Part shown: piece by piece, positions 1 through 64,000 of the stretch
Layout: the number at the start of each line of letters is the position of its first letter
Position numbering within the stretch: the stretch's first letter is position 1
From: Verrucomicrobiia bacterium
GTDB taxonomy: Bacteria; Verrucomicrobiota; Verrucomicrobiia; Limisphaerales; UBA8199
NCBI GenBank assembly: GCA_035946615.1
Contig: DASYZB010000136.1
Span: forward strand, 1 to 64,000
Length of the DNA: 64,000 bases
Reading direction: 5' to 3'
Program-made: the position numbers and the translations under genes
The notes under the pieces: generated by a model
Database searches by the model: none
The model's input: the letters and a program-made list of their open reading frames with translations, nothing else
What the model was told of the DNA's origin: nothing

Positions 1-260
1 AATACTTATTGAAAAGCCGTCCAGAAAACCGCCACCCGAAGAAAAACATCCTGGGCTCCTGGGAAAAGAGGGGGCGACTGTTAGGCAACCGCCAGCAGCC
101 AGCGCACAGTTACAACTCGGACGAACCCGAAAAATCCCTAAGTCGGAACCGCCGGCTTACGATTGCCGGCGGCTGGGGAGGGTAACAGCGGGCCAGGTCA
201 GGCACGACGGTTTCGGGGGCTCAACCCGTAGAATTTTCTTCGAGTTGACCCCCCCTTTTT
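1..260. other. Non-coding stretch at left edge with one GC-rich stem-loop
   Basis: No convincing reading frame is seen here. The only structure is a perfect 8-bp inverted repeat, CCGCCGGC at 149-156 and GCCGGCGG at 165-172, with an 8-nt loop. It lies about 90 bp downstream of the stop of the minus-strand DUF3631 gene. It lacks a proper U-tract on either strand, so a terminator role is only a possibility. Confidence 0.4.
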
Positions 261-1685
261 TTATTCTTTGCTGGGCTGGCCCTTCATGGGTTTTCCATTT
301 GTGGACCCGGTGGCCGGGGCCTCCTCTGCAGGCGGTCTGAGTTCATCGAGCAGCGCCCGAGCCTCGGATTTGGGCACATACCGCCGAACGGTTTCCACCA
401 TGTCCTCCTGGCAGTAGCCCTTTGCCTGGATACCCTCGATGCGCAGGTTGCGCGGGCGGATTCCATACGGACTCAACTGCCGCGCCAGCCACCGGTCGTC
501 AATCGGTTTGCCTCGCAGCAGGTCCTTCCATGGCCGGTTCGAGTAAGCGTTCAGGCGCTCGACCAGCCTCGAACTGAACAACCGATCGCTTTTGGCCAAG
601 TCAAACTGGATGAACACGTCGAACAGGAGCACCGCCATCGGATTCGAATCCGAAGAGGCGGCGGCTACGCCGATGGCCGCATCCCGCGCGAGCTGCGGCC
701 AGGAGCCGCCTGCCAGGTCCGCTATAACGAACAGCGGTTCCCAAACATCGGCCGCGCGGTCGTTGAGTTCACCAGGCATCTCCGGTTCGGCTGCGGCTAT
801 CTCCGCCGCGTGGTCCAGCACAAAACGCAGGCATTTGCGGTTCAGGTCGTCGGATTTGAATTTTCTGAGCCGCTCGCAAGGTTCATCGGCTGTTTTGCGC
901 TGCAACCGGAACACAATGCAGCGATCGGCTAGAGTCGCAGGCAACGCCCCGATGCGGGCGATCAATTTCGGGCACCAGCAGGAAAAGCGCAGAATTCCCG
1001 GGTTATATCCGCAAGAGGGATTAACGGAGGATGCACCGCCATTGCCGGACGCCGCCCCGGTTTGGCTCGGCAGGTTCACCGCCCGCAGCACGAACGCGGT
1101 CTTTTTGAAAGAGCTCGAATTCAGGATGCCACGCAGCTCATCGTTGCCGGTCAGAAACGTATCGGCTTCATCGATGAACAGCGTCGGCAGGATTTGGGCA
1201 ATCACCCGGAAGAACGATGGCGCGGTGACGTTCGAAGCGACCACCGCCCGCTGGGTCAGTTCGCTCAGTATGGTGATGAGGGTGGATTTGCCGCACCGAT
1301 GTTCCGGCGACTCGATGCCCAGGTAGGTCGTGATATCGCGATATTGAAAGGCAAACGTGTGAGGGACCCATAGAGCCATCGTTTCGGGCGCCCACCTGGG
1401 AAGCACCACGTGGCTCGTAATTTTAAGGCGAATCGCTTCGAGCAACTCGGCCCCATTCACAGGCTCCGGCCAGGGCGCGACCGGCGGAAGTGCCAGGATG
1501 GATTCGAGGTATTCGTCGAGCTCAGCCGCGGCCTGCTGCGAGACCGCCGGGAGCGCGGCAGTCGTCCCCGCCGATGGATCGATGGCGCGCGTTTCCGCTG
1601 GCCCCGCCGGCCCAGCCTGACTGACGAGAGGTGAGTTGTGACCATTGGCTTCTGATTCCTTATTCATGTAGTTTTCATTTCCCAT
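261..1685 (-). CDS. DUF3631-domain P-loop ATPase, element-associated
   Basis: A 474-residue protein whose middle part matches the DUF3631 family, found in phage and plasmid primase/helicase-type proteins and in mobile-element genes. Visible motifs are a Walker A-like P-loop HRCGKSTLITIL (about residue 130) and a Walker B-like LFIDEADTF (about 170). An arginine-containing segment ADRCIVFRLQRK follows. The N-terminal 60 residues are low-complexity and the C-terminus is a charged tail. Two in-frame starts, at 1685 and 1667, are equally possible. The gene stands alone beside a repeat-rich non-coding stretch, which fits an integrated replicative element better than a core gene. The ATPase fold is well supported; the exact biological role is unknown. 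Confidence 0.75.
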   Translation of the reverse strand: MGNENYMNKESEANGHNSPLVSQAGPAGPAETRAIDPSAGTTAALPAVSQQAAAELDEYLESILALPPVAPWPEPVNGAELLEAIRLKITSHVVLPRWAPETMALWVPHTFAFQYRDITTYLGIESPEHRCGKSTLITILSELTQRAVVASNVTAPSFFRVIAQILPTLFIDEADTFLTGNDELRGILNSSSFKKTAFVLRAVNLPSQTGAASGNGGASSVNPSCGYNPGILRFSCWCPKLIARIGALPATLADRCIVFRLQRKTADEPCERLRKFKSDDLNRKCLRFVLDHAAEIAAAEPEMPGELNDRAADVWEPLFVIADLAGGSWPQLARDAAIGVAAASSDSNPMAVLLFDVFIQFDLAKSDRLFSSRLVERLNAYSNRPWKDLLRGKPIDDRWLARQLSPYGIRPRNLRIEGIQAKGYCQEDMVETVRRYVPKSEARALLDELRPPAEEAPATGSTNGKPMKGQPSKE

Positions 1686-2720
1686 TTTGGCCTAAGCCAG
1701 ACAAAAAAGGTTTAGGCATGATGCCGCAATGCAGTATCAGTGCGCTGAATGCAGCGATTTCCGGGCCAAACTCGGGCGCAGCAACATTGGACTCCGGTGC
1801 GCTCGGTCCCCGGATTCTTTCGTCTCCATTCAGCCTCTGACTTCCTGATCCCCTGGAAAAACGAGTGAGACGGAGTGATGGGGTATTGGAGTGATGGAGT
1901 GGTGGAAAAACCCAATACTCCGAGCCTCATCGCGCTTTGATTGGGACGGTTGGGACGGTTTGGGACGGCAGTGGGACGGTCGCAAAAGTGAGAATCGCCC
2001 GTGTTTACCGGCCTTGGGACGGTGGGACGGCTGTACACCCCCAAAGCACCCCCTCTCCCCCCCACCCCGGCTCCGTGCCCTTCCGATCCTTCGGTTCCTT
2101 CCGATGTTGAATGTTCGACGTTGAGCGTTCGATGTTCAGCCCCTGGATTCCGCTTCCCCCTCATGACTTGCACTTAATTGCACTTAATTCCACCAAGTTT
2201 CACTTAATTTCTCCTAATTGCACTTCGACCTTGTTAGCCGACCTCCCAGTCTGTGGTCTTCTGGCCTTCTTTCTAAAAATTCAATGTCAAATTTCATCCT
2301 CGTCCTCGCTCGTTTTTTTTCGAACCCTTCCTCCTTCGAACCAAGCCAGACCTAACCTGTCTAACGCCTGCCAACAAAATCACGCCTCCTCATGAACCGG
2401 AACCAACCGGAGCTAATCGGAGGTAATCGGAACCAATCGGAGGCAAACCGCCCCTTTCTCGTGCCTCCGTGGTTTAGTCCCCTCCGGTTCAGTCTTCAGC
2501 CCACCGACCACCGACCACCGACCACCGACCACCGGTTGCACCAAATTGCAGTTAGTTGCGCGAAATTGCAGCAAATTGCGCCAAATTGCACTTCGCTCAT
2601 TTTGCCCCCCTTCCGTTGGCTATCGGCCATTGGTTATTGGCCATTGCCTCTCCCCCCCAGTCTGCTCTTCCCCAAAAAACCGGCGTCATCCGGAGTCAAC
2701 CGGACCTATCTCAGTTTCCT
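1686..2720. repeat. Repeat-packed non-coding region upstream of the DUF3631 gene (iteron-like)
   Basis: About 1 kb without a credible gene but with several unrelated short tandem repeats. TGGGACGG occurs six times (1942, 1951, 1961, 1972, 2015, 2023). A 12-15 bp GTTGAATGTTCGAC-like unit lies at 2104-2138, and TTGCACTTAAT-like units at 2168-2226. Five consecutive 10-bp units of the form AAYCGGARSY run from 2395 to 2444. CCACCGA occurs in about five exact tandem copies at 2501-2535, and AAATTGCA-type units lie at 2542-2590. Spacing near one helical turn next to a DUF3631 gene resembles an origin or regulatory iteron cluster, but this is inference. The long frames here are likely spurious. Confidence 0.6.
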
Positions 2721-2760
2721 TCACACCTTCCCCAGTTGACTGCTCCTCCATATCGCTAGA

Positions 2761-2790
2761 TAACGGTAAATAACGGTAAATAACGCTATT
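2761..2790. repeat. Three 10-bp direct repeats (TAACGGTAAA)
   Basis: TAACGGTAAA is present twice in exact tandem (2761-2770, 2771-2780), followed by a degenerate third copy TAACGCTATT (2781-2790). The stretch is AT-rich compared with its surroundings. It lies at the right end of the repeat-rich region and about 30 bp from the transposase-like remnant, so it may mark an element boundary or a protein-binding array. Confidence 0.5.
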
Positions 2791-2814
2791 TTGTAATATT
2801 TCAGTTTCCCTGCT

Positions 2815-2953
2815 GTTCGTCTTGCAAACTGCTCCCAGCGTTCGTGCTTGGTTTGTTCCACCGCCCTGACAATCTGCTCCCAAGTCACGGACGGGGCAAG
2901 CTGCTTCAAAGCCGCTTGTGCTCCCGCCGGTTGCCCCGCATTCGACGGACCAG
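2815..2953 (-). pseudogene. Remnant resembling the C-terminal part of a Y1/REP-associated transposase-like protein
   Basis: On the minus strand an open segment encodes a peptide including LAPSVTWEQIVRAVEQTKHE and RWEQFARR. This pattern is like the C-terminal accessory region attached to IS200/REP-associated (Y1) transposase proteins that I recall from related bacteria. The similarity stops abruptly at about position 2818, where the sequence becomes AT-rich and repetitive. No catalytic HUH domain is present upstream, where the DUF4159 gene lies instead. I read it as a truncated fragment marking a past rearrangement. The family assignment rests on memory of the motif only. Confidence 0.35.
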
Positions 2954-2987
2954 GCTTGGCGCGAAGGCTTCCGTGCCCAGCACCAGC

Positions 2988-3851
2988 TCAGTGGGTGAGG
3001 GCATAGACGGCGATGTTGAGGGCGAGGCGCTGGCCGTCTTCGGGGCTGATGCCTTTGCCTTCGTTGCAACTGTTGTTGGCGCTGAAGGCGCAACAGAGGC
3101 CGTCTTCACACAAGACAGCCACGAGGTTTCCTTTGTAAAAGAGGCCCTCGAGCTGGATGTCGCGCGGTTCATTGAGGCAGCGGATGCGACTCAGCTTGTA
3201 AAAAGAGCGATAAATCAAGTGATCGTAGGGAATCGGCTTGACCGCTTCACCCGGGAAAATCCGGCTGAATTCGCGCCGCCAGGCCTTCGGGAAATTCGGA
3301 TTGGTGCAACAACCCGAAGCCAGGAAGAACCCGCCATGGCTCAGATAAACTCGCAGGTTGTCGATTTCAGACTGAGTCAGGGTGAAATCATTGTGGCCGT
3401 TCATGAAAAGGAACGGGGTTTCAAACAGGTCCGGGTCGGTGAGGCTGATTTTGCGTTCTTCCTGGACCTTGATAGTCGAGGCGCGGGAGACCAGATTCAT
3501 GAGTTCCTGGCCAACACCGCCGCAGTCGTTGCCATCATTGGAGCTATACTTGACGCGGCCCATAAAGAAGGCGGCCCGGTTGTCCTTGATCTGGTTGTCC
3601 TTGATCTCCTGGCCACGGGCGGAAGCGAGTAAAGACCAGACCAGGAAACCGAGGGCGAGCGCAAGTCGAGTGGGGCGAAGGACAGGGGAGAATCGACAGG
3701 GAGGACCGTTGGATGGACTACACAGAGAGGGCCCGCTCTCCCCCGCCCTCTCCCTTTCTGAAGGGGAGAGCGGGAATGCTCGGCACCTTACAGTTGTAGC
3801 GCATGCCGCGAGCGCGTGAAGTTCGGGTATGGATGTTTTGGCAATTATCAT
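2988..3851 (-). CDS. DUF4159-domain protein, last gene of the MoxR/Bat operon
   Basis: The protein (287 aa from the ATG at 3851) has a hydrophobic export-like segment at about residues 62-79, then a DUF4159 domain. This family has a glutamine-amidotransferase-like fold and usually ends MoxR-Bat clusters. Typical blocks are AFFMGRVKYSSNDGND, DPDLFETPFLFMNGHNDF, LRVYLSHGGFFLASGCC and ALNIAVYALTH. The start is chosen because the upstream stop and this ATG overlap as TAATG. Residues about 27-51 are encoded by a dispersed CTCTCCC palindromic repeat that has kept the frame open, which puts unusual sequence before the signal-like segment. A later non-canonical start is possible. The domain has no proven catalytic function. 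Confidence 0.8.
   Translation of the reverse strand: MIIAKTSIPELHALAACATTVRCRAFPLSPSERERAGESGPSLCSPSNGPPCRFSPVLRPTRLALALGFLVWSLLASARGQEIKDNQIKDNRAAFFMGRVKYSSNDGNDCGGVGQELMNLVSRASTIKVQEERKISLTDPDLFETPFLFMNGHNDFTLTQSEIDNLRVYLSHGGFFLASGCCTNPNFPKAWRREFSRIFPGEAVKPIPYDHLIYRSFYKLSRIRCLNEPRDIQLEGLFYKGNLVAVLCEDGLCCAFSANNSCNEGKGISPEDGQRLALNIAVYALTH
3700..3776. repeat. CTCTCCC/GGGGAGAG dispersed repeat inside a coding sequence (copy 1)
   Basis: The sequence holds a hairpin-forming CTCTCCC...GGGGAGAG core preceded by a conserved flank, GAGGACCGT then ATGGACTA at 3713-3720. A second copy with the same flank and core lies at 42518-42610 in the debranching-enzyme gene. Aligning by eye, about 36 of 42 positions of the flank and first arm agree. 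It is read in frame within the DUF4159 gene. Confidence 0.7.
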
Positions 3852-6079
3852 TACCTCAGCCCCCAGTGTTTGCGCGCCAGCCAATCCCCGCATAGGCCCG
3901 CCAGCACCAGGGTGAGGGTCCAGCCGTTCAGGCCAATGGGCCGGTGTACCATTTTGGCGTGGCGGACCTCCTGGATTTTGCCTTTGATGCGCGAGACCAA
4001 GTCCGCTGCGTCCGGACAATCCTCGACTTTGAAGGCCAAGCCATCGCTCACGGAAGCCCATTGGCGCAGGGTTTCCATGTTGCGCGCGGTATTTTGGAGT
4101 TCGATATTCGGTTCGCGAATCTCGATTGGCCGGGTGCAAACCGGCGTCTTTAAGTTGTCGGTCACCAGGACTGTGTAGTCCCCGGCTTTTTGAGCATAGA
4201 AAGAGAAATCCACAGGCTGAAGGGGCTCCAACGCGATGGCCTCCTCATGGAGCACCTGTTTGGCTTCGTTGAGCACACGCACAAAAAATGTTTGGTTCGA
4301 ATTTGTGAGGCTGGCGGGACTGGGCTGCTTTTCGATTGTGACATGGACATCCATGCCCGGGTGCAGTTCCTGGTCGGCGAGGTGAATGGCCACATCCTGC
4401 CGGGCGGTGTCGCCCAGCCAGCGGAAGAGCTGGCGCCAGAAGCGATCGAATTGGCCGGGGTTGGAATCTTTTGCCAGGCGCCAGCGCCAGAAATTTTGCG
4501 CACACAGAACCGCTGAGAGACCGGCGCCATAGCGCTGGGCCGCCATGAGGATGCGTTTGCCCTCGGGTCCCTGATCGGCAGGATGGCGCATCCAAACCAG
4601 CGCCCCTGGTTTGGCCGCGTCCACCCGCGCGTATCTTGAAAAGGTTGGCAACTGGGCCCATGCCTCGGCTGAGGAGCGGTCCTCGGCGATTTGGAATACG
4701 GGGTTTTCGAGCGCTTCCTGAGTCAACTGCAAGTGAAAGGGCCGCTCCGGGTCAGCGAGGGCGTCTTCAGATGAAAAGGTCACCGGCAGCAACTGTTCAA
4801 GGCGGCTATTTTTCCAGGAACTATCAAAGGTCGCCGGACCGCCGATGAGCAGCACGCCGCCGCCCAACTCGCCGCAAAACCGGGCGAGCATCTCCTGTTG
4901 TCCGGCGCTCAGGTCTGATGGGCGCAAGTTGGATAGGACCACAATCCGAAACGGGGCCAGTTCGGCCAATGACGTGGGAAACCCATTCACCAATTCGCCC
5001 GCGCTCTCCACATTCTGCCGGAAGACGGAGTTATGCGATGTGCGCGCCAGGCCCGTGATCTTGATGGCCGGATCGGAATGCAAGGCGAGGCTGATAAACT
5101 TGTAATCCCAGGTAAGGGCCCCTTGCATATAAAGCAGCCGCAGCTCTTTTTGATCGGCAATCCGAACCGGGACGCTGGCCAGCGCGTTGAGGCACTTAAG
5201 GCCCGGCTGTTCAGGAGGCACCAATTGCACGGTGTAAGTATGCGCGCCCTGGGTTTCCTCAGTTTGCCGAAAGCTCTCGAGCCAATCGCGGGCGCCTTTG
5301 CCGGGGTTCGCGGTTCGCTTTTGCACAACCTGGCCGTCCCGCAGCAGCAGCAGATCAAAAGCGGGCATTGGTTCGGTGTCCATCATTTCCAGGCGCGCTG
5401 AAATGCTGAAGGAGGTTTTACTCGCCACTGTCGAGGGGGCTTCGACCCGGCGCAGGGAAAGGGTATTGAGCCCCTGGTCACTGCCGAAACCGAGGCCAAT
5501 GAATGGGGTATGGGTTGCAAGCAGCCCGCCTAAGGCGCGCGAATTGTCGGCATCTTCGTTAGCGCTCCCGTCGGTTAGGGCAATGACGGCCAGCGGCTGT
5601 GGCGTCGAGCCCTCCAGCGCTTGGGCAATTGCGCCCGCCAGATTGGTGCGTTTGCCTGACGGCTTGGTGGCAGCCAGTCTGCGACCGTCGGCCAGTTCGG
5701 TGGATTCATCAAAAAGAAGGGCGCGCACGGGCACGCCGGTGGCCTTAAATGCAGGGAGCAGGCGCTGGCGCAGGAATTGGAGGGCCTCTTCATAGCGTGT
5801 TGTGCCGTTCTCGGCCAAAGACATGCTCTCGCTGCGGTCCATCAGCAAGACGACCGGACGCGATGAGGCAGACAAGGCCGCTCTATTCAGCCAAATAGGC
5901 CGGGTTGCAAGAAAGAGCAATGGCAAGAAGGCGGCCAGGCGGAGCACGGCCAGATAGGCAATGCGGGAGCGACTCAAACCGCGTTGATGCTGTTGCCAGG
6001 CGGCAAAGGCCAGGGCCGCGCTCACAGGGATTGCAGCGAGCCAGCCGAGGGGGAATTCAAAGACGATTGCCGCAGTCAT
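3851..6079 (-). CDS. Membrane-anchored VWA-domain protein of the MoxR/Bat cluster (glutamine amidotransferase-like region)
   Basis: About 742 residues. The N-terminus has two hydrophobic segments (FEFPLGWLAAIPVSAALAFAA and a second near residue 45), followed by a von Willebrand A domain with the MIDAS motif DRSESMS and a later LTDGS. A region with VVLSNLRPSDLSAGQQEML and GGGVLLIGGPATF is typical of the GATase1-like segment of this family. A C-terminal hydrophobic helix (WTLTLVLAGLCGDWLA) suggests a second anchor. It is a structural or adaptor partner for the MoxR ATPase rather than an enzyme. The ATG at 6079 is preferred because longer starts would overlap the upstream gene's end; the gap is 22 bp. 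The stop overlaps the next start as TAATG. Confidence 0.85.
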   Translation of the reverse strand: MTAAIVFEFPLGWLAAIPVSAALAFAAWQQHQRGLSRSRIAYLAVLRLAAFLPLLFLATRPIWLNRAALSASSRPVVLLMDRSESMSLAENGTTRYEEALQFLRQRLLPAFKATGVPVRALLFDESTELADGRRLAATKPSGKRTNLAGAIAQALEGSTPQPLAVIALTDGSANEDADNSRALGGLLATHTPFIGLGFGSDQGLNTLSLRRVEAPSTVASKTSFSISARLEMMDTEPMPAFDLLLLRDGQVVQKRTANPGKGARDWLESFRQTEETQGAHTYTVQLVPPEQPGLKCLNALASVPVRIADQKELRLLYMQGALTWDYKFISLALHSDPAIKITGLARTSHNSVFRQNVESAGELVNGFPTSLAELAPFRIVVLSNLRPSDLSAGQQEMLARFCGELGGGVLLIGGPATFDSSWKNSRLEQLLPVTFSSEDALADPERPFHLQLTQEALENPVFQIAEDRSSAEAWAQLPTFSRYARVDAAKPGALVWMRHPADQGPEGKRILMAAQRYGAGLSAVLCAQNFWRWRLAKDSNPGQFDRFWRQLFRWLGDTARQDVAIHLADQELHPGMDVHVTIEKQPSPASLTNSNQTFFVRVLNEAKQVLHEEAIALEPLQPVDFSFYAQKAGDYTVLVTDNLKTPVCTRPIEIREPNIELQNTARNMETLRQWASVSDGLAFKVEDCPDAADLVSRIKGKIQEVRHAKMVHRPIGLNGWTLTLVLAGLCGDWLARKHWGLR

Positions 6080-6101
6080 CAAAACTTGGAGTGGAAAGCC
6101 C

Positions 6102-8675
6102 TCAATGTTCAGACAGTTTTTGGAAATAAGTTTGTATGCGACTGCGGTAGTTCGGAGGGAACCGGGAAGGGTCCATGCTTGTAACCTGTGGCTGGTCTTC
6201 CTGTTTCGCCAACCGGGCCGAGGTCTCCGTCGAGAAGCGCTGCAGCTCATTCATAAGCATTTGCAAGGCATTCGGGTCAATCGGGCCCCCGCCCTTGAGG
6301 GTTTGTTCAAGCTGGTTGAGGAGTTGCCGGCCTTGATCGGTTCCCTGAGAGTCGCTGCTGATGCCGGCCTGCAAATTAGCGAGCGCCTCCTGAGCCTGGC
6401 CTGCCCGATCACCAGCGGAGGATTTGCCGTTGTGTTCGAGTTGCTTCAGGAGGCTGTCGAGTTGGGCCATGCCACGAGTTAAACCGCCCTTTTCATCGGG
6501 CTTCAGAGGGTCAGACTGGCGCGCCATTTGAAGGGATTTAGGCTGGCTTTGCTCGAAGGCCTTGCTGACCTGAGCCAGGGCGTCGCGAGCCTCGGCAGCG
6601 CGTTGCGCGGGCGGGACATCGCCGGGTGCCTGGCCTGGGGATTGTCCAGCCTGTTCGAGACGGTCCAACCGAGTGTCCAGGTCCACTTTGCGCTCGCCGC
6701 TGAGGGCCTCGCGCAAAGGGTCGCCGAAAGCAGCACGGGTGGGTTCCTCCTCAGCAGCCGACCGGAGCTGATTGATGGTCTCGCGGGCCTGCCCGGCAGT
6801 GCGGGCGCCCTGCTCAGCGGAGACCTGCCCATCCTGCCTGGCCATGTGGTCGAACGTTTGGATATGTTGATCGAGCATTTGTTTGAGCCGGTAGGCGTCG
6901 GCCAGCTGATCAGCGGTGGCTTGGCGTTGGAGTCGCTGGTTAAGCTGTTCCAATTTCTGCGTGGCATTGCTGACCGCCTCGGGCGCCTGGCTGCTGCCGT
7001 GCGCGAGCGCGTTTGCGGCTGATGCCATAGCCTTCTGCGCCTGCTCGGAAGCGCCTTGCGATTTTTTAAAAACCTGCGGGTGCTGTCCCTGAAACTGGTT
7101 GAGATCATTGCGGAGTTGTTGCTCCTGTGAGGCCAGCCGCGAGCCTTCATCGGGCGAAGCCGCCTCAGACGATTGCTGTTCGATTTGGCGCTGTTGTTCG
7201 AGTGTTTTCTGAACGAAATCCGCGCCGGCCTTTGATTCGTCACGGAATTCGGCCATGTCTTTTAGGCTTTTGCCTGCCTCGGCAGAGCCTGATGATGCCT
7301 GCTGGCTTTGTTTCTGAAATGCGCCGGGCTGCCGGTTCACGCTTTGTTGAAAGAGTCTTCGAGCAGCAACCAGATGGGCGAGCGCATCGCGCTCAGGGCC
7401 TTGGGCTCGCTGCATTTGGTTCGTTTGAAGAAGGGTCGAGGCGGCTTCGAGGCTCTTTTGCGCCTCTCCAATACGATGCAGCGTCTCCGCGTCCGGCTGG
7501 TCTCCAACTTGGGCCGCCAGGTCTGCTTTCAGATGTCCTGCCGCGCCTCCAATGTCTTGTTCGGTCTCTGCAAGTTTTCTCTGGTCTGCCGAAGCGGTTT
7601 GAACGGGGCGCTGAATATGTTGGTAGGTTTTGCGGATAACCTGTTGCTGCTGTTGAATCATCCCCGAGAGTTGGCTGAGGGTCTTATAGGCCTTGCCCTC
7701 CCGGCCTCCAGGCAGGTTCATCAGCTCCTGCTGAAAAGGGCGCACTTCCAAAAAATAGAGTTGAGACGCGTAGGAGCTTTGGTGATCGGTGCGCGCGCGC
7801 GCGAAATAGGCAATCACGTCCCAATTCGTCAGATGCAAGCTGCTGAGGTCCAGGGCGGGCTGATATAAGGCGTAGTGCGGTTCGGAGGGCGCCGCCAGCG
7901 GATGGGTAACTTCCTCTCCGCCATTGAGCGTTGAGAACCAGCCGACATTGGTGAGAGCCTGATTAGCCGCCGCTTCAATCTGAAGCCGAACGATGTCCAC
8001 GCGGGTGACGGCCAGGTCCGCACCCGGCTCGGTAATCCGCACCTCACCCCAAGCCTGGTTTGATTGGATGCTATTGGTTGGCGGCAGAGCCAACTCCAAT
8101 GGTTGTTGAGTCGGGCGTGGTCGGACCGAAGTGATCTTTTGCGCCGCCATTAGCCGGCTCCAGGGAGCTGAACGCTCCAAAAACAAGACGGTCACCGCTG
8201 CCGTGAGGATGAAGGCAAATAAAAAGCCCAAAGGCCTGCAGGCTGAGAACGGTTGAGGGGATGCACTGCCCGTCAGCAGATGATGAGTTTGGCGGGCGAT
8301 GCGCAGGGCAAAGGATTCCGAGCGGGCCTGGCTGGGGCGGTTTTCCAGGAAAGCAAGGGTGTTCAACCGATCGAGCAAACGAGCGTCGGATTGCTCGACA
8401 GTTCCAGCCAGCCAGCCCCGGTCAGGCCCGCCTTTCAGCAAATAAAACAAAACCATCAGCCACGCTGAAAATCCGCAGCCGCCGATGAGGCTGAACCCGA
8501 TGGCCGCTGTGGTCTTGTGAGTAATCCATCCACGGAGGATGGCCGTCCCCAAGGCAAGGGCTGCCAGACACAGCAGAATGCCCAGCGCCGAACTCAATTC
8601 CAGCAGCCATAATAATTTCCAGCGCAGTTCCGCCCGTTTCAGGCTATGTTCGACAATCGTAAAGCGCGATTTCAC
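6102..8675 (-). CDS. Large DUF4175-like membrane protein with coiled-coil C-terminus
   Basis: 857 residues. Two N-terminal transmembrane helices (about residues 20-50 and 60-85) and one near 150-170 are followed by an extracytoplasmic region. The second half is long, rich in Gln, Ala and Glu, and probably coiled coil (many QQQ, EQAQKA and LEQLNQRLQRQ stretches). This layout matches DUF4175-type proteins in alphaproteobacterial and PVC-group MoxR/Bat clusters. No catalytic motif is visible. Its start overlaps the stop of the upstream BatA-like gene by 4 bp (ATGA), so the two are probably translationally coupled. The role is probably structural in the envelope-associated MoxR/VWA system; the family assignment is from architecture and context. 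Confidence 0.75.
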   Translation of the reverse strand: MKSRFTIVEHSLKRAELRWKLLWLLELSSALGILLCLAALALGTAILRGWITHKTTAAIGFSLIGGCGFSAWLMVLFYLLKGGPDRGWLAGTVEQSDARLLDRLNTLAFLENRPSQARSESFALRIARQTHHLLTGSASPQPFSACRPLGFLFAFILTAAVTVLFLERSAPWSRLMAAQKITSVRPRPTQQPLELALPPTNSIQSNQAWGEVRITEPGADLAVTRVDIVRLQIEAAANQALTNVGWFSTLNGGEEVTHPLAAPSEPHYALYQPALDLSSLHLTNWDVIAYFARARTDHQSSYASQLYFLEVRPFQQELMNLPGGREGKAYKTLSQLSGMIQQQQQVIRKTYQHIQRPVQTASADQRKLAETEQDIGGAAGHLKADLAAQVGDQPDAETLHRIGEAQKSLEAASTLLQTNQMQRAQGPERDALAHLVAARRLFQQSVNRQPGAFQKQSQQASSGSAEAGKSLKDMAEFRDESKAGADFVQKTLEQQRQIEQQSSEAASPDEGSRLASQEQQLRNDLNQFQGQHPQVFKKSQGASEQAQKAMASAANALAHGSSQAPEAVSNATQKLEQLNQRLQRQATADQLADAYRLKQMLDQHIQTFDHMARQDGQVSAEQGARTAGQARETINQLRSAAEEEPTRAAFGDPLREALSGERKVDLDTRLDRLEQAGQSPGQAPGDVPPAQRAAEARDALAQVSKAFEQSQPKSLQMARQSDPLKPDEKGGLTRGMAQLDSLLKQLEHNGKSSAGDRAGQAQEALANLQAGISSDSQGTDQGRQLLNQLEQTLKGGGPIDPNALQMLMNELQRFSTETSARLAKQEDQPQVTSMDPSRFPPNYRSRIQTYFQKLSEH

Positions 8676-10702
8676 GCGGCCTCCTTCTTTGCGTCTGCCA
8701 GCGCCGACTCAATGGCCAACGCCAATAACGCTGCCAAAAGCATCCACCACCACCAGCGCTGCTGCAAGATAACCCGCATCGACTGGCCCCCGGGTATTCT
8801 ACCACCGATTGAGCCAGCGGCTTTATCACCGCTTCTCCAACTCTTCAGCGCATTGGGTGGGGCGGCATAGACTAATTGCGATTCCTTTGGCGAGGGGTTT
8901 ACGCAAAGCATCCTGCCGGTTCCCTCAGCGCCATAACGCAGATCATAAACTCCAGGCTGGTCTGGCATTGGCAATTGCACCCTGCGCTGCTCGATGCGGA
9001 CGCGCTCGACTTCGCGTCCCTCATGCAAAAGGACGGCCTCACGCCCCGAGGCCCCATCAGGCAAATCGAGCCGGACAACCTCGCCGGGTTCAAACACGCC
9101 AGGACTGGCCCGTTCGGCTCTCGCGGCTTGCAGCGCCAGGTCCAAAAACGGGATAAAGGTGGGATGAATCGGCCACGAGGTGTGCTCCCGGTCCAGACCA
9201 AAGGCTAGCAAGAATAATTTTCCTGGATAATTCTTGCCCTCGAAAAAAAGACCGGCGCCGCTCTGGCCCAGAACGAGGGGGACGCCCTGGACAGTCCGCA
9301 GGCGGGCGAACTGGGTGACTTCGATGTCCAACAGATTGCCAAAATCCGGCGCCAGGAATGGACGGAAAATGGGATGCGTTGAACAGATGAAACCAAAATG
9401 CTGAGGCGTTTGGGTTGCGGACTGCTCGCCCGGCTCAAGGTCGAAACCGAGTTCGTGCAAGAACGCCACCACAGCAGGCGCCATCCGATTGACGAGCAAA
9501 AAGACCCCGCGCCGGTTGTCGAGATAGCGGTGGACCAATTTGCGAGCGTTGGCCGATTGGAGATAGCCGCTCTCGATGCAGAGCACATCCGCCAGCTCTT
9601 GCGTTTCCATTTCCGGCGCCAGATTGGCCGGGTTCAGCAACCGAGGGGCCCATTGGCCCCGCATGACCTCGGGCGAAAGCGCCAAACGCAGGTAAGGCGA
9701 TTGAGCCAGCAACGCCACTTTGCCCTCGGCTAATGGGTCCAGTGAAAAAAAGACGCTATTGTCCGCCTTCAACGCGTCGGGTTCTCCCTGGATGGTTGCC
9801 TCGCCCCGGACGGGCAGCTCGCGGGCGGCTTGCCACTGCGCTTGGAGCAGCATCGTCTCTGGCTGGCCTTCCAGGGGAACGGACCGGCTGAAAACCGGCT
9901 GGCCATTGGCGGTGACAATGACCCGAGCGGTTTTTGCAGGACCAGCGTGGTTGAGTTTCACAGTAAGGTGCACCAACGATTTTTCACCCGGCAATACCCG
10001 CTGCGCGTGGGGGTCAGCCAGCCAGAGATTTGGGAGCGAGGGCGCGGTGGACTTTGGAAGCTCGATTTGCGCGTTGCCCAAAAAGGGCGGGACGCTGCCA
10101 TTTTCATCCCATTGATTGCGCTGGTTGTCCCCCAGCAGAATGATGCGCTTATTTTTCACCAGGGAATTGGCGAGCAGCGAATTGGCCATACGGAAAGCGG
10201 CCAGATACGAGCCGCGCTGGAAAGAAGGCCGCAATGCACGAACCTTTTGGCGAGCCGCCTGGCGGTCAATGCCAAACGGGGCAATGAGCCGAGGCGCGGC
10301 GGTTAATTCGACCACCGCAACCTGAACATCCTGGCCGGCGCTTTCGAGCTCATGGATGACCCGGGCACGGTCGGTTTCAAAGCCATTGTTGGCCTGGCGG
10401 CTCATGGTATTATCCAGCAGGTAAACACGGCTTTCCCGAATCCCGGCAACGCCGGCGCGATGAAGGTAGGGCCAGGCAAAGGCCCCCAGAACCAGGAGCA
10501 ATCCTAAAACCCGCAGAGCCAACAGCGCCGCGTCCCGCAACCGCAAAGGGGCGCGGCGCGCAGCGGGCTGGTCTGTCAGAAACTGAACGGCAGAAAACTG
10601 GATTAGACTTTTCTGCTGTTTGCGGCGCAAGTGCAGCCACAAGGGCGCCACAAGACCCAGGGCGCCAAACCAGAACCAGGGATTGAGAAAAGACAGCGGC
10701 AT
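8672..10702 (-). CDS. BatA-domain (aerotolerance-regulator N-terminal) membrane protein
   Basis: 676 residues. It starts with the characteristic BatA N-terminal helix (FLNPWFWFGALGLVAPLWLH) followed by LRRKQQKSLIQFSAVQFL, and a second helix near residue 60. A VWA-like region follows (VYLLDNTMSR, with a degenerate MIDAS), and a C-terminal tryptophan-rich helix (RWWWWMLLAALLALAIE) anchors the end. It belongs to the Bat/MoxR system, where BatA/BatB-like VWA proteins sit in the membrane and are acted on by a MoxR AAA+ ATPase. The DUF58 gene ends 4 bp upstream and the next gene overlaps by 4 bp. The degenerate MIDAS suggests that metal binding may be lost. Confidence 0.85.
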   Translation of the reverse strand: MPLSFLNPWFWFGALGLVAPLWLHLRRKQQKSLIQFSAVQFLTDQPAARRAPLRLRDAALLALRVLGLLLVLGAFAWPYLHRAGVAGIRESRVYLLDNTMSRQANNGFETDRARVIHELESAGQDVQVAVVELTAAPRLIAPFGIDRQAARQKVRALRPSFQRGSYLAAFRMANSLLANSLVKNKRIILLGDNQRNQWDENGSVPPFLGNAQIELPKSTAPSLPNLWLADPHAQRVLPGEKSLVHLTVKLNHAGPAKTARVIVTANGQPVFSRSVPLEGQPETMLLQAQWQAARELPVRGEATIQGEPDALKADNSVFFSLDPLAEGKVALLAQSPYLRLALSPEVMRGQWAPRLLNPANLAPEMETQELADVLCIESGYLQSANARKLVHRYLDNRRGVFLLVNRMAPAVVAFLHELGFDLEPGEQSATQTPQHFGFICSTHPIFRPFLAPDFGNLLDIEVTQFARLRTVQGVPLVLGQSGAGLFFEGKNYPGKLFLLAFGLDREHTSWPIHPTFIPFLDLALQAARAERASPGVFEPGEVVRLDLPDGASGREAVLLHEGREVERVRIEQRRVQLPMPDQPGVYDLRYGAEGTGRMLCVNPSPKESQLVYAAPPNALKSWRSGDKAAGSIGGRIPGGQSMRVILQQRWWWWMLLAALLALAIESALADAKKEAA

Positions 10703-10706
10703 CGGT

Positions 10707-11624
10707 TTAGCACAGCCGTTTGCGTTTGGTTAAAAACAGGGCCAGCGCCTCCCAGGGGTTCTGGTCGGTGCGCACCACGCAGTGGGGCATCGAGAGATCA
10801 CGGAACAATTCATAATGACGCCGCATGAAGGCGTGGAACCGCTCGAGGTACTTCTCGCGGACGGCTGCTGGAGAAACCACTCGCCGGACTCCACTTTCCA
10901 AATCCTCGAAAACTCGCGGCTCAAGGAAAGGAAACTCCACCTCGTCGCGGTCCAGGACCTGGAAAATAATGACCTCATGGCCTTCGAAGCGGAGTTGTTT
11001 AAAGGCAAGGGCGATTTCATCGTTGGATTCGAGCAGGTCTGAAAAGAGCAAAACGACGCTGCGGCGATGAATCAAGCGGGTTGCCTGCTGCACGAGACGC
11101 GCCAGGCATGGGCCGCCGCCGGGCGCCAAGGCTTCCAGGCGCCGCAGCATCAATCCAAATTGCGCAGTGCCTTGCGATGGGCGTATGTACTCCGCCGCGT
11201 TCTGCTCATCCAGCCGCACCATTCCCGCCGCGTCGTTCTGCTTCAATAAGAACCACGTCAAGGCCGCCGCGAGGACCTTGGCGCACTCAATCTTTGAGCC
11301 CCAGGCCCCAGCCCCGCGATAGCCCATTGAGGCGCTGGCGTCGCAAAGGATATAAAACCGGACATTGGTTTCCTGCATGTAGCGCTTGATACAAAGCCGA
11401 TCGCTGCGCGCATAAAGGCGCCAATCCAGGTTTCGCAAGTCATCCCCGGCCTGGTAATTGCGGTAATCGCTGAATTCCACGCTGAACCCATGGAACGGGC
11501 TGTTGTGCAAGCCGCTCAGGAAACCTTCCATCACATAGCGCGCCTTGAAATCGAGACCTTCGAGGGCAGAGAGCACCTTCGGATCGAAATGCTCGGCTAA
11601 AGTCTGTGTGGGCTGCTTAGGCAT
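10707..11624 (-). CDS. DUF58-domain protein
   Basis: 305 residues, the usual length. It contains the DUF58 core FSDYRNYQAGDDLRNLDW and RLYARSDRLCIKRYMQETN, followed by a VWA-like strand ending in the MIDAS-type CDASASM. Near residue 150 it has VRLDEQNAAEYIRPSQG. DUF58 proteins are cytoplasmic partners encoded directly after moxR in most bacteria, and are thought to be adaptors or substrates of the MoxR chaperone-like ATPase. It lies 62 bp downstream of moxR and 4 bp upstream of the BatA-like gene, in the same orientation. Family assignment is secure; biochemical function is not known. Confidence 0.9.
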   Translation of the reverse strand: MPKQPTQTLAEHFDPKVLSALEGLDFKARYVMEGFLSGLHNSPFHGFSVEFSDYRNYQAGDDLRNLDWRLYARSDRLCIKRYMQETNVRFYILCDASASMGYRGAGAWGSKIECAKVLAAALTWFLLKQNDAAGMVRLDEQNAAEYIRPSQGTAQFGLMLRRLEALAPGGGPCLARLVQQATRLIHRRSVVLLFSDLLESNDEIALAFKQLRFEGHEVIIFQVLDRDEVEFPFLEPRVFEDLESGVRRVVSPAAVREKYLERFHAFMRRHYELFRDLSMPHCVVRTDQNPWEALALFLTKRKRLC

Positions 11625-11686
11625 TTGGCTTTTTGGTGTTGATCAGACCCGCCTGACGCCGGCTCCTGCATGTTTAAACCGCCTTC

Positions 11687-12736
11687 TCAATCCCGGCCCA
11701 CGTCCTCAATCAGTTGATTTATGATGTCGTCGCTGGTCTTTCCGTCCGCATCGGCGTGGAACGTGCGAATAAGCCGGTGGCGCAAGATGAGCGGCGCCAA
11801 TGCCGCAATATCCTCACACGCCACGTTGAATCTACCCTGGCAAGCAGCCCGTGCGCGCCCGGCCAAAACGAGGTACTGGCTGGCGCGGGGGCTTGCGCCC
11901 CAGCGGACCCAGCGTTTGATGTAGTCGAATTGCTGCCCATCGTCAGCAGGCCGCGTGGCGCGCACTAGGCGAACGGCATAATCGATAACATTGGGGGCCA
12001 CAGGCATCTCGCCTATCGCGCTGCGGAACTGGAGGATTTCGTCGGCTCCCAGCACCGGCTGGATATGTTCGAGCGGGGTAAAGGAATGCTGGTCCACCAC
12101 GCATTTCTCTTCCTCGAGCGTCGGATAAGGCACCAACAGTTCAAACAGGAACCGGTCCAGTTGCGCCTCCGGCAACGGATAGGTCCCTTCCTGTTCGATC
12201 GGGTTTTGCGTCGCCAGCACCATGAACGGCTCTTCCAACCGGTAAACCTTTCCCGCAACCGTTACGGTCTTTTCCTGCATGGCTTCCAAAAGGGCTGCCT
12301 GCGTCTTGGGCGGCGTGCGGTTGATTTCGTCGGCCAGCAACACCTGGCCGAACACCGGGCCGCGGATAAACTCGAATCGGCGATGCCCCGTCGCGGTATC
12401 TTCTTCGAGTATTTCCGTGCCGGTGATGTCCGAAGGCATCAGGTCTGGCGTAAATTGAATCCGTGAAAAGCTCAGGTCCAATGTCCGAGCCAGGCTGTGG
12501 ACCAGGAGCGTTTTAGCCAACCCGGGCACACCGACCAACAAGCAGTGCCCCCGCGCCAATAACGCATAGAGCGCCGCCGCGATGATCTCTTCCTGGCCGA
12601 CAATCACTTTGGCTATCTCACGGTGAAGGGCTTTTGCCTTTGGCGCCAGGGCCTCCAGGACCGCCCCTGGGTCCTGAACGACGCCCATCGCCGGCCGGAT
12701 GGCCTCACCCGGTTGAATGGTGGATCGGGCAATCAT
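11687..12736 (-). CDS. MoxR-family AAA+ ATPase
   Basis: 349 residues, typical for MoxR. It has Walker A GVPGLAKT, Walker B LLADEINRTPPKTQAALLEA, sensor-1 LATQNPIEQEGTYPLPEAQ and the arginine-containing AQLDRFLF. The C-terminal lid carries WGASPRASQYL. MoxR proteins remodel or activate VWA-containing partners, which is what the following five genes encode. The ATG at 12736 is supported by a GGAGG located 11 nt upstream. It is the first gene of the minus-strand operon, so a promoter should lie in 12737-12973, although no clear one was identified. Confidence 0.92.
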   Translation of the reverse strand: MIARSTIQPGEAIRPAMGVVQDPGAVLEALAPKAKALHREIAKVIVGQEEIIAAALYALLARGHCLLVGVPGLAKTLLVHSLARTLDLSFSRIQFTPDLMPSDITGTEILEEDTATGHRRFEFIRGPVFGQVLLADEINRTPPKTQAALLEAMQEKTVTVAGKVYRLEEPFMVLATQNPIEQEGTYPLPEAQLDRFLFELLVPYPTLEEEKCVVDQHSFTPLEHIQPVLGADEILQFRSAIGEMPVAPNVIDYAVRLVRATRPADDGQQFDYIKRWVRWGASPRASQYLVLAGRARAACQGRFNVACEDIAALAPLILRHRLIRTFHADADGKTSDDIINQLIEDVGRD

Positions 12737-12818
12737 ACAACTCTCAACCTCCAGAACAGTCCCAGGGCTATCAATCAGGATAATCCCCCCTTTGGGGTGG
12801 GTTTAGTCCTCCTTGATC

Positions 12819-12958
12819 ATTAGCCGCGAAGGAACGCTAAGAATCAAAGGAAATCCAGAAGCCAATACCCAAGCCGCTTCCGAAGCCCAAGGCTCTTAAC
12901 GGAGGTCTCCAGAAGTTTTTCCCGCTCTTTGCGTTCTCTGCCTTCTTTTGCGGCTAAT
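12819..12958. repeat. Inverted pair of TTAGCCGC-type dispersed elements between operons
   Basis: ATTAGCCGCGAAGGAACGC begins at 12819 in one orientation, and the related CTCTTTGCGTTCTCTGCC...GCGGCTAAT (12925-12958) lies in the opposite orientation, giving an imperfect long inverted repeat with a 74-bp spacer. A third copy in the second orientation is at 20551-20580. The pair occupies the gap between the DUF4956 stop and the moxR start. Function is unknown; a transcription-end or REP-like role is possible. Confidence 0.5.
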
Positions 12959-12973
12959 TCGCCCGCGGGCCCC

Positions 12974-13681
12974 TTAGATCTCCGCCTCGTCATCGTGCAT
13001 GTACACAGCCACGTTGGCGAAACCTTCGGTCCCGGCCAACTCAGTCTGCAGCTCGCTGGAACGGGAGATGTCGCGCAGCAGCAGGCGGTAAGTGATATCG
13101 GTTCCTTCCTTGGTGGCGCGTCGTTCGCTGGCGAGGTCGAGACGGGTGGCATGCCGCTTGAGGATGGATTTCAGAGCGGCCATGCCCGCTGCGATGTCGC
13201 CGGTCAACCGCAGGCTCAGCACAGCATCATAGCGATGGCGTGTGCCAAAGTACATGAGTCTGAGGCACACAAAGGCGGCAGCGATGCCCAGGGCGGCGAG
13301 GACTGCCGTAGAGAAGCGGGTTGTGCCCACGGCCACCCCTTCCATGATCACCCAGAGGATGTAAGTCGTGTCGCGCGTATCCTTGAGCACATTGCGGAAG
13401 CGCACGACGCCAAAGACACCGAGCAAACCAAAAGCGACAAACAGGTTGCTGGCCATGGCGATCATCAACATCGCCACAATAATCGGCAGAACAGCCAGGC
13501 CGCCCACAAAAGTGCGCGAGTAGGAGAGGGCCTCGTGCGTCCACATATAGACGAAGCCGGCAAACATCCCAATCGCAAACGCCAGCACGATCATGAAGAT
13601 GATGACCATCGGCTCCGGAGCGCCAGGAATCGCGGAGCGGCTGAAATCCGCACTTGAAAGGGAATTGAGAAACTCATTCAT
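12974..13681 (-). CDS. DUF4956 membrane protein
   Basis: About 235 residues from the ATG at 13681, which overlaps the upstream VTC gene's stop by 4 bp. Four hydrophobic helices lie in the first 130 residues (starting MVIIFMIVLAFAIGMFAGFV), including the family block GLLGVFGVVRFRNVLKDTRD. A soluble C-terminal domain of about 90 residues follows. DUF4956 proteins are commonly encoded beside VTC-domain polyphosphate polymerase-like proteins, as here, and are thought to form a membrane complex with them. No enzymatic motif is visible. A longer version starting at 13750 is unlikely because it would be read wholly within the upstream gene. Confidence 0.85.
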   Translation of the reverse strand: MNEFLNSLSSADFSRSAIPGAPEPMVIIFMIVLAFAIGMFAGFVYMWTHEALSYSRTFVGGLAVLPIIVAMLMIAMASNLFVAFGLLGVFGVVRFRNVLKDTRDTTYILWVIMEGVAVGTTRFSTAVLAALGIAAAFVCLRLMYFGTRHRYDAVLSLRLTGDIAAGMAALKSILKRHATRLDLASERRATKEGTDITYRLLLRDISRSSELQTELAGTEGFANVAVYMHDDEAEI

Positions 13682-14487
13682 AACACGAGTTCTTCCTCTT
13701 GTTCGGGCAGGACCTGGCGGCCGCAGTGGAGTTGTTGCGCATAAATACAAGCCGAGTACTTGCAGACGGGTGTCTGCCGGAGATTGAAGATTTTGACAAG
13801 ATCAAACATCCAGCGGGGTGCCTGGTTATCGAACTTCAGTTCGAGGATGACCCCGTCTTTCGGAAAGGGGGCCAGGTAGGGCGGGAGATAAGGCTGCCAG
13901 CCGCGGCGGGGCACCCGCATCTCGCCGCTGCTGTCGTAACGGCTGCCGTGAATGTAACGGTCCAGGGTCACACGCAATTCCTCATCATCCGGGGCTTCAT
14001 AGATTTCCCGGTAATAAGAGACGTAAATAGCGCCGCGCACCCTGGTGGTGTTGGCGAACTGCCAGAAATCATCGCTAACATCCCGCCGGCGGGCGCCGTG
14101 GATCAGGTGCCGGGAATCGGCCCAATAGGGCTGGTCGGGCCATCCGTTGAGCAGGATTTGGCGGACGCCGTCCCGGGTAATCATGGCGCGGTCTTTGCAA
14201 ATCACTTCGCTCACGCGGCGTTTGACTTCTAGAAAAGCGGGCCGTTTCCACTCGTCATCATAAAACCGGATGCGGAGTTTCATACGGTTTTTATGCCCAG
14301 TGTAGGACTGCCAGAAGAAAAAGAAATCGGGTGAATCCAGGTACAGGCTGATAACGGGATGACCGCGAATCGGGCCGGAACCGTTGTGCTCGGAGGGACG
14401 AAGGTAACTGCAGAGGAAATCCGCGATAGCTACCGCGCGTGACTCCTCGATGACAAATTTCAACTCGAAACGGGCGCTGTGCCCCAT
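13678..14487 (-). CDS. VTC-domain (polyphosphate polymerase-like) protein
   Basis: 269 residues forming a CYTH/VTC-type tunnel fold. Motifs of charged beta strands are visible: RFELKFVI near the start, YLDSPDFFFFWQSYTGHKNR, MKLRIRFYDDE, AFLEVKRRV, RVTLDRYIHG and VILELKFDN. The Lys/Arg/Glu pattern matches the phosphate- and metal-binding residues of the VTC4 family, which synthesises polyphosphate from ATP in yeast. Bacterial members are usually paired with DUF4956, as here. It follows the pyruvate-kinase-like gene by 18 bp, so it could share its transcript. Catalytic activity in this protein is inferred, not shown. Confidence 0.85.
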   Translation of the reverse strand: MGHSARFELKFVIEESRAVAIADFLCSYLRPSEHNGSGPIRGHPVISLYLDSPDFFFFWQSYTGHKNRMKLRIRFYDDEWKRPAFLEVKRRVSEVICKDRAMITRDGVRQILLNGWPDQPYWADSRHLIHGARRRDVSDDFWQFANTTRVRGAIYVSYYREIYEAPDDEELRVTLDRYIHGSRYDSSGEMRVPRRGWQPYLPPYLAPFPKDGVILELKFDNQAPRWMFDLVKIFNLRQTPVCKYSACIYAQQLHCGRQVLPEQEEELVL

Positions 14488-14505
14488 AAAAACAGGAGGG
14501 GGTTC

Positions 14506-15624
14506 TTACGGAAGTTCATCCGAAGGAGCAGCATAAGGGGCCTCGACGGCGGCCCCCGTCTGGGATTGACTCTCCAGCCGGCGGGTTTCATAGGTCAGCA
14601 CCTCCCGCGCAAATCGGATGCATTCGATTGGCCGTGGGCTAAAGACGGTCTCCTTTCCCAGCATAATGGCGTCGGCTTGCTGCCGGGCAATCAGCGAGAG
14701 GTCGGAAAGCTCGGCGCGTTGTGGCAAACCGGTCTCGGCGAAGGTCTCGAGGACCTGGGTGGCCACAACCACCGGTTTGCCTGTCATCCGCGCTGCCCCG
14801 ACCAGCCGGTCCTGCGCCTCGGGCAGCCGGGCATAACCCAAGGCAAGACCCAGGTCCCCGCGCGCCACCATAATCCCGTCCGCCGCGTTCAGGATGTCTT
14901 CGGCGCATTCCATAGCAGCGGCGGTCTCGAACTTGGCCATGATTTTAGTCTTCCTGCCCAAATAATTGCGCACCTCACGCCGGGCTGCGGAGACGTCTTC
15001 TGGAGAGGCAATTAACGAAAGAGCCACCCAATTGGGCACAAGGCCGGCGGTTGCGAAAGCTTCCAACAATACGCGGTCGGCCGGGGTAATGGCCGCAAAT
15101 GGGCTGGGGCTGTCGGGCAGAAAGAGTGAATTAGACGATTTGAGCGGGATGGTCCCTTGAACCAGATGCGCCAAAACGCCTTGGGCGCACAGCTCATCGA
15201 CAACGAAGTTGAGCCGCCCATCGCAAAACCACATCCGCTGCTTGGGAACGAGCTTTTCGTGCAAATGCGCCAAACCCGGCAAGGGCACTGCGCAGAGGCC
15301 ATTTTGGGTCGGCGCGACTTCAAAAATTTCCGAGTCCCAGAATAGCACGCGGTCGCCAGGATTGAGCCGGACTTCCTGCATGGAACCGGTGCGTGGCCGC
15401 GAAGAAGGAAGGTCCAAAAGCAGTTGGATTGGGATACCGCTTTGAGCGGACGCCGCGCGCGCGACCCGGGCGTTCTCCAAGTGGGGGCGCTGGCGGTAGC
15501 CGCACGGAAGCCTTATCCAGCGAGCGCCGGCTTCAATGGCTCGGACCAAATCTTCGGATTTCTCCAAAGTTGGTCCCATCGTGGCCATGATTTCCGGAAC
15601 TTTCCAATCACCCGCTAGAGTCAT
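14506..15624 (-). CDS. Divergent pyruvate-kinase-family protein lacking the C-terminal domain
   Basis: 372 residues from the ATG at 15624; a TTG 30 bp upstream is the alternative. The A-domain barrel carries the catalytic/metal block KIMAKFE...DGIMVARGDLG, with Lys, Glu and Asp in the expected places, and KPVVVATQVLETF...RAELSD. The first block reads GARWIRLPCGY where typical enzymes have RxNxSHG, so the Asn and Ser that help bind potassium are replaced. The DTKGPEIR block reads DLPSSRPRTG. The protein ends right after the A domain and lacks the about 100-residue regulatory C domain. It might phosphorylate nucleoside diphosphates or act on another enolpyruvate/bicarbonate-type substrate. A perfect palindrome precedes it. 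Confidence 0.75.
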   Translation of the reverse strand: MTLAGDWKVPEIMATMGPTLEKSEDLVRAIEAGARWIRLPCGYRQRPHLENARVARAASAQSGIPIQLLLDLPSSRPRTGSMQEVRLNPGDRVLFWDSEIFEVAPTQNGLCAVPLPGLAHLHEKLVPKQRMWFCDGRLNFVVDELCAQGVLAHLVQGTIPLKSSNSLFLPDSPSPFAAITPADRVLLEAFATAGLVPNWVALSLIASPEDVSAARREVRNYLGRKTKIMAKFETAAAMECAEDILNAADGIMVARGDLGLALGYARLPEAQDRLVGAARMTGKPVVVATQVLETFAETGLPQRAELSDLSLIARQQADAIMLGKETVFSPRPIECIRFAREVLTYETRRLESQSQTGAAVEAPYAAPSDELP

Positions 15625-15664
15625 TCGGCGATATGTCACAGATGGTTCGAACAATTCAGAATAA

Positions 15665-15678
15665 ATGCCTTAAGGCAT
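15665..15678. promoter_or_regulatory. 14-bp perfect palindrome upstream of the pyruvate-kinase-like gene
   Basis: ATGCCTTAAGGCAT is a perfect palindrome about 40 bp upstream of the ATG at 15624 (11 bp upstream of the alternative TTG). It lies in the only sizeable gap (about 105 bp) in the minus-strand run from 20.5 to 13.0 kb. Such a site could be an operator for a dimeric regulator that lets the pyruvate-kinase/VTC/DUF4956 part be controlled separately. No promoter hexamers were convincing. Confidence 0.35.
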
Positions 15679-15729
15679 AATCCGCGCCACATTTAACACA
15701 AAGGTAACAATTCTGTTGTCAGGAGTCAA

Positions 15730-16434
15730 TCATTTTGAAGCCACAAGAACCAACACCCGACGGGACCCCCCTCCCAACACCCGCGCTGTACCCAAGCCGG
15801 CCCGCTGCGCCTGGGCTAAGATTTCTTCTGCGGAAAACCAGGCCTTCTCCTCCGGGGCATGCTGGAATTTCGAGCGAGCCGCCTGATTGAGAAAATCAAA
15901 AATGAGAAAGCCTCTTGGAACAAGGGCTTCTTTTGCCGCTCGGAGCAGGGCTTCACTATGTTGCCGCCCGTAATGGGATAGCAGGACGCCTCTTGAGAGG
16001 ACTGCTCCGGCTTTGGGGCAGAGGGCGGCTAGCCGGAAACAATCACCCTGGAGGAACCTGGCGTTAGGGATTCTCTTCCGCCGCGCCATTGCGAGCATTT
16101 GTCGGCTCACATCGACCCCAATGCCCCAGGCGAATGAGGAGAGAACCTCCGCCAGAACCAGGCCCGTGCCACAACCGGCATCAATGACGCCGTGTCTGCG
16201 ACAAAAGGCGCGTCGTGATTCAATCACCCGATGAACTTGGCGCAGAAAGCGGGCATAGGCCGCGTCCTCATTTAGATGGCACTCGGCCTGGTTCAGGGTG
16301 CTGTCCCACTCTGCCGCTCGGGCATCCCAACGCGCGGCGATCGCCGCCACCTGGCGGCCTTCGTAGAGCCGGGAAGACCTGAGCGCCTGGGCGTCCGACG
16401 AATCCCGGCTCCCGAACTTTCCGCTGCGTTTCAC
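15730..16434 (-). CDS. Class I SAM-dependent methyltransferase
   Basis: About 234 residues if translation starts at the GTG at 16434, where GTGA overlaps the upstream stop by 4 bp; longer starts lie inside the upstream gene. Motif I GVIDAGCGTGLVLAEVL, the acidic strand WGIGVDVSRQMLAMAR, a motif II-like FLQGDCFRLA and LVPRGFLIFDFLNQ are all present, giving the full Rossmann methyltransferase pattern. The substrate cannot be read from the sequence. Position as the fifth gene of a coupled nucleotide-related operon suggests it modifies the operon's product, a nucleotide or nucleoside, though a carboxyl or small-molecule substrate is possible. The residues before GTG are Arg-rich and not typical. 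Confidence 0.8.
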   Translation of the reverse strand: MKRSGKFGSRDSSDAQALRSSRLYEGRQVAAIAARWDARAAEWDSTLNQAECHLNEDAAYARFLRQVHRVIESRRAFCRRHGVIDAGCGTGLVLAEVLSSFAWGIGVDVSRQMLAMARRKRIPNARFLQGDCFRLAALCPKAGAVLSRGVLLSHYGRQHSEALLRAAKEALVPRGFLIFDFLNQAARSKFQHAPEEKAWFSAEEILAQAQRAGLGTARVLGGGSRRVLVLVASK

Positions 16435-17648
16435 AGGTGAATCTGTCCGTTCACCGCGTTGAAAGTGGCCACCAACTCGCTTGCGCCTGGGTAATCCCGC
16501 CAGTGCCAGCGCTCGGGCAGCCCAATGGCGTCGCAAATGATTCGGCGCACCAATTGAGTGGGGACATCCTTCCCATCATAGGCCAAACGCGTGCCATCAT
16601 TTTCCTGAACCAGGAGATAGCCGAATTCAGCATGGCGGAGCTGGGACAGTTCAGAAAGAGCGCCGATGGGAAAGCTCATGCGCTCAGCGAGGTGCGGATA
16701 GACCTGGACCACGGCAGGAAAGACGTTCAAATGGGCATGATCGACACAGCACACACCTTTGCCCCACTGCGGAGCCGGACCATGTTCGAACACAAGCGGA
16801 GCCACGCCCCACCTTTTCTGCACTGCTCCCCCGATCGCCTTGAGCAGACGTTCCAGATGGCCCAACAGCGCATCTTCCACGTGCGCAAGGGACAGGACGT
16901 GCGCTCGCGTCAGCACCAACAGACCTCCTTCCATGAACTCGCCCAAAGGCGGCATTACGATGAAATGCTCGTCTTCATAAACGATTCTGGAGACCAACCG
17001 GTCGCCCATCATCTCCTGAAAGATGCTCGGGCCGTCCTGGTCGAATTCGGCGCAAAAAGGACATTCATAGCCGGTTGCTGCCGGGCAGGGGATTATCTGA
17101 GGGGCGCTTGCCTGGGCTGCTTGCAAGTGCAACTCGAAAGCGGCCCCTTTCAACGAGGCCAGCGCGCGGGCTCGATGCGCCAGGCGGCCGTGTTCCGCCT
17201 GCTCGTCTGGGACAAATAAATCCGAAAGAATCATTCTCCCATCGCGCGGTCGGTGGGTGAAGTCGATGCGGCCCTCGATCTGGCCGTTCCAGCTTCGGAG
17301 CCGTTCGTCCATCCAGCAGCCGAGATGGCATTCCATTCTGGCCCGGTTTGATGCCCCGGCTAAGAGGCGCTGGAGGCCCGGGATACCGAGGCTTTTGATT
17401 ACTGTCGAGGTAAGCGGTCCGGGAAAGGGCGCGTACTCCTCGAGCACCACCCCCGCGTCATCGACCAGGACGGGTCGGCCAAACATGGCTGCGGCTGCCC
17501 GCGCCTTAGCAGCAAGGTTTTCTGCGAAGCTAAGGCTTTGGAGTTCCGGAAGGGGCGCGTGTGGCCGCTCAATGCAAATACGCAACCGGTCGAGGTCCTG
17601 TTTAAAAGGGGCGTACTTGGCCGGGTTGGAGGTGACCAGCGTCAACAT
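16431..17648 (-). CDS. Ham1/RdgB-like NTP pyrophosphatase fused to a HIT-family hydrolase
   Basis: 405 residues with two catalytic domains. Residues about 1-185 match the Ham1/RdgB (non-canonical purine NTP pyrophosphatase) fold: TSNPAKYAPF at the N-terminus, FAENLAAKA, and LVDDAGVVLEEYAPFPGP, with the acidic pair and the substrate-loop pattern of DDSGL...PG. Residues about 200-400 are a HIT/GalT-like domain with a possible zinc pair YECPFC, a strand FIVMPPLGEFMEGGLLVL, and the active-site VDHAHLNVFP. Its third histidine is replaced by Asn; the central catalytic His is kept. Ham1 enzymes hydrolyse NTP to NMP plus PPi, and HIT enzymes cleave or transfer nucleotidyl groups. The start overlaps the kinase gene by 7 bp. 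I know of no standard enzyme with this fusion. Confidence 0.85.
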   Translation of the reverse strand: MLTLVTSNPAKYAPFKQDLDRLRICIERPHAPLPELQSLSFAENLAAKARAAAAMFGRPVLVDDAGVVLEEYAPFPGPLTSTVIKSLGIPGLQRLLAGASNRARMECHLGCWMDERLRSWNGQIEGRIDFTHRPRDGRMILSDLFVPDEQAEHGRLAHRARALASLKGAAFELHLQAAQASAPQIIPCPAATGYECPFCAEFDQDGPSIFQEMMGDRLVSRIVYEDEHFIVMPPLGEFMEGGLLVLTRAHVLSLAHVEDALLGHLERLLKAIGGAVQKRWGVAPLVFEHGPAPQWGKGVCCVDHAHLNVFPAVVQVYPHLAERMSFPIGALSELSQLRHAEFGYLLVQENDGTRLAYDGKDVPTQLVRRIICDAIGLPERWHWRDYPGASELVATFNAVNGQIHL

Positions 17649-18340
17649 GGGATTTTCTGCCGGATGAGTTCCAGAGCCCGGGCGGCGACGTGGCCGGGCG
17701 CCGCCTGGTCCACATCCAGGAACAGGAGGGTAGAATTTTCTTTTGCCAGCCAGCGATAGAATTCCTGTTCGCGGGCGTGGAAGGCGGGTTGGGCGGTTAA
17801 TTCATCCAGAGCGCGCGCGGCCCCGGCTTTGCGGGCAATCCTCGATTGGCACGTCGCAAAAGACGCATCCAACACAATCGTCAGGTCCGGCGCCTGGACT
17901 TCGATGGCGATTGGCCGCAGCATGCACAGGAGCTTCTCGAGGCGGGCCACGCTCTCGGCGGCATGCACGGCCAGCGTGGACCACAGACAGCGATCCATTA
18001 TGACCACCGGGGCCGCCAGGCCACGCAGCAGGCGCATCTGCTCAAAACAACCGCTCAAAAAAAACATCGCAGAGGCGTACCATTCGGCGTCCCGAATCAT
18101 TCGGGCTTTGAACGGCTCGCTAAACCAGGCCGCGTCTGTTCCGAGGCAGGACGGGACGCCCAATGCGCCTGCCAACGACCGGCAAAGAGTACTCTTGCCT
18201 GCGCCATTGGCTCCTTCGAAGGCGACAACAAACGGGCGCGAGTCCCGTCCTGCAAACTGCGGCAGCGCCATGCCCTTTAACGCGGCGCGGTATTGTGCGA
18301 GGTCCTGCTGGGCGGACTCGCCAGGGGGCATGGGAGTCAT
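17642..18340 (-). CDS. Thymidylate-kinase-like P-loop nucleotide kinase
   Basis: About 232 residues from the ATG at 18340, which overlaps the radical SAM stop by 4 bp. The P-loop is FEGANGAGKSTLC. The MDRCLWSTLA block takes the place of the DR(Y/H) motif of dTMP kinases. LDASFATCQSRIARKAG resembles the LID arginine region. The C-terminal helices are typical of the thymidylate kinase family. Canonical Tmk enzymes are about 200-215 aa, so the length is close. It probably phosphorylates a nucleoside monophosphate or nucleoside made by the neighbours. Because many P-loop kinases share these motifs, dTMP specificity is not established; the protein may be a divergent paralogue of the housekeeping Tmk. 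Confidence 0.8.
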   Translation of the reverse strand: MTPMPPGESAQQDLAQYRAALKGMALPQFAGRDSRPFVVAFEGANGAGKSTLCRSLAGALGVPSCLGTDAAWFSEPFKARMIRDAEWYASAMFFLSGCFEQMRLLRGLAAPVVIMDRCLWSTLAVHAAESVARLEKLLCMLRPIAIEVQAPDLTIVLDASFATCQSRIARKAGAARALDELTAQPAFHAREQEFYRWLAKENSTLLFLDVDQAAPGHVAARALELIRQKIPC

Positions 18341-19719
18341 GCCGCCAGCATCGGCGCCGTGGGACGAAACACGTTCATCGAGTTGCGGCACAGCGGCGTG
18401 GTATAAATATACTCCGCACCCGGCCCAGCCTGGTCGCTGCTGACATACCCGGCGGCTTCGAGCGCCTGGACAGTATCTTCGAGCAACTGCAGCAGTTGTT
18501 CGTGGCTCAGATAATCGAACTGAATGTCCCCGTCCAATCCGCCGTAGCAAAAGCTTTCAAAGCCTTTCGGGTTGGCGATGCGGATGCCAAAGCGGGCAGG
18601 CTCAGAATAATAAATGGTACCGGGGAACGGAATGAGTTGGTGAATAGAGATTTCGTGTGGGCGCAGGTCGAGCATGAAGGGAATGGATTGGTATTGCTCT
18701 TCGAGAGTCCCGGGCAGGCCATAAATCCAGCCGGTCTTTACTCGCAACCCAGCCGCTATCGCCGCGCGAATCCCACGCCGAATCTGGTCGGTGGTCATCC
18801 CTTTCCTGGCATTCTGTAAAACCCGGTCTGAGCCGGATTCAACGCCGAAATAGACCCGCTGGCATTCGGCTGCGGCCATCGCCTCGGCGATGGTCGAGTC
18901 CACACGGTCGGCCCGCATTTGCCCAATCCAGCGGACCCCTATCCTTCGCTCCGCATACGCGCGGCAGAAATGCAATATATCCGCCTTGCGCAGCAGAAAA
19001 ATATCATCCGCAAAAAAGATTTCGCGCGCTCCGTAACGATCCCGCAGGTGCTCGATCTCGGCAATGACCCGCTCGTGTTGCCGGATGGCCACCCCGTCGC
19101 TGCGGACCGTTCCCGTGTAATTGCAGCAGAAGGCGCAGTGATGCGGACAGCCGCGGGAGGCCAGCATGGAATGATGCGTATAGCGAGGCAAGTTATACAG
19201 GCTGCGATCCACCAGCGGCAAATCGTCCAGGGCGGCGGTTTGCAGGCGGCCTTCCGTTCGAGTTACCTTCCCGTTAGGCCCCCGAAACACCAGGCCCTTT
19301 ACTGCCGACAGGTCCTCTCCCGATTCCATTCTTCGCAGCAACTCCGTTATGACCGGTTCGCCTTCTCCCAGCACCACTACGTCGGCCCCCTCTTCGAGCA
19401 AGTCCTCAGGGAACAAAGTCGCATGGACCCCGCCGGCCAGAATCCGAGTGTGCGGCTGTTCCTGTTTGAGCCGGCTAATCTGTTTGCGGGCGACCGGGTA
19501 GTTCGGCGTGATAACCGAGAAACCCACCACAGCCGGTTGGAACTCGGCAATTTGCTGGAACAACTTGGAGTCCTCGAGGCCCTCGACGTTCTGGTCGAAG
19601 ATGCGGACCTCGTGACCATTCGACTGAAGGAGTGTGCCCAGGAAACCGACGCCCAAAGGATATTCCCGATACATCTGTTTGGGATTATACGAGCGCGGCA
19701 CGGCAAACAAAACGCGCAT
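18337..19719 (-). CDS. Cobalamin-binding-domain radical SAM enzyme
   Basis: 460 residues. The N-terminal 140 residues have the B12-binding-type Rossmann pattern (YPLGVGFLGTLLQSNGHEV, RILAGGVHATLFPEDLLEEG, DVVVLGEGEPVITELL). The SAM cluster motif is CPHHCAFC (CxxxCxxC) near residue 150, followed by FADDIFLL, the VYFGVESGSDRVL strand and IYGLPGTLEEQ, typical of the BchE/P-methylase subgroup. Such enzymes methylate or rearrange unreactive carbons. The ATG at 19719 is clear: GGAGG lies 6 nt upstream and the ATG overlaps the upstream stop as TGATG. In this operon it could methylate or otherwise modify a nucleotide or nucleoside. The exact reaction is unknown. Confidence 0.88.
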   Translation of the reverse strand: MRVLFAVPRSYNPKQMYREYPLGVGFLGTLLQSNGHEVRIFDQNVEGLEDSKLFQQIAEFQPAVVGFSVITPNYPVARKQISRLKQEQPHTRILAGGVHATLFPEDLLEEGADVVVLGEGEPVITELLRRMESGEDLSAVKGLVFRGPNGKVTRTEGRLQTAALDDLPLVDRSLYNLPRYTHHSMLASRGCPHHCAFCCNYTGTVRSDGVAIRQHERVIAEIEHLRDRYGAREIFFADDIFLLRKADILHFCRAYAERRIGVRWIGQMRADRVDSTIAEAMAAAECQRVYFGVESGSDRVLQNARKGMTTDQIRRGIRAAIAAGLRVKTGWIYGLPGTLEEQYQSIPFMLDLRPHEISIHQLIPFPGTIYYSEPARFGIRIANPKGFESFCYGGLDGDIQFDYLSHEQLLQLLEDTVQALEAAGYVSSDQAGPGAEYIYTTPLCRNSMNVFRPTAPMLAA

Positions 19720-20483
19720 CAATGGCCTCCTTCCGATGCGGCGCCAATCCAGTCGCGGGCTCCATCGAGCATCTGCTCGATTGCTGGCCGGTCCCTATGG
19801 TAGATATGGCTTGAACCGATCCAGCCCCGAACGTCCCCCGCCTTGAGTCCAAGGCCTTCGGCTACTTGCCGGGCCATGCGCCCTACGCAAAGACCGTCGG
19901 CGTAAAATTTCCTGAACGCGTCCTGGCCTCTGGCAAAGTACATCGTGTGCAGGGCATTGTGGCGCACCAGGAATTGAAGTGTGTTTAGGCAGGGCACTTT
20001 GCCATTGCCATCACCGCAGAAGGTGACCACCGCCCGTTTGCTCCACGGTTCCTGGCGCAGCAGGGATATGACATCCCCCAAATCTTGCCGGCCCTCAGGC
20101 CCGCGCAGTAACTTCGCATAGCTGTGGCCCAGCGGATTGGCGCCCTCGGTGAAGAAAACCCGTTCCATCTGGGCTATCATCTGGCAGTCCCCCCAACGGT
20201 CGATCACCTCATCACCTGAATTGACCGCTCCGAACCCGACTTCGACCCCCAACAACTCGAGGCCCTCGACTCCCATTTCCGCGCCTAAGTGCAGCGTTCG
20301 ATTCACCAAATTGACCCAAGTCTGGCCCAGCGCCTGGAAGCGCACTGGGTTTGGAACCGTCTGGAAGAATCCGCCTGACTGCTGGGTATTGCTGGGAAAT
20401 GAGTTCCGGACGTTCCCGGATAATTTCACCGACCCATCCACGGGGGAGATGCTGCATTGCTGGCTCACAATCGGTTCACTCAA
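19719..20483 (-). CDS. Thymidylate-synthase-like pyrimidine hydroxymethylase/methylase, divergent
   Basis: 254 residues. Catalytic Cys occurs in VPCLNTLQFLV. The conserved arginine region reads YFARGQDAFRKFYADGLCV and the His-Tyr pair is SSHIYHRD; the opposing-subunit arginine block is WSKRAVVTF. Canonical ThyA has LYQRSCDVFLGLPFN, and the Asn that selects uracil aligns here with Asp. In phage dCMP hydroxymethylase the same position is Asp and gives cytosine preference. So a CMP/dCMP-type substrate is likely (inference by hand alignment). ThyA also normally has EL(L)WFLxG and W80 near the N-terminus, which I cannot find. The first gene of the operon; a TTG at 20483 starts the open frame, preceded by promoter-like hexamers. 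Confidence 0.75.
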   Translation of the reverse strand: MSEPIVSQQCSISPVDGSVKLSGNVRNSFPSNTQQSGGFFQTVPNPVRFQALGQTWVNLVNRTLHLGAEMGVEGLELLGVEVGFGAVNSGDEVIDRWGDCQMIAQMERVFFTEGANPLGHSYAKLLRGPEGRQDLGDVISLLRQEPWSKRAVVTFCGDGNGKVPCLNTLQFLVRHNALHTMYFARGQDAFRKFYADGLCVGRMARQVAEGLGLKAGDVRGWIGSSHIYHRDRPAIEQMLDGARDWIGAASEGGH

Positions 20484-20513
20484 GGGCTTATATCGCAGAA
20501 GCTTGAACCAGCC

Positions 20514-20543
20514 GTATCAGAAGTCAACCTTAAAGAATGACAA
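20514..20543 (-). promoter_or_regulatory. Candidate promoter for the thymidylate-synthase-like operon
   Basis: On the minus strand TTGTCA (20538-20543) and TGATAC (20514-20519) are 18 bp apart, resembling a sigma-70 -35/-10 pair. The predicted transcript would start about 25 nt before the TTG at 20483. It is the only promoter-like pair I can pick out upstream of the operon, and the hexamers are imperfect. Confidence 0.3.
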
Positions 20544-20550
20544 TGCTGTT

Positions 20551-20580
20551 TGGTCTCTCTGCGTTTTCTGCGCGGCTAAT
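20551..20580. repeat. TTAGCCGC-type dispersed element (third copy)
   Basis: TCTCTGCGTTTTCTGCGCGG followed by CTAAT matches the right-hand copy at 12925-12958. It overlaps the last codons and stop of the DUF3616 gene and sits just upstream of the thymidylate-synthase-like operon promoter. Its recurrence at ends of minus-strand units suggests a transcription-end or REP-like role, which is inference. Confidence 0.4.
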
Positions 20581-21556
20581 AATCTTTAACCCAAAAGCTG
20601 CGAAAGGTCCTCTGCGGAAACGGCAGTTCATGTTGGATGACACCGTCGCGCACCTGTTTGCCGTCGTCGCTTAGGATTTGAATTTGCTTTAAACCCATTT
20701 CTGGATAAATGACGAGGGCCTCGGGATGATAGCGGTTCAGGTGATTTATCTTCAGGCGTTTGGGGGAAGAGCTGCGCCCGTCCCAGAGATAAAGATGAAA
20801 CGGAAAGCCACCGTCGTACGGCCCCGCGATAATGACAAAAACCCCATTATAAAATGCAATGTCGCGTATCCCCAGCCCATCGAGGTCCAGCAGAATCGCG
20901 TCGCCTAACCGTGCCCGTTCGCCCTCGATAACCCGGTTCGGATTCAACAAAGGAATGAGCAACGCCTTTCCATCCGGAACCGGGTTGCGAAAACCAATGA
21001 GCAGGCGCCCCTCCGCTGTCCCGGAAAGCCCTTCGATATTCAGGGCATCCCGTTCTTTTGGAATTCTCAAGGCGGCCGCGGCAAAATGAAAGCGGTCAAA
21101 GCGGGAATCGTTGATCAAATCATCCAGGAGCGATTTGTAGGGTTTGCCGGCGGGAGTAAGGGTCACCTGATCGCCGGCGACCTGGATGTCTGTTGCAAAT
21201 AACCGGCAACGGTTTGTCCGTTCTTTGCCGGAACGATTGCGCCCATGTGACCCAATCCAAAAGGCACGGTCCCCAAGACGCGCGCCGGCCTCGAGGTCGG
21301 CTTCGGGGAATCTGCCGGTGACTTCGAGGAAAGCATTGCAATCGAATTCCTTCAGCGGCGGGCCGGGTTGGTCGCTGCGATAAAGCCGCAGAGTGTTGTC
21401 TTCATCATCTGCGGCAACAAACAGATTGGAACTAACCGCCACAGCCCCGGAGGCATCCGCCATCCCGCTGTACTGCATCGGCCTGATCAGGTGGTACCTC
21501 TCTCCTGCCGCGGCGGGGAGCCACAGCCCCAGGAAAAGCAGCCACCATGTTCGCAC
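20576..21556 (-). CDS. DUF3616 family exported protein
   Basis: 326 residues. A short signal peptide (TWWLLFLGLWLPAAAG) precedes repeated beta-propeller-like blades: AVAVSSNLFVAADDEDNTLR, DLEAGARLGDRAFWIGSHGR, the family hallmark ALNIEGLSGTAEGRLLIGFR, and ILLDLDGLGIRDI. DUF3616 proteins are secreted or periplasmic and of unknown function; this one matches in length. It is transcribed away from the M1 aminopeptidase gene, and the two share a 124-bp divergent intergenic region that holds a palindrome. The 3' end overlaps a dispersed element. Confidence 0.8.
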   Translation of the reverse strand: MRTWWLLFLGLWLPAAAGERYHLIRPMQYSGMADASGAVAVSSNLFVAADDEDNTLRLYRSDQPGPPLKEFDCNAFLEVTGRFPEADLEAGARLGDRAFWIGSHGRNRSGKERTNRCRLFATDIQVAGDQVTLTPAGKPYKSLLDDLINDSRFDRFHFAAAALRIPKERDALNIEGLSGTAEGRLLIGFRNPVPDGKALLIPLLNPNRVIEGERARLGDAILLDLDGLGIRDIAFYNGVFVIIAGPYDGGFPFHLYLWDGRSSSPKRLKINHLNRYHPEALVIYPEMGLKQIQILSDDGKQVRDGVIQHELPFPQRTFRSFWVKDY

Positions 21557-21593
21557 GGGCGCACTTTGACTGCTCCATCCTTAGAACACAAGA

Positions 21594-21628
21594 ACATCAA
21601 ACGACATCAAACGACTGACTGCAGTCAG
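21594..21628. promoter_or_regulatory. Tandem 10-mer plus perfect 14-bp palindrome between divergent genes
   Basis: ACATCAAACG occurs twice in exact tandem (21594-21603, 21604-21613), immediately followed by the perfect palindrome CTGACTGCAGTCAG (21615-21628). The cluster lies between the divergently transcribed DUF3616 and M1 aminopeptidase genes, 34 to 52 bp from the respective starts. It is a good candidate for an operator that controls one or both genes; the regulator is unknown. Confidence 0.45.
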
Positions 21629-21680
21629 GTTCTGCTTTCAAGCCAAGGCCGCTTATGCTAGACAGGACATTCTCTTAATA

Positions 21681-24353
21681 ATGAAAAATATAATGATAGC
21701 GGCCATGGCAACGGCGCTGACAGTGCTGCTCCCGCTGCCGCTCCAAGCCGAGACAGGGGCCGATTCCATCCAATGCATCAAGTCCGCCACGTTCCTGGCG
21801 CCGCCTCAGGCCCTGGGGGTCCGTCAATACGCACCCGACCGCGAGCCGCAGATCATCCACCTGGCATTGGATGTAACACCCGATTTCCACGAGCGCTCGA
21901 TCGAGGCGACCGCGACGATTCGTTTCAAAGCCATCGCCCAACCGCTCCAGCAGGTGAAACTGGACAGCGTCGGCCTGGACGTCCACTCGGTGACCGCGAC
22001 GATCGGCGTGCTGGCCTGGCATTTAACGGAGGACAAGTTGATTGTGATTTTTACAAAAGCATTGCCGGCCGATACCGAGGCCTCGATGACCGTGGCGTAT
22101 TCCGCCCATCCCGAGCAGGGCCTGTACTTCCGCACGCCCGAAATGGGATACAAACCAGGCGACACCCACTTGTTTTCGCAAGGAGAAGAGATAGAGGCGC
22201 GCCATTGGTATCCGTGCATGGATTCGCCCAACCAGCGGCTGACTTCGGAAATCACTTGCCGCGTCCCCGAGGGGATGACGGCCATTTCCAATGGCCGGCT
22301 GGTTTCCCAAAGCAAAGACCCGGCAACCGGGTTGAACGTGATTCATTGGTCACAGGAAAAGTCTCACTCGAACTACCTGATTTCATTGGTCGCAGGCTAT
22401 TTCAAGGAACTCGATGACAAGTACGGCAATGTGCCTCTTGCCTTTTTTACGCCCCCCTCCGAATTCAACGAAGCGCGCAATTCCTTTCATGGAACAAAGG
22501 ACATCATGGAGTTCTACAACAGGGAAATCGGCGTGCCGTTTCCGTGGGACAAATACGACCAGGTTTGCGTCAATGATTTCGTGGCCGGCGGCATGGAGAA
22601 CACCAGCGCCACGACCCTGACGGACCGGACATTATTCACCGATGCGACGGAGAATATCCGCTCGAGCGAGTCTCTGATAGCGCATGAGATGGCCCACCAA
22701 TGGTTCGGGGACCTGGTCACCTGCAAGGATTGGAGCCACATCTGGCTGAATGAGGGCTTTGCCACCTTTTATGAGACGTTGTACAACGGCCATAAACATG
22801 GACGCGACGCGATGCTCTATGAGTTGTTCCAGCGGGCGCGGCAAATCACCGGGACCACGAATGATTCGAGGGCTATCGTGCGGCGCAATTACAATCAACC
22901 GGGCGAGATGTTCGATTATCTGGCCTATCCCAAAGCAGCCTGGGTGCTCCACATGCTCCGGTGCCAACTGGGCGAGGGCCTGTACCGCCGCTGCATCAAA
23001 ACCTACCTCCGGCGTCACCAATACGGCAATGTTGTCACCGATGACCTTCGGTCAGTGATCGAGGAACTCTCGGGCCGGTCCTTCGACCAGTTCTTCGATC
23101 AATGGCTCTATCACGGGCGCCAGCCTGAGCTGGAAATCAACTATGACTGGGATGACCTGACGAAGCTGGCCAAAATCTCCATTCGCCAGGTCCAGGAAAT
23201 CAATTCGGATGTCCTCCTGTTCAATTTCCCGCTGACAATTCGCTTTAAGAGCAGCTTCGGGACCTCCAATGCTCCCATCGAGGTTACCAAAAAGCAGGAG
23301 GACTTTTACTTCCCTTTAAGTGCGGCGCCTGAACTGGTGCGGGTGGACCCTGAATACACGCTGCTGGCCAGGATTCAATTCACGGTGCCCAGACCAATGC
23401 TCTACGCGCAATTAGCCGATAAAGAGGATGTGATAGGCCGCTTGCTCGCCATCGAACAATTTTCAACCAAAACCGATAAGGGTGTTATCGCCAAGCTCCA
23501 GGAGACGCTCAACCACGATGGCTTTTATGGGGTGCGCATCGAGGCCGCCCGCGCGCTGCGCTCCATCCACACCGATGAAGCCCTCAATGCCCTGCTCGCC
23601 TCCACGCTCCAGCCCGACGCGCGCGTCCGCGAATGGGTCGCATCGGCTATTGACGGATTCTACGACCAGAAGGCCTATGACTTCGCCCGCCAACGGTTAA
23701 GCGAGGAAAAAAATCCAGTCATCCTCTCGCAAGATATTCGCGGCATGGCAGGCTATAACAAACCCGAAGTCCGTGAAGCGGTGCTGAAGTTGCTGGACAC
23801 GGGCTCATACCGCAACGAGTTGGCGGACGCTGCCATCAGCGCAGCGCGCCAGCAGGATGACCCGGCTTATATCCCGCCTTTGCTCGAAGCGCTGGCCAAG
23901 CAGGAATCGGCCTTCACCAGCCGCGGCTTTGGGCAAGGGCTTGCGGCGCTGGCCTGCCTGGCGCGCAACAATGATACAAAAGATAACGTGCGGCAGTTCC
24001 TTGCCGGCTATGTCAACGATAAGCGAAAGACCGTCCAACTGGCGGCCATTAATGCGCTGGGCACTTTAGGCGATCCGAAGGCCATCGCCCTCCTTGAGAC
24101 CTTTACTTCGGCTCCCCAGACCACCCCCGAAGGCTCCGCCGCCGACCAGGCCATTGCCACCCTTCGGGCCGGGCGCAAACCGGTCGATGATTTCAAAAAC
24201 CTGCGCAGGGAGGTGTTGGACCTGGAAAAAGCCAACCGGGACTTGCTCAAGAGAATTGAAGACTTAAACAAACGAGTGGAAGCAGAGTTAACCTCCCACC
24301 CGGCCAGACGGAGCCAAAAAGAGAAAGTTTCAAGCCCGAAATCTTCCGGGTGA
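21681..24353 (+). CDS. M1-family zinc aminopeptidase with C-terminal HEAT-like repeats
   Basis: 890 residues. A signal peptide (AAMATALTVLLPLPLQAETG) implies export. The M1 exopeptidase motif appears as GGMENTSATTLTD. The zinc site is HEMAHQWFGDL followed by the second-ligand Glu in WLNEGFATF. After about residue 560 the protein has HEAT-like helical repeats (AARALRSIHTDEALNALL, ALGTLGDPKAIALL) and ends in a coiled-coil-like stretch. M1 enzymes remove N-terminal residues from peptides. The HEAT tail suggests substrate docking or oligomerisation. The gene is divergent from DUF3616 and its start is preceded by AT-rich DNA without an obvious Shine-Dalgarno. Confidence 0.9.
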   Translation: MKNIMIAAMATALTVLLPLPLQAETGADSIQCIKSATFLAPPQALGVRQYAPDREPQIIHLALDVTPDFHERSIEATATIRFKAIAQPLQQVKLDSVGLDVHSVTATIGVLAWHLTEDKLIVIFTKALPADTEASMTVAYSAHPEQGLYFRTPEMGYKPGDTHLFSQGEEIEARHWYPCMDSPNQRLTSEITCRVPEGMTAISNGRLVSQSKDPATGLNVIHWSQEKSHSNYLISLVAGYFKELDDKYGNVPLAFFTPPSEFNEARNSFHGTKDIMEFYNREIGVPFPWDKYDQVCVNDFVAGGMENTSATTLTDRTLFTDATENIRSSESLIAHEMAHQWFGDLVTCKDWSHIWLNEGFATFYETLYNGHKHGRDAMLYELFQRARQITGTTNDSRAIVRRNYNQPGEMFDYLAYPKAAWVLHMLRCQLGEGLYRRCIKTYLRRHQYGNVVTDDLRSVIEELSGRSFDQFFDQWLYHGRQPELEINYDWDDLTKLAKISIRQVQEINSDVLLFNFPLTIRFKSSFGTSNAPIEVTKKQEDFYFPLSAAPELVRVDPEYTLLARIQFTVPRPMLYAQLADKEDVIGRLLAIEQFSTKTDKGVIAKLQETLNHDGFYGVRIEAARALRSIHTDEALNALLASTLQPDARVREWVASAIDGFYDQKAYDFARQRLSEEKNPVILSQDIRGMAGYNKPEVREAVLKLLDTGSYRNELADAAISAARQQDDPAYIPPLLEALAKQESAFTSRGFGQGLAALACLARNNDTKDNVRQFLAGYVNDKRKTVQLAAINALGTLGDPKAIALLETFTSAPQTTPEGSAADQAIATLRAGRKPVDDFKNLRREVLDLEKANRDLLKRIEDLNKRVEAELTSHPARRSQKEKVSSPKSSG

Positions 24354-24424
24354 ATGTTAAGAGGCTGTTTGTAAAATCTGCGAAATATTGACTCGCCCGC
24401 CGACACCGGCTATGAGTCGCCCAG

Positions 24425-25057
24425 TTGCCCGTGTCTATCACCGTTTCCATTGTTGAAGATAATGAGCAGTTGCGCGCCACGCTCGCACGGGTGCTCGGGC
24501 GGGCTGAGGGGTTCAAATGCCTGACCCAATATCCCGACGCCGAATCGGCTCTCGAAGGCATCCCCAAGGAGCACCCGCAAGTAGTTCTGATGGACATCAA
24601 CCTGCCCGGCATCAATGGCGTCGAATGCGTTCGCCGTCTTAAGGTTGTCACCCCGGAAACTCAGGTCGTCATGCTCACCGTTTACGAGGATACGGAAAAC
24701 ATCTTCAACGCTCTGGCGGCCGGGGCCGCCGGCTATCTGCTCAAGCGCACCAAGAGCGCTGAACTCATCGAGGCCATTCGCGAGGTTCAAAGGGGCGGTT
24801 CACCCATGACTACCCACATCGCCCGCAAGGTCACCCAGTCCTTCCAGCGGGCTGGCCCTTCCGCAAAACCGACCGAGAATCTTTCCGAGCGCGAACAGGA
24901 GGTCCTGGATTGTTTGAGCCAGGGGTTTTTATACAAGGAAATCGCTGAGAAACTGGGCATCAGTTACGAGACCGTTCATACCTATATCCGCCGCATTTAC
25001 GAGAAGCTCCAGGTCCGGACCCGCACCGAAGCAGTGGCCAAGTTCCTGAAGCGGTGA
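24425..25057 (+). CDS. NarL/FixJ-family response regulator
   Basis: 210 residues. The receiver domain (VSIVEDNEQLRATL, LMDINLPG with the phosphoacceptor Asp, MLTVYEDTENIF, YLLKRTKS with conserved Lys) is followed by a LuxR-type helix-turn-helix (LSEREQEVLDCLSQGF, EIAEKLGISYETVHTYIRRI). The start is TTG at 24425, or GTG at 24431 giving MSITVSIVEDN. No histidine kinase is adjacent, so the partner sensor must be encoded elsewhere. Convergent with the lipid A deacylase-like gene, with only a few bases between them. Confidence 0.92.
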   Translation: MPVSITVSIVEDNEQLRATLARVLGRAEGFKCLTQYPDAESALEGIPKEHPQVVLMDINLPGINGVECVRRLKVVTPETQVVMLTVYEDTENIFNALAAGAAGYLLKRTKSAELIEAIREVQRGGSPMTTHIARKVTQSFQRAGPSAKPTENLSEREQEVLDCLSQGFLYKEIAEKLGISYETVHTYIRRIYEKLQVRTRTEAVAKFLKR

Positions 25058-25064
25058 GGAAAGG

Positions 25065-25739
25065 CTAGAAAAAAAAGGTCACACCCACCAGCCCCAGCAC
25101 GGTGTTCAAACCCTGGTTGGGCTGGCTCAGCCCCGCGCAGGACAGGTGGAGGTATCGGCCTTCGAGGGTGAGCGCCATCTCATCGCCCACGAACCAGTGT
25201 ACGCCCACTCCGCCTTGTAGATTAAACTCAAAGGTGTTGCTCAAATCCGGCGGCCCTATCCCGGTCGCCGTCAACCCGGCGCCCCCATCCAGGAAAGGCA
25301 CGAATCGTGTTCCGGTGGCGAAGTTGTAGCGCAAGTGCGGCGTGAGCCCAAACAACCAATTGCTGTCTGGCGAGAACTGCGCTCCTCCAAATGCCTCAAG
25401 CCGAAGTTCCCAGTTGCCCCGATACCAGGCGCCCTTGCCCATGATGCGGCCAATCATGTGCCCGTAAGAAAGGCTCAAGAACGCTAAGTCATGGGCCTGA
25501 GCGCTGCCAAAAGCGGCGATACCAGCGCCCCCTGCGGCACTGATGCCTAATGTTTGTACTGCGGGGTCAAAACCATTACCAATACCTTCCGGCCAGATAG
25601 ACGGGCCGGGAGCGTTGAAGGAAGCCGGGCCAGAACTTGTGGCCGGGAATGAAGGCTGGGGTTCAGCGCCAGGCGAGCAATGCACGATGAATGCCAACAC
25701 GACGGCCAAACTGCTGGTCAACGCCCCTGAATCTCTCAT
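25065..25739 (-). CDS. PagL-like lipid A deacylase / acyloxyacyl hydrolase family outer-membrane protein
   Basis: About 224 residues from the ATG at 25739, which gives a signal peptide (ALTSSLAVVLAFIVHC). The mature part is a beta-barrel pattern of alternating hydrophobic strands ending in aromatic residues. The C-terminal block RYLHLSCAGLSQPNQGLNTV matches the His-x-Ser catalytic region of PagL-type enzymes (HxS, then NxGLN). The protein ends GVTFFF, typical of an outer-membrane C-terminal signature. It probably removes a 3-O-acyl chain from lipid A. The longer start at 25859 would add about 40 unlikely residues. Divergent from aconitase, with a 208-bp gap. Confidence 0.75.
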   Translation of the reverse strand: MRDSGALTSSLAVVLAFIVHCSPGAEPQPSFPATSSGPASFNAPGPSIWPEGIGNGFDPAVQTLGISAAGGAGIAAFGSAQAHDLAFLSLSYGHMIGRIMGKGAWYRGNWELRLEAFGGAQFSPDSNWLFGLTPHLRYNFATGTRFVPFLDGGAGLTATGIGPPDLSNTFEFNLQGGVGVHWFVGDEMALTLEGRYLHLSCAGLSQPNQGLNTVLGLVGVTFFF

Positions 25740-25947
25740 CGTGATAATAACCCTGTTTCCCCTAACGTTCTGCTTGCTTCTGATTCGACTCTTACATCCG
25801 GTACCCTCCTTTACACCCAATCGCTCTTTAGTCAAATGACGCATCTTATCCATTCGCATTAATTACTTCCACGCGCGCTTGACGCTCAGGCGCTAAAGCC
25901 CCAAATTTTTGTGTCGGGCAGGTGTTCCTTTGTTAAGTCGAGAATTT

Positions 25948-28851
25948 ATGAAAAGCGCAGATAATACCTTTGGCGCCTTGCAGTCATTCGATGCGGGCGG
26001 CGGGCAACAAGCCCTGTTTTATTCATTGCCGCATCTGGACCGGGCGGGGACAGGCCCGGTCTCGAGACTCCCGGTTTCAATCCGGCTCGTGCTGGAATCC
26101 GTGCTGCGCAATTGTGACGGCAGGCGCATCACCGAGCAAAATGTTCGGTCTTTGGCCAATTGGAAGGCCAAAGCCCCGCGCACCGAAGAAATCCCATTTG
26201 TGGTGGCCCGCATCGTATTGCAGGATTTTACCGGTGTTCCATTGTTGGTGGACCTGGCAGCGATGCGCTCGGCCGTTGCCCGGCTGAATAAGAATCCCAA
26301 ACTCATCGAACCCCTGGTGCCGGTGGACCTCGTTGTGGACCATTCTGTCCAGGTCGATTTCTACGGCTCGCCAGAGGCATTGCGCCGTAATCTGGATATG
26401 GAATTCCAACGTAATCGTGAGCGTTATCAGTTTCTCAAATGGGGCATGCAGGCCTTCGATACCTTCAAGGTAGTGCCGCCCGGTATCGGCATCGTCCACC
26501 AGGTGAACCTGGAGTATCTCGCCAAGGGTGTTCTTTCTTCTCAGGTGTCTGTCAATTCCGCAGCTTCGGAGCTGTTCTATCCCGACACTTTGGTTGGCAC
26601 CGATTCGCACACCACAATGATTAATGGTCTGGGCATCGTCGGCTGGGGCGTTGGGGGAATCGAAGCGGAGGCGGGCATGTTGGGCCAGCCGGTCTATTTT
26701 TTAACCCCTGACGTGGTGGGTGTGCATCTGACCGGCTCGCTTCGCGAAGGGGTGACGGCGACCGACCTGGCCTTGACGGTCACCCAGATGCTGCGCAAAG
26801 CGAAGGTGGTCGGAAAATTCGTCGAGTTTTACGGACCGGGGGCGGCTGCGCTTCCAGTGGTTGATCGGGCAACCATTGCAAACATGGCCCCCGAATACGG
26901 TGCTACGATGGGCTTCTTCCCCATTGATGGGGAATGCGTCGCCTACCTCGTGGCCACAGGCCGCACCCAAGAACTCTGCCGCGCTTACGAGAATTACTAT
27001 CGCGCGCAGGGCCTTTTCGGAATGCCGCAGAAGGGGCAGCTTGAGTATTCTGTGGACCTGGAGCTGGACTTGGCGAGCGTGGTTCCCAGCGTCGCGGGGC
27101 CCAAACGCCCGCAGGACCGTATCGAGTTGCCAAACCTGCGCAACGAATTCGTTTCCGCTTTTGCGCGGCCCTTGAGCGAAAACGGTTTTGGCAAAACCTC
27201 AGCGGACCTGGCAAAGTCCTTTTCAGTTAAACTGGATGACGGCTTCGCTTCGGGGGGCGGCAGCCAGGAACCGGTCGCAGGCCAAAAGGCGCGAACCAGC
27301 AATACCAATCCGCTCACCGAATTGGAGATGGCCAATAACCGCCCGACCCCCGATACACTTGCCGGGGGAGCTCCGAAATGCGAGGGAGAAATCCACCATG
27401 GGAGCGTGTTAATCGCCGCCATCACCAGTTGTACAAATACAAGTAACCCCTCCGTGATGTTGGCGGCTGGGTTGCTGGCCAAAAAGGCGGTCGAACGCGG
27501 CTTGATGGTGAACCCGCTCATCAAAACCTCTCTGGCCCCTGGTTCGAGGGTTGTCACCGATTATCTCGCCAAAACCGGCCTCCAGCCTTACCTGGATAAG
27601 CTTGGGTTTAATCTGGTGGGTTACGGTTGCACCACCTGCATCGGCAACTCCGGCCCATTGCCCGCACCCGTCGATGAGGCCATCGGCAAATACGATCTGG
27701 TTGCCGCTTCTGTTTTGTCGGGCAACCGCAATTTCGAGGCGCGCGTGCATCAAAGCATTAAAGCCAATTTCCTGATGTCTCCCCCATTGGTGGTAGCGTT
27801 TGCTTTGGCGGGCCGGGTCGATATCGACCTGAGCCGCCAACCGTTGGGGAAAGGAAAGGACGGGCGCGAGGTCTATTTAAAAGACATCTGGCCTACTCTG
27901 CAGGAAGTTCGTGACCTGCTCCAATCCGCTTTGAAACCGGAAGTGTTTCGGCAGCTTTATCACGATTTCGCCGCCCAAAATCCCAAATGGAACGAAATCC
28001 CCTCCCGCTCCGGAGACGTTTACCCCTGGGAAGCGGACAGCACCTATATCCAGGAGCCGCCTTTCTTCAAGGAGTTCAACCTGCAACCGGGCCAGATGCT
28101 CGAGATTAAGGGCGCCCGCGCTTTGGGCATTTTTAGCGATAGTGTCACTACCGATCATATTTCCCCCGCCGGCAGCATCAAAAAGACTTCCCCCGCTGGC
28201 CAGTACCTGCTCGAAAAGGGAGTCGGCTTCGCAGATTTCAACAGCTACGGTTCACGGCGCGGCAACGACCGTGTCATGACCCGCGGCACTTTCGCTAATG
28301 TGCGGATTAAGAATCTAATGGTCCCCGGCACTGAGGGTGGTGTCACCAAATGCTACGCCAAAACCGGGCGCTTTGCCTCAGACCAGGTCGTTCCCATTTT
28401 TGATGCCGCCATGGCCTACCAGCAGGAGGGCACTCCCCTCATCATCCTGGCCGGACAGGAATACGGCACCGGTAGCTCGCGCGATTGGGCCGCCAAAGGG
28501 ACCGCATTGCTTGGGGTCAAAGCAGTCGTCGCCCAAAGTTTCGAGCGGATTCATCGGTCGAACCTGGTTGGCATGGGGGTGTTGCCGCTCCAATTCAAGG
28601 AGGGCATTAACGCGCAAGGCCTTCATCTCGATGGCACCGAGACCTATGACGTCCTGGGCTTGGGGCACGGACTCAAGCCGCAGCAGGACCTTCAACTGCG
28701 CATCACACGCGCTGGAGGACAGGCCCAGACCATCCCGGTCACGTGCCGAATTGATACCCCCATCGAAATCGATTACTACCAGCATGGCGGCATTTTGCCT
28801 TACGTCCTGCGCCAATTGATTGCAGCGCAGAGCCCGGGCGCCAAACGGTGA
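25948..28851 (+). CDS. acnA: Aconitate hydratase A
   Basis: 967 residues from the ATG at 25948; an upstream TTG/GTG-type start would add 13 residues. It has all IRP/AcnA blocks: [16 protein letters not shown], the cluster cysteines in [14 protein letters not shown] and [14 protein letters not shown], and the swivel-domain [16 protein letters not shown]. It converts citrate to isocitrate in the TCA cycle through a 4Fe-4S cluster. The protein is longer than usual because of a linker of about 50 residues just before the TSCTN block ([11 protein letters not shown]...EGEIHH). The next gene starts inside its stop (GTGA), so both are probably translated together. Confidence 0.95.
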
Positions 28852-30053
28852 AGGACCGCCCATCGCGCGCAGAACCCCGAGCTCCCAGGGCGGTGAGCGC
28901 TATGACGGCGGACCTGCTCCGCTTTGCTGAGCGCGTGATTGCGCGAGCCGACCGCGAGCACCCGGCCGATGCGGTGCTGCGCCAGGACCTCAAGGGCCAG
29001 CGCTTTTTGCCCGCTCAATCCACCGCCCAGGTCAGCCATGCGGTCTTCGCTTTTTACCGATGGCTGCGATGGCTGGACCCACACCAGCCGCTCACCAGTC
29101 AAATCGAGCACGCCTTGAGTCTCGCTGAACGGTTCCAGAATCAGCCGGCAAGCTTTACGGACGCCGAGCTGGTCGCTCTGGCGGTGCCGGAATGGTTGGC
29201 TGATTACATGACCATTACGCCCGCCTGGGCGCGCGCCCTGCAAACCGCCCCCAGGCTCTGGTTGCGCGCTCGGCCAGCCCAGGGCATCGCCTTGTGCAAA
29301 AGCCTCGGCCAATGCCGCCCTTTCGGTGACGGGCCGCTCGCCGATACCCTGGAATACCAAGGAGACCGGGACTTGTTTCTTATCCCTGAATTTCACACCG
29401 GAAAATTCGAACTCCAAGACCTCAGTTCCCAAGCCGTTGGTCTCCTCTGCGCTCCGCAGCCGGGTGAAACCTGGTGGGATGCCTGCGCAGGAGAAGGGGG
29501 TAAAACGTTGCACCTTTCCGATCTTATGCAGAACCGGGGATTAATCTGGGCGACTGACAAGGCGCCGTGGCGATTGCAGCGGCTCAAGCGCCGGGCCGCA
29601 CGGGCAGGGGTTTTTAATTATCGGGCCGCCCTCTGGTCTCAGACCGCGCGGTTGCCAACCAAAACCAAATTCGATGGCGTCCTCATCGACGCGCCTTGCT
29701 CCGGCACAGGCACCTGGCATCGCAACCCGCATGCCCGCTGGACAACTACTCCCAGCGACCTTCAAGAACTCGCTCTCTTGCAGGAAGAACTTCTCTGCTC
29801 TGCCGCTGCTGTTCTAAAACCCCGCGGCAAGTTTATCTATGCCGTTTGCTCCTTAACTCGGCCTGAAACGGCGGATGTGGCCGCAAAATTTGAAAAGGAA
29901 TGTCCAGCCTTTGCACCGTTTGAAATCCGTAATCCCCTGGACCCCGGTCTCCCAGCGGCGGCTCAATGGTATTTCAAGCCCGAACGGTTCGGAGGGAACG
30001 GTATGTTCGTCGCCGCTTGGACACGGACGCAGCGCCAAGGAAAGTATATTTGA
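28848..30053 (+). CDS. RsmB/NOP2-family rRNA cytosine-C5 methyltransferase
   Basis: 401 residues, GTG start overlapping the aconitase stop by 4 bp. The N-terminal half is helical, similar to the NusB-like region of RsmB. The catalytic half has [18 protein letters not shown] (motif I), [19 protein letters not shown] (motif IV with the PC cysteine), and [11 protein letters not shown] (motif VI with the catalytic Cys). RsmB-family enzymes make m5C in ribosomal RNA. It lacks an obvious S4/PUA domain. Exact target (16S C967 or another site) is not certain. Confidence 0.88.
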
Positions 30054-30077
30054 AACACAGACACTGAGAAACCGAAT

Positions 30078-31406
30078 ATGCCAATGTGTGCAACTGGTAC
30101 TTTAGCGGCTGTGCGGCGCCTGATCCCTAAACGAACGTTCCTTCGATTCACCGCAATGCGCCGCCTCTTTTTGCGGTCGGACGCCTGGATAAATCCTGCC
30201 CGATGGGCCATGATGTTCTTAGCACTCATATCCTTGCTGCTGACTTCTCAGGTGGCCTCTGTGAGCGCGGCCGCTTCATCCGAGGTGGCAGTGGCCTCAC
30301 CGGAGTACTGCTCAGAAGTGAAAGGAGACACCACCGTCACCCTTGATGCGCCAGGCTTCAAGAGCCTCACAGTCAAATGCTGGAAGCAAGGCAGCGGCTT
30401 TGGGTCCGATGCCACGGTTGCTATTGTGGTCCTGGATGAAAAGGGCCATGGCTCGTTCGTGTTTCCCGCCGGCCAGTATCCTCATGGCCCCGTCACGGTG
30501 AGAATCAGCGGCCAGAATAGCACCGCCCAGGATAACTGCTATCTTCAGCTTTATAATAAGGGCGGCGTTTCCTGGAACGAGGGGTTGCCCAAGGAGCCGC
30601 CACCGGCGGCAAAAGGCATGGCCCTGGTCTTTGCTGACGATTTTGATCGACCACTCTCTATTTCGAGCACAGACAGGAAGGCCACCTACTATGATCACAA
30701 GCCCCCGGGCGGCTGGCAGGATTTCAGCAAGCACACCTTCTCCAGCTACGATTCACCTAAAAATCCCTTTGCGCAGGTCGATTCCTATCTCCGCATCCGG
30801 GCTAGCGATAAATTGCACAGCGCCGGCTTGATTTCCTCAATGAAGAACGACGCCAGCGGCATTACGGCCAGGGCCCCATGCTATTTCGAATGCCGGTTCA
30901 TTGGTCCCAATGCCATCGGCACCTGGCCGGCCTTTTGGCTGCTGACGGACTATATGACCGAGCAGGTCAAAGGTAAGAAAGTTCCATGCGACGAGTTGGA
31001 TATCATCGAGGCCTATGGAGGCGAAGGTCCTCACGAGCCAAACGCTTTCGACGCCTACATGATTTCTCCTCACGCCTGGGACCAGGGAGAGCCCGGCAAG
31101 GCCCTTGAAAGAAAGGCCTTCGAGGCGATGCACAATCCGATTCGCATGCGCAAGTTCGGCATTCCCTCGACCTGGTTCGAGACATTCCATCTCTACGGCT
31201 GCAAGGTTACCGAGACGGACACCATCTACTATTGCGATAATATCGAAGTGGGGAGACACCTAACGCTGCCGCTCTCCAAAGAAAATCCATTCTTCTTTTT
31301 GATCAATCTCGCGACCGGTGGCGGTTGGCCGGTTGATTTGTCGCGCTATCATGGCCTTGCCGATATGTACCTTGACTATGTTCGGGTTTATCAACAAAGG
31401 AATTGA
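30078..31406 (+). CDS. Exported glycoside hydrolase family 16-like protein
   Basis: 442 residues with a signal/hydrophobic segment (MMFLALISLLLTSQVASVSA). The first ATG is at 30078; ATGs at 30156 and 30207 are alternatives that give a more normal signal peptide. After a small Ig-like N-terminal region (residues about 60-160), the second half matches GH16: ARAPCYFECRFIGPN, GTWPAFWLL, the catalytic ELDIIEAYGG (E-x-D-x-x-E type), and the jelly-roll end YLDYVRVYQQ. GH16 enzymes hydrolyse beta-glucans, agars or carrageenans. Which polysaccharide is used cannot be read from the sequence. Confidence 0.8.
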   Translation: MPMCATGTLAAVRRLIPKRTFLRFTAMRRLFLRSDAWINPARWAMMFLALISLLLTSQVASVSAAASSEVAVASPEYCSEVKGDTTVTLDAPGFKSLTVKCWKQGSGFGSDATVAIVVLDEKGHGSFVFPAGQYPHGPVTVRISGQNSTAQDNCYLQLYNKGGVSWNEGLPKEPPPAAKGMALVFADDFDRPLSISSTDRKATYYDHKPPGGWQDFSKHTFSSYDSPKNPFAQVDSYLRIRASDKLHSAGLISSMKNDASGITARAPCYFECRFIGPNAIGTWPAFWLLTDYMTEQVKGKKVPCDELDIIEAYGGEGPHEPNAFDAYMISPHAWDQGEPGKALERKAFEAMHNPIRMRKFGIPSTWFETFHLYGCKVTETDTIYYCDNIEVGRHLTLPLSKENPFFFLINLATGGGWPVDLSRYHGLADMYLDYVRVYQQRN

Positions 31407-31529
31407 TGGCTTCTGACTGACTGCGGCTCTGGCACGGTAAATCAGGCCTGACTTGTTGCGCCGGCAGCTTGAAAGCCATGTGGCCTGAAAAGACCTTGCG
31501 CCGGCGCGGGGCAGGGGTAGGTTCGGCTC

Positions 31530-33668
31530 ATGCATGCGACTACCCCTGCAAGCCCCGAAGGTCGTTTCCCTTGTGTAGTGGCGGTCGTTCTGCTCGCCCT
31601 CAGGACATTCAACGCTGAAGGCCAGGGACTTTCCGGACCTACCTCGGACACGTACAGCAATCTGGCTGCGACGGCTTTGCTCCAGCGCGCACAAAAAGTT
31701 TCCCGAGCCCTGACGGGCAGCGGGTTTTTGCCGGAAGAGTCCTTCGCCAATGCTTCGGTCATGCTAGAGGGAGAATCCACCCATCCTTCGGCGCGAGTCC
31801 AGGCGAGCTGTTGCGAATATGAATTTCGCCAAGGCCTGCTGCAAACGATTCGTCGCAGGGATCTGTTCGAGGATAAAGGCCCGGCCAGCCTGATCCTGCG
31901 TCACCTGACAAACGAGGTCCTGACACTAACGGTGGCAGGCGCGACCAACCGCGCTCTCGAGGTGCTGCGTCTGCTTTCTTACCCGGCAAACCGGATTCAG
32001 CAGGTTTATCGGTTCAATGTCCATGATGACATGATGGATGCGTATCCAGTGCGAAACGGAGGCCGCAATTTCCCCAGGGACCTGCACTTTTATGGTGAAC
32101 TGATCTCGCGAAAGAAGATCAAGTTAATGGTAGGACTAGGACCGATTGACTCAACGATTTTGGAAACGCCAGGTCGGACGCGCCCGGAAACTCAAATCAA
32201 CTTTCTCGCTACAACCGGCCAACTGCTCGAAGCTTGGTGGTTGCCAGACTCTGATACAATGGCTCGAATTGGAATGTCCGGCCCTGAACCGATTACGATC
32301 AGGCAGGCGGCAGATTTCGCGCCTCCAGTTTTTGTCTCGGCCACGCGAAGGCTCTCCGACGGGGAGGTGACCGCTACAAGGATTCAAGCGGCAGGACTCG
32401 TCCGCGACGCCTGGAAGGATTTGCAACAGAAACTGGGGACCAATCGGCCCCAATGTATCCTTATCTGCGATAATCTCAATGACCCGACCGCCGTAGCGAA
32501 TTCAATGAAGGAGATAGCGCGGGATATTCCGTGGGCAGGGGTCTCCCATTTGTTCCGGCTCGATTTGCCATTTGAACCAGCGCAAGTGGAACGTCTGGCC
32601 CAAGGAAGGCGCGGTCTCCGCCTTATGGCTATTTGCGGCACTGGGGACATACGATTGGAGGTGCTGTCCGGCCTCGACGCAGTCCCACCCGCGCGAGAGG
32701 AGGACCTCGCAACGCCGGAAGGACAGCAAGAGTGGAAACAGGTTTACGAGCAGGAGCGTCAGCGCCTCGCGCCGAGCATTGGTGAGTTGATCCATCGGCT
32801 GCGTCTGCCTGAGGCTTTACCCGATCATGCGCTTTTTCTTCTGCAGGCGAAGGTTACATGGCCGTCAAGCGACATAATACCCCAACTATTGCAGTCAACC
32901 TTGCCTGACAAAGCTCAGGTAATTTCGGTCATGGGGTCAGGTGATTACTCACGTATTGGTGAGGGTTTTACGTATTTCAATGGCAAAGTGCTCACAAATG
33001 CCATGGCCGTCCTGAGCCTGAGTGGCTTTCTCCCGTTGCAGCAGGACATCCTGCACCTAATGGCGCTTCGGTTGGCCAGTTTCACCAACTCTCCAAACTA
33101 TAATCCGGATAAGTTGAGCCTGTTGCGGTCAAGGTCCCCGAGGCGAATCGTTAGTCCCGAAATTGTTAATCCCGTTCGTCAATTGGCCTATGCCTTCGGG
33201 CCACATCCACTGGAAGAATTGGTGGAGTTCCTTGGCTTGAGCGAAATCAAGATGCTGCGGGGCTCTGACAAGCTGGAGGTTTTTGAAATCAGGCCGGACC
33301 CGTTCGATTCCTCGTCAAAGCCAGGAATTTCCATGATCGAAGGTTACGAATTGGTTACGCGCGGCGACACACTTGATGAAGAATCTGCGCACGAGTTTAC
33401 ATCAGCTCTTCTGACGGACAAAAACGGTATCGGTGTGGCGAGCAGTTGTGAATGGCAACCGGTCATTGTTTTCCGCGCCTGGCGAGCAAAGGAATACGCG
33501 AGCCTGATCGTATGCTTTGAATGTAACGAGGCAGCTTTTAAGTTTTACGACGGATCGGGAAAACTAATCCATCAGACTCATCCATTCCTTTTCTCGGAAC
33601 GTCTGGAGCTGCTTCGGCTCGCTCGTCAGGCATTGCCGAATAGCGCCGCTCTGAGGAAGGTCAGGTGA
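31530..33668 (+). CDS. Large exported protein of unknown function, possible FIST-like domains
   Basis: 712 residues with a short hydrophobic N-terminus (CVVAVVLLALRTF) and then a largely soluble protein. Two parts resemble FIST sensory domains: an alpha/beta stretch AAGLVRDAWKDLQQKLG with CILICDNLNDPTAV, and VISVMGSGDYSRIGEGFTYF with NGKVLTNAMAVLSLSG. This resemblance is weak and from pattern only. The C-terminal 100 residues (VIVFRAWRAKEYASLIVCFE) look like a separate beta-rich module. It stands alone, convergent with the pseudopilin-like gene 24 bp away. No catalytic motif was recognised, so no function is assigned. Confidence 0.55.
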   Translation: MHATTPASPEGRFPCVVAVVLLALRTFNAEGQGLSGPTSDTYSNLAATALLQRAQKVSRALTGSGFLPEESFANASVMLEGESTHPSARVQASCCEYEFRQGLLQTIRRRDLFEDKGPASLILRHLTNEVLTLTVAGATNRALEVLRLLSYPANRIQQVYRFNVHDDMMDAYPVRNGGRNFPRDLHFYGELISRKKIKLMVGLGPIDSTILETPGRTRPETQINFLATTGQLLEAWWLPDSDTMARIGMSGPEPITIRQAADFAPPVFVSATRRLSDGEVTATRIQAAGLVRDAWKDLQQKLGTNRPQCILICDNLNDPTAVANSMKEIARDIPWAGVSHLFRLDLPFEPAQVERLAQGRRGLRLMAICGTGDIRLEVLSGLDAVPPAREEDLATPEGQQEWKQVYEQERQRLAPSIGELIHRLRLPEALPDHALFLLQAKVTWPSSDIIPQLLQSTLPDKAQVISVMGSGDYSRIGEGFTYFNGKVLTNAMAVLSLSGFLPLQQDILHLMALRLASFTNSPNYNPDKLSLLRSRSPRRIVSPEIVNPVRQLAYAFGPHPLEELVEFLGLSEIKMLRGSDKLEVFEIRPDPFDSSSKPGISMIEGYELVTRGDTLDEESAHEFTSALLTDKNGIGVASSCEWQPVIVFRAWRAKEYASLIVCFECNEAAFKFYDGSGKLIHQTHPFLFSERLELLRLARQALPNSAALRKVR

Positions 33669-33691
33669 TCCTTCGAGCGTCGAGCTTTCCT

Positions 33692-34114
33692 TTACTTCTC
33701 TTTCCCGGCGCAGCGGTAAAGATCGTCGGCAGTGCCGATGGCGCTGTCTTCCCAGGCCTTGTTTGGCCCAGCCGAGCGGATCAACACCTCGTCATTGGAG
33801 AAATACACGCGCAGCGGGGTTCCCCAGGGATCGACGATTTCGCCCTTGTCATTGAGGTCAGCGCGGCGGACGGCCAGGATGAGCACCTTCCTCTCCGTCT
33901 GGCCCAGGAGCGCTTTGGTGATTTGGGCATTGTTGCCGGTGGGGTAACTGCCGGTGAACTCCCGGTACTGCTGAATTCCCAGAATCAGGGTGTCACAGTC
34001 AGCGTTGAATTTGGCTACTTTTGCATCCGCGCGTTTGAGTGTCCAACCCTTAGCCACCCACAGGACACCCGCGACGCCCAGGACAACCAGCATAATCGTG
34101 ATGAGTCGCTTCAT
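33692..34114 (-). CDS. GspG-like pseudopilin-related small protein
   Basis: 140 residues. An N-terminal hydrophobic helix (LITIMLVVLGVAGVLWVAKG) precedes a soluble domain that ends like a type II secretion major pseudopilin: IQQYREFTGSYPTG, GEIVDPWGTPLRVYF and IRSAGPNKAWEDSAIGTADD. This C-terminal calcium-loop-like block is typical of GspG proteins. However the standard prepilin cleavage motif (GFTLIE) is absent, so it is probably a pseudopilin-derived protein that is not processed by prepilin peptidase. It is followed by a LacI regulator in the same direction. Confidence 0.7.
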   Translation of the reverse strand: MKRLITIMLVVLGVAGVLWVAKGWTLKRADAKVAKFNADCDTLILGIQQYREFTGSYPTGNNAQITKALLGQTERKVLILAVRRADLNDKGEIVDPWGTPLRVYFSNDEVLIRSAGPNKAWEDSAIGTADDLYRCAGKEK

Positions 34115-34129
34115 AATGTCATTCGTTAA

Positions 34130-35176
34130 TCATTTATTGAGCGTTTTTAAACGCTGTAAGGCTGGTGTAGCAGGTGGAGTGCCGCTGCTGGCACGGATGA
34201 TCAGTTCGGCTGCCAGCCGCTTGGCTTCGGGCCGCCCTCCACGGAGCAATTGGACCATGGAATCGACCCCAGCCGATCCCAGTCGGTGTTTGGGCTGGCT
34301 GACGGTAGTCAGGGGGACCTGGAAGTATTCGCTGAGCATGGTGTTTCCGAAGCCGGTAATGGAGATGTCCTGGGGTATCTTAATGCCTTGCTTTAGAAGA
34401 ACCTCTGCAAAACCCGCCGCCACAAGATCGTTGACTGCCTGGATAGCTGTCGCCTCGCAACCCTCGTGGATCATTTGGTGCGCCGCCTGAGCCCCATCTT
34501 CCATTGTGCGCCCGGCATGAAAAACCAACCTGTCCTCGACATCCCTTCCGGCCTCCCGCAGCGCGCGGCGGTAGCCCTCGAAACGCTCCTGTGACCATGG
34601 ATTGGAAGGCGGCCCGGCGAGAAAGGCGATTCGTTTGTGTCCGAGCTGTATGAGGTGCCGGCTGACGTTGTAACCGGCGTGAAGGTCGTCGGTTTCAACA
34701 TTCACAAACGAGGCGCAGAACGGCGCCGTATGACCCAAAATGACGGTGGGCACCTTGCGAGCCAGCAACTCCTGATATATCCGGGCTTCGCTGCCAATCC
34801 GATAGACAGGCGAGATAAACAGGCCATCGACGCGCCTGGAAAGGAACCGGCGAATGCAAGCCTCCTCGCGCTCGGGAAGATTCAGGGTGTACGCCAGGAT
34901 GACATCATAGCCCAGGTCGTAGGCGCGCTCTTGAATGGCGAGGATAATCCTCGAGAAAATTGGATTGGCCAGCGAGGGAATGATGAGCCCAAAGAGCTTT
35001 GTGGTCCGGGTGCGCAGGCCCTGAGCGCTGGAATCGGGCACATACCCCATTTCCTCGGCCACCAGCTTTATCTTGTTCTTGGTCGGCGTCGAGACATCGG
35101 GCTCATCGCGCAAGGCCTTCGAGACGGTCATCAATGAAACCCCAACTCGCTGCGCTATGTCTTTAAGCCGGACCAT
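34130..35176 (-). CDS. LacI-family transcriptional regulator
   Basis: 348 residues. The helix-turn-helix is VRLKDIAQRVGVSLMTVSKAL, followed by the hinge MGYVPDSSAQGLRT. The periplasmic-binding-like effector domain follows (LFGLIIPSLANPIFSRII, VDGLFISPV, VTILG-type VPTVILGHTAPF, HLIQLGHKRIAFLAG). It is expected to bind a palindromic operator and a small sugar-like effector. Regulated genes are not evident, but the pseudopilin-like gene lies just downstream and NAD kinase just upstream in the same direction. Confidence 0.93.
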   Translation of the reverse strand: MVRLKDIAQRVGVSLMTVSKALRDEPDVSTPTKNKIKLVAEEMGYVPDSSAQGLRTRTTKLFGLIIPSLANPIFSRIILAIQERAYDLGYDVILAYTLNLPEREEACIRRFLSRRVDGLFISPVYRIGSEARIYQELLARKVPTVILGHTAPFCASFVNVETDDLHAGYNVSRHLIQLGHKRIAFLAGPPSNPWSQERFEGYRRALREAGRDVEDRLVFHAGRTMEDGAQAAHQMIHEGCEATAIQAVNDLVAAGFAEVLLKQGIKIPQDISITGFGNTMLSEYFQVPLTTVSQPKHRLGSAGVDSMVQLLRGGRPEAKRLAAELIIRASSGTPPATPALQRLKTLNK

Positions 35177-35182
35177 ATGTTT

Positions 35183-36067
35183 TCAGAGGGTGGCTCCACG
35201 CCAGTGCAATTTGCGCCGCAGCGTGTCGGCGAACGAGGTCCCCGCCAGGTGCACCAATCGGACGCTGTGCCGGCTGCGGCTGATGGTTAGCAGATCGTCC
35301 GCACGCAGTTTACTGACTACCCGGCCATCGGCGCTGAGGATGGTTGCGGGTTTTCGGCTGATAACCATCACTTCGATCTTAGCCGTTAGTGGCAGGATCA
35401 AAGACCGGTTCGATAACGTGTGGGGGCAGATCGGCGTAATCTCCAGCACGTCTGCGGTTGGAAAAACAACCGCCCCGCCCGCCGCCAGAGAGTAAGCAGT
35501 GGACCCCGTAGGCGAACAAATAATGAGTCCGTCACACCTGTACCGGGTGAGCGGGGCTCCATCGACCCGGACATCCAGCTCGATCAGGCGCGACGTGATG
35601 CCGCGGCTGATCACGATATCGTTGAGCGCCGTTTGGGCAACCCACCGTTTGTGACAGCGCCCTTGGGCCTCGAGCAGCAGCCGGTCTTCAAAAGTGAATT
35701 CGTTGTTCCAAACCCGGTCCAGTGCCTGGCCCAGCTCGTTGGAAGGAGTGGCCGTGAGAAAACCCAGGCTCCCGATGTTGACCCCTAGAATGGGCGTTTG
35801 CGACCCGGCGATCTCGCGCGCTGCTCTCAGCATCGTCCCGTCGCCGCCGAAGACGAGCAACAGGTCCACTTTGCGGGTCAGCGCTGCAACATCCGGGCAG
35901 AGCTTGGCGTCGATTCCGGCCCACCGGGCGGTAATCGGCTCGCTATAGACCTTCCGCCCGGCAGCCTCGATGAGCCGGGCGGCCTCGGCGACCACTCCAG
36001 CGCCTGAAACCTTTTCGCTGTTGCCCAGCAGCCCCACGCGCTTGATGCTATCAGCCAGTTTTTTCAA
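35183..36067 (-). CDS. nadK: NAD kinase
   Basis: 294 residues. The signature VFGGDGTMLRAAR (GGDGT) and the substrate loops GVNIGSLGFLTA, YRCDGLIICSPTGSTAYSLAAGG and PICPHTLSNRSL define NAD kinase, which phosphorylates NAD to NADP. The frame starts with TTG at 36067, which overlaps the TlyA gene by 17 bp; a GTG at 36037 gives a start MGLLGNSEK that resembles other NAD kinases and may be the real one. Adjacent TlyA gene in the same direction is a common pairing with nadK. Confidence 0.93.
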   Translation of the reverse strand: MKKLADSIKRVGLLGNSEKVSGAGVVAEAARLIEAAGRKVYSEPITARWAGIDAKLCPDVAALTRKVDLLLVFGGDGTMLRAAREIAGSQTPILGVNIGSLGFLTATPSNELGQALDRVWNNEFTFEDRLLLEAQGRCHKRWVAQTALNDIVISRGITSRLIELDVRVDGAPLTRYRCDGLIICSPTGSTAYSLAAGGAVVFPTADVLEITPICPHTLSNRSLILPLTAKIEVMVISRKPATILSADGRVVSKLRADDLLTISRSRHSVRLVHLAGTSFADTLRRKLHWRGATL

Positions 36068-36815
36068 TCAGTGCCAGAAATTCCTTATTGCCGGCCGGGC
36101 CTGTTATGGGCGATTCAACCGCGCCCCGCCAAAGCAGGCCCGATTGAGCGGAAACGAAATCCTGCAACTCGCGCAGGACCCGCTCATGAATGGCCGGGTC
36201 GCGAATCACACCCGCCCCGCGGTCGGCCTCGGCTTTGCCGGCCTCGAACTGCGGTTTGATGAGTGCGACGATTCTAGCGGAGGGTGGCAACAAAGCAACT
36301 ACAGGCGGGATGATTTTACGCAAGGAGATGAATGAGCAATCCATGACCGCCAGGGTGGCAGGAGTCCAGGAGCCGGGGAAACTGGCGAGAGTCAGCTCAC
36401 GGGCGTTTGTTTTTTCCATCACCACGACTCGAGGGTCATGGCGCAATTTCCAAGCCAGTTGGCCCCGGCCCACGTCGATGGCGTACACCTTGATTGCGCC
36501 GCGCTGAAGCAGGCAATCTGTAAAACCGCCTGTCGAGGCTCCCACATCCAGGGCCGTTGTCCCTTTCACATCAATCCCGAAATAGTCCAGCGCGCGTTCG
36601 AGTTTGTAGCCCCCGCGGCTGACAAACTTTTCGGGCGCCTCCAGTTCAAGCCGGTCCTGTGGGGACACCAGCGCGCTGGCTTTGCCGGCTGTTTGGCCGT
36701 TGATTCGCACCTCTCCTGCCAAAATGGCGCGCCCGGCCTTTTCGCGGCTTTCGCAGAGTCCGCGCTCCATCAGGGCCTGGTCCAGCCTGAGTTTCATTTC
36801 CGTTACTGAGGACAC
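36051..36815 (-). CDS. tlyA: TlyA-family rRNA 2'-O-methyltransferase / haemolysin-like protein
   Basis: 254 residues. An S4 RNA-binding domain is at the N-terminus (RLDQALMERGLCESREKAGRA, GEVRINGQTAG). The FtsJ-type methyltransferase follows (FVSRGGYKLERALDYF, LDVGASTGGFTDCLLQRGA, VMDCSFISL, LIKPQFEAG), with the catalytic-tetrad Lys, Asp and Lys visible in those blocks. TlyA methylates 16S/23S rRNA riboses in some bacteria. The first Met may be replaced by the seventh (MKLRLDQ). The stop overlaps the NAD kinase frame. Confidence 0.9.
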   Translation of the reverse strand: MSSVTEMKLRLDQALMERGLCESREKAGRAILAGEVRINGQTAGKASALVSPQDRLELEAPEKFVSRGGYKLERALDYFGIDVKGTTALDVGASTGGFTDCLLQRGAIKVYAIDVGRGQLAWKLRHDPRVVVMEKTNARELTLASFPGSWTPATLAVMDCSFISLRKIIPPVVALLPPSARIVALIKPQFEAGKAEADRGAGVIRDPAIHERVLRELQDFVSAQSGLLWRGAVESPITGPAGNKEFLALIEKTG

Positions 36816-36888
36816 ACGCGGCAGAACTCCGAACCGGAATCACGTGTTCTGTGTCTATTGCGCGCCCCAGGTATAGCGCTTTCATCCC

Positions 36889-36934
36889 GAGGTAAAAGGA
36901 AAACCCGCAGCCGGAACCTGCTCCGGGCTGCGGG
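36889..36934 (-). terminator. Rho-independent terminator of the small CxxC protein gene
   Basis: On the minus strand a GC-rich stem (36904-36934; CCCGCAGCC pairs with the opposite arm, one bulged base, 6-nt loop) is followed by TTTTCCTTTT (36894-36903). It lies 27 nt after the stop at 36962. This is a standard terminator layout. Confidence 0.8.
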
Positions 36935-36961
36935 CCGAAATAAGCGGTGTGACCGCGGAAG

Positions 36962-37291
36962 CTACTTTTCGAGGTCGATTTTGGTGACCGTTAACTCGCG
37001 CTTGCCATCCACCCGTTTAACCGTGCCGGTCGCGGTTACCTTTTTGGGTTCCTGGCATACGTTTTCGTGGAACGCTTTGGCCATGTCATTGGCGACCAGG
37101 TAATAGGTAATGGTTTTGCCGTTCTTGCCTTCGGTCTGGATGACCGTCTGGCATTTGGTGGTTTCGTGCAACGCGCACTTGGCACACTTGGCAGTCCCCG
37201 AGATAGTGACTTCCTTGTCTTTAGCGAACGTTGGCGTGGCCAGGGCAAAAAGCATCAGGCCCGCAATACCCGTGAGAAGCATTTTTTTCAT
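36962..37291 (-). CDS. Small exported CxxC protein (DUF6370-like)
   Basis: 109 residues from the ATG at 37291, with a clear signal peptide (KMLLTGIAGLMLFALATPTFA). The mature part begins VTISGTAKCAKCALHETTKC, a CxxC-type metal- or redox-site region, then a beta-rich stretch (TITYYLVANDMAKAFHENVC) and a C-terminal VTATGTVKRVDGKRELTVTK. Similar small proteins occur in this group of bacteria. It could bind metal in the periplasm, but the role is unproven. A terminator follows it. Confidence 0.75.
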   Translation of the reverse strand: MKKMLLTGIAGLMLFALATPTFAKDKEVTISGTAKCAKCALHETTKCQTVIQTEGKNGKTITYYLVANDMAKAFHENVCQEPKKVTATGTVKRVDGKRELTVTKIDLEK

Positions 37292-37812
37292 AATACACAT
37301 TATTAATTTTGCTGACGATTTATGGACAATGTAGCCAAGTTTTTGTTCAACGCAAGGGCGCGGTGACGCTTTTCGGCGGAGCGCGCCGTCCCCGGGCGCA
37401 TAGCAGTGAACTGGCTGTCCCGGAGGGACATCCGACAATAGCCCAACGCTACAGCGTTGGGTGTGGAGTTTGGAGATTTTCATAACGACCTGATCTCCTT
37501 TTGTCGGAAACTTTGTCGGAGACTTGTCAAAGCCCAACCTCGCTGAAGCTCAGAACCTGCTGAGCATGGCAACCACTCGGCTCAAGAGGCTCTCGGCCTT
37601 CAGCGCTCCCCGCGCCAAAGGGGAAGCGCCCTCTGGTAGAGGTCCAAATAAACCGCCGCTTTTACCGCCGATAAGGCAGCAAACCGCCGCGTAACCTTTG
37701 AACTTGTGATGCGTGAGCGATCAGCCGGGCTTGACCAAACCACTCGACAAAGTTTCCGACAAAGGAAGGCAAAACGCGCCTTGCTAAATGTCCAAGCTCC
37801 AGGGGACTCACG
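37292..37812. other. Non-coding stretch holding MITE-like element copy A
   Basis: No gene was recognised between the CxxC protein start and the GspE stop. Most of the space (37463-37803) is copy A of the MITE-like element described separately. Just left of the element the sequence is CAACGCTACAGCGTTG (37444-37459), a palindrome of 6-bp arms. Confidence 0.6.
37463..37803 (-). mobile_element. MITE-like repeat element, copy A, with nested terminal inverted repeats
   Basis: Copy A ends on the right in AAATGTCCAAGCTCCAGG (37786-37803) and on the left in a TGGAGTTTGGAGATTTTCAT-type sequence (37464-37483). Inside these lie the inner inverted repeats: TTTGTCGGAAACTTTGTCGG (from 37500) and GACAAAGTTTCCGACAAAG (37746-37764). 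Aligned with copy B (49211-49452) in the opposite orientation, both ends, including a stretch starting ACTTTGTCGAG and ending TCAAGCCCGG, are nearly identical. The centre differs. No gene is present inside. A target-site duplication could not be recognised. The outer end sits 10 bp after the GspE stop. Confidence 0.7.
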
Positions 37813-39558
37813 TCAATGCGACGATGTCAGCACCAGTACTTGCTCGAGAGTGGAAACACCATCGCGCGCCCGGTCCAGGGCGACCATGCGCAATGTGCGC
37901 ATTCCCTGGCCGATGGCCACCTTGCCCAATTCCCTGGAATTGGCCCGCGCGATGATCAGCTTGCGGATGTCATCCGACACACTCATTGCTTCGATAATTG
38001 CCAAGCGCCCGCCATAGCCGGAGTTCTTGCAACGCTCGCACCCCCGGCCGCGGTAAAGAGTGGTGCCGTCAAAGATGCTCGGATCGATGAGCAGGTCCTG
38101 GTACATCTTGGTCGGGTAGGTGACTGGCTCTTTGCAATGCGAGCAGATTCTGCGCATGAGCCGCTGGGCGCAGGCCAGGATGACCGAAGAAGAAATCAGG
38201 AATGGCGCGATGCCCATATCATCCAGGCGCGCGATGGCGCCGGGGGCGTCATTACAGTGCATCGTGCTGAGGACCTGGTGGCCTGTCAGCGCTGCCTCGA
38301 CGGCGATTTCCGCCGTCTCGGTATCGCGGATTTCACCGATCATGATGATGTCCGGGTCCTGGCGCAAGATCGAGCGCAACGCGTTGGCAAAGGTGAGCCC
38401 AATTTCCTTTTTGACTGGCACCTGGTTGATGCCGGCGAGCTGGAATTCGACCGGGTCCTCGACCGTGATGATGTTGTAGATCGGGTTATTGAGCTCATTG
38501 AGGGCCGAGTAGAGAGTCGTGGTTTTGCCGGAGCCAGTGGGGCCGGTCACCAGGATCAACCCGTGCGGCGCGTCCACGGCCGCCTTGAACTGGGCGAAGG
38601 TGTCGGAATCCAGGCCGAGCTTGTCAATGCTGGCTGAGAGGTTGGATTTATCGAGCAACCGCAGCACGATCTTCTCGCCATGTACAGTTGGCATGATCGA
38701 GACGCGCAAATCATAATCTTTGCCCCCAACCCGAATCCGCATGCGCCCGTCCTGGGGGAGCCGGCGCTCGGCGATATCGAGGCTGCTCATGATCTTGAAA
38801 CGGGAGGCCAGCGCTAATTGCATTGTCTTGGGCGGCGCCGTGGCATCCATCAGTACACCGTCAATGCGGTACCTCAAGCGCAGGCCCTTCTCGAAGGGCT
38901 CGATATGGATGTCGCTGGCGCGGTCTTTGACCGCTTGGACCAGAATGAGGTTGGCCAGTTTGATGACGGGGGCCTCTTCGCTCGATGCGGCCAACTGGTC
39001 CAGGTTTACTTCCTCGGCGACGCCCACGTTGCTCGAGACCTCGATCTTCTCGTCTTCTTCCTCCTTCTCGGCGTTTTGGACGCTCTCCTTGATGATGTCT
39101 TCCATGCTGCCACTCTTGGTGGCATCGATGCCGTTGAGCTTATCCAGAATCGCTTTCTCAGAGGCTATGAGCGGCCCAACTTCCAGCTTGGTAATCCGGC
39201 GGACATCATCAATGGCCAGCACGTTGAGCGGGTCGGCCATGGCCAGAAATACTTTGCCATCGAGTCGTGAGACCGGGACGACTTTATAATTATAGGCCAC
39301 CTCTCGAGGGAGCAACTCGGCGATTTCGTGCGGGATGCTGATGCGGGCCAGGTTAATCGGGGGGACATTGAGCACCCGGCCCATCGAGATCGCCATATCC
39401 TGCTCGCTGACGTATGCCTTCTCCAAAAGGAGTTTGAGCAGGCGGGTCCCTTCCTTCTTCTGCTGCTCCAGCAATTCCTCGACCTGCTGGGCGCTTAGCA
39501 GGCCGTCCTCGACCAGCACGTCAGCGATCCGTTCTCCGAATGTCTTGACAGGTGGCAT
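37813..39558 (-). CDS. GspE/PilB-family type II secretion/type IV pilus assembly ATPase
   Basis: 581 residues. The N-terminal MshEN-like domain (LLSAQQVEELLEQQKKEGTR, NVPPINLARISIPHEIAELL) is followed by a linker rich in Glu and Lys. The core ATPase shows Walker A LVTGPTGSGKTT, the Asp box IITVEDPVEF, Walker B DPDIIMIGEIRDTETAEIA, the His box EAALTGHQVLSTMHCND, and the tetracysteine zinc motif (ICSHC...CERCKNSG). It powers pilus extension or secretion pseudopilus assembly. It is coupled to the following minus-strand partner gene (39562-40419), 3 bp apart. The pseudopilin-like gene at 33.7 kb may belong to the same machinery. Confidence 0.93.
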   Translation of the reverse strand: MPPVKTFGERIADVLVEDGLLSAQQVEELLEQQKKEGTRLLKLLLEKAYVSEQDMAISMGRVLNVPPINLARISIPHEIAELLPREVAYNYKVVPVSRLDGKVFLAMADPLNVLAIDDVRRITKLEVGPLIASEKAILDKLNGIDATKSGSMEDIIKESVQNAEKEEEDEKIEVSSNVGVAEEVNLDQLAASSEEAPVIKLANLILVQAVKDRASDIHIEPFEKGLRLRYRIDGVLMDATAPPKTMQLALASRFKIMSSLDIAERRLPQDGRMRIRVGGKDYDLRVSIMPTVHGEKIVLRLLDKSNLSASIDKLGLDSDTFAQFKAAVDAPHGLILVTGPTGSGKTTTLYSALNELNNPIYNIITVEDPVEFQLAGINQVPVKKEIGLTFANALRSILRQDPDIIMIGEIRDTETAEIAVEAALTGHQVLSTMHCNDAPGAIARLDDMGIAPFLISSSVILACAQRLMRRICSHCKEPVTYPTKMYQDLLIDPSIFDGTTLYRGRGCERCKNSGYGGRLAIIEAMSVSDDIRKLIIARANSRELGKVAIGQGMRTLRMVALDRARDGVSTLEQVLVLTSSH

Positions 39559-39561
39559 GGC

Positions 39562-40419
39562 TTAGCGGAATGCCTTGTGGATGTTTTTGACCAGTTCGGA
39601 CGGCGGCACCAAATACCACAGCAGGCGCTGTCCGGAAGCGGCGGCCAGCTCCTTGCCGGCCTGCTGGTTGAATGGATTGGCTGTGGCAACCAGGATGGAT
39701 TTGCTCATGCGGTCAAAGGGCAGCACGCACCATCGCTGGCACGTAACGGCTGGAAATGTGCGGGCCAAATCCATGTCCATGTCATAGAAATTGAGCGGCA
39801 AGTAGGCGAAGCGCGATTTGTCGGACAATAATTTCAAGGATTTTTCCACAGGCAAAATGTCCTTGTCCGCCAGGACCTGGATGAAAGGCTCGACCACGGC
39901 GCGCGGGGGTTCAAGCAAATCGGGTTGAGGCCAGCACAGGTCGAAATCGCCTGCGGCAATGGTTTTGGTATCGACGAACAGCTTGTGCATCGCGCGGCGG
40001 CCATCCTCGATTTCAACGGCCGAAGCAGGAACCAGTTTGCTGGCCGGCTTGGTCATTGTAATGGTATCGCCGTTGCGCCGGGCCATGGTCGAGGTGTCGG
40101 GCGGAATTTCCAGGGGAAAACTGCTGGCCTTGCTTTCGATTTCCTGCAGGGCTTTCTGCACATCCGGATCGTCGGGATAGCGTTGGAGGATAGTTTCGTA
40201 CTCGAGGATGGCCGAAGAAAGCTGGCCCATCTGAACGTAGGCTTGGGCAATGCGCTTAGACGTTCCCACGACCTCCGGTTCACGCCCCAGCTTCGAATAG
40301 GCCTCCTTCAGAATTTCCAAAGATTGATAGTCCTGCGGCTGCGACTGAGTGATGACTTCAAACATCTCAATCGTCTGCGCCAGTTGGGCTTCTTCACCTG
40401 GACTCAATGTGCTGGTCAT
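39562..40419 (-). CDS. TPR-plus-MshEN-domain partner of the GspE ATPase
   Basis: 285 residues. The N-terminal third has TPR-like helices (EEAQLAQTIEMFEVITQSQP, QMGQLSSAILEYETILQRYP), and the last 140 residues have the MshEN/GspE-N fold (LKLLSDKSRFAYLPLNFYD, TFPAVTCQRWCVLPFDRMSK), which in GspE/PilB binds cyclic-di-GMP. No ATPase domain is present. It is probably a regulatory or scaffold subunit linked to the ATPase encoded 3 bp downstream. The MshEN identification is by pattern, and the c-di-GMP binding is inference. Confidence 0.7.
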   Translation of the reverse strand: MTSTLSPGEEAQLAQTIEMFEVITQSQPQDYQSLEILKEAYSKLGREPEVVGTSKRIAQAYVQMGQLSSAILEYETILQRYPDDPDVQKALQEIESKASSFPLEIPPDTSTMARRNGDTITMTKPASKLVPASAVEIEDGRRAMHKLFVDTKTIAAGDFDLCWPQPDLLEPPRAVVEPFIQVLADKDILPVEKSLKLLSDKSRFAYLPLNFYDMDMDLARTFPAVTCQRWCVLPFDRMSKSILVATANPFNQQAGKELAAASGQRLLWYLVPPSELVKNIHKAFR

Positions 40420-40843
40420 GCGACTTTGTTTCCCGAGAACCGCGCCGGTTTTGCCTAACCCGGCTTACGCGGCTTCTGGGGCATTTTTCGTATAGCAAAC
40501 TTCCCGCCAGTTCACCAGCGGGCGGCACTCAACTCTATGGCATTGAGCTCCGGCCCGCATTTGGAACGGCATAACTGCCTGAGAACAGCAGCAGTTGTGC
40601 CGTTATCACGTGGTTTGGCTTTAAACTCGTCAAACTCAAGCAAAGGCACACTGGCCTTCAGCAGGCTGCAACGCCTCAGCCGCCGGATTATTGGCTTCCT
40701 CCCAGACAGTCTGCCCAGATTTTACACTGCGGCAGTTGCTTTCCGCTGGGAACCTGCCAATCCTAATCTGTTTCTGGAAGGCCCCGAATAGCCCGAGGCC
40801 GCTCTCCAGGACGGGGTTACAAGTGCAACAACTGGTTCCTTTG
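40420..40843. other. Divergent intergenic region with a stem-loop
   Basis: The 424-bp gap between the TPR/MshEN gene and the debranching enzyme has no credible gene, although frames run through it. A 14-bp inverted repeat AACGGCATAACTGC (40565-40578) pairs with GCAGTTGTGCCGTT (40591-40604) with one G-T wobble and a 12-nt loop. It could be a transcription or RNA-level control site for the plus-strand gene, or a REP-type element. Confidence 0.45.
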
Positions 40844-43800
40844 ATGGTCCCTGCCCCGGGCGATTCCTGGCAACGGTTTGTCGGGGACCGGCTCCGAATC
40901 ACCCTGCGCGACCGTGAGGGACGCAGCCCATCCGAGGGTTGGCAGGCATTCCTGCGCACGAATCTGGGACGCGCAGAGCACTTGCGCCGCGAAATCCTTC
41001 AAGCCCACACGCGTGGGTTGCCCTTGGCAGGGGAATCCTGGCGCGACATTCCCATGAAGCGGGATGAGGCGGGCTGGGCACTGGAAATGCCGCTGGCCGA
41101 GGTGGGCTTTTTTAAAGCAAAAGCATACCTGCTCGACCCGGCAGGCTGGCAGCATTGGCCGGAAGGGCCTGATTTTCGCATCTCTGTCCATCCCGACCGC
41201 TATCGAACCGCCAATATCCTTTATTGCGCGTTTCCGCGAATGTTTGGCCGGACAAAAGCCCTCGCCAGCACCCACAACGAAAATCAGGAACGGGTGCTGG
41301 GCCCACTGGACGAAAGCGGTTATACCGTCATTCCTCCGTCTGGGAAACTACGGGATGTCATCGAACAGTTGCCGCATATCTTTGAGACACTCGGTTGCAG
41401 CATCCTGCAATTGCTCCCGGTTAATCCCGTACCGACGACTTACGCGCGGTTTGGGCGATTTGGGAGCCCTTATGCGGCCCTGGACTTGACTGCTATTGAC
41501 CCGGCGCTGGTGGTGTTCGATCGGCGCACCACGGGCATCGACCAGTTCCGCGAACTGACCTATGCGGCCCATCTTCACGGCGGGCGGGTATTTTTGGATA
41601 TCGTCATCAACCATACCGGGTGGGGGTCGCTCCTGCAGGAGCGGCATCCGGAATGGTTCCTGCGCTCGGCCAATGGAACGTTCGTCAGCCCGGGAGCGTG
41701 GGGCGTAACCTGGGAAGACCTCATCGAGCTGGAACACCAGAACGTCGCGCTTTGGGATGAGTTGGCGCAGGTGTTTATTACCTGGTGCCGCCGGGGTGTC
41801 GATGGGTTCCGATGCGATGCAGGCTATAAAGTGCCTGTGCCGGCCTGGCAGTATATCGTGGCCCGAGTGCAGCAGGAATATCCAGAGACCATCTTCCTGC
41901 TCGAAGGCCTGGGCGGGGCCTGGGAAACCACTGAAGCCTTGCTGAGCGAAGGAGGGATGCAGTGGGCGTATTCCGAGCTGTTTCAGAATTATTCCGGCGC
42001 GCAGGTGGCCTCGTATCTGGAGCACAGCATCAAGCAGAGCGGGCGTGCCGGCCTCCTGGTTCATTTCAGCGAAACTCACGATAACGATCGGCTGGCTGCG
42101 CGGGGCCGCGCCTGGTCTCTTTTGCGCAACCGGCTGTGCGCCCTGGCGAGCGCCAGCGGCGGGTTTGGATTCACCTGCGGAGTCGAATGGCTGGCCACCG
42201 AGAAAATCAATGTCCACGCCAGCACGGGCATGAATTGGGCTCACCCGGAGAACCTCGTGCCGGAATTGGCCAAGCTCAGCCGCCTGCTTTCCGAGCATCC
42301 TTGCTTCTTCGACGGCGCGCGCATTACCCGGTTGAGCAGCCTTGATTCACCCGTGTGCGCGATGCTGCGCACATCCGAGGAAGGCAAGGATACCGTGCTG
42401 GTCGTGGTCAACAACGATGTGGAGCGCTCGCAACAATTTGCGTTGGGCACACTGACGTGCCTGTCGCCTGCACAGGAAGTATTCTTCAAGGCGACGGCAC
42501 AGTGGGTGGACCTATTGGGAGGACCGTGGAATGGACTAGACACGGAGGGACCCCTCTCCCCTCCCGCTGCGACGACGCGACAGCGCGGCGAGTTGGAAGG
42601 GGAGAGGGAGAAGCATCGGCAGATTAAAGATGGCGCCGAGGCCAAACCGGTCTTGACCTTGCCGCCGGCAGCCGCCTACTGCCTGGCGGCGGCGCCCGTT
42701 CCCGCCGGTCTGAGCGGGGAGTCGTACCGCCGCGCCAGGGCGCGTGCTGCCTGGGCTTTGCAGGCCTTGGCATACCTGAAGCCGATCGAAGAATTGGGCG
42801 GCTTCGAGTGGACTGGCCTCGCTTCTCTGGTGGACCGCTCCCCTGCCCTGTTTCTAGGGGCTGTTTCCAGACTTTCAACCGCGCCTCTTTTAAACAGGGA
42901 TTTGGCCCACCTGATGGACGAAGAGGGCTTCGCGCCGGTGGTGCAGTGGACAAGGCTTGATGCCCGGCGGGTGACGCCTGTGCCGCCGGGGCACTGGTTG
43001 CTGCTCGAAGATAACGCCCCATTCCGCGCCGCCCTCAACATCGAGGGGGAGCAAATTACAGAAAACCTTGAGTCTATTACAGCGGGGAAAAACCACATTG
43101 TTTGTTTCCCGCCGCGCCGTAAGGCGGCCAACGCAACCCTTCAGCTTGAACTCTACGGCGGACCAGACCGGCACATCGAGGCTGCGATTCGCTTCCTGGA
43201 TGCCAAACCAATGTTGAAACCCGCCGCGCCGCGCAACAGCGATCTGGTCTTGCTGACAAATGGCCGGGGCGGCATGGGCCGTCTTCGGGTGGACCTGGGC
43301 AGGGTCCTTTCGAAATACGACTGCGTCCTGGGCGCCAACTTACATCCAAGCCTGCCCGTTGACCGGCATATCTTTGCCAAAAGAATTCGTGTTTGGGTCG
43401 ATGCCGACGGCTTTATTTCTCCACTCGATTTCCGGAGCCTGGCCTCATTTGATCCCGGTCCGCCGGCTGTGTGGGATTTTGTCGCTCCTGCCGGCGACGG
43501 CAGGTCGCTTGAGATTCAAATGATGGCCGCCATGCCCGAGGGCCTTAATACAACCGTATTCCGCTTTCGCCGTCCCACAGAGGCTCAGGCGGCAGGCAAA
43601 CAACTGCCGGCCCGCGCCGACGTGCGGCTGACAGTTCGGCTGGACATCGAGGACCGCAATTTTCATTGGGAGACCAGGCGCAACGGCGGCGGCGAATATC
43701 ATTTCTCGACCCACACGCGCCCAATCGCCGCGTCGGTCCAGAATCCTGCAGATATTCACGGCGCCGGCTCCAAAATCCACTCAGGCTCCGATCCGGTAAC

Positions 43801-45334
43801 TCTCGCCGGATTCGAGTTCGCCCCGGCCCCAGACCGCCGTTTGCGCGTTTTCGCCAGCAGCGGTTGCTATCATCCGCAGCCGGAGTGGAGCGAAAATATT
43901 CCTCATCCTATTGAACAAAGCAGGGGGCAAGTGGGCGCTGGAGACGCTTTCAGCCCAGGCTGGTTCGATCTGCCGATGGCCAAAGGCGCTGAGGTGGTAC
44001 TGGTGGCCACGGCCGAAGCCCCTGACACGGACGCGGCATCGTTCAAAAAAAACGCGGCTGCTGCGGTCGGCTCAGGGACTCTACTGCAAGCCGGGGGCCA
44101 GGACCCATTCGCTGCCAAACTCCTCCGCGCCATCCGGGCATTCGTTGTGCGCCGCGGCGCCGGCAAGACGGTTATCGCCGGCTATCCCTGGTTTTTGGAT
44201 TGGGGCCGCGACACTTTTATCTGTGCGCGCGGTTTGTTGGCGGCAGGTCTGGTCCAGGAGGTGGAACAGATCATCCTTACTTTCGCGCGCTTTGAACGGG
44301 ATGGCACTTTGCCCAACACAATCTTTGGCGAAGACGCCTCGAATCGCGACACCTCCGATGCCCCGCTTTGGTTTGGCCTGGTGTGCGAAGAGGTTGCCCA
44401 GGCCTATGCCGCCTCGGGCTCAGGGGAGTCTGTCGAAATGTTCTATAACACCCGCGTGGATGAGAAGGGCCGCTCACTTCGCCAAGTGCTCGAGAGCATC
44501 GCCGATCATTACTCGCGCGGCACTCCCAATGGGATATGCATGGACCCTGATTCCGGGCTGATTTGGAGCCCGGCTCATTTCACCTGGATGGACACCAATT
44601 ACCCAGCGGGCACCCCACGCGAGGGTTACCCGGTTGAAATCCAGGCGCTTTGGATTCGATTGCTCCGCCAAATCGCCCGCATCGGCGATTCTTCTGGCCG
44701 CGCAGCCGTTTCGCAAATTGCCGCGCGCGCGCAAAGCGCCTTGGAGAGCCGCTTCTGGCTCGAGGCGCAGGGCTTTTATTCCGACGTGCTGCCGGCCAGG
44801 CGCAGCCAACTGGCCGCACAAGCCAAGGCCGATGACGCCTTGCGCAGCAACAATCTGTTCCTGGTGAGCTTGGGCCTTGTGACAGGCCAGCGCGCCCGGC
44901 GCTGTGTCGAGGCTGCCCGCCGTTACTTGATTGTGCCCGGGGCCATGCGCTCGCTGGCGCCCCTGCCTGTTTCGGTTCCGCTGCCCATTTACAGCAACAA
45001 CGGCCAGCTCCTCAATAATCCCCGCGAGCCTTATTGGGACCGCTACGAAGGCGATGAGGACACGCGGCGAAAACCTGCGTATCACAACGGCACGGCCTGG
45101 ACCTGGACCTTGCCTGTCTTTTGCGAGGCGCTCGCGCGAGCCTGGGATTTTGCGGATGAACCTGTGGCCGCGGCCCGGGCCTACCTGGGAACCATGGCGG
45201 GCCTGATGGCCGAAGGCTGCCTGGGACAGATTCCGGAAGTCCTCGATGGCGACGCCCCTCATACGGCGCGGGGTTGCGATGCTCAGGCTTGGGCCGCGAC
45301 CGAGGCTCTGCGGGTATGGAAGCTCTTGGGATAG
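40844..45334 (+). CDS. Bifunctional glycogen debranching enzyme (GH13-like transferase plus GH133 amylo-1,6-glucosidase)
   Basis: About 1,496 residues from the ATG at 40844 (GTG at 40823 and TTG at 40691 are alternatives). The N-terminal half is an alpha-amylase-like barrel: ILQLLPVNPVPTTYARF, VFLDIVINHTGWG, GVDGFRCDAGYKVP with the nucleophile Asp, FLLEGLGGAWETTE with the acid/base Glu, and ETHDNDRLAARGR. The C-terminal half is an amylo-1,6-glucosidase (VIAGYPWFLDWGRDTFICA, NRDTSDAPLWFGLVCEE). Fusing the two activities resembles eukaryotic AGL-type debranching enzymes rather than GlgX. A dispersed repeat (42518-42610) is read in frame near residue 560-590 between the halves. It probably removes alpha-1,6 branches of storage glycogen. 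Confidence 0.88.
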   Translation: MVPAPGDSWQRFVGDRLRITLRDREGRSPSEGWQAFLRTNLGRAEHLRREILQAHTRGLPLAGESWRDIPMKRDEAGWALEMPLAEVGFFKAKAYLLDPAGWQHWPEGPDFRISVHPDRYRTANILYCAFPRMFGRTKALASTHNENQERVLGPLDESGYTVIPPSGKLRDVIEQLPHIFETLGCSILQLLPVNPVPTTYARFGRFGSPYAALDLTAIDPALVVFDRRTTGIDQFRELTYAAHLHGGRVFLDIVINHTGWGSLLQERHPEWFLRSANGTFVSPGAWGVTWEDLIELEHQNVALWDELAQVFITWCRRGVDGFRCDAGYKVPVPAWQYIVARVQQEYPETIFLLEGLGGAWETTEALLSEGGMQWAYSELFQNYSGAQVASYLEHSIKQSGRAGLLVHFSETHDNDRLAARGRAWSLLRNRLCALASASGGFGFTCGVEWLATEKINVHASTGMNWAHPENLVPELAKLSRLLSEHPCFFDGARITRLSSLDSPVCAMLRTSEEGKDTVLVVVNNDVERSQQFALGTLTCLSPAQEVFFKATAQWVDLLGGPWNGLDTEGPLSPPAATTRQRGELEGEREKHRQIKDGAEAKPVLTLPPAAAYCLAAAPVPAGLSGESYRRARARAAWALQALAYLKPIEELGGFEWTGLASLVDRSPALFLGAVSRLSTAPLLNRDLAHLMDEEGFAPVVQWTRLDARRVTPVPPGHWLLLEDNAPFRAALNIEGEQITENLESITAGKNHIVCFPPRRKAANATLQLELYGGPDRHIEAAIRFLDAKPMLKPAAPRNSDLVLLTNGRGGMGRLRVDLGRVLSKYDCVLGANLHPSLPVDRHIFAKRIRVWVDADGFISPLDFRSLASFDPGPPAVWDFVAPAGDGRSLEIQMMAAMPEGLNTTVFRFRRPTEAQAAGKQLPARADVRLTVRLDIEDRNFHWETRRNGGGEYHFSTHTRPIAASVQNPADIHGAGSKIHSGSDPVTLAGFEFAPAPDRRLRVFASSGCYHPQPEWSENIPHPIEQSRGQVGAGDAFSPGWFDLPMAKGAEVVLVATAEAPDTDAASFKKNAAAAVGSGTLLQAGGQDPFAAKLLRAIRAFVVRRGAGKTVIAGYPWFLDWGRDTFICARGLLAAGLVQEVEQIILTFARFERDGTLPNTIFGEDASNRDTSDAPLWFGLVCEEVAQAYAASGSGESVEMFYNTRVDEKGRSLRQVLESIADHYSRGTPNGICMDPDSGLIWSPAHFTWMDTNYPAGTPREGYPVEIQALWIRLLRQIARIGDSSGRAAVSQIAARAQSALESRFWLEAQGFYSDVLPARRSQLAAQAKADDALRSNNLFLVSLGLVTGQRARRCVEAARRYLIVPGAMRSLAPLPVSVPLPIYSNNGQLLNNPREPYWDRYEGDEDTRRKPAYHNGTAWTWTLPVFCEALARAWDFADEPVAAARAYLGTMAGLMAEGCLGQIPEVLDGDAPHTARGCDAQAWAATEALRVWKLLG
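42518..42610. repeat. CTCTCCC/GGGAGAG dispersed repeat inside the debranching enzyme (copy 2)
   Basis: Same structure as the copy at 3700-3776: a flank GAGGACCGTGGAATGGACTA, then CCCCTCTCCCCTC and the downstream GGGGAGAGGG arm, here with a longer loop. It is read in frame, encoding residues around 559-589, between a beta-rich amylase C-domain stretch (VDLLGGPWN) and KPVLTLPPAAAYCL. Its insertion does not break the gene. Confidence 0.75.
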
Positions 45335-45643
45335 CTTTTAGGACCCGTGCAAAATCAAGTCCTGAGATTTGAGTGAGCTAAGGCCGAGCGTGGAGCGTGG
45401 CAAGTGCTCCGAGGTTCCTAACGCTCTACGATCTGACACTCCACGCCGCAAAGACTCAGCAAATTCATCATGTGGGAAAACGCCCGAAGAGGGAATCTGT
45501 TCTTACAGAATCCCTTAGCCCAAGTTGAGGTCTTCCGGGTCACAAAGGAGGGGTTTTAAGGCATCCAAGCCGGGGTCTGGAGAGCCGCATCTGCCATGGG
45601 TTGCCTGAGTGGACCTTGCCCGCGGGCCAGACGAAGTTGTTCT
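45335..45643. other. Short intergenic stretch with self-complementary segments
   Basis: No gene. It contains GAGCGTGGAGCGTGG (45388-45402) and CTCCACGC (45440-45447), which can pair, and the AAGTCCTG motif (45358-45365) that recurs in the hairpin at 45871-45931. Functions are unknown. Confidence 0.35.
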
Positions 45644-45865
45644 ATGGAGAAGAGTTTATTACCGATCAAGCGCCTCCTGAAGAAAAGGGATACGGCTGAG
45701 TATTACGCGGGCCTGGGGAAATGGTCCGGAAATATCGGGGAGGCCCAGGAATTTCACAGCATCCGGGAAGTGCTGGAAGAGATGAAACGTCAAGGTCTTA
45801 ACGACTGTTGCTTCATCGTATTGAAATTCGACAACGAACAATTCGACGTGCGGTTGCCGGTCTAA
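45644..45865 (+). CDS. Small soluble protein of unknown function
   Basis: 73 residues from the ATG at 45644 (a longer frame starts at 45596 but adds an unlikely Cys/Arg-rich leader). The composition alternates helices and strands: LLPIKRLLKKRDTAEYYAGL, GNIGEAQEFHSIREVLEEMK and CFIVLKFDNEQFDVRLPV. No family was recognised and no catalytic motif is visible. It is followed at once by a long hairpin. Confidence 0.5.
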   Translation: MEKSLLPIKRLLKKRDTAEYYAGLGKWSGNIGEAQEFHSIREVLEEMKRQGLNDCCFIVLKFDNEQFDVRLPV

Positions 45866-45870
45866 CAGTC

Positions 45871-45931
45871 AAGTCCTGGTTTAAATTTGTCACTTCCGCG
45901 AAGCTGAAGTGACAAATTTAAACCAGGACTT
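45871..45931. repeat. Long perfect hairpin with 26-bp arms (REP-like)
   Basis: The left arm (45871-45896) and right arm (45906-45931) are perfect reverse complements over 26 bp, separated by CGCGAAGCT. A further 4 bp (GTCA / TGAC) extends the pairing after one bulge. No U-tract follows. The arm contains AAGTCCTGG and TTTAAATTTG. It lies between the small protein at 45.6 kb and the promoter-like sequence at 46.0 kb. Its length and symmetry are more like a REP or small mobile element than a terminator. Confidence 0.65.
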
Positions 45932-45997
45932 TGACCCTTTCAAAAGGCTTGTGTTCCCTGCGGAATTCGTTCATGATTTGTATGTGACAGACGGTCG

Positions 45998-46027
45998 TTG
46001 ACAGGTGCCGGGGTCAGGACCTATTCT
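45998..46027 (+). promoter_or_regulatory. Candidate sigma-70 promoter for the coiled-coil protein operon
   Basis: TTGACA (45998-46003) is 18 bp from TATTCT (46022-46027), and transcription would start about 20 nt before the ATG at 46056. The spacer GGTGCCGGGGTCAGGACC resembles sequences that accompany REP elements, so the match could be coincidental. Confidence 0.4.
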
Positions 46028-46055
46028 GCGCCAGACATTTAATCGATAAGTTACC

Positions 46056-46823
46056 ATGTTGCGAATCAGTCTAATCCTCGCCATTGTCTTCGGGTTGGCG
46101 GTGGGCGTGTTGAACGTTGTGATGGTGAAAGACAAAATCACTAAACTGGCTGCGGACCGGGACAACGAGAAAAACATGAAAGTGCAGGCTCAAACCGAGC
46201 TCGCCAGCACCAAAAGCCAACTCAGGAAGACCACCGATCAGCTCAAGCAGACGCAGACGGAACTGGCTTCAACCAAAGACGAATTGTCCAAGGCGAGCGC
46301 AGAGGCCGCTTCGCAGCAAAAGCGGGCTGATACCGTGACCATCGAGCGAGACAAGGCCCGCAAGGAGCGCGATGATGCCCAAGCCGAGTTGGCGGCCTAC
46401 AAACTCACCGATCTCAAGCCGGAACAGATTCTCGCCATCAAGAAGCAATACAACGACCTGGTCAAACAAGTCGAAGGTTTGATGGGCGAGAACAAAGCTC
46501 TGGGCCGCCGGATTGTCGCGCTTACCAACGAACTGGCCATCTATAGAACGCCCGAATATGTTGTCCCATTGCCGCCGGGACTTCATGGGAAAGTTGTGGC
46601 CTCCGATCCCAAGTGGAATTTTGTCATCCTGAACGTTGGGGAAGAGCAAGGCGTTCTCGAACAAGGCGAGTTGCTGGTTAATCGCAACGGCAAGCTCGTG
46701 GCGAAGGTCAAAGTGCGTAGCGTCCAAAAAGACCGCAGCGTCGCCAATGTCGAGCCGGGCTGGCAGATCGGAGAAGTGCTCGAAGGCGACCAGGTCATCC
46801 CCGCAAACCCCAAGTCGTCATGA
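46056..46823 (+). CDS. Membrane-anchored coiled-coil protein with MreC-like C-terminal domain
   Basis: 255 residues. An N-terminal transmembrane helix (ISLILAIVFGLAVGVLNVVM) is followed by about 120 residues of coiled coil (repeats such as QAQTELASTKSQLRKTTDQL) and a beta-rich C-terminal domain (PLPPGLHGKVVASDPKWNFV, NVGEEQGVLEQGELLVNRNG, VAKVKVRSVQKDRSVANVEP). The architecture recalls MreC-type proteins, but the conserved MreC motifs are not recognisable. The next gene, a small lipoprotein, starts within its stop (ATGA). Function is unknown, probably envelope-related. Confidence 0.75.
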   Translation: MLRISLILAIVFGLAVGVLNVVMVKDKITKLAADRDNEKNMKVQAQTELASTKSQLRKTTDQLKQTQTELASTKDELSKASAEAASQQKRADTVTIERDKARKERDDAQAELAAYKLTDLKPEQILAIKKQYNDLVKQVEGLMGENKALGRRIVALTNELAIYRTPEYVVPLPPGLHGKVVASDPKWNFVILNVGEEQGVLEQGELLVNRNGKLVAKVKVRSVQKDRSVANVEPGWQIGEVLEGDQVIPANPKSS

Positions 46824-46996
46824 AAACGTTCTTCTTTAAGCCGCGTTGGGCGATGTTCCTTCTTTTGGTCCTGGCGGCTCTTGGCCTTTCCGCGTGCGCG
46901 AGTACTGAAGATACCGATAACGCCTCCGAGCGCCCTTGGAATGCCCCGATGGGCTGGGAGAATGGGCTGCCCAACGACATGATGCAGGGCCATTAG
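46820..46996 (+). CDS. Small lipoprotein co-encoded with the coiled-coil protein
   Basis: 58 residues. The signal ends in the lipobox LSAC (AMFLLLVLAALGLSAC) and the short mature part is STEDTDNASERPWNAPMGWE then NGLPNDMMQGH. It starts in the 4-bp ATGA overlap with the upstream stop, which makes translational coupling almost certain. The sequence ends in a conserved-looking RPWN-xPxxWENGLP segment that I recall from small lipoproteins of this bacterial group. The role is unknown. It is easy to miss because of its size. Confidence 0.75.
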   Translation: MKTFFFKPRWAMFLLLVLAALGLSACASTEDTDNASERPWNAPMGWENGLPNDMMQGH

Positions 46997-47022
46997 GCTG
47001 CCCCGGGCGCTTCGATTGATTC

Positions 47023-49101
47023 TTACGGCGTCGTTGCCCAATCGTGCGCCTCCGGCCCCTGCCCAACGACCGGGAAAGAGCTGATACGCAGGCGCGCGGC
47101 GCCCATGGGAATCAAAGTGACCGTTTCCACAGGCTGGTCTGAGCGGACCGGGCTGGGCTGCAGTTTGGCAACCAACCCGGTTTGATCCTGGACCCATGCC
47201 GGGATACGTCTGGCCTGTGCTCGAAGCTCAATTGGAGCGGTGTCGGGCGTGAAAGGTTGGGCAGCCAGCGGTCCTTTACGCCGGATTATCTTAAACGATT
47301 TTTCAGGATGCCTCTGCTTGAGGACCAGGCCGTAATTCCACGGTGTGGTTGGAAAGACTTCGAACTCAGGCCAGCGATCGGTGCCCCCATAACGCCCCCA
47401 GCGCTCGCCAATATCAAGGGCAAAGCTCAGCGGACCTAAATTCACAGAAACGGAATCATCGTTTTTGTCCCACTGCCGAACCGAGATTCTCATGGGCAAT
47501 GTTAACCGGAGACGGTCGCCCTGCTGCCAGGCGCGCTCGACACGCAGATAGCCGCGCGGGGCGTTTGGCGTGTGAATGGTTCTTCCGTTAATACTCAACT
47601 CCGGATTCCGGCACCAGCCTGGCACCCGCAGGTACAGCGGGAAGGTATTGGGCTTCTCCGTGGAGATGACGAATATGACCCTTTCCGCAAACGGATAATC
47701 AGTTTCTTCAGACACGCGCACGGTCGAGCCGTCGCCTGTCTTAGCCGTCACTCGACTTTGGGAGTACAGGGACGCGCACAGACCCCGGTCCGGGGTGGCA
47801 AGCCAGAGTTCCTCGGCGTAATAAGGCCAGCCATGGGAGACATTGTGCTCACAACAGCGATAGACCTCGTAGGGGCTATAAGAGAACATCGTGCCGCTAT
47901 TTTGCACGCCGGGGGCTTTGTTGTCTTTGTCGAGCTGGACCTGGTTGGCGCAGGTCAGGTAATGGAGTCCCTTCAGGTCGGGTGTCAATGCCGCCGGCAG
48001 CGAGTTGAAAGCCAGGTCCTCACAACGGTCGGCCCAGCGGGGGTCGCCCGAGATTTTGGCGAGCATCTCGAAACTGTGCATGAACTCGACGATGCCGCAG
48101 GTCTCGAACCCCTGACGCGGACCGGTAAAACCTTTGCGGCAATTCTCATCGCCGGCAAAGCCGCCGCCCGGGAACTGCCCATAAATTCCCATAACGGTCT
48201 GGTAATTGCGCTCGGCGTCCTCGATATACTTCCGGTCATGCGCCTGCAGGTAAAAAACGCCCGGCTCGCGGAATCCCTGGGCGATGTTGACGTTATGCCA
48301 ATTAATGACCCCGCTATCCCAGCGAGCCATGTGGTTGTGGATTCGCTGGGCCAGGTCCAGCAACCACCCCTCGCCGGTTCGGTTGTACAGCCAGTAAATA
48401 GTTTCGATATTGTCGCCAAACCGGATTCTGGGCCAGTAACCGGCGCCGAAATCCTCACCGGGAAGAGTGTTCAGCCATTGAAAGTACCGGGTCAAAAACG
48501 GCAGCACCCGCGCGTCGCCGGTGAATTCATAGAAGGACTGGAGAACGTTGCACATCACCATATGCGGCCAGAGGTCGGGTTTGCCTTCCAGGCCGGTTTT
48601 GTTGGCGCGCGGCCCAAAGAAGCCGTCGGCTTCCTGGCTGGCCAAAACAGCATCAATCCATTTGCGGGCGTTTTGGATGATATGCTCGTCCCCGAGCACA
48701 TAGCCAAGGTCGCCATATCCCTTGAGCCAATAGGGCAATTCTTCCCAGCCGAATTTTCCCTCACCATTGGGTGAGGCCCACGCGCTTTCTTTGAAATTGC
48801 ACCACTTCGAGATTTCTTCCATGTGCCCGGTCATGCCGTTGGCTTCCAATTCGAGCTGGTCTCTGAGCCAGCCCCCTGGAGTAATGGCGCCAATCGGGAG
48901 CTTGATGAGAGGGCTTGAAACCAGCGGCTCACGATTCTCCATATACAATGAATGGTCTCGAACCAGGGGCGGGCAATCGACCACCTCGACACGTGTGGCA
49001 TCAGACCCCGCATGGGCGCATGGCTGCAGGCATAAGGCGGGGATGGACAATAACGGGAGGATTAGGCTCCGTGTCGTATGGGAAAAAGGAGATTCATGCA
49101 T
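47023..49101 (-). CDS. Secreted GH127-family beta-L-arabinofuranosidase
   Basis: 692 residues with a signal peptide (SLILPLLSIPALCLQPCAHA). The barrel carries the GH127 blocks GEDFGAGYWPRIRFGDNIET, FETCGIVEFMHSFEM and VYRCCEHNVSHGWPYYAEEL. In the known GH127 enzyme HypBA1 the pair Glu-x-Cys and the Cys-Cys pair bind zinc, with one cysteine as nucleophile. Both are present here (ETC and CC). After the barrel come beta-sandwich domains. The likely substrates are beta-L-arabinofuranosides from plant glycans. Most similar in length to the family norm. No transporter or regulator is adjacent. Confidence 0.88.
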   Translation of the reverse strand: MHESPFSHTTRSLILPLLSIPALCLQPCAHAGSDATRVEVVDCPPLVRDHSLYMENREPLVSSPLIKLPIGAITPGGWLRDQLELEANGMTGHMEEISKWCNFKESAWASPNGEGKFGWEELPYWLKGYGDLGYVLGDEHIIQNARKWIDAVLASQEADGFFGPRANKTGLEGKPDLWPHMVMCNVLQSFYEFTGDARVLPFLTRYFQWLNTLPGEDFGAGYWPRIRFGDNIETIYWLYNRTGEGWLLDLAQRIHNHMARWDSGVINWHNVNIAQGFREPGVFYLQAHDRKYIEDAERNYQTVMGIYGQFPGGGFAGDENCRKGFTGPRQGFETCGIVEFMHSFEMLAKISGDPRWADRCEDLAFNSLPAALTPDLKGLHYLTCANQVQLDKDNKAPGVQNSGTMFSYSPYEVYRCCEHNVSHGWPYYAEELWLATPDRGLCASLYSQSRVTAKTGDGSTVRVSEETDYPFAERVIFVISTEKPNTFPLYLRVPGWCRNPELSINGRTIHTPNAPRGYLRVERAWQQGDRLRLTLPMRISVRQWDKNDDSVSVNLGPLSFALDIGERWGRYGGTDRWPEFEVFPTTPWNYGLVLKQRHPEKSFKIIRRKGPLAAQPFTPDTAPIELRAQARRIPAWVQDQTGLVAKLQPSPVRSDQPVETVTLIPMGAARLRISSFPVVGQGPEAHDWATTP

Positions 49102-49530
49102 AACTTATCGGTTCAAGCCCATTGGCCGCGCGTATCCATTTAAACCGGGCGCTGGCCGGCACGTCAAGCTGCGCCGAAAGGAACGGGCTTTCGAGTGTCG
49201 CCACGCGACGCCTGGAGTTTAGACATTTACCAGTCGCCTTTTGCCTTCGTTTGTCGGAAACCTTGTCGGAAACTTTGTCGAGCGGTTTGGTCAAGCCCGG
49301 GACTGAACGCTCACTCATCACGAGCTCAAAGTTTACGAGAAGGCGCTGGTCCTGGCCGGAAGCGCCCGAGAAACTTTCTGCTGGCTGTTGGGCTTTGACA
49401 AGGTTTCCGACAAAGGGAGACGAGATCGTTATGAAAATGTCCGAACTCCAGGGCGCCACTGCGCGGTGCGCCTGTTGTTCCGTTTAAACTGACTTGCCCG
49501 CCAAGGCCGATCTGCTTTAGGCTCATTGTC
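49102..49530. other. Intergenic region with MITE-like copy B
   Basis: No gene is recognised between the GH127 start and the sigma-54 regulator. The middle (49211-49452) is copy B of the MITE-like element. Frames running through it are spurious, as they encode repeats such as SETLSETLS from the 12-bp tandem unit. Confidence 0.6.
49211..49452 (+). mobile_element. MITE-like repeat element, copy B
   Basis: Copy B is bounded by CCTGGAGTTTAGACATTTAC (49211-49230) and AAATGTCCGAACTCCAGG (49435-49452), inverted repeats of about 18 bp with two mismatches. Internally TTTGTCGGAAACCTTGTC (49250-49267) and GACAAGGTTTCCGACAAA (49397-49414) are exact inverted repeats of 18 bp. The 12-bp unit GTCGGAAACYTT is iterated at the left. 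The centre is unlike that of copy A (37463-37803) but both ends match it in the opposite orientation. No transposase is inside. It is about 80 bp from the sigma-54 regulator start. Confidence 0.7.
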
Positions 49531-51009
49531 ATGGCCCGAGTTCTCCTGGTGGATGATGAATTGACCATGGTGCAAATGGTTGCGGGGCTGTTGCGCCAGG
49601 AGGGGCATGAAGTCTTCCCCTTCACCAATGGGGATGATGCGATTGCGGCGTTGGTTGCCCACGGCCCCGAGTTGGTCATTACGGACCTGTATCTGGATAA
49701 AACGCGGGCTCATGGGCTGGAGATACTCAAGAAGGCGCGGGAAAAGGTGCCGCCTGCGGTCGTTATCGTCATTACCGGGTTTGGTTCGATCGAGACAGCC
49801 AAAGAGGCGATGAAGAACGGCGCCTTTGATTACCTCGAGAAGCCGTTCAAGGTGGACGAGTTTAAATTGTGTGTTCAACGCGCCTTATCCTACAACGCGG
49901 CGGTCTCGGAAGCAGTTTATCTTCGCAAGGAACTCAAAAAGAAATACCAATTCAGCCAAATCATCGGCAACGCGCCTAAAATGCACGAGGTGTTCCGGTT
50001 GATAGAAAGGGTGGCGGACACAGACAGCACAATTCTGATTCGCGGCGAGAGCGGCACCGGCAAGGAGTTGGTGGCCAGGGCGCTGCATTTCAACAGCCGC
50101 AGGCAGTTCGCCCCGTTCATCCCAATCAACTGCACGGCGCTGCCGGAGAACCTGCTCGAGTCGGAACTGTTCGGCCATCGCCGTGGGGCCTTCACGGGCG
50201 CCATCAACGACAAGAAAGGCCTCTTTCAGGAGGCCGATGGCGGCACCATTTTCCTGGATGAGGTCGGCTCGATGCCCGCGTTGCTTCAGACCCGGCTGCT
50301 GCGCGTGCTCCAGGAACGCGAAGTCCGCCGGGTTGGCGACAACACGCCGGTCTATGTGAACGTGCGTGTCGTTGCCGCTTCAAACGAGCCGCTCGAGAAG
50401 AAAATCAAAGAGGGCGCTTTCCGCGAGGACCTTTACTATCGGTTGAATGTGATTTCCATTCCGCTACCCGGCTTGCGCGAGCGGCGGGATGACATTCCGC
50501 TGCTCGTCGCGCATTTTCTTAAGGACAAGGCCGGCAGCCGCACCGACCGTCCATTGCAGCTTACCCGCCAGGCGATGGAGATACTCTGCGCTTATGATTG
50601 GCCGGGCAACGTGAGGGAACTGGAAAACGCCATCGAGCGCGCCGCAACGCTCTGTGAGAAGGACGTCATTCAAGCCTCCGATCTCCCTCCAAGCCTGGTG
50701 GCCGCTGTGAAGGATATACGCCCGGATTTGGAGCAGGAAAAGGCCATCGCGCTCCCGGAGGTCCCCGAATCGGCTCTCTACCCGCTGCGCGACGGCAGCA
50801 CGGCCAAAGACAACTCGGACGCCGCAAGGGAAGCGCTTGAGAATTTCCTGCCGCTCAAAACTTTTATGCGCGAGCAGGAGCACATGCATCTGAACCGCGC
50901 TCTGCAACAGTGCGACGGAGACAAAGAAAAGGCGGCGCTGGTTTTGGGGATCAGCCTTGCCACCCTGTATCGCAAATTGGGTGGAGATGACAAAGAGACA
51001 GGCGACTGA
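49531..51009 (+). CDS. Sigma-54-dependent response regulator (NtrC family)
   Basis: 492 residues. The receiver has VLLVDDELTMVQMV, the phosphoacceptor Asp in LVITDLYLD and Lys in FDYLEKPF. The AAA+ domain shows Walker A IRGESGTGKELVARALHF, the sigma-54 contact loop GAFTGAINDKKG and Walker B TIFLDEVGSMPALLQTR. A C-terminal Fis-type helix-turn-helix (HLNRALQQCDGDKEKAALVL, GISLATLYRKLGGD) binds DNA. It activates sigma-54 promoters. No histidine kinase is adjacent and the controlled genes are not obvious. Confidence 0.94.
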   Translation: MARVLLVDDELTMVQMVAGLLRQEGHEVFPFTNGDDAIAALVAHGPELVITDLYLDKTRAHGLEILKKAREKVPPAVVIVITGFGSIETAKEAMKNGAFDYLEKPFKVDEFKLCVQRALSYNAAVSEAVYLRKELKKKYQFSQIIGNAPKMHEVFRLIERVADTDSTILIRGESGTGKELVARALHFNSRRQFAPFIPINCTALPENLLESELFGHRRGAFTGAINDKKGLFQEADGGTIFLDEVGSMPALLQTRLLRVLQEREVRRVGDNTPVYVNVRVVAASNEPLEKKIKEGAFREDLYYRLNVISIPLPGLRERRDDIPLLVAHFLKDKAGSRTDRPLQLTRQAMEILCAYDWPGNVRELENAIERAATLCEKDVIQASDLPPSLVAAVKDIRPDLEQEKAIALPEVPESALYPLRDGSTAKDNSDAAREALENFLPLKTFMREQEHMHLNRALQQCDGDKEKAALVLGISLATLYRKLGGDDKETGD

Positions 51010-51413
51010 GCGGAGGTTTTTCGCTGTGACAGCGGCGTCTCATGCTGTCTGCGCGCTAAAAGCGCGCTTCCCTCTCATCCCTCGTAGGAGAGGGTCGGGG
51101 AGAGGAGGCTCCACTCGCTGCACCCGACAATGAAAGTCTTAAGCTTCACCAGCGAATAGGCCCCTCTCCCTAACCCTCTCCCCGCTGACGGGGAGAGGGA
51201 ACCTGGCAGCGCGCGCTATCAGTTTGCGTTGGTCGGCAGGCCATCACTCCCTCTCCTCCAAAGGGAAGAGGGGCGGCGCGCCGACGCTGCCTCCTGCCTT
51301 ACGGCCTTACCCGCCTTACCGGGCGTATCCTTTTTTGCTTTCCTTGCCGCGGTTGGGTCCTATCATCCCGGTTCCAGTCAGCGCAATCCGGCGCATGAGT
51401 GACGGCTAAACCT
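51010..51413. repeat. Intergenic cluster of CTCTCCC/GGGAGAG repeats
   Basis: Between the sigma-54 regulator and the aldolase at least three related hairpins occur: CTCTCATCC...GAGAGGGTCGGGGAGAGG (51071-51106), CCCCTCTCCC...GGGGAGAGGG (51162-51200), and CTCTCCTCC...GGGAAGAGGGG (51250-51272). A TACGG/CCTTACC-type repeat lies at 51299-51328. They are related to the in-frame copies in the DUF4159 and debranching genes but lack the ATGGACTA flank. Such elements are probably non-autonomous or REP-like. No gene is seen here. Confidence 0.6.
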
Positions 51414-52379
51414 ATGCCACTGACACATACCAGAGATCTCTTCGCAAAGGCTTTGAAGGGCAAATACGCCTTGGGCGCTTTCAATGTCAATAACATGGAA
51501 CTCCTTCAGGCGATTGTCGAAGCGTGCGAAGAGGAGAAGGCCCCGGTGATGCTTCAGATTTCCCGAGGGGCGCGCAGTTATGCAAATCCGGTTTACCTTA
51601 AGAAGCTGATTGAAGCCGCCGTGAGCCTCTCGACCATTCCCATCGCCGTTCACCTGGACCATGGGGATTCGTTTGAACTTTGCAAAGACTGCATCGACGA
51701 GGGGTTCACCAGCGTCATGATCGATGCCAGCCACGAGTCGTTCACCAAGAATGTCGAAATCTGCCGGCGCGTCGTCGATTACGCTCACAAACACAATTGC
51801 GTTGTTGAAGGGGAGTTGGGCCATTTGGTGGGCGCCCAGTTTGATGAAGGAGAAGAGGGCGGCAGCTATTCACAAGAAGGGCATTACACCAACCCGGAAC
51901 AGGCGGTCGAGTTTGTCAGGAGCTCCGGAGTGGATTCGCTGGCCATCGCTATCGGCAATTCCCATGGCGCCTACAAATTCAAAGGCGAGCAACACCTGGA
52001 CCTCGAGCGGCTCAAAGCGATTAAAAAGGCGCTTATGGATGCAGGTTTGGGAGATTACCCGCTGGTTCTGCACGGGGCATCGAGTGTCCCCAAAGACCTG
52101 GTCCAGGAAATCAACCAGTATGGAGGGAAGCTTGGCACCGACACGGCGGGTGTGCCGGAGCCGGACATCGAAGTGGCCCGGCGAGTGGGCTGCACCAAGG
52201 TCAATATCGACACCGATCTGCGCTTGGCAATGACCGCCGGCATTCGCAAGGCCTTTGCCGAGAATCCAAAAGAATTCGACCCGCGCAAGTATCTCGGCCC
52301 CGCCCGCGCGCGTGTCAAGGAATTGGTCCGGCACAAAGTCAATCACGTCCTGTGTTGCGCCGGACATGCCTTTGATTAA
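51414..52379 (+). CDS. fba: Class II fructose-bisphosphate aldolase
   Basis: About 321 residues from the ATG at 51414 (a GTG at 51399 would add five). The zinc ligands and active site appear in IPIAVHLDHGDSFELCKDCI, VMIDASHESFTKNVEI, CVVEGELGHLVGAQ, IAIGNSHGAYKFKGE and LVLHGASSVP. The family is metal-dependent and splits fructose-1,6-bisphosphate into DHAP and glyceraldehyde-3-phosphate; tagatose- or other aldoses are possible for some relatives. Its stop overlaps the convergent M50-like gene by 41 bp. Confidence 0.9.
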   Translation: MPLTHTRDLFAKALKGKYALGAFNVNNMELLQAIVEACEEEKAPVMLQISRGARSYANPVYLKKLIEAAVSLSTIPIAVHLDHGDSFELCKDCIDEGFTSVMIDASHESFTKNVEICRRVVDYAHKHNCVVEGELGHLVGAQFDEGEEGGSYSQEGHYTNPEQAVEFVRSSGVDSLAIAIGNSHGAYKFKGEQHLDLERLKAIKKALMDAGLGDYPLVLHGASSVPKDLVQEINQYGGKLGTDTAGVPEPDIEVARRVGCTKVNIDTDLRLAMTAGIRKAFAENPKEFDPRKYLGPARARVKELVRHKVNHVLCCAGHAFD

Positions 52380-52911
52380 CGCTCAGGCACTGCGAGCGGG
52401 AGCGATCCTCCCAGGCGCGCCACAGAATCCAGCAACAACTGGCCGCGATTCCTGTCCAGGCAATAGTTCTCAGGATTGCCGCGATCCGCTGGTCAGACTC
52501 CAGCAGACCCCATCGCGGAAGGATCGTGTGCCAATCATGGTCGCCGCCGCCCACCAGCGGCAGTTCCATCCGCCGCGCGTCGGCAACATACCGCGCTATG
52601 TTCAGCCAATTCTCGCAAAACCAAATCGCGCACGTCGCCACGCCTATCGGTTGGCCTCTGCGCCAAAACGCGACCTCCAAAACCGCCGGAAAGAACAATT
52701 GGCCCATCGTTCCGCCATACGGCTCCAGACGGCTGCTGAACAGGCCAACGACCGGGTGCCCCGCCTCGTGGAAAACCAGGTTCGCGTGGTCCACGAGAAA
52801 TACAAATCCGGGTTCTGAGCGAAACAACACCAACAAAAAAACTCCTAAGCCAGCGCCAAAAGCCACCAGCTTTCCGGTCGTGAGCGGTTCCCAATTCTTC
52901 GTCCTGAACAT
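52339..52911 (-). CDS. M50-like HExxH membrane protein
   Basis: About 190 residues from the ATG at 52911 (longer starts add a poor N-terminus). Membrane helices are KLVAFGAGLGVFLLVLF and others around residues 75-165. The block LVFHEAGHPVVGLF contains the zinc motif HEAGH typical of M50-type intramembrane proteases, and HDWHTI may add a metal ligand, but the second classical motif (NPxxDG) was not found. It is convergent with fba and their 3' ends overlap by 41 bp. Confidence 0.65.
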   Translation of the reverse strand: MFRTKNWEPLTTGKLVAFGAGLGVFLLVLFRSEPGFVFLVDHANLVFHEAGHPVVGLFSSRLEPYGGTMGQLFFPAVLEVAFWRRGQPIGVATCAIWFCENWLNIARYVADARRMELPLVGGGDHDWHTILPRWGLLESDQRIAAILRTIAWTGIAASCCWILWRAWEDRSRSQCLSVNQRHVRRNTGRD

Positions 52912-53001
52912 AATGAGAATGGATGTTTCGCTCGAATCATAGCCTCTTTGGAAGTTGCATCCAGTCTTAAGGGCCTGCGCATCCCATGCCAAGCTGCTTG
53001 C

Positions 53002-53439
53002 TCAATACGCAAGATTCGCATCCAACGTAAACCAGTATTGATGGATCAAACCGGCCAGCTCCACCAATGCGTTGAAATCCACCGGCTTGACCAGGTAAGA
53101 GTTGGCTCCCAGCTCGTAAGCGCGCTTGACGTCCTCCTCATGATTTGAAGAAGTCAAAACCACGACCGGCAGGCACCGGAACTGGGCCTGCTGACGCATC
53201 CAGGAGAGCAGCTCAAAACCGCTCACACGAGGCATTTTCAAATCCAGCAGGATCAGCCGTGGAAACGGATGGGCTGAGCGGTCGGAAAAGGCGCTCTGGC
53301 CGCTTAAATACGCGATGGCCTCGTCGCCATCGGCCACAACATGCACGTTGAAATCGACACGGGCCTTCTGGCAGGCATGCTGAAATAAAACCACGTCGTT
53401 TGAATCATCATCGACGTGCAGAATTGTTGCGCGGCTCAT
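53002..53439 (-). CDS. Stand-alone receiver-domain response regulator
   Basis: 145 residues, a single receiver domain: ILHVDDDSNDVVLFQHA, LILLDLKMPRVSGFELLSWM with the phosphoacceptor Asp, and VVVLTSSNHEEDVKRA then SYLVKPVDFNAL with the conserved Lys. Members of this type (Rcp1/CheY-like) relay signals in phosphorelays and two-component chains. No output domain or kinase is seen nearby. The halogenase-like gene lies upstream in the same direction, 87 bp away. Confidence 0.9.
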   Translation of the reverse strand: MSRATILHVDDDSNDVVLFQHACQKARVDFNVHVVADGDEAIAYLSGQSAFSDRSAHPFPRLILLDLKMPRVSGFELLSWMRQQAQFRCLPVVVLTSSNHEEDVKRAYELGANSYLVKPVDFNALVELAGLIHQYWFTLDANLAY

Positions 53440-53526
53440 GCCCAGTTATTCTTAGACGGCCTTTCAAGAGCATCGTTCAAATCTGTGGAAAAATGCGCTT
53501 TCGTTGGGCTTTGGCGGGCTTAGCTA

Positions 53527-54798
53527 TTATTTTTTCTTCACTGGGGCAAAGGAAATGCGGGGGACAAGGGGCCAATGAGCTTGGATTTTTACCAACAGCC
53601 AGAAATACCGCAAGCGCCAACGCAACGCCCAACCGCCTTCAACTTCGCCCGCCAACACAGCGATTACAGCCGACGGCACGTCGTAGTGGTCTCGTGGTTG
53701 GAGCAATAACTCCATAAACGGCGTCGTATAGTAATTCTCCACGACGCGCCAATAGAACCTCAGGCCACGACGGACGCGTTTCTCATAAACCGCAAATCGA
53801 TGCTCGCCGGACTCGCCGCGATTGAGCGCTTCGGTCACTGTCTCGGCGGCCAGCTTTCCCGACCACATGGCCAGAAAAACACCTGCCGAAAAAATCGGGT
53901 CCATGAACCCTGCGGCGTCGCCCACGCGGAGCAGCCGCTTTCCAACAAGGCGGCGATTGTGATAGCTGAAGTCCGAAGTGGTCTGCATCGTGTTCAGGAG
54001 CCGCGCCTGGGCCATTCGTTTTTTGACAGCCGCGCTGGCGTCCACCCAATACTGGAAGATTTGTTCAGGAGTGCCGTTGAAACCGGTGAATTCATCCTTG
54101 TCGAGGACCAGGCCAACGCTCGTTTTCTGCGCCGAGAGTGGAATGATCCAAAACCATTTGTTTTCCAGGCGCACGATAATAGTTTCGGTGCGCTCCTCCA
54201 TGGGGGGCAAACCAACGTTGGCGAACTGACCGAAGACGGCGACCTTCTTGTGCCGTGGATGGATGACGCGCAGCGCCTCTTGATTGCCGGTAAGATTGCC
54301 ACGCCCGCTGGCATCAATCAGGAACGCAGCGCGGAAACTGTGGCTTCGATTGTCTGGCGAGCGGGCCTCGACGCTAACACCGTCGGCATCTGATAAAAAT
54401 TTGTGGACTGTCCAACCTTCACGCACGTCAGCGCCGCGGGCGCGGGCGTGTTTGAGCAGAACATGATCGAACCGCGAGCGTTCCACGTGGATTGCCTCCG
54501 GCTCGCGATTGAACCGACCTTCACCGAAAACGATACTGGTGCCGATGGAATCGTTGGCGAGTTCAAAACGGGCGGCGAGTTTTCGCAGAAAGCCAGCCTC
54601 CTGCAACTTTGGCAGCACGCCCATTGCCCGAAAGATGGTGTGGTTGCAGGGCAGGAGCGACTCGCCAATGTGGAAGCGCGGGAAAACTTCTTTTTCCAGA
54701 GTGAGAACACGCTTGCCCGCGAGCGCCAGGAAGGTGGAGACGCTGCTGCCACCCGGCCCACAACCAATCACAATGGCATCGTGCTGGCAATCGTTCAT
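53527..54798 (-). CDS. FAD-dependent halogenase-like oxidoreductase
   Basis: About 423 residues from the ATG at 54798; longer starts add 28 residues. The FAD-binding motif is IVIGCGPGGSSVSTFLALAG. GESLLPCNHT is the usual block of CmlS/PltA-like enzymes. Two halogenase fingerprints are present: NKWFWIIPL (WxWxIP) and FMDPIFSAG (Fx.Px.Sx.G). A lysine in FLRKLAARFEL lies near where the catalytic Lys is expected. Such enzymes use FADH2 and halide to chlorinate aromatic or phenolic substrates, but relatives in the same superfamily also act as monooxygenases or reductases. No biosynthetic neighbours are present to hint at the substrate. Confidence 0.7.
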   Translation of the reverse strand: MNDCQHDAIVIGCGPGGSSVSTFLALAGKRVLTLEKEVFPRFHIGESLLPCNHTIFRAMGVLPKLQEAGFLRKLAARFELANDSIGTSIVFGEGRFNREPEAIHVERSRFDHVLLKHARARGADVREGWTVHKFLSDADGVSVEARSPDNRSHSFRAAFLIDASGRGNLTGNQEALRVIHPRHKKVAVFGQFANVGLPPMEERTETIIVRLENKWFWIIPLSAQKTSVGLVLDKDEFTGFNGTPEQIFQYWVDASAAVKKRMAQARLLNTMQTTSDFSYHNRRLVGKRLLRVGDAAGFMDPIFSAGVFLAMWSGKLAAETVTEALNRGESGEHRFAVYEKRVRRGLRFYWRVVENYYTTPFMELLLQPRDHYDVPSAVIAVLAGEVEGGWALRWRLRYFWLLVKIQAHWPLVPRISFAPVKKK

Positions 54799-55268
54799 GG
54801 GAATACAATAAACCCCGTTATTCCGCGTAATCAAGCCGGCCTTCCTCGGACGTGTGGCAAACCCCGGGCAGCCCGAGCCCAAACATGCTCGGACGCATCA
54901 CTGCGAATTCAAATAATTGAATTGAATTTCCTTTTTGGCGCGCGAATTGTTTTGTACGCGGCGCGGGTGATGACTCCACTGAGGGCGACAAACGCGATTG
55001 TGTCGGTGGGGGATTCCAGTGTCATCTTTTCGACGGCAAAAGGGTTGCGCAGGATGTACTGGGCTGTACTGGGCGAGTTCTTCCAGCTTTGACTTGGCCT
55101 CTGGCTGGAACTATAGGTCTTCATGCTAAAAGGCCGACCTGGAAAGACCAGTGATCTGCGAGTGCCGAAGTCTCAAATAAAAGGATGACAGAATTGTCAT
55201 TTGTCATTTATGGTCAGGTACTTTTGAATTGAGCGAAGAACGGGCCTTGAACGATAGGCCATAGGAAC
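54799..55268. other. Intergenic region with transposase remnant
   Basis: No intact gene. It holds an IS91-type transposase fragment on the minus strand (listed separately), an AT-rich stretch ATTCAAATAATTGAATTGAAT around 54907-54927, a TACTGGGC duplication (55059 and 55069) and the near-palindromic pair ATTGTCATTTGTCAT (55193-55207). Promoters for the halogenase-like and beta-propeller genes should lie here but were not identified. Confidence 0.5.
54909..55124 (-). pseudogene. Fragment of an IS91-type (Y2) transposase
   Basis: On the minus strand the segment around 54996-55064 encodes AQYILRNPFAVEKMTLES followed by PTDT. This matches the conserved C-terminal block of Y2/IS91-type transposases, which reads (Y)ILRNPF(S/A)xEKMTLESP. 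The start and end of the gene are missing and there is no catalytic domain, so it is a decayed remnant. The assignment is from motif memory. Confidence 0.5.
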
Positions 55269-56315
55269 ATGGAACTTATGAAAACGCATCCTGTCCGATT
55301 TGCCCTCTTGGTTGGCGTTGTTTTCAGTGTTGCATCCGCTTTCGCTGCGGAGGGCCCTTACCATTTTCTGAAGGAGATCGTCGTCGGCGGGGACGGAGGA
55401 TGGGACTATTTGTCCGTCGATTCAGCCGGTCGCCGCCTCTATGCGAGCCATAGCACAAAAGTGGTGGTCATTGATTTGGACAGCAACAAGGTGGTGGGCG
55501 AGATCGATGATACCCCCGGGGTGCACGGCTTGGCAGTGGCCCCCGACCTGGGGCTGGGATTCGTCAGCGATGGGCGTGAGAACAAAGCGAGCATCGTTGA
55601 TTTAAAAACACTGAAGACTTTAGCCAAGGTGGATACCGGCCCAAACCCGGATGGGCTGGTCTATGATCCAAGGCAGCAGGCGGCTTGGTTTTTCAATGGA
55701 CGCGGTCAGTCGGCGACGGTGATCAACGCCAAAACGCGCCAGGTGGTGGCCACGGTGCCGCTGGGTGGCAAACCGGAATTCCCGACGGTGGACCCTGAGG
55801 CTGGCCGGGTATTTGATAATCTTGAAGACAAGAGCGAGGTGGCGGCCATTGATACCAAAACGCATGAAGTGGTGAACCGTTGGCCAACCGCTCCGGGCGA
55901 GGAACCCTCCGGGATGGCAATCGATACGAAGCACCACCGGTTGTTCCTGGGGTGTGCCAATGAATTGATGGTCATGATGGATTACACGGATGGCAAGGTC
56001 GTTGCCACCGTGCCGATCGGACGGCGGGTGGATGCCAACGCCTTTGATGCGGGAACCCAGTTGGCGTTCGCCTCGTGCGGGGATGGAACCACCACCATCG
56101 CGCACGAGGATTCAGCGGACAAACTGACCCTGGTGCAAAGGCTGCAGACTGCGCCCGGAGCCCGGACGATGACCCTGGACCCCAAAACGCACAACATCTA
56201 TCTGGCTGCCGCCCAGTTCGAGACCATGCCCTCACCGTTTCCTGGCGGCAGGCCACGCATGATTCGAGGAACCTTTAGAATTCTCGTATATGGGATGGAG
56301 CCGGCTGCGAAATAG
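55269..56315 (+). CDS. YncE/YVTN-type beta-propeller exported protein
   Basis: 348 residues, start 55269 or 55278 (MKTHPVRFALLVGV), with a signal peptide ending AFAAEG. About seven repeating blades follow: DYLSVDSAGRRLYASHSTK, HGLAVAPDLGLGFVSDG, FPTVDPEAGRVFDNLEDK and NAFDAGTQLAFASCGDG. This is the YVTN/NHL-like family with unknown binding role, commonly encoded near efflux pumps as here. The efflux TolC gene starts 26 bp before its stop. Confidence 0.8.
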   Translation: MELMKTHPVRFALLVGVVFSVASAFAAEGPYHFLKEIVVGGDGGWDYLSVDSAGRRLYASHSTKVVVIDLDSNKVVGEIDDTPGVHGLAVAPDLGLGFVSDGRENKASIVDLKTLKTLAKVDTGPNPDGLVYDPRQQAAWFFNGRGQSATVINAKTRQVVATVPLGGKPEFPTVDPEAGRVFDNLEDKSEVAAIDTKTHEVVNRWPTAPGEEPSGMAIDTKHHRLFLGCANELMVMMDYTDGKVVATVPIGRRVDANAFDAGTQLAFASCGDGTTTIAHEDSADKLTLVQRLQTAPGARTMTLDPKTHNIYLAAAQFETMPSPFPGGRPRMIRGTFRILVYGMEPAAK

Positions 56316-57810
56316 ACAGCTACGCTGGAACCCGGCGGTGAGTTTCCCGGGGAGCGCACCCGCCCCGCGGTCGGTGCGCTGGAATCCCTCGGAGGCGTGG
56401 CCATCCTTGTTTTGTCTAGCGGCACTCTTGTTGACGGGATGCGCCCGGTTCGAGCCGCATCCGCTATCGCCTGTCCAAACCGCTGCCGAATTCGACTCGC
56501 GCTCGCTCACAAACTCGGGTCTCGCCGCTTTTCTGTCTGCGAATCATGCGCAGGTTCCTGAGCCGGGCAATCCATGGGAACTCAACGAATTGACACTAGC
56601 CGCGTTTTATTATCAGCCATCACTGGGGGTAGCCCGAGCGCAATGGGAAGGCGCCCAGGCCGGCAAGCTCACCGCAGCGCAGCGGCCAAACCCCACGTTG
56701 GGGGTAGTGCCGGGCTATGATTCCCAAATCCCCGGCACGCCCAGCCCGTGGATCGTGACCGTCACGCTGGATGTGCCTATCGAGACTGCAGGCAAACGCG
56801 GTTACCGCATCGCCCAGGCGCGCCATCTCTCGGAGGCGGCCCGGTGGAATCTTGCCACCACCGCCTGGCAGACCCGCAGCCGAGTGAGGATGAACCTCCT
56901 CGGGCTTTATATTGCGCAAGAAACCAGGCTGCTACTGGACCGCCAGGAGAATGCGTTGAGCAATGTGGTGCGGCTTCTCGAAGGCCAGCTTGCAGTTGGC
57001 AATGTATCCGAATATGACATTACCCAGGCGCGAATCTCTTTAAACACGACCCGTCTGTCCGGCCAGGACGCCTACCGTCAATACCTCTATGCCCGCAGCC
57101 AGCTTGCGGATTCCATAGGCATTCCCTTAAGCGCCCTGGCGGATGTCGCTCTGTCCTTCAAGGGGCTGGATGTCTTTCCCACCGAGTTGACGGCCCGCTC
57201 GGTCCGCAGCGCCGCGCTGTTGAACCGGACGGACGTGCGCATGGCCCTGGCCCAATACGCGGCGAGCCAATCGGCGCTTCAGCTCGAAATTGCGAAGCAG
57301 TATCCGGATGTCAATATCGGTCCGGGTTACGCGTGGAACACGGGCAGCGCCGGGGACAACATGTGGCAAATTGGATTGAATGTCACGTTGCCCGTGCTGA
57401 ACCACAACCAGGGACCCATTGCCGAGGCCAAGGCCAGGCGCTCGGAAGCCGCCGCCGTATTCCGGCAGGTCCAGGCCCAGGTCGCAGCCCAGGTGGATGG
57501 GGCGGTGGCCGCATACGATGCGGCGGTGCAGCAATCAACGACAGCGGCAGCCCTGCTGAAAGAGCTTAATGAGCGTTTGAAATCGGTCCGTACCATGGAG
57601 CAAGCGGGAGCAGTGGACGCCTTGGCGGTGGCCAATGCCGAGGTTGAATACAACACGGGCGCCCTATCGAATCTTGACGCCTTGAATAAGGCGCAACAGG
57701 CGCGCGGCCAGTTGGAGGATGCGGTGCAGAGCCCGCTGGTGCTTTCCTCCGCCGCCCTGCAGAGCACCGAGAAAAACCCAGGTCAACCGAAGTCCGCCCC
57801 TTTGAAATGA
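56290..57810 (+). CDS. TolC-family outer-membrane efflux lipoprotein
   Basis: 506 residues in the longest reading, overlapping the beta-propeller gene by 26 bp. Starts at GTG 56338 or 56374 would give a tighter lipoprotein signal, since the lipobox LLTGC is at about residue 47-51. The mature part has the two TolC repeats of helical and strand segments (RPNPTLGVVPGYDSQI, TVTLDVPIETAGKRGYRIAQ, NIGPGYAWNTGSAGDNMWQI, ALSNLDALNKAQQARGQLED). It forms the outer-membrane channel for the RND pumps encoded downstream. Its stop overlaps the adaptor's start by 4 bp. Confidence 0.9.
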   Translation: MGWSRLRNRQLRWNPAVSFPGSAPAPRSVRWNPSEAWPSLFCLAALLLTGCARFEPHPLSPVQTAAEFDSRSLTNSGLAAFLSANHAQVPEPGNPWELNELTLAAFYYQPSLGVARAQWEGAQAGKLTAAQRPNPTLGVVPGYDSQIPGTPSPWIVTVTLDVPIETAGKRGYRIAQARHLSEAARWNLATTAWQTRSRVRMNLLGLYIAQETRLLLDRQENALSNVVRLLEGQLAVGNVSEYDITQARISLNTTRLSGQDAYRQYLYARSQLADSIGIPLSALADVALSFKGLDVFPTELTARSVRSAALLNRTDVRMALAQYAASQSALQLEIAKQYPDVNIGPGYAWNTGSAGDNMWQIGLNVTLPVLNHNQGPIAEAKARRSEAAAVFRQVQAQVAAQVDGAVAAYDAAVQQSTTAAALLKELNERLKSVRTMEQAGAVDALAVANAEVEYNTGALSNLDALNKAQQARGQLEDAVQSPLVLSSAALQSTEKNPGQPKSAPLK

Positions 57811-58880
57811 GCCGCAAACAAATCATTTCCGGAATCGCGGTGGTCGTTGCCGGAGCAGCTCTTTACGTGTTGCTCAAGGTCGTCCACTCCTCTTCGTCTG
57901 AGGAATCCGAGCCGGCGCCGCCGCCGCTAGTCACCGTTCAGACAGGGCAACTCAAGCGGACCACGTTGCATGGTTATGTCGAGGGCTTCGGGTTGGTCGC
58001 CCCCGCCCCCGCTGGCAATGGCCAGCCTGCGGCTTCAGCGCATATCGCGTCCCCTGTGGCCGGGGTGATAGCTGAGACCCACGTGGCCGAGGGCCAGCGC
58101 GTCGAAAAGGGGGCGCTCCTTTTTACCCTGGATACGCGCACCGTCCAGGTTGCCGTGGAGCGCGCACGCAAGGCCGTTGATTTTGCCAGCCAGGCCGCGG
58201 AGCGGCAGAAAACCCTGTTTGACTCTCATAATACCTCTGCAAAAAGCTTGCAGGATGCTGAAGCGCTGTTGGCTGCAGCCAAAGCCGATTTGGCAGCCGC
58301 AGAGACTCAACTGGCTTTGCTCCACATCCAGGCGCCGCTGGCCGGCACGGTCACGCATGTGTACGTGCGGCCAGGCGAGGCCGTGGACCTCAATATGGCT
58401 GTGGCCGACCTGGTGGACCTGAGCCGCTTAGTCATTGCATCCAGCATTCCCGTCTATGAAGCCAGCGAGTTAAAAACAGGACAGACGGTGGATTTACTCA
58501 CTCAACCGCCTTTGAAGGCCTCGGTTTCCTATGTCAGCCCGGCGGTGGATGCCACCAACGCGACGGTGATGGTGCGGATTGCTTTGCCCGAAACGGGCCA
58601 GATGCGCTCTGGAGAATTCGTCCGGTTCCGCGTCCTAACGGCGGAGCACGTGGATTGCCTGGCAGCACCCGCCGAGAGTGTGGTAAGCGGAACCAATGGC
58701 CAAAGTGTTATTGCCCTGGTAAGCGATAGTGAGGCGACGCAGGCCCCGGTCAAGACCGGTTTGCGCGAAGACGGTTGGGTGGAGGTGCAAGCCCCTGGCC
58801 TTCAGCCGGGCCAAACGGTGGTGACCGTCGGGGCCTACGGGCTGCCGGCCAAGGCAAAGATTCGGGTGGCGAATCCTTGA
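57807..58880 (+). CDS. RND periplasmic adaptor (HlyD/MFP family)
   Basis: 357 residues. An N-terminal membrane helix (GIAVVVAGAALYVLLK) is followed by the barrel-sandwich (ASPVAGVIAETHVAEGQRVE, KGALLFTLDTRTVQVAVERA), an alpha-helical hairpin (around residues 115-170), the second lipoyl half (LLHIQAPLAGTVTHVYVRPG), and the beta-barrel domains. It connects the RND pump to TolC. It starts in the ATGA overlap with the TolC gene. Confidence 0.9.
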   Translation: MSRKQIISGIAVVVAGAALYVLLKVVHSSSSEESEPAPPPLVTVQTGQLKRTTLHGYVEGFGLVAPAPAGNGQPAASAHIASPVAGVIAETHVAEGQRVEKGALLFTLDTRTVQVAVERARKAVDFASQAAERQKTLFDSHNTSAKSLQDAEALLAAAKADLAAAETQLALLHIQAPLAGTVTHVYVRPGEAVDLNMAVADLVDLSRLVIASSIPVYEASELKTGQTVDLLTQPPLKASVSYVSPAVDATNATVMVRIALPETGQMRSGEFVRFRVLTAEHVDCLAAPAESVVSGTNGQSVIALVSDSEATQAPVKTGLREDGWVEVQAPGLQPGQTVVTVGAYGLPAKAKIRVANP

Positions 58881-58946
58881 GAGAGTTTTGAACATGGAAA
58901 TTGCTGCATCCTTCTTGTCTTTCTGGAGAGTGGCTTGGAGACTGCC

Positions 58947-61900
58947 ATGAACTCCAATAGGACCTCGCCGCTGGGCCGGTTTGCCACTCGAAATGCGCTT
59001 TCCATTACCTTCATTGCGGCCGTCCTCTGCCTGGGGGGGCTTTATTCAGCCCTGAATACCCCCTCGTCGGTTTTTCCTCAGACGAATTTCCCGCGAGTGT
59101 TCATTATGGTCGATAACGGCATCATGCCGGCTGACGAGATGATGGCCACCATCACCCGGCCAATCGAGGAGGCAATGAAGGAAATCCCCGGCGCCGTGAC
59201 GGTGCGCTCGGCTACCGCGCGCGGCACGGCCGAAATCAACGTCTTTTTCAACTGGCACGTCGATATGGTCCAGGCCGAGCTGTACGTCCTGGGACGCCTG
59301 GGGCAAATCAGCAGCGAGTTGCCCGCTACCGCCAGCACCACCGTCTCGCGCGTGACTTTTGCGGCCTTCCCCATCATCGGCGTCAGCCTGACCAGCCCCA
59401 CACGCGACCTGATGTCGCTCTGGGACACTGCCCGCTACAACCTCAAGCCGCGCTTCCTGCAGATACCGGGAGTTGCGCGTGTGGAAATCGTAGGCGGACA
59501 GGTTCCGGAATACCATGTGATAGTCGATCCACTGCGTTTGATGGCCAATCACCTCAGCTTGCCGGACATCACGACGGCGCTGTTGAAGAACAACCTGATC
59601 GCCCCTGCCGGGATGATGGAGGAGAATTATCACCTCTATCTCACGACCGTCGATGGGCGGGCGCGCACGGCAGAGGACATCGAAAACATCGCCGTGGCGG
59701 CCAGCACCGAGCACCCGGTTCGCATTAAAGACCTGGCAACCGTGCAGCGCGGTCCCGAACCCGTGTTTACAGTGGTGACGGCCGAGGGGCGAAATGCCGT
59801 GCTGCTGAACGTCGAGAGCCAGCCCGATGGCAGCACGCTGGACATCGCCAATGCATTGAAGGCGGAGATGGCGAAGCTGCGACAGGAATTGCCGCCGGAC
59901 ATGAAGCTGGCGTTCTTTTACGATCAATCCTTGTTCGTGCGTGAATCGATGCGCAGTGTCTGGGAAGCGATTCTCTTCGGCCTCCTGCTGTCGGTTGCGA
60001 TTCTCTTTTTCTTCCTCAAGAACTGGGGAAGCGTGCTGACGGCCATCGTGGCGATTCCCATCACGGTGCTCATCACCTTGGTGGCGATGAAGTTCGTCAA
60101 CATGAGCTTCAACCTCATGACGCTTGGAGGCATCGCCGCCGCAATCGGCCTGGTCATCGATGATGCCATCGTGGTCGTCGAGGCGATGTATGCGAAGGTG
60201 TCGGCCGGGCGGCCACGGCTGGAAGGCATCCAGGAGGCGATTGCTGAGATTTTTCATCCGTTGGTTGGCTCGACGTTGACTCCGGTGGTTGTGTTCATTC
60301 CGCTGGCTTTCCTGGTAGGAATCACCGGGGTTTTTTTCCGCGCCCTGGCCCTGACGATGGTGGTGTCACTTCTGACATCATTGGTGCTGGCCATTACGCT
60401 GACTTCCTCCCTGGCGGCCTGGTTCATTCGCGAGCCGAAAACCAAGCCCGGTGAGCACCCCTCGGAGACAATAGAGGGCGGGTTCGTTCTCAGGCGAGTT
60501 TTGAGGATTTACGAGCGGGCAGTGCGCGCGGCGCTGCGCCATCGGTACCTCACGCTGCTGGCCTGCGTCCTCATTGGCGTGGTGGGCTTTTTTATTTACC
60601 AGGGGCTGGCTTCGGATTTCCTGCCCGAATTCGATGAAGGCGGGTTTGTTATCGATTATAACGCTCCGCCGGGGACCAGCCTGACGGAAACCTCGCGCCA
60701 ACTCGACGAGGCCGAGGCCTTGCTTCGGGCCAACCCAGATGTGGAAAGCTATTCAAGACGCACCGGGACGCAACTGGGGCTGTTCATTACCGAGCCCAAT
60801 CGCGGTGATTTCCTGGTCAAACTCAAACCGAACCGGAAACACCCAACCGATGAAGTCATCGCCGAAATGCGCCACCTGCTCAATCAACAGCTTCCGGACA
60901 TGCGCTGGGAATTTCCGGGAATCTTATCGGACCTTGTAGGGGATTTGGCGCTGACGCCCGAGCCCATTCAGATCAAAATCTTCTCGCCAAACCTGCAATG
61001 GCTGCGGCAAATCGCTCCTCAGGTTGAGGGGCAAATCAAATCCGTTGCCGGTGTGGTGGACACCTTTGACGGTTTGACCGAGACCGGCCCCTCGGTGAAC
61101 CTTCGCGTGCGCCATGCGGATGCGGAACGATTTGGGCTGACGGCGGACGACATCGCGGCAGCCGTCAACACAGCCATGCTCGGGCGGCTCTCCTCGCATG
61201 TGCTTGAAGGAGATCACATCATGAATATCCGTGTGCTCGACCAGACCAATGACGTGGGCCGCATCAGCCAATTGCCAGGTCTGCCCCTGAGGACTCCAGC
61301 AGGCGACCTCGTGCGCCTGGGCGAGGTGGCTGATGTGGTCCAGGAGCCAAGCCAGGTGGAACTGGACCGGGAAAACCTCCGCCAGGACATCGCGGTAACC
61401 GCACGGCTGGAAGGCCGCGATCTGGGCAGCGCGATGAAGGAAATCCAAGCCAAGCTGGCTAAGGCCAAATGGCTGCCGCCCGGCTCGATTCAGTATGGCG
61501 GTCTATACCAGCAGCAGCAGGAGTCCTTTAAGAACCTGCTGATGGTCCTGGTGCTGGCGCTCTTGCTCATTTTCACCGTGCTTCTGATTGAGTTTCGCTC
61601 GTTTTACGAGCCGGTTGCCATTGTGTTCGGCGCCATTCTTGCCCTGTTCGGTACGGTGGCGGCCTTGTGGTTGACGGGCACCACACTCAATATCGTTTCG
61701 TATCTGGGCGCCATTATTGGCGTGGGGATTGTGGCTAAGAACGGCATTCTCATGCTGGATTTTGTCGAACACCTCCAGGGCCAGGGGCAGAGTCTCGAAG
61801 ATGCCCTGGTGAATTCGGGCCATCGCCGCTTGCGACCGGTGCTCATGACCTCGCTGGCGGCGGCGCTGGGGATGTTCCCGCTGGCCTGGGGGATTGGGAG

Positions 61901-62051
61901 TGGGGCAGACATGCTGCGGCCATTGGCCATAGCGGTTATTGGAGCGTTGTGCATTTCGGTGCTGCTGTCCCTTGTTGCAACACCTACGATCTATTACCTG
62001 CTCCGGCTGCTGCTCGGAGCCAAAGCCGCACAACCTAAAACCAAGTCGTGA
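58947..62051 (+). CDS. RND efflux permease (AcrB superfamily)
   Basis: About 1,034 residues from the ATG at 58947; GGAG lies 7 nt upstream. It has the RND layout with 12 membrane segments and two large loops. The first helix is LSITFIAAVLCLGGLYSALN, and the proton-relay pair is in AIGLVIDDAIVVVEAMY (DD). The second half repeats (LLMVLVLALLLIFTVLLIEF, YLGAIIGVGIVAKNGILML). It is a proton-driven exporter of small molecules or metals. The second adaptor starts within its stop (GTGA). Confidence 0.92.
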   Translation: MNSNRTSPLGRFATRNALSITFIAAVLCLGGLYSALNTPSSVFPQTNFPRVFIMVDNGIMPADEMMATITRPIEEAMKEIPGAVTVRSATARGTAEINVFFNWHVDMVQAELYVLGRLGQISSELPATASTTVSRVTFAAFPIIGVSLTSPTRDLMSLWDTARYNLKPRFLQIPGVARVEIVGGQVPEYHVIVDPLRLMANHLSLPDITTALLKNNLIAPAGMMEENYHLYLTTVDGRARTAEDIENIAVAASTEHPVRIKDLATVQRGPEPVFTVVTAEGRNAVLLNVESQPDGSTLDIANALKAEMAKLRQELPPDMKLAFFYDQSLFVRESMRSVWEAILFGLLLSVAILFFFLKNWGSVLTAIVAIPITVLITLVAMKFVNMSFNLMTLGGIAAAIGLVIDDAIVVVEAMYAKVSAGRPRLEGIQEAIAEIFHPLVGSTLTPVVVFIPLAFLVGITGVFFRALALTMVVSLLTSLVLAITLTSSLAAWFIREPKTKPGEHPSETIEGGFVLRRVLRIYERAVRAALRHRYLTLLACVLIGVVGFFIYQGLASDFLPEFDEGGFVIDYNAPPGTSLTETSRQLDEAEALLRANPDVESYSRRTGTQLGLFITEPNRGDFLVKLKPNRKHPTDEVIAEMRHLLNQQLPDMRWEFPGILSDLVGDLALTPEPIQIKIFSPNLQWLRQIAPQVEGQIKSVAGVVDTFDGLTETGPSVNLRVRHADAERFGLTADDIAAAVNTAMLGRLSSHVLEGDHIMNIRVLDQTNDVGRISQLPGLPLRTPAGDLVRLGEVADVVQEPSQVELDRENLRQDIAVTARLEGRDLGSAMKEIQAKLAKAKWLPPGSIQYGGLYQQQQESFKNLLMVLVLALLLIFTVLLIEFRSFYEPVAIVFGAILALFGTVAALWLTGTTLNIVSYLGAIIGVGIVAKNGILMLDFVEHLQGQGQSLEDALVNSGHRRLRPVLMTSLAAALGMFPLAWGIGSGADMLRPLAIAVIGALCISVLLSLVATPTIYYLLRLLLGAKAAQPKTKS

Positions 62052-63055
62052 AAGGCAAAGCCATTCTTGCTGTTGTTCTGGTGGCGGTAATCGCAGCCGC
62101 GACCTATGGCTACTTGCGGCCGATGAAGCAGCATCAGCCTAAAGACGAAGATGAGGACCAAGCAATCGCTTCGCCGTCCAGGGTCGGACGTGGCGCCAAT
62201 GGCCAGGCGATTATCAACCTGGACCTGGCTTCCCAAAAGCTTATCGCCATTCAAACAGCCCCGCTTCAGCCCGCTACACAGCCGCTCGAGCTCAAAGCCT
62301 ATGGCCGAGTCTTGGAACCGGCGTCGCTGATCGTACTAGCTAATGACGTCGCCTCGGCCAAAGCGGCTCTTGATGCCTCACAAAAGGAATATCGACGGCT
62401 GGATGCGCTTTTCCAACAGGGCGGCAATGCCTCCGCCAAAGCGCTGGAAACCGCTCAGGCAACAATGGAGCACGACCAGATCGCCCTCCAGACTGCCCAA
62501 CAGCAACTCCTGTCCACCTGGGGCCAACCCATTGCGGCTCAAACCAACCTGCCGTCGCTGATTCAATCACTTGCCAAACTCCAGAGCGTCCTGGTGCGCC
62601 TCGACCTGCCGGCCGCCGAGCCTTTGAGCCAGGCTCCCACGGGCGCGCGACTATTGCTGCCCGGGAAGAGCGAAACGGTGGCGGCTCGTTTTTTAGGCCC
62701 GGCAACTACGACTGATCCTCAGTTACAGGGTAAAGGCTTCCTGTTTCTATCAACCAATGCGGTTGCTGGCTTCGCGCCTGGCCTGGCGGTGATCGGATTC
62801 TTGCAATTGCCCGGGGCTGCGCATTCCGGGGTGCTTATCCCCGATGCCGCATTGGTACGTTCCGATGCGCGCGCCTGGATTTATGTGCAAACCGCCCCAA
62901 CGAACTTCGAGCGGCAGGAGATTGTCCTGGACTACCCTGCCGCGGGGGGCTGGTTTGTTACAAATGGCTTGAACACGAATCAGCGGGTGGTGGTTATTGG
63001 CGCCCAGGATTTGCTCTCCGAAGAGCGCAAGAAGCAAATCAAGATCGGCGACTGA
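62048..63055 (+). CDS. Second RND adaptor, shortened form
   Basis: 335 residues, GTG start overlapping the permease stop by 4 bp. An N-terminal helix (AILAVVLVAVIAAATYGYLR) precedes an acidic, Lys-rich linker and a helical hairpin (VASAKAALDASQKEYRRLDA). The usual first lipoyl half before the hairpin is not clearly visible, so it looks like a compact adaptor of the CusB/HlyD type. It precedes the second RND gene by 23 bp and probably serves that pump. Confidence 0.75.
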   Translation: MKGKAILAVVLVAVIAAATYGYLRPMKQHQPKDEDEDQAIASPSRVGRGANGQAIINLDLASQKLIAIQTAPLQPATQPLELKAYGRVLEPASLIVLANDVASAKAALDASQKEYRRLDALFQQGGNASAKALETAQATMEHDQIALQTAQQQLLSTWGQPIAAQTNLPSLIQSLAKLQSVLVRLDLPAAEPLSQAPTGARLLLPGKSETVAARFLGPATTTDPQLQGKGFLFLSTNAVAGFAPGLAVIGFLQLPGAAHSGVLIPDAALVRSDARAWIYVQTAPTNFERQEIVLDYPAAGGWFVTNGLNTNQRVVVIGAQDLLSEERKKQIKIGD

Positions 63056-63078
63056 CTGCGCGGAAAGCACGCTGTTCC

Positions 63079-64000
63079 ATGCTGAAGCATCTCGTCCAGT
63101 TCTCGTTGCGCCATCGCGGAGTGGTGATCGCCCTGGGCGCTGTTCTGATCGCCTACGGCCTTTACGTTGCCGAGCGCACACGGCTGGATGTGTTCCCCGA
63201 GTTCGCCCCGCCCCAAGTCGTTGTTCAGACCGAAGCGCCGGGATTATCCTCCGAGCAGGTCGAGCAATTGGTTACTGTTCCGATTGAAACGGAATTGAAC
63301 GGAACACCTGGCTTGCAGGTCATCCGGTCCCAGTCCATCCAGGGCTTGTCCGTCGTTACGCTGGTGTTCCGGCCAGAGACGGACATCTTCCGCGCGCGCC
63401 AGATGGTCACCGAGCGGCTCAGTGAAGCCGTCAGCCGTCTGCCGCAAGGGACCGGCCCACCCCGGATGGGGCCGTTGACCTCATCGACGAGCCTGACAAT
63501 GGTCATGGGCCTGAGTTCATCCAACCGGACGGCCATGGATTTGCGCACCTTTGCCGATTGGACCTTTCGTCCCTATCTGTTAAGCGTCCCCGGCGTAGCC
63601 AAGGTGGATACATTCGGGGGAACGATTCGCCAGCTTCAAATCCAGCCCAAGCCCGATCGGCTCCAAGCTTATGGGTTATCACTGGAAGACGTGCTGAGCG
63701 CCGCGCGAGAAGCGACCGGCGTGCGCGGCGCCGGTTATTTTGAGACCACAAACCAGCGCATCGTGCTGCGTACGGTTGGCCAGGCTTTGACGCCGCAGCA
63801 GCTTGGGGAAGTCGTGCTGGTACCGCATGCCGGGTTGAGTGTGCGCCTCAAAGACGTGGCCGATGTGCGCGAGGCCTCGGCGCCTATGTTTGGCGACGCC
63901 CAGTTCAACGGACGGCCCGGGGTTGTCTTGCTGGTCTATGCCCAATATCAGGCCAACACCATGGTGGTCACCCGCGCCCTGGATAAAGCTTTGGAGCAAA
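63079..64000 (+). CDS. HME-type RND permease (CusA/CzcA-like), truncated by the window end
   Basis: The open frame starts with the ATG at 63079 and runs off the end of the window, giving 307 residues. The N-terminus resembles heavy-metal RND pumps: SLRHRGVVIALGAVLIAYGL, DVFPEFAPPQVVVQTEAPGL, VTVPIETELNGTPGLQVIRS and YLLSVPGVAKVDTFGGTIRQ. CusA/CzcA-type pumps export Cu/Ag or Co/Zn/Cd. It is the fifth gene of the efflux operon. The rest lies outside this window. Confidence 0.85.
   Translation, partial: MLKHLVQFSLRHRGVVIALGAVLIAYGLYVAERTRLDVFPEFAPPQVVVQTEAPGLSSEQVEQLVTVPIETELNGTPGLQVIRSQSIQGLSVVTLVFRPETDIFRARQMVTERLSEAVSRLPQGTGPPRMGPLTSSTSLTMVMGLSSSNRTAMDLRTFADWTFRPYLLSVPGVAKVDTFGGTIRQLQIQPKPDRLQAYGLSLEDVLSAAREATGVRGAGYFETTNQRIVLRTVGQALTPQQLGEVVLVPHAGLSVRLKDVADVREASAPMFGDAQFNGRPGVVLLVYAQYQANTMVVTRALDKALEQ

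Follow-up and report, generated by a model that had tools for sequence, protein, structure and literature searches.

The array of TGGGACGG repeats upstream of a DUF3631 gene in the window (the first 64,000 nucleotides of contig C136 of a soil-type Verrucomicrobiia bacterium) is most likely one half of an iteron-type origin of replication. This follows from the geometry of the array, from the linkage of that geometry to DUF3631 across genomes, from an MCM-type structural model of the protein, and from covariation of its residues 420 and 421 with the repeat core. We put a probability of about 0.68 on the complete reading, in which the array (H1) is the target of the adjacent DUF3631 protein, likely a self-loading MCM-type initiator, and half-sites of this kind have spread. 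The reading covers H1 alone; eight other arrays of the same cluster lie outside its account.

A dense cluster of short tandem arrays upstream of a DUF3631 gene

Using TRF (period 6-14, score at least 36), we found 10 non-overlapping short tandem arrays in the 951-bp cluster, covering 368 of its bases. In 200 dinucleotide-preserving shuffles of the same 951 bp the mean was 0.04 arrays and the maximum 1. The background in a sample of the same genome, window included, was 99 arrays per 377,123 bases (0.26 per kb). Besides the window cluster, at least four arrays per 1.2 kb were present in 4 of 20 sampled stretches of this genome. The cluster lies upstream of the DUF3631 gene, and the contig ends 260 bp behind that gene. 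The features are as follows (strand is given where one is assigned).

261-1685, minus strand: DUF3631 gene, short form (474 aa, stop codon included), encoding a P-loop ATPase with a C-terminal winged helix and no primase part
366-590, minus strand: part coding for the winged helix, residues 366-440 (wing residues 412-425 at 411-452)
1878-1905 (tandem run spanning 1872-1906): Module I, 8-bp repeats of GGAGTGAT type that are also scattered over other parts of the genome
1941-2037, minus strand: H1 half-site, a CGTCCCA pair 8 bp apart, a 43-bp step and four more copies 9-11 bp apart, running toward the gene
2168-2225: Module G, TTGCACTTAA 10-bp array
2270-2299, minus strand: T, a unique conserved stretch, TTGACATTGAATTTTTAGAAAG, common to L007, L143, L144 and L160
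2395-2449: Module F, AAYCGGARSY-type 10-bp array (TCCGATTA/AATCGGAGGT), a discrete block of about 66 bp at several loci
2501-2534: Module E, CCACCGA 7-bp repeats, 4.9 copies
2534-2595: Module D, TTGCGCCAAATTGCAGCAA 10/20-bp array with AAATTGCA/TTGCGC units, a discrete block of about 66 bp at several loci
2616-2646: Module C, TTGGCTATCGGCCA 7/14-bp repeats
2678-2704: Module B, AACCGGAGTC 10-bp array
2760-2822: Module A, ATAACGGTAA array (2.6 copies, 2760-2785) and the outer edge of the cluster

A first-pass annotation had described a dense array of repeat families with 7-10 bp periods beside the DUF3631 gene. Every family that it named was found and the periods were borne out, confirming this description; its list lacked GGAGTGAT, TTGGCTATCGGCCA and AACCGGAGTC (Modules I, C and B). 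The main point it missed concerns the six copies of TGGGACGG (CCGTCCCA on the minus strand), which start at 1942, 1951, 1961, 1972, 2015 and 2023. They do not form a single run but are arranged as four, a 43-bp step and two. Absence of the repeats from homologous loci, which it had named as counting against its reading, is not what we found: paralogous and homologous loci carry related arrays.

Half-sites of constant geometry are dispersed in several genomes

Next, we compared H1 with similar sites. A spacing of 8 and then 42-45 bp was constant over 19 inspected sites with differing cores. Paralogues of the gene in the same genome are 51-52% identical and have the same upstream layout with other cores, CGTCA(A/G) in L007 and CGTTACA in L006. 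Exact patterns gave 15 half-sites in this genome (6 CGTCCCA, 6 CGTCA and 3 CGTTACA). A fourth DUF3631 of the genome (L008) has TGCAACA-type repeats behind the gene, and similar sequence occurs at three further loci.

The CGTKACA pattern, searched exactly, was present 20 times in G112 and 10 times in G188. When ten G112 loci were compared, about 70-200 bp around the site was common at 80-95% identity and the flanks were mostly unrelated; BLAST with one G112 site returned 33 further matches across the site. The orientation of dispersed copies to neighbouring ORFs was not constant. In an empty-site comparison for G169:C511, unrelated DNA lacking the site follows the orthologous gene in G154, the right flank being at a contig end. 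In genomes with dispersed half-sites, most DUF3631 genes are of the short form, which lacks the primase part.

Several other arrangements were seen. A fourth dispersed family, AGTGCAACATGCTACA with inverted GTTGCACTT, is located at 2000-2140 of L153, 1-180 of L155, 7550-7700 of L158 and 6480-6700 of L008, and matches the site behind a long DUF3631 gene of contig C131. In G154 and G169 (L231, L163), half-sites of two core types lie side by side, as do the arrays of the window. By eye, a REP-associated Y1 transposase-like gene is placed between half-site and DUF3631 gene in L063 of G112 (about 4120-4560).

Half-sites are linked to DUF3631 across genomes

A DUF3631 relative was detected (E 1e-25) in 28 of 293 genomes of the order. 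The pattern CGTKACA-CGTKACA-(28-45)-CGTKACA was found in 8 of the 293, all of them among the 28 with DUF3631 (hypergeometric p 2.5e-9), and its CGTCCCA version in 10, of which 7 have DUF3631. Reversed-pattern controls for both versions gave 0 in the 293 genomes. In G030, a genuine-looking CGTCCCA half-site is present and DUF3631 was not detected at E 1e-25. G186 and G211 (L228, L229), with no DUF3631 detected, contain mainly plain CCGTCCCA tracts of 8-bp period, which are long and look like ordinary microsatellites. DUF3631 itself was present in just 3 of 387 genomes of the phylum sample.

The position of half-sites relative to the gene was then counted. A half-site lay within 260 bp after the DUF3631 homology at 24 of 44 loci, compared with 16 of 1489 control windows taken from these loci; this count omits 5 of 49 loci, one with no gene hit and four with fewer than 120 bp behind the homology. 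Half-sites in both orientations followed DUF3631 at 13 of the 44, and the strict half-site was missing after the gene at 20, including the locus of the window. At several loci the forward half starts 8-20 bp past the DUF3631 homology, with the end of the inverted half 130-210 bp on. In long-form genes, the paired site is inside the coding end. Cores read by eye vary by locus (CGTGACA, CGTCACA, CGGAACA, GGTAACA, CGCTACC, CGCCACA, CGCGACA, CGTAACC). Iteron-like repeats also follow DUF3631 in viral contigs, a Pseudomonas phage, two AICE-like Streptomyces plasmids and Haliea, with a different spacing in some; by eye, none were seen behind DUF3631 in L010 and L211. Array density alone was tried as a mark of DUF3631 loci and rejected, as it fits several short-form genes and fails for most long forms; half-site geometry was used instead. 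As a separate observation, the ORF just behind the long-form genes of L068, L069, L074, L078 and L091 is short and starts like MTAxELYxEAxxxGLRLEPRGDKLAV.

The DUF3631 protein models as an MCM-type helicase

The protein contains a PF12307 domain (E 5.9e-42, 144.3 bits against a cutoff of 24). In an AlphaFold2 model built from 20 sequences (mean pLDDT 80.3), a P-loop core is followed by a winged helix at the C-terminus, in which residues 397-407 form a helix and residues 412-425 a wing. The 50 best VIA-align rows were all MCM proteins or MCM-containing complexes, with Z values of 15-17.6. The top row had a Z of 17.6 and an rmsd of 9.1 Å, and the next a Z of 16.9 and an rmsd of 3.0 Å over 224 residues. 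Among the best rows, rmsd was mostly 3-4 Å across about 210-257 residues, spanning mainly residues 57-347 and hardly including the winged helix. The best Foldseek matches include MCM, AAV Rep40, ORC and SaPI5 PriRep1. An earlier model from 6 sequences (pLDDT 63.5) had no structural match at E 0.001, and a sequence search of PDB with the protein gave no significant match. Judged by its predicted fold, the DUF3631 protein is most likely an MCM-type helicase.

Both the position of the sites and the fold of the protein bear on the idea that half-sites are operators through which DUF3631, or another regulator, controls its own gene and others. A half-site a few hundred bases upstream of the gene, as in the window and two paralogues, would suit an operator. 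However, the site is behind the gene or inside the gene end in most relatives, dispersed copies are not constantly oriented to neighbouring ORFs, and the ATPase is MCM-like. We consider an operator function unlikely.

Two wing residues covary with the repeat core

We asked how the protein relates to the core of its repeats by pairing 40 DUF3631 domains with a core, 36 located behind the gene and 4 upstream (window, L006, L063 and L064). Cores were assigned by eye, and L070 was dropped from the wing alignment, leaving 39 sequences. In this full set of 344 columns, the strongest association with core base 4 was that of residue 420, and with base 3 that of residue 421; the two are neighbours in the predicted wing (window numbering). 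With the 35 behind-gene cores only, 420 was still first for base 4, and 421 was fourth for base 3, for which residue 413, also in the wing, was first. Among 25 sequences below 60% identity, from all core sources, 420 was first (base 4) and 421 twelfth (base 3). Among 19 behind-gene sequences below 50% identity, 420 was seventh of 335 and 421 was 74th, a fall in rank indicating that relatedness inflates the covariation signal.

At residue 420, T goes with A at base 4 in 10 of 14 cases, V with T in 6 of 8, R with G in 5 of 6 and Q with C in 2 of 2; A421 goes with T at base 3 in 15 of 16. Sites outside the association set, which had been viewed before the comparison, gave both fits and misfits. 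The viral L216 has Q420 and A421 with CGTCCCA, and L055 of G008 has Q420 and A421 with CCGTCCA, the residues also found in the window. L218 (R with CGTGACA), L223 (V with CGTTACA) and L089 (T-P with TGCAACA/CGCAACA) also fit, and L219 and L213 (T with C) and L008 (I with TGCAACA) misfit at base 4. Together, the exceptions to the code are L071, L081, L087, L205, L209, L214, L219, L213 and L008.

Covariation also weighs on the possibility that the arrays have no function and accumulated by microsatellite-like expansion where the intergenic region tolerates it, with their proximity to DUF3631 incidental. CCACCGA, GGAGTGAT and TTGGCCATTGGC are indeed simple 7-8 bp repeats, and the plain CCGTCCCA tracts of two genomes without DUF3631 point the same way. 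Speaking against such expansion are the fixed spacings of 8 and 42-45 bp with a conserved spacer, the co-occurrence with DUF3631 in 8 of 8 genomes, the inverted pairs at gene ends and the wing covariation. Already disfavoured for H1, such an expansion stands as an explanation of Modules A-G; for the cluster as a whole we regard it as quite improbable.

A model for H1 and its spread

In the mechanism that we propose for the origin, the DUF3631 protein would be a self-loading, MCM-type hexameric helicase initiating replication. Its C-terminal winged helix would read the 7-bp core (CGTCCCA in the window), binding two closely placed copies of it (8 bp) together with an array about four helical turns off. 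In the ancestral form, two half-sites may have faced each other right behind the DUF3631 domain, either within the end of the coding region or just past it, a layout that would persist in phage, plasmid and long-form Verrucomicrobiota relatives; we infer its ancestry from this spread rather than from a tree. Such a head-to-head layout would allow two helicase rings to load head to head. In the lineage of the window, the primase part would have been lost, with the site now upstream, single and extended in its array. Half-sites of several core types would have spread as units of about 85-120 bp and clustered with other short arrays, the rest of the cluster being other dispersed modules. Counting against the origin reading, the window site is a single half upstream and not a head-to-head pair after the gene.

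A broader version is tentative, and we place it somewhat below even odds: Limisphaerales-type genomes may each hold tens of origin half-sites of about 85-120 bp, in families matched to their own primase-less MCM-like helicases by a two-residue wing code, and these may be ori-only mini-elements or loading sites of a domesticated bacterial MCM. Three features are new here: a fixed geometry, often head to head, in which the core diversifies; the correspondence between wing residues and core bases; and half-sites that are dispersed through genomes. Dispersed half-origins in this and related genomes suggest a poorly known route by which replication signals spread. If the reading is true, DUF3631 proteins would work as MCM-type self-loading initiators with head-to-head iteron origins, and origin half-sites could turn into dispersed repeats of bacterial chromosomes. 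The DNA code would also be readable, residue 420 tracking core base 4 and residue 421 base 3, so that origins could be predicted from protein sequence. Finally, a single-protein system would be at hand to test how an MCM-like ring chooses and loads on DNA.

Comparison with known systems

According to passages of PMC7581432, SaPI Rep and SCCmec Cch/Cch2 are self-loading hexameric helicase initiators with iteron origins, Cch being MCM-like. The same passages describe recognition of short iterons directly downstream of the helicase gene by the C-terminal domain of SaPI Rep, apparently with two hexamers bound, and C-terminal origin recognition with iterons downstream of the helicase gene for SCCmec Cch2 (PMC7581432). 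Judged by model fold alone, the window protein similarly has an AAA+ MCM/SF3-type hexameric helicase core. Bearing on iteron recognition by its C-terminal domain are the winged helix of the model and the 420/421 covariation, which drops to rank 7/74 below 50% identity. Unlike in those systems, the window site is upstream and a single half, a downstream site being found at 24 of 44 DUF3631 loci. Pfam scanning of the window protein gives PF12307 alone, in contrast to Cch (DUF927) and Cch2/SaPI5 Rep (Primase_Cterm). The 8 + 42-45 bp head-to-head pairs, the wing residue-base correspondence and the dispersed half-sites of DUF3631 loci are further differences from SaPI Rep/Cch.

Passages of PMC3218068 equate DUF3631 with RepAM of pMEA300-type AICEs, whose role in autonomous replication was demonstrated and which was predicted to be a rolling-circle initiator. 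In contrast to that prediction, the MCM-like model and the inverted iteron sites suggest that DUF3631 is a helicase initiator. The window protein shares its Pfam domain, PF12307, with RepAM, and two Streptomyces plasmids with a DUF3631-Prim-Pol-integrase set also carry repeats after the gene. RepAM of AICEs is accompanied by an integrase, an FtsK-type transfer protein and often a Prim-Pol. None of these neighbours the window gene in the stretch covered, where the nearest upstream proteins scanned are DUF4159 and one with no family and the contig ends 260 bp behind the gene.

In REPIN/RAYT systems, one or few genes of mobile-element type are accompanied by numerous short copies of the DNA that they target, scattered between genes. 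The present system is similar in having one or few mobile-element-type genes and many dispersed intergenic target copies, but the H1 unit consists of direct repeats, with neither a hairpin palindrome nor a Y1 transposase, and the linked gene is the helicase DUF3631. Cyanobacterial heptanucleotide STRR repeats are likewise short-period and intergenic; we know of no linked initiator gene or fixed half-site geometry for them. In the papers reached by our searches on DUF3631, RepAM origins and Verrucomicrobial dispersed repeats, we found no description of these sites.

The other modules of the cluster

The cluster is composed of separate dispersed modules and is not a single element. When 1686-2830 served as a BLAST query against its own genome, 58 pieces matched, counting the place of the query itself. 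Fifteen contigs carry a piece within 1.5 kb of a contig end, so the assembly seems to break at these sequences. Discrete blocks with repeatable edges, D and F among them, emerged when the cluster was compared with the C112 copy. The blocks occur in similar order at several loci, yet are also solitary, and at several array loci a DUF3631 gene was absent from the fetched stretch. GCTTAATTTG arrays, related to Module G, are found at the corresponding place in L007, L136, L143, L156 and L160, and the Module B array also lies upstream of the L007 paralogue, as TCCGGTTGAC. At the outer edge, matches stop at 2821-2822 in three other contigs and at 2816 in a fourth. Neither a gene-side end matching the outer edge at 2821-2822 nor a target-site duplication was found, and we therefore claim no transposon.

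By eye, Modules A-G and I have the 7-10 bp period and the neighbourhood in common with H1 but not its half-site geometry, and the direct 8 + 42 geometry was not seen in D and F. In 12 other genomes of the family, Modules A-G gave just short weak matches, in G002, G004 and G008; G004 is without DUF3631. No Rfam families were found within 1-12000 of the window. These modules may be the targets of other proteins, relics or simple expansions.

The first-pass annotation had likened the cluster to a replication origin or partition site of an integrated element. Its origin part is supported for the TGGGACGG array, with its layout, linked helicase and matching wing residues, and not for most other arrays. 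A partition site is supported neither by the ATPase, which models as MCM-type, nor by the three nearest proteins, which by Pfam are DUF3631, DUF4159 and one with no family: unlike at plasmid parC/parS, they include no ParA/ParM/ParB-like family, no TubZ-type NTPase and no centromere-binding protein. An integrated element with boundaries also found no backing, as no attachment site was found. Iteron-like arrays next to a P-loop ATPase, with an origin-like module, would agree with the whole cluster being the centromere, partition site or origin of one integrated plasmid, but this is very improbable given an ATPase that models as MCM, modules occurring separately at unrelated intergenic places, DUF3631 as the sole element-type ORF family common to array loci, and the absence of an integrase family from the three proteins scanned.

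Shared cargo at array loci was also considered and rejected, the large clusters being array-overlapping frames, DUF3631 with overlapping frames, and families taken as ordinary chromosomal. The DNA beside L150, L157 and L145 encodes unrelated-looking proteins. Two contig ends, L149 (1-450) and L151 (7200-7690), both show H1 followed by D with matching intervening DNA, and may represent a single repeat or a contig join. At 4880-5150 of L159, an N-terminal fragment of DUF3631 is joined straight to D/E arrays, a decayed copy. By eye, a dispersed sequence, GGACCG-GGGATGGACTACAC and then CTCTCCCC...GGGGAGAGGG, recurs near several of these loci; the GGACCG-GGGATGGACTACAC type is located at 3700-3800 of the window, at about 3820-3890 of L006, at about 1445-1560 and 5370-5400 of L007, and at 7100-7240 of L143.

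Follow-up and report, generated by a model that had tools for sequence, protein, structure and literature searches.

A dispersed repeat with IS630-type ends and a REP-like hairpin, apparently read in frame inside conserved genes of a Verrucomicrobiia bacterium

Two repeats in a 64-kb stretch of DNA from a Verrucomicrobiia bacterium (the window; contig C136 of the host genome G000, 5.6 Mb in 161 contigs) are members of one dispersed family. The repeat is very probably a non-autonomous MITE of the IS630/Tc1-mariner type, as judged from its ends, size and copy number, and it seems to be of mosaic make-up, with a REP-like hairpin in its interior. Copies occur within open reading frames of unrelated conserved genes, and the inserted residues are lacking in the homologues examined.

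In the proposed mechanism, the transposase of a complete IS630-family IS with matching ends (G000:C49) would mobilise the element in trans, recognising the terminal inverted repeats TACTGNNNRGWCC...TGRACTACA and inserting the element at a TA dinucleotide that is duplicated. The interior is a GC-rich REP-like hairpin. Short length, high GC content and a frequently open frame, together with a net length divisible by three in some classes (114, 126 and 156 bp, and 123 bp in relatives), would allow part of the insertions to be read through, adding ∼38–52 residues. Such inserts would presumably be translated and tolerated by the host protein where they fall in signal-peptide n-regions, in linkers between domains or in variable loops at the surface, and so survive, and out-of-frame genic copies would be removed by selection.

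A family of short repeats

A preliminary description of the window had placed a shared repeat at 3700–3776 and 42518–42610. Both are there, and the resemblance is not due to chance (best non-self match in the genome, E 6e-30). The positions hold, but the boundaries were drawn too short: the element begins at ∼3695 and 42513, respectively, and runs past the hairpin.

3695..3829, + strand: MITE copy 1; left end GACAG in place of TACTG, right end diverged, position 3829 uncertain
42513..42633, + strand: MITE copy 2; intact left end TATTGGGAGGACC, right end shortened by ∼25 bp

Copy 2 starts at the TA of TATTG, and copy 1, which lies in a DUF4159 gene and is decayed at both ends, starts at the decayed equivalent. 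The left flank GGAGGACCGT occurs exactly twice within the window.

Searches of G000 revealed a dispersed family. A DNA search with the 42.5-kb copy gave 41 matches, and one with the consensus gave 77, some of which are hits of the self-complementary core. A nucleotide profile made from 16 full-length copies was then applied to 55 sampled stretches of G000 (∼232 kb in total), with a cut-off of 35 bits and only non-overlapping copies counted. It detected at least 61 copies, a lower limit for the genome because only the sampled stretches were covered. The profile matches copy 1 at 3696–3807 (E 2e-24) and copy 2 at 42513–42633 (E 2e-21). Genic copies are a minority in G000, ∼10 of the 61; codon-usage scores of the flanks gave a signal too weak for sorting all 61. 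Among 58 genomes searched, full-length matches were found only in G000, G008 and G010. In a degenerate exact scan of named genomes, the carriers of the family were MAGs of uncultured Verrucomicrobia (subdivision 3/Pedosphaera); in addition, one MAG belongs to Phycisphaerales and another bears the label Akkermansia.

An intact unit typically measures ∼115–130 bp, TACTGGGAGGACC...GGACTCCTCAGTA, and is bounded by imperfect terminal inverted repeats. Net lengths in G000 are mostly 113–131 bp, with two copies of 156 bp; the length is 125 bp in G008/G010. The repeat is thus short (within the 70–300 bp range of MITEs), multi-copy and devoid of a transposase gene. Aligned copies share the layout TACTGGGAGGACCGTGGGATGGACTACACACAGAGGGA-CCCCTCTCCCC-variable-GGGGAGAGGG-AGAAGCATCGGCAGATTAAAGATGTAGTTCATGTTAGGGACTCCTCAATA/CAGTA, with a variable centre that is a plain hairpin loop in some copies and CTCCCGCTGCGACGGCGCGACAGCGCGGCGAGT in others. 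The imperfect inverted ends read TACTG-GGAGGACC..GGACTACA and TACTG-AGGAGTCC..GAACTACA; in G000 the terminal repeats TACTGGGAGGACC.. and TACTGAGGAGTCC.. are ∼60% identical over 28 bp. The inverted repeats of a 103-bp MITE in G045, described below, are near-perfect. In G008 and G010, which represent two other genera of the same family, the copies are uniform and have abrupt TACTG...CAGTA limits in unrelated flanks: of 50 copies, 46 carry TA on both sides, and the net length is 123 bp in 35. The loop of a different palindromic repeat, AGTCCGAAATCCGAA...TTCGGATTTCGG, which is very abundant in G009, G010 and G012, harbours one G008 copy (L081, ∼2000).

Ends shared with IS630 and the TA target

Genomes G000, G008 and G010 were searched for the DDE_3 domain (PF13358), and the flanks of the matches were then tested for MITE ends. 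On contig C49, G000 contains a 1,107-bp IS with a 347-aa transposase ORF and ends matching the MITE. The transposase matches the NCBIfam model for IS630 (NF033545) with 231.6 bits against a cut-off of 100, and the IS is bounded by TACTGACCAGTCCGTAATATAGACTACA and TACTCACCAGTCCCTAGCATAGACTACA, with TA first in each. The G000 MITE ends are only ∼70% identical to those of this resident IS (counted by eye); given this value, and the ∼60% between the left and right ends of a single MITE, it may be that the MITEs were moved by an IS other than the resident one. Ends of this kind also flank related transposases (64–72% identity) in G008, G023, G045 and G048. Between the G048 IS end TACTGCCTAGTCCGCAGCATAGACGACA and the G008 MITE end TACTGCCAAGACCGCGGGATAGACGACA, ∼4 of 29 positions differ (by eye). 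The MITE ends therefore have counterparts in autonomous IS630 elements, both the C49 IS and the IS630s of relatives.

The most direct view of the target site comes from G045, where a 103-bp MITE with near-perfect copies of IS630 ends interrupts a transposase gene. When the MITE is deleted and one TA is kept, one continuous alignment over residues 1–342 results; when both TAs are kept or both are lost, the alignment is broken. The TA target duplication can thus be read directly for this related MITE, not for any G000 copy. An empty-site comparison at the DNA level between a G008 copy and G012 met an intergenic region that is too diverged. Taken together, the dispersed copies, the ends shared with IS630, the TA duplication in one related MITE and the insert-free homologues described below point to a repeat that is, or has been, mobile.

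Two further observations concern the transposases. Near position 1398 of locus L126 (G008:C672), an IS630 end directly follows the apparent 5' part of a tRNA-Leu gene, a layout that looks like an IS inserted into the tRNA. In G031, some IS630-like transposase matches contain three to four in-frame TGA codons.

The hairpin core

The CTCTCCC hairpin core has a wider distribution than the full element. Some match to the repeat is present in 37 of the 58 genomes of the order, nearly all of them core-only among the matches listed, and in G009 and G036 the core is frequently arranged as inverted pairs, a REPIN-like layout. A core of this kind is also found in the window:

51159..51200, + strand: solitary REP-like hairpin core, CCCTCTCC...GGGGAGAGGG, intergenic, without MITE ends

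It matches profile positions 39–81 only (E 2e-4). The relation that the preliminary description had drawn between the hairpin and intergenic repeats at 51.07–51.27 kb is therefore correct for the core, which is shared, but does not extend to the element ends, which are absent there.

This distribution would fit a REP/REPIN-type system, in which a RAYT (TnpA-REP) single-strand transposase mobilises the hairpin itself and the flanks are incidental. A unit of that type is bounded by REP hairpins, whereas the full copies described here end sharply outside the core, at TACTG/CAGTA, and these ends match an IS630 transposon. Furthermore, the 103-bp MITE of G045 has the same ends without the core. A REP/REPIN-type origin of the element is consequently quite improbable, and the core is best regarded as cargo of the IS630-type MITE here, though it may move alone elsewhere. 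In G009 (L063, L118, L289, L293 and L295) the core lies within a different repeat unit with the flanks GGCTCTCC..GAGA / ..GCCGGCCGGTT.TCCTGCAAAGGTAC; this unit may represent another MITE family built around the same core.

Copies within conserved protein genes

Copy 2 lies in a gene that encodes a fusion of two enzymes.

40691..45334, + strand: alpha-amylase-like/glycogen-debranching fusion ORF (Pfam Alpha-amylase, GDE_N, GDE_C)
Host-insert junction sequence of the debranching fusion: WVDLLGGPWNGLDTEGPLSPPAATTR

The element is located in the linker that follows WVDLLG, and the ORF is open through it, which bears out the earlier suggestion that this copy is read in frame between two enzyme halves. 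It contributes ∼40 extra residues in frame, at ∼608–650 of the fusion. In seven homologues from the same family (58–65% identical) the linker is present without the insert, and nearly all of them read W-x-D-L-L-G-Q. Just 3' of the fusion gene, the window has a near-perfect 29-bp inverted repeat with a 3-bp gap at 45871–45931 (AAGTCCTGGTTTAAATTTGTCACTTCCGC).

Four further in-frame cases were found in G000, in the genes for UvrA, HypF, HemW and an HldE/RfaE-type kinase; in three of them the element is positioned as follows.

UvrA: element after residue ∼150
HypF: element after residue ∼499 of an 848-residue ORF
HemW (TIGR00539): element after residue ∼290 of a 480-residue ORF

In a concatenated search of six relatives, the homologous matches end at the insert and resume directly past it. 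The insert residues are absent from the four to five homologues of each of the four proteins, and alignments show that the inserts fall in variable loops; the UvrA of L163 has an unrelated long loop at the insert position. Comparison with solved structures gives the same picture: residues 487 and 547 of HypF correspond to chain residues 474 and 479 of PDB 3vth, residues 144 and 223 of UvrA correspond to chain residues 138 and 161 of PDB 3pih, and the insert is absent from both. In G010, one copy is in frame in a glycosyltransferase-like ORF (family assigned by motif only).

Open reading frames through the element could also be expected if its residues were an old, conserved part of each protein. 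The preliminary description had held that finding the same residues in homologues from unrelated genomes would indicate such an ancient segment; neither the seven homologues of the debranching fusion nor the four to five of each further protein contain them. The same DNA occurs, moreover, in unrelated genes and between genes, and is read in several different frames and in both orientations. An ancient protein segment can hence be given practically no credence.

It could be argued instead that the insert-bearing genes are dying, the element having entered genes that were already non-functional. Some copies (those in the DUF4159 gene and the debranching fusion) are indeed old and decayed. Yet these old copies are still in frame, the insert-bearing conserved ORFs of 375–1547 aa are free of stops and frameshifts, and the flanks in UvrA and HypF are ∼60–89% identical to relatives. 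Insertion into dying genes is thus unlikely. The open frames and the conserved flanking protein rather support the original proposal of a small mobile element that may enter coding DNA without destroying genes.

Another route to an intact protein would be removal of the insert from the RNA, in the manner of an intron, or its by-passing, so that the protein is made without it. The hairpin is strong: the consensus fold is more stable than its shuffles, with z-scores of −3.4 and −2.9. However, a scan of the window for described RNA families (cmscan) found no Rfam intron or ribozyme, excision would not call for the open frames seen in the in-frame copies, and genic copies are found in both orientations. 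This explanation is very improbable, and translation of the insert is the preferred reading. The sole RNA match in the window is Acido-Lenti-1 at 37416–37461 (− strand, 42.5 bits), beside a second dispersed repeat, TTGTCGGAAACTTTGTCGAGCGGTTTGGTCAAGCCCGG, which forms inverted repeats at 37464–37781 and 49232–49450, the inverted copy being ∼11.5 kb away.

Net lengths of 114, 126, 126 and 156 bp are found for the genic copies that can be bounded exactly. All four are divisible by three, as are 6 of the 15 other intact copies. An open through-frame was the criterion by which these genic copies were selected, so multiple-of-three lengths are expected and do not constitute an independent test. A built-in open frame as a design feature was considered and rejected, as the consensus is no more open than shuffled sequences (P 0.68 and 0.39). 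Taken as a set, the 23 intact copies have 1.87 open frames against 1.31 in shuffles, a value reached by 0.4% of shuffled sets, and this slight openness could be explained by selection on the genic copies. Since the consensus is not unusually stop-free, survival in genes probably reflects a GC-rich sequence, frame-compatible length classes and tolerant places. Five copies flanked by coding sequence without a through-ORF were assessed as gene-breakers and dismissed, each lying between two separate co-oriented genes.

Copies in signal-peptide n-regions

Copy 1 is located near the N-terminus of a protein with a signal peptide.

2988..3851, − strand: DUF4159 gene, with copy 1 between the start codon and the hydrophobic core of the signal peptide
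3851..6250, − strand: upstream gene; stop codon overlapping with the start of DUF4159

The reading frame is open through the element, and the earlier assignment of copy 1 to the N-terminus of DUF4159, in frame, is upheld. The best in-frame start 5' of the signal peptide is the ATG at 3851, which overlaps the upstream stop (TAATG), and the DUF4159 homologue of G004 has a comparable stop/start overlap and an n-region of ∼30 residues. The alternative that copy 1 is intergenic, upstream of the true start, was rejected: there is no in-frame ATG, GTG or TTG between the element and the signal peptide, and both the TAATG and the overlap in G004 oppose it. It is therefore most likely that copy 1 lies inside the coding sequence.

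Altogether, four copies are situated between an apparent start codon and a hydrophobic core: those in the DUF4159 gene, a lipoprotein gene on C48, an RCC1-like gene on C41 and a hydrolase gene on C54, the latter two named by motif only.

C48, ∼21.2 kb: lipoprotein gene, AAGGAGG...ATGAATAAATCGTT/TA...TA/TCTCTGCC..., the two slashes marking the element limits; lipobox LITGC

No convincing canonical start is found between the element and the core in these four, except for a GTG in the lipoprotein copy. The idea that the element carries a portable GTG start, prompted by this single case, was dropped, as the other cases are without it. The set leaves out the copies on C28, C8 and C46, the one at C48:74167 and both copies on C55, in which a start codon is inside or 3' of the element or the host start is unclear. 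One may speculate that the mosaic, with its IS630 ends and REP-like hairpin, has repeatedly served in Verrucomicrobia as a mutagen that inserts protein segments in frame, its kept copies being biased towards harmless or useful sites such as variable loops of housekeeping enzymes and, most strikingly, n-regions; we hold this broader view as tentative and rather doubtful.

Relation to known repeats and implications

Several known repeats resemble parts of the element. One is RUP of the pneumococcus, a ∼107 bp MITE mobilised by IS630-Spn1 that is intergenic and without open reading frames (PMC2229807). Both have terminal repeats matching an IS630-family transposon of the same genome, a TA target and many copies; the Verrucomicrobia element differs in being also in frame inside conserved genes and in having a REP-like hairpin.

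With regard to coding insertions, a counterpart is RPE (Ogata et al. 2000/2002), a palindromic repeat of 105–150 bp that is in frame in many unrelated protein genes and also intergenic (PMC10969869, PMC2229807). Such coding palindromes have been known in Rickettsia since 2000 (PMC10969869, PMC2229807); the target duplication of RPE is listed as unknown and no transposase is named (PMC2229807). The likeness is one of description: palindromic repeats in frame within unrelated genes, together with intergenic copies. Like RPE, the element is in frame within UvrA, HypF, HemW, the kinase and the debranching fusion and absent from their homologues. In contrast with RPE, an IS630 source and a TA duplication (in a related MITE) are apparent, the phylum is another one and genic copies are the minority given above. 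ERIC/IRU, YPAL and the Coxiella QMITE1/2 elements are MITEs with in-frame fusions to host genes (PMC2229807, PMC5896051), and part of a predicted signal peptide comes from a YPAL copy and part of a C-terminus from a QMITE2 (PMC2229807, PMC5896051). Here too the likeness, in-frame fusion of a MITE to host genes, is by description; the differences are the several Verrucomicrobia copies inside signal-peptide n-regions and the identified IS630 source. Finally, the core hairpin, which is widespread in the order, resembles REP/REPIN sequences (PMC3116915; GTAG/CGTC repeats, PMC3733652), both alone and as inverted pairs, but the element as a whole is delimited by IS630-type ends and targets TA.

In-frame MITE fusions are thus already known from RPE, ERIC, YPAL and QMITE, and what is new here is their occurrence in Verrucomicrobia and the IS630 source. 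No description of a MITE of this kind in Verrucomicrobia was found in the open-access literature. An IS630 source joined with coding insertions like those of RPE and a core resembling REP makes a variant, not a new kind of element.

With the transposase family identified, the ends clear and the target a TA, the way in which mobile DNA ends up being read within conserved genes is open to testing. Solved relatives or assays exist for UvrA, HypF and HemW, and the price of gaining 40 residues could be measured with them. In environmental genomes, ORF extensions and linkers can be the remnants of MITEs.
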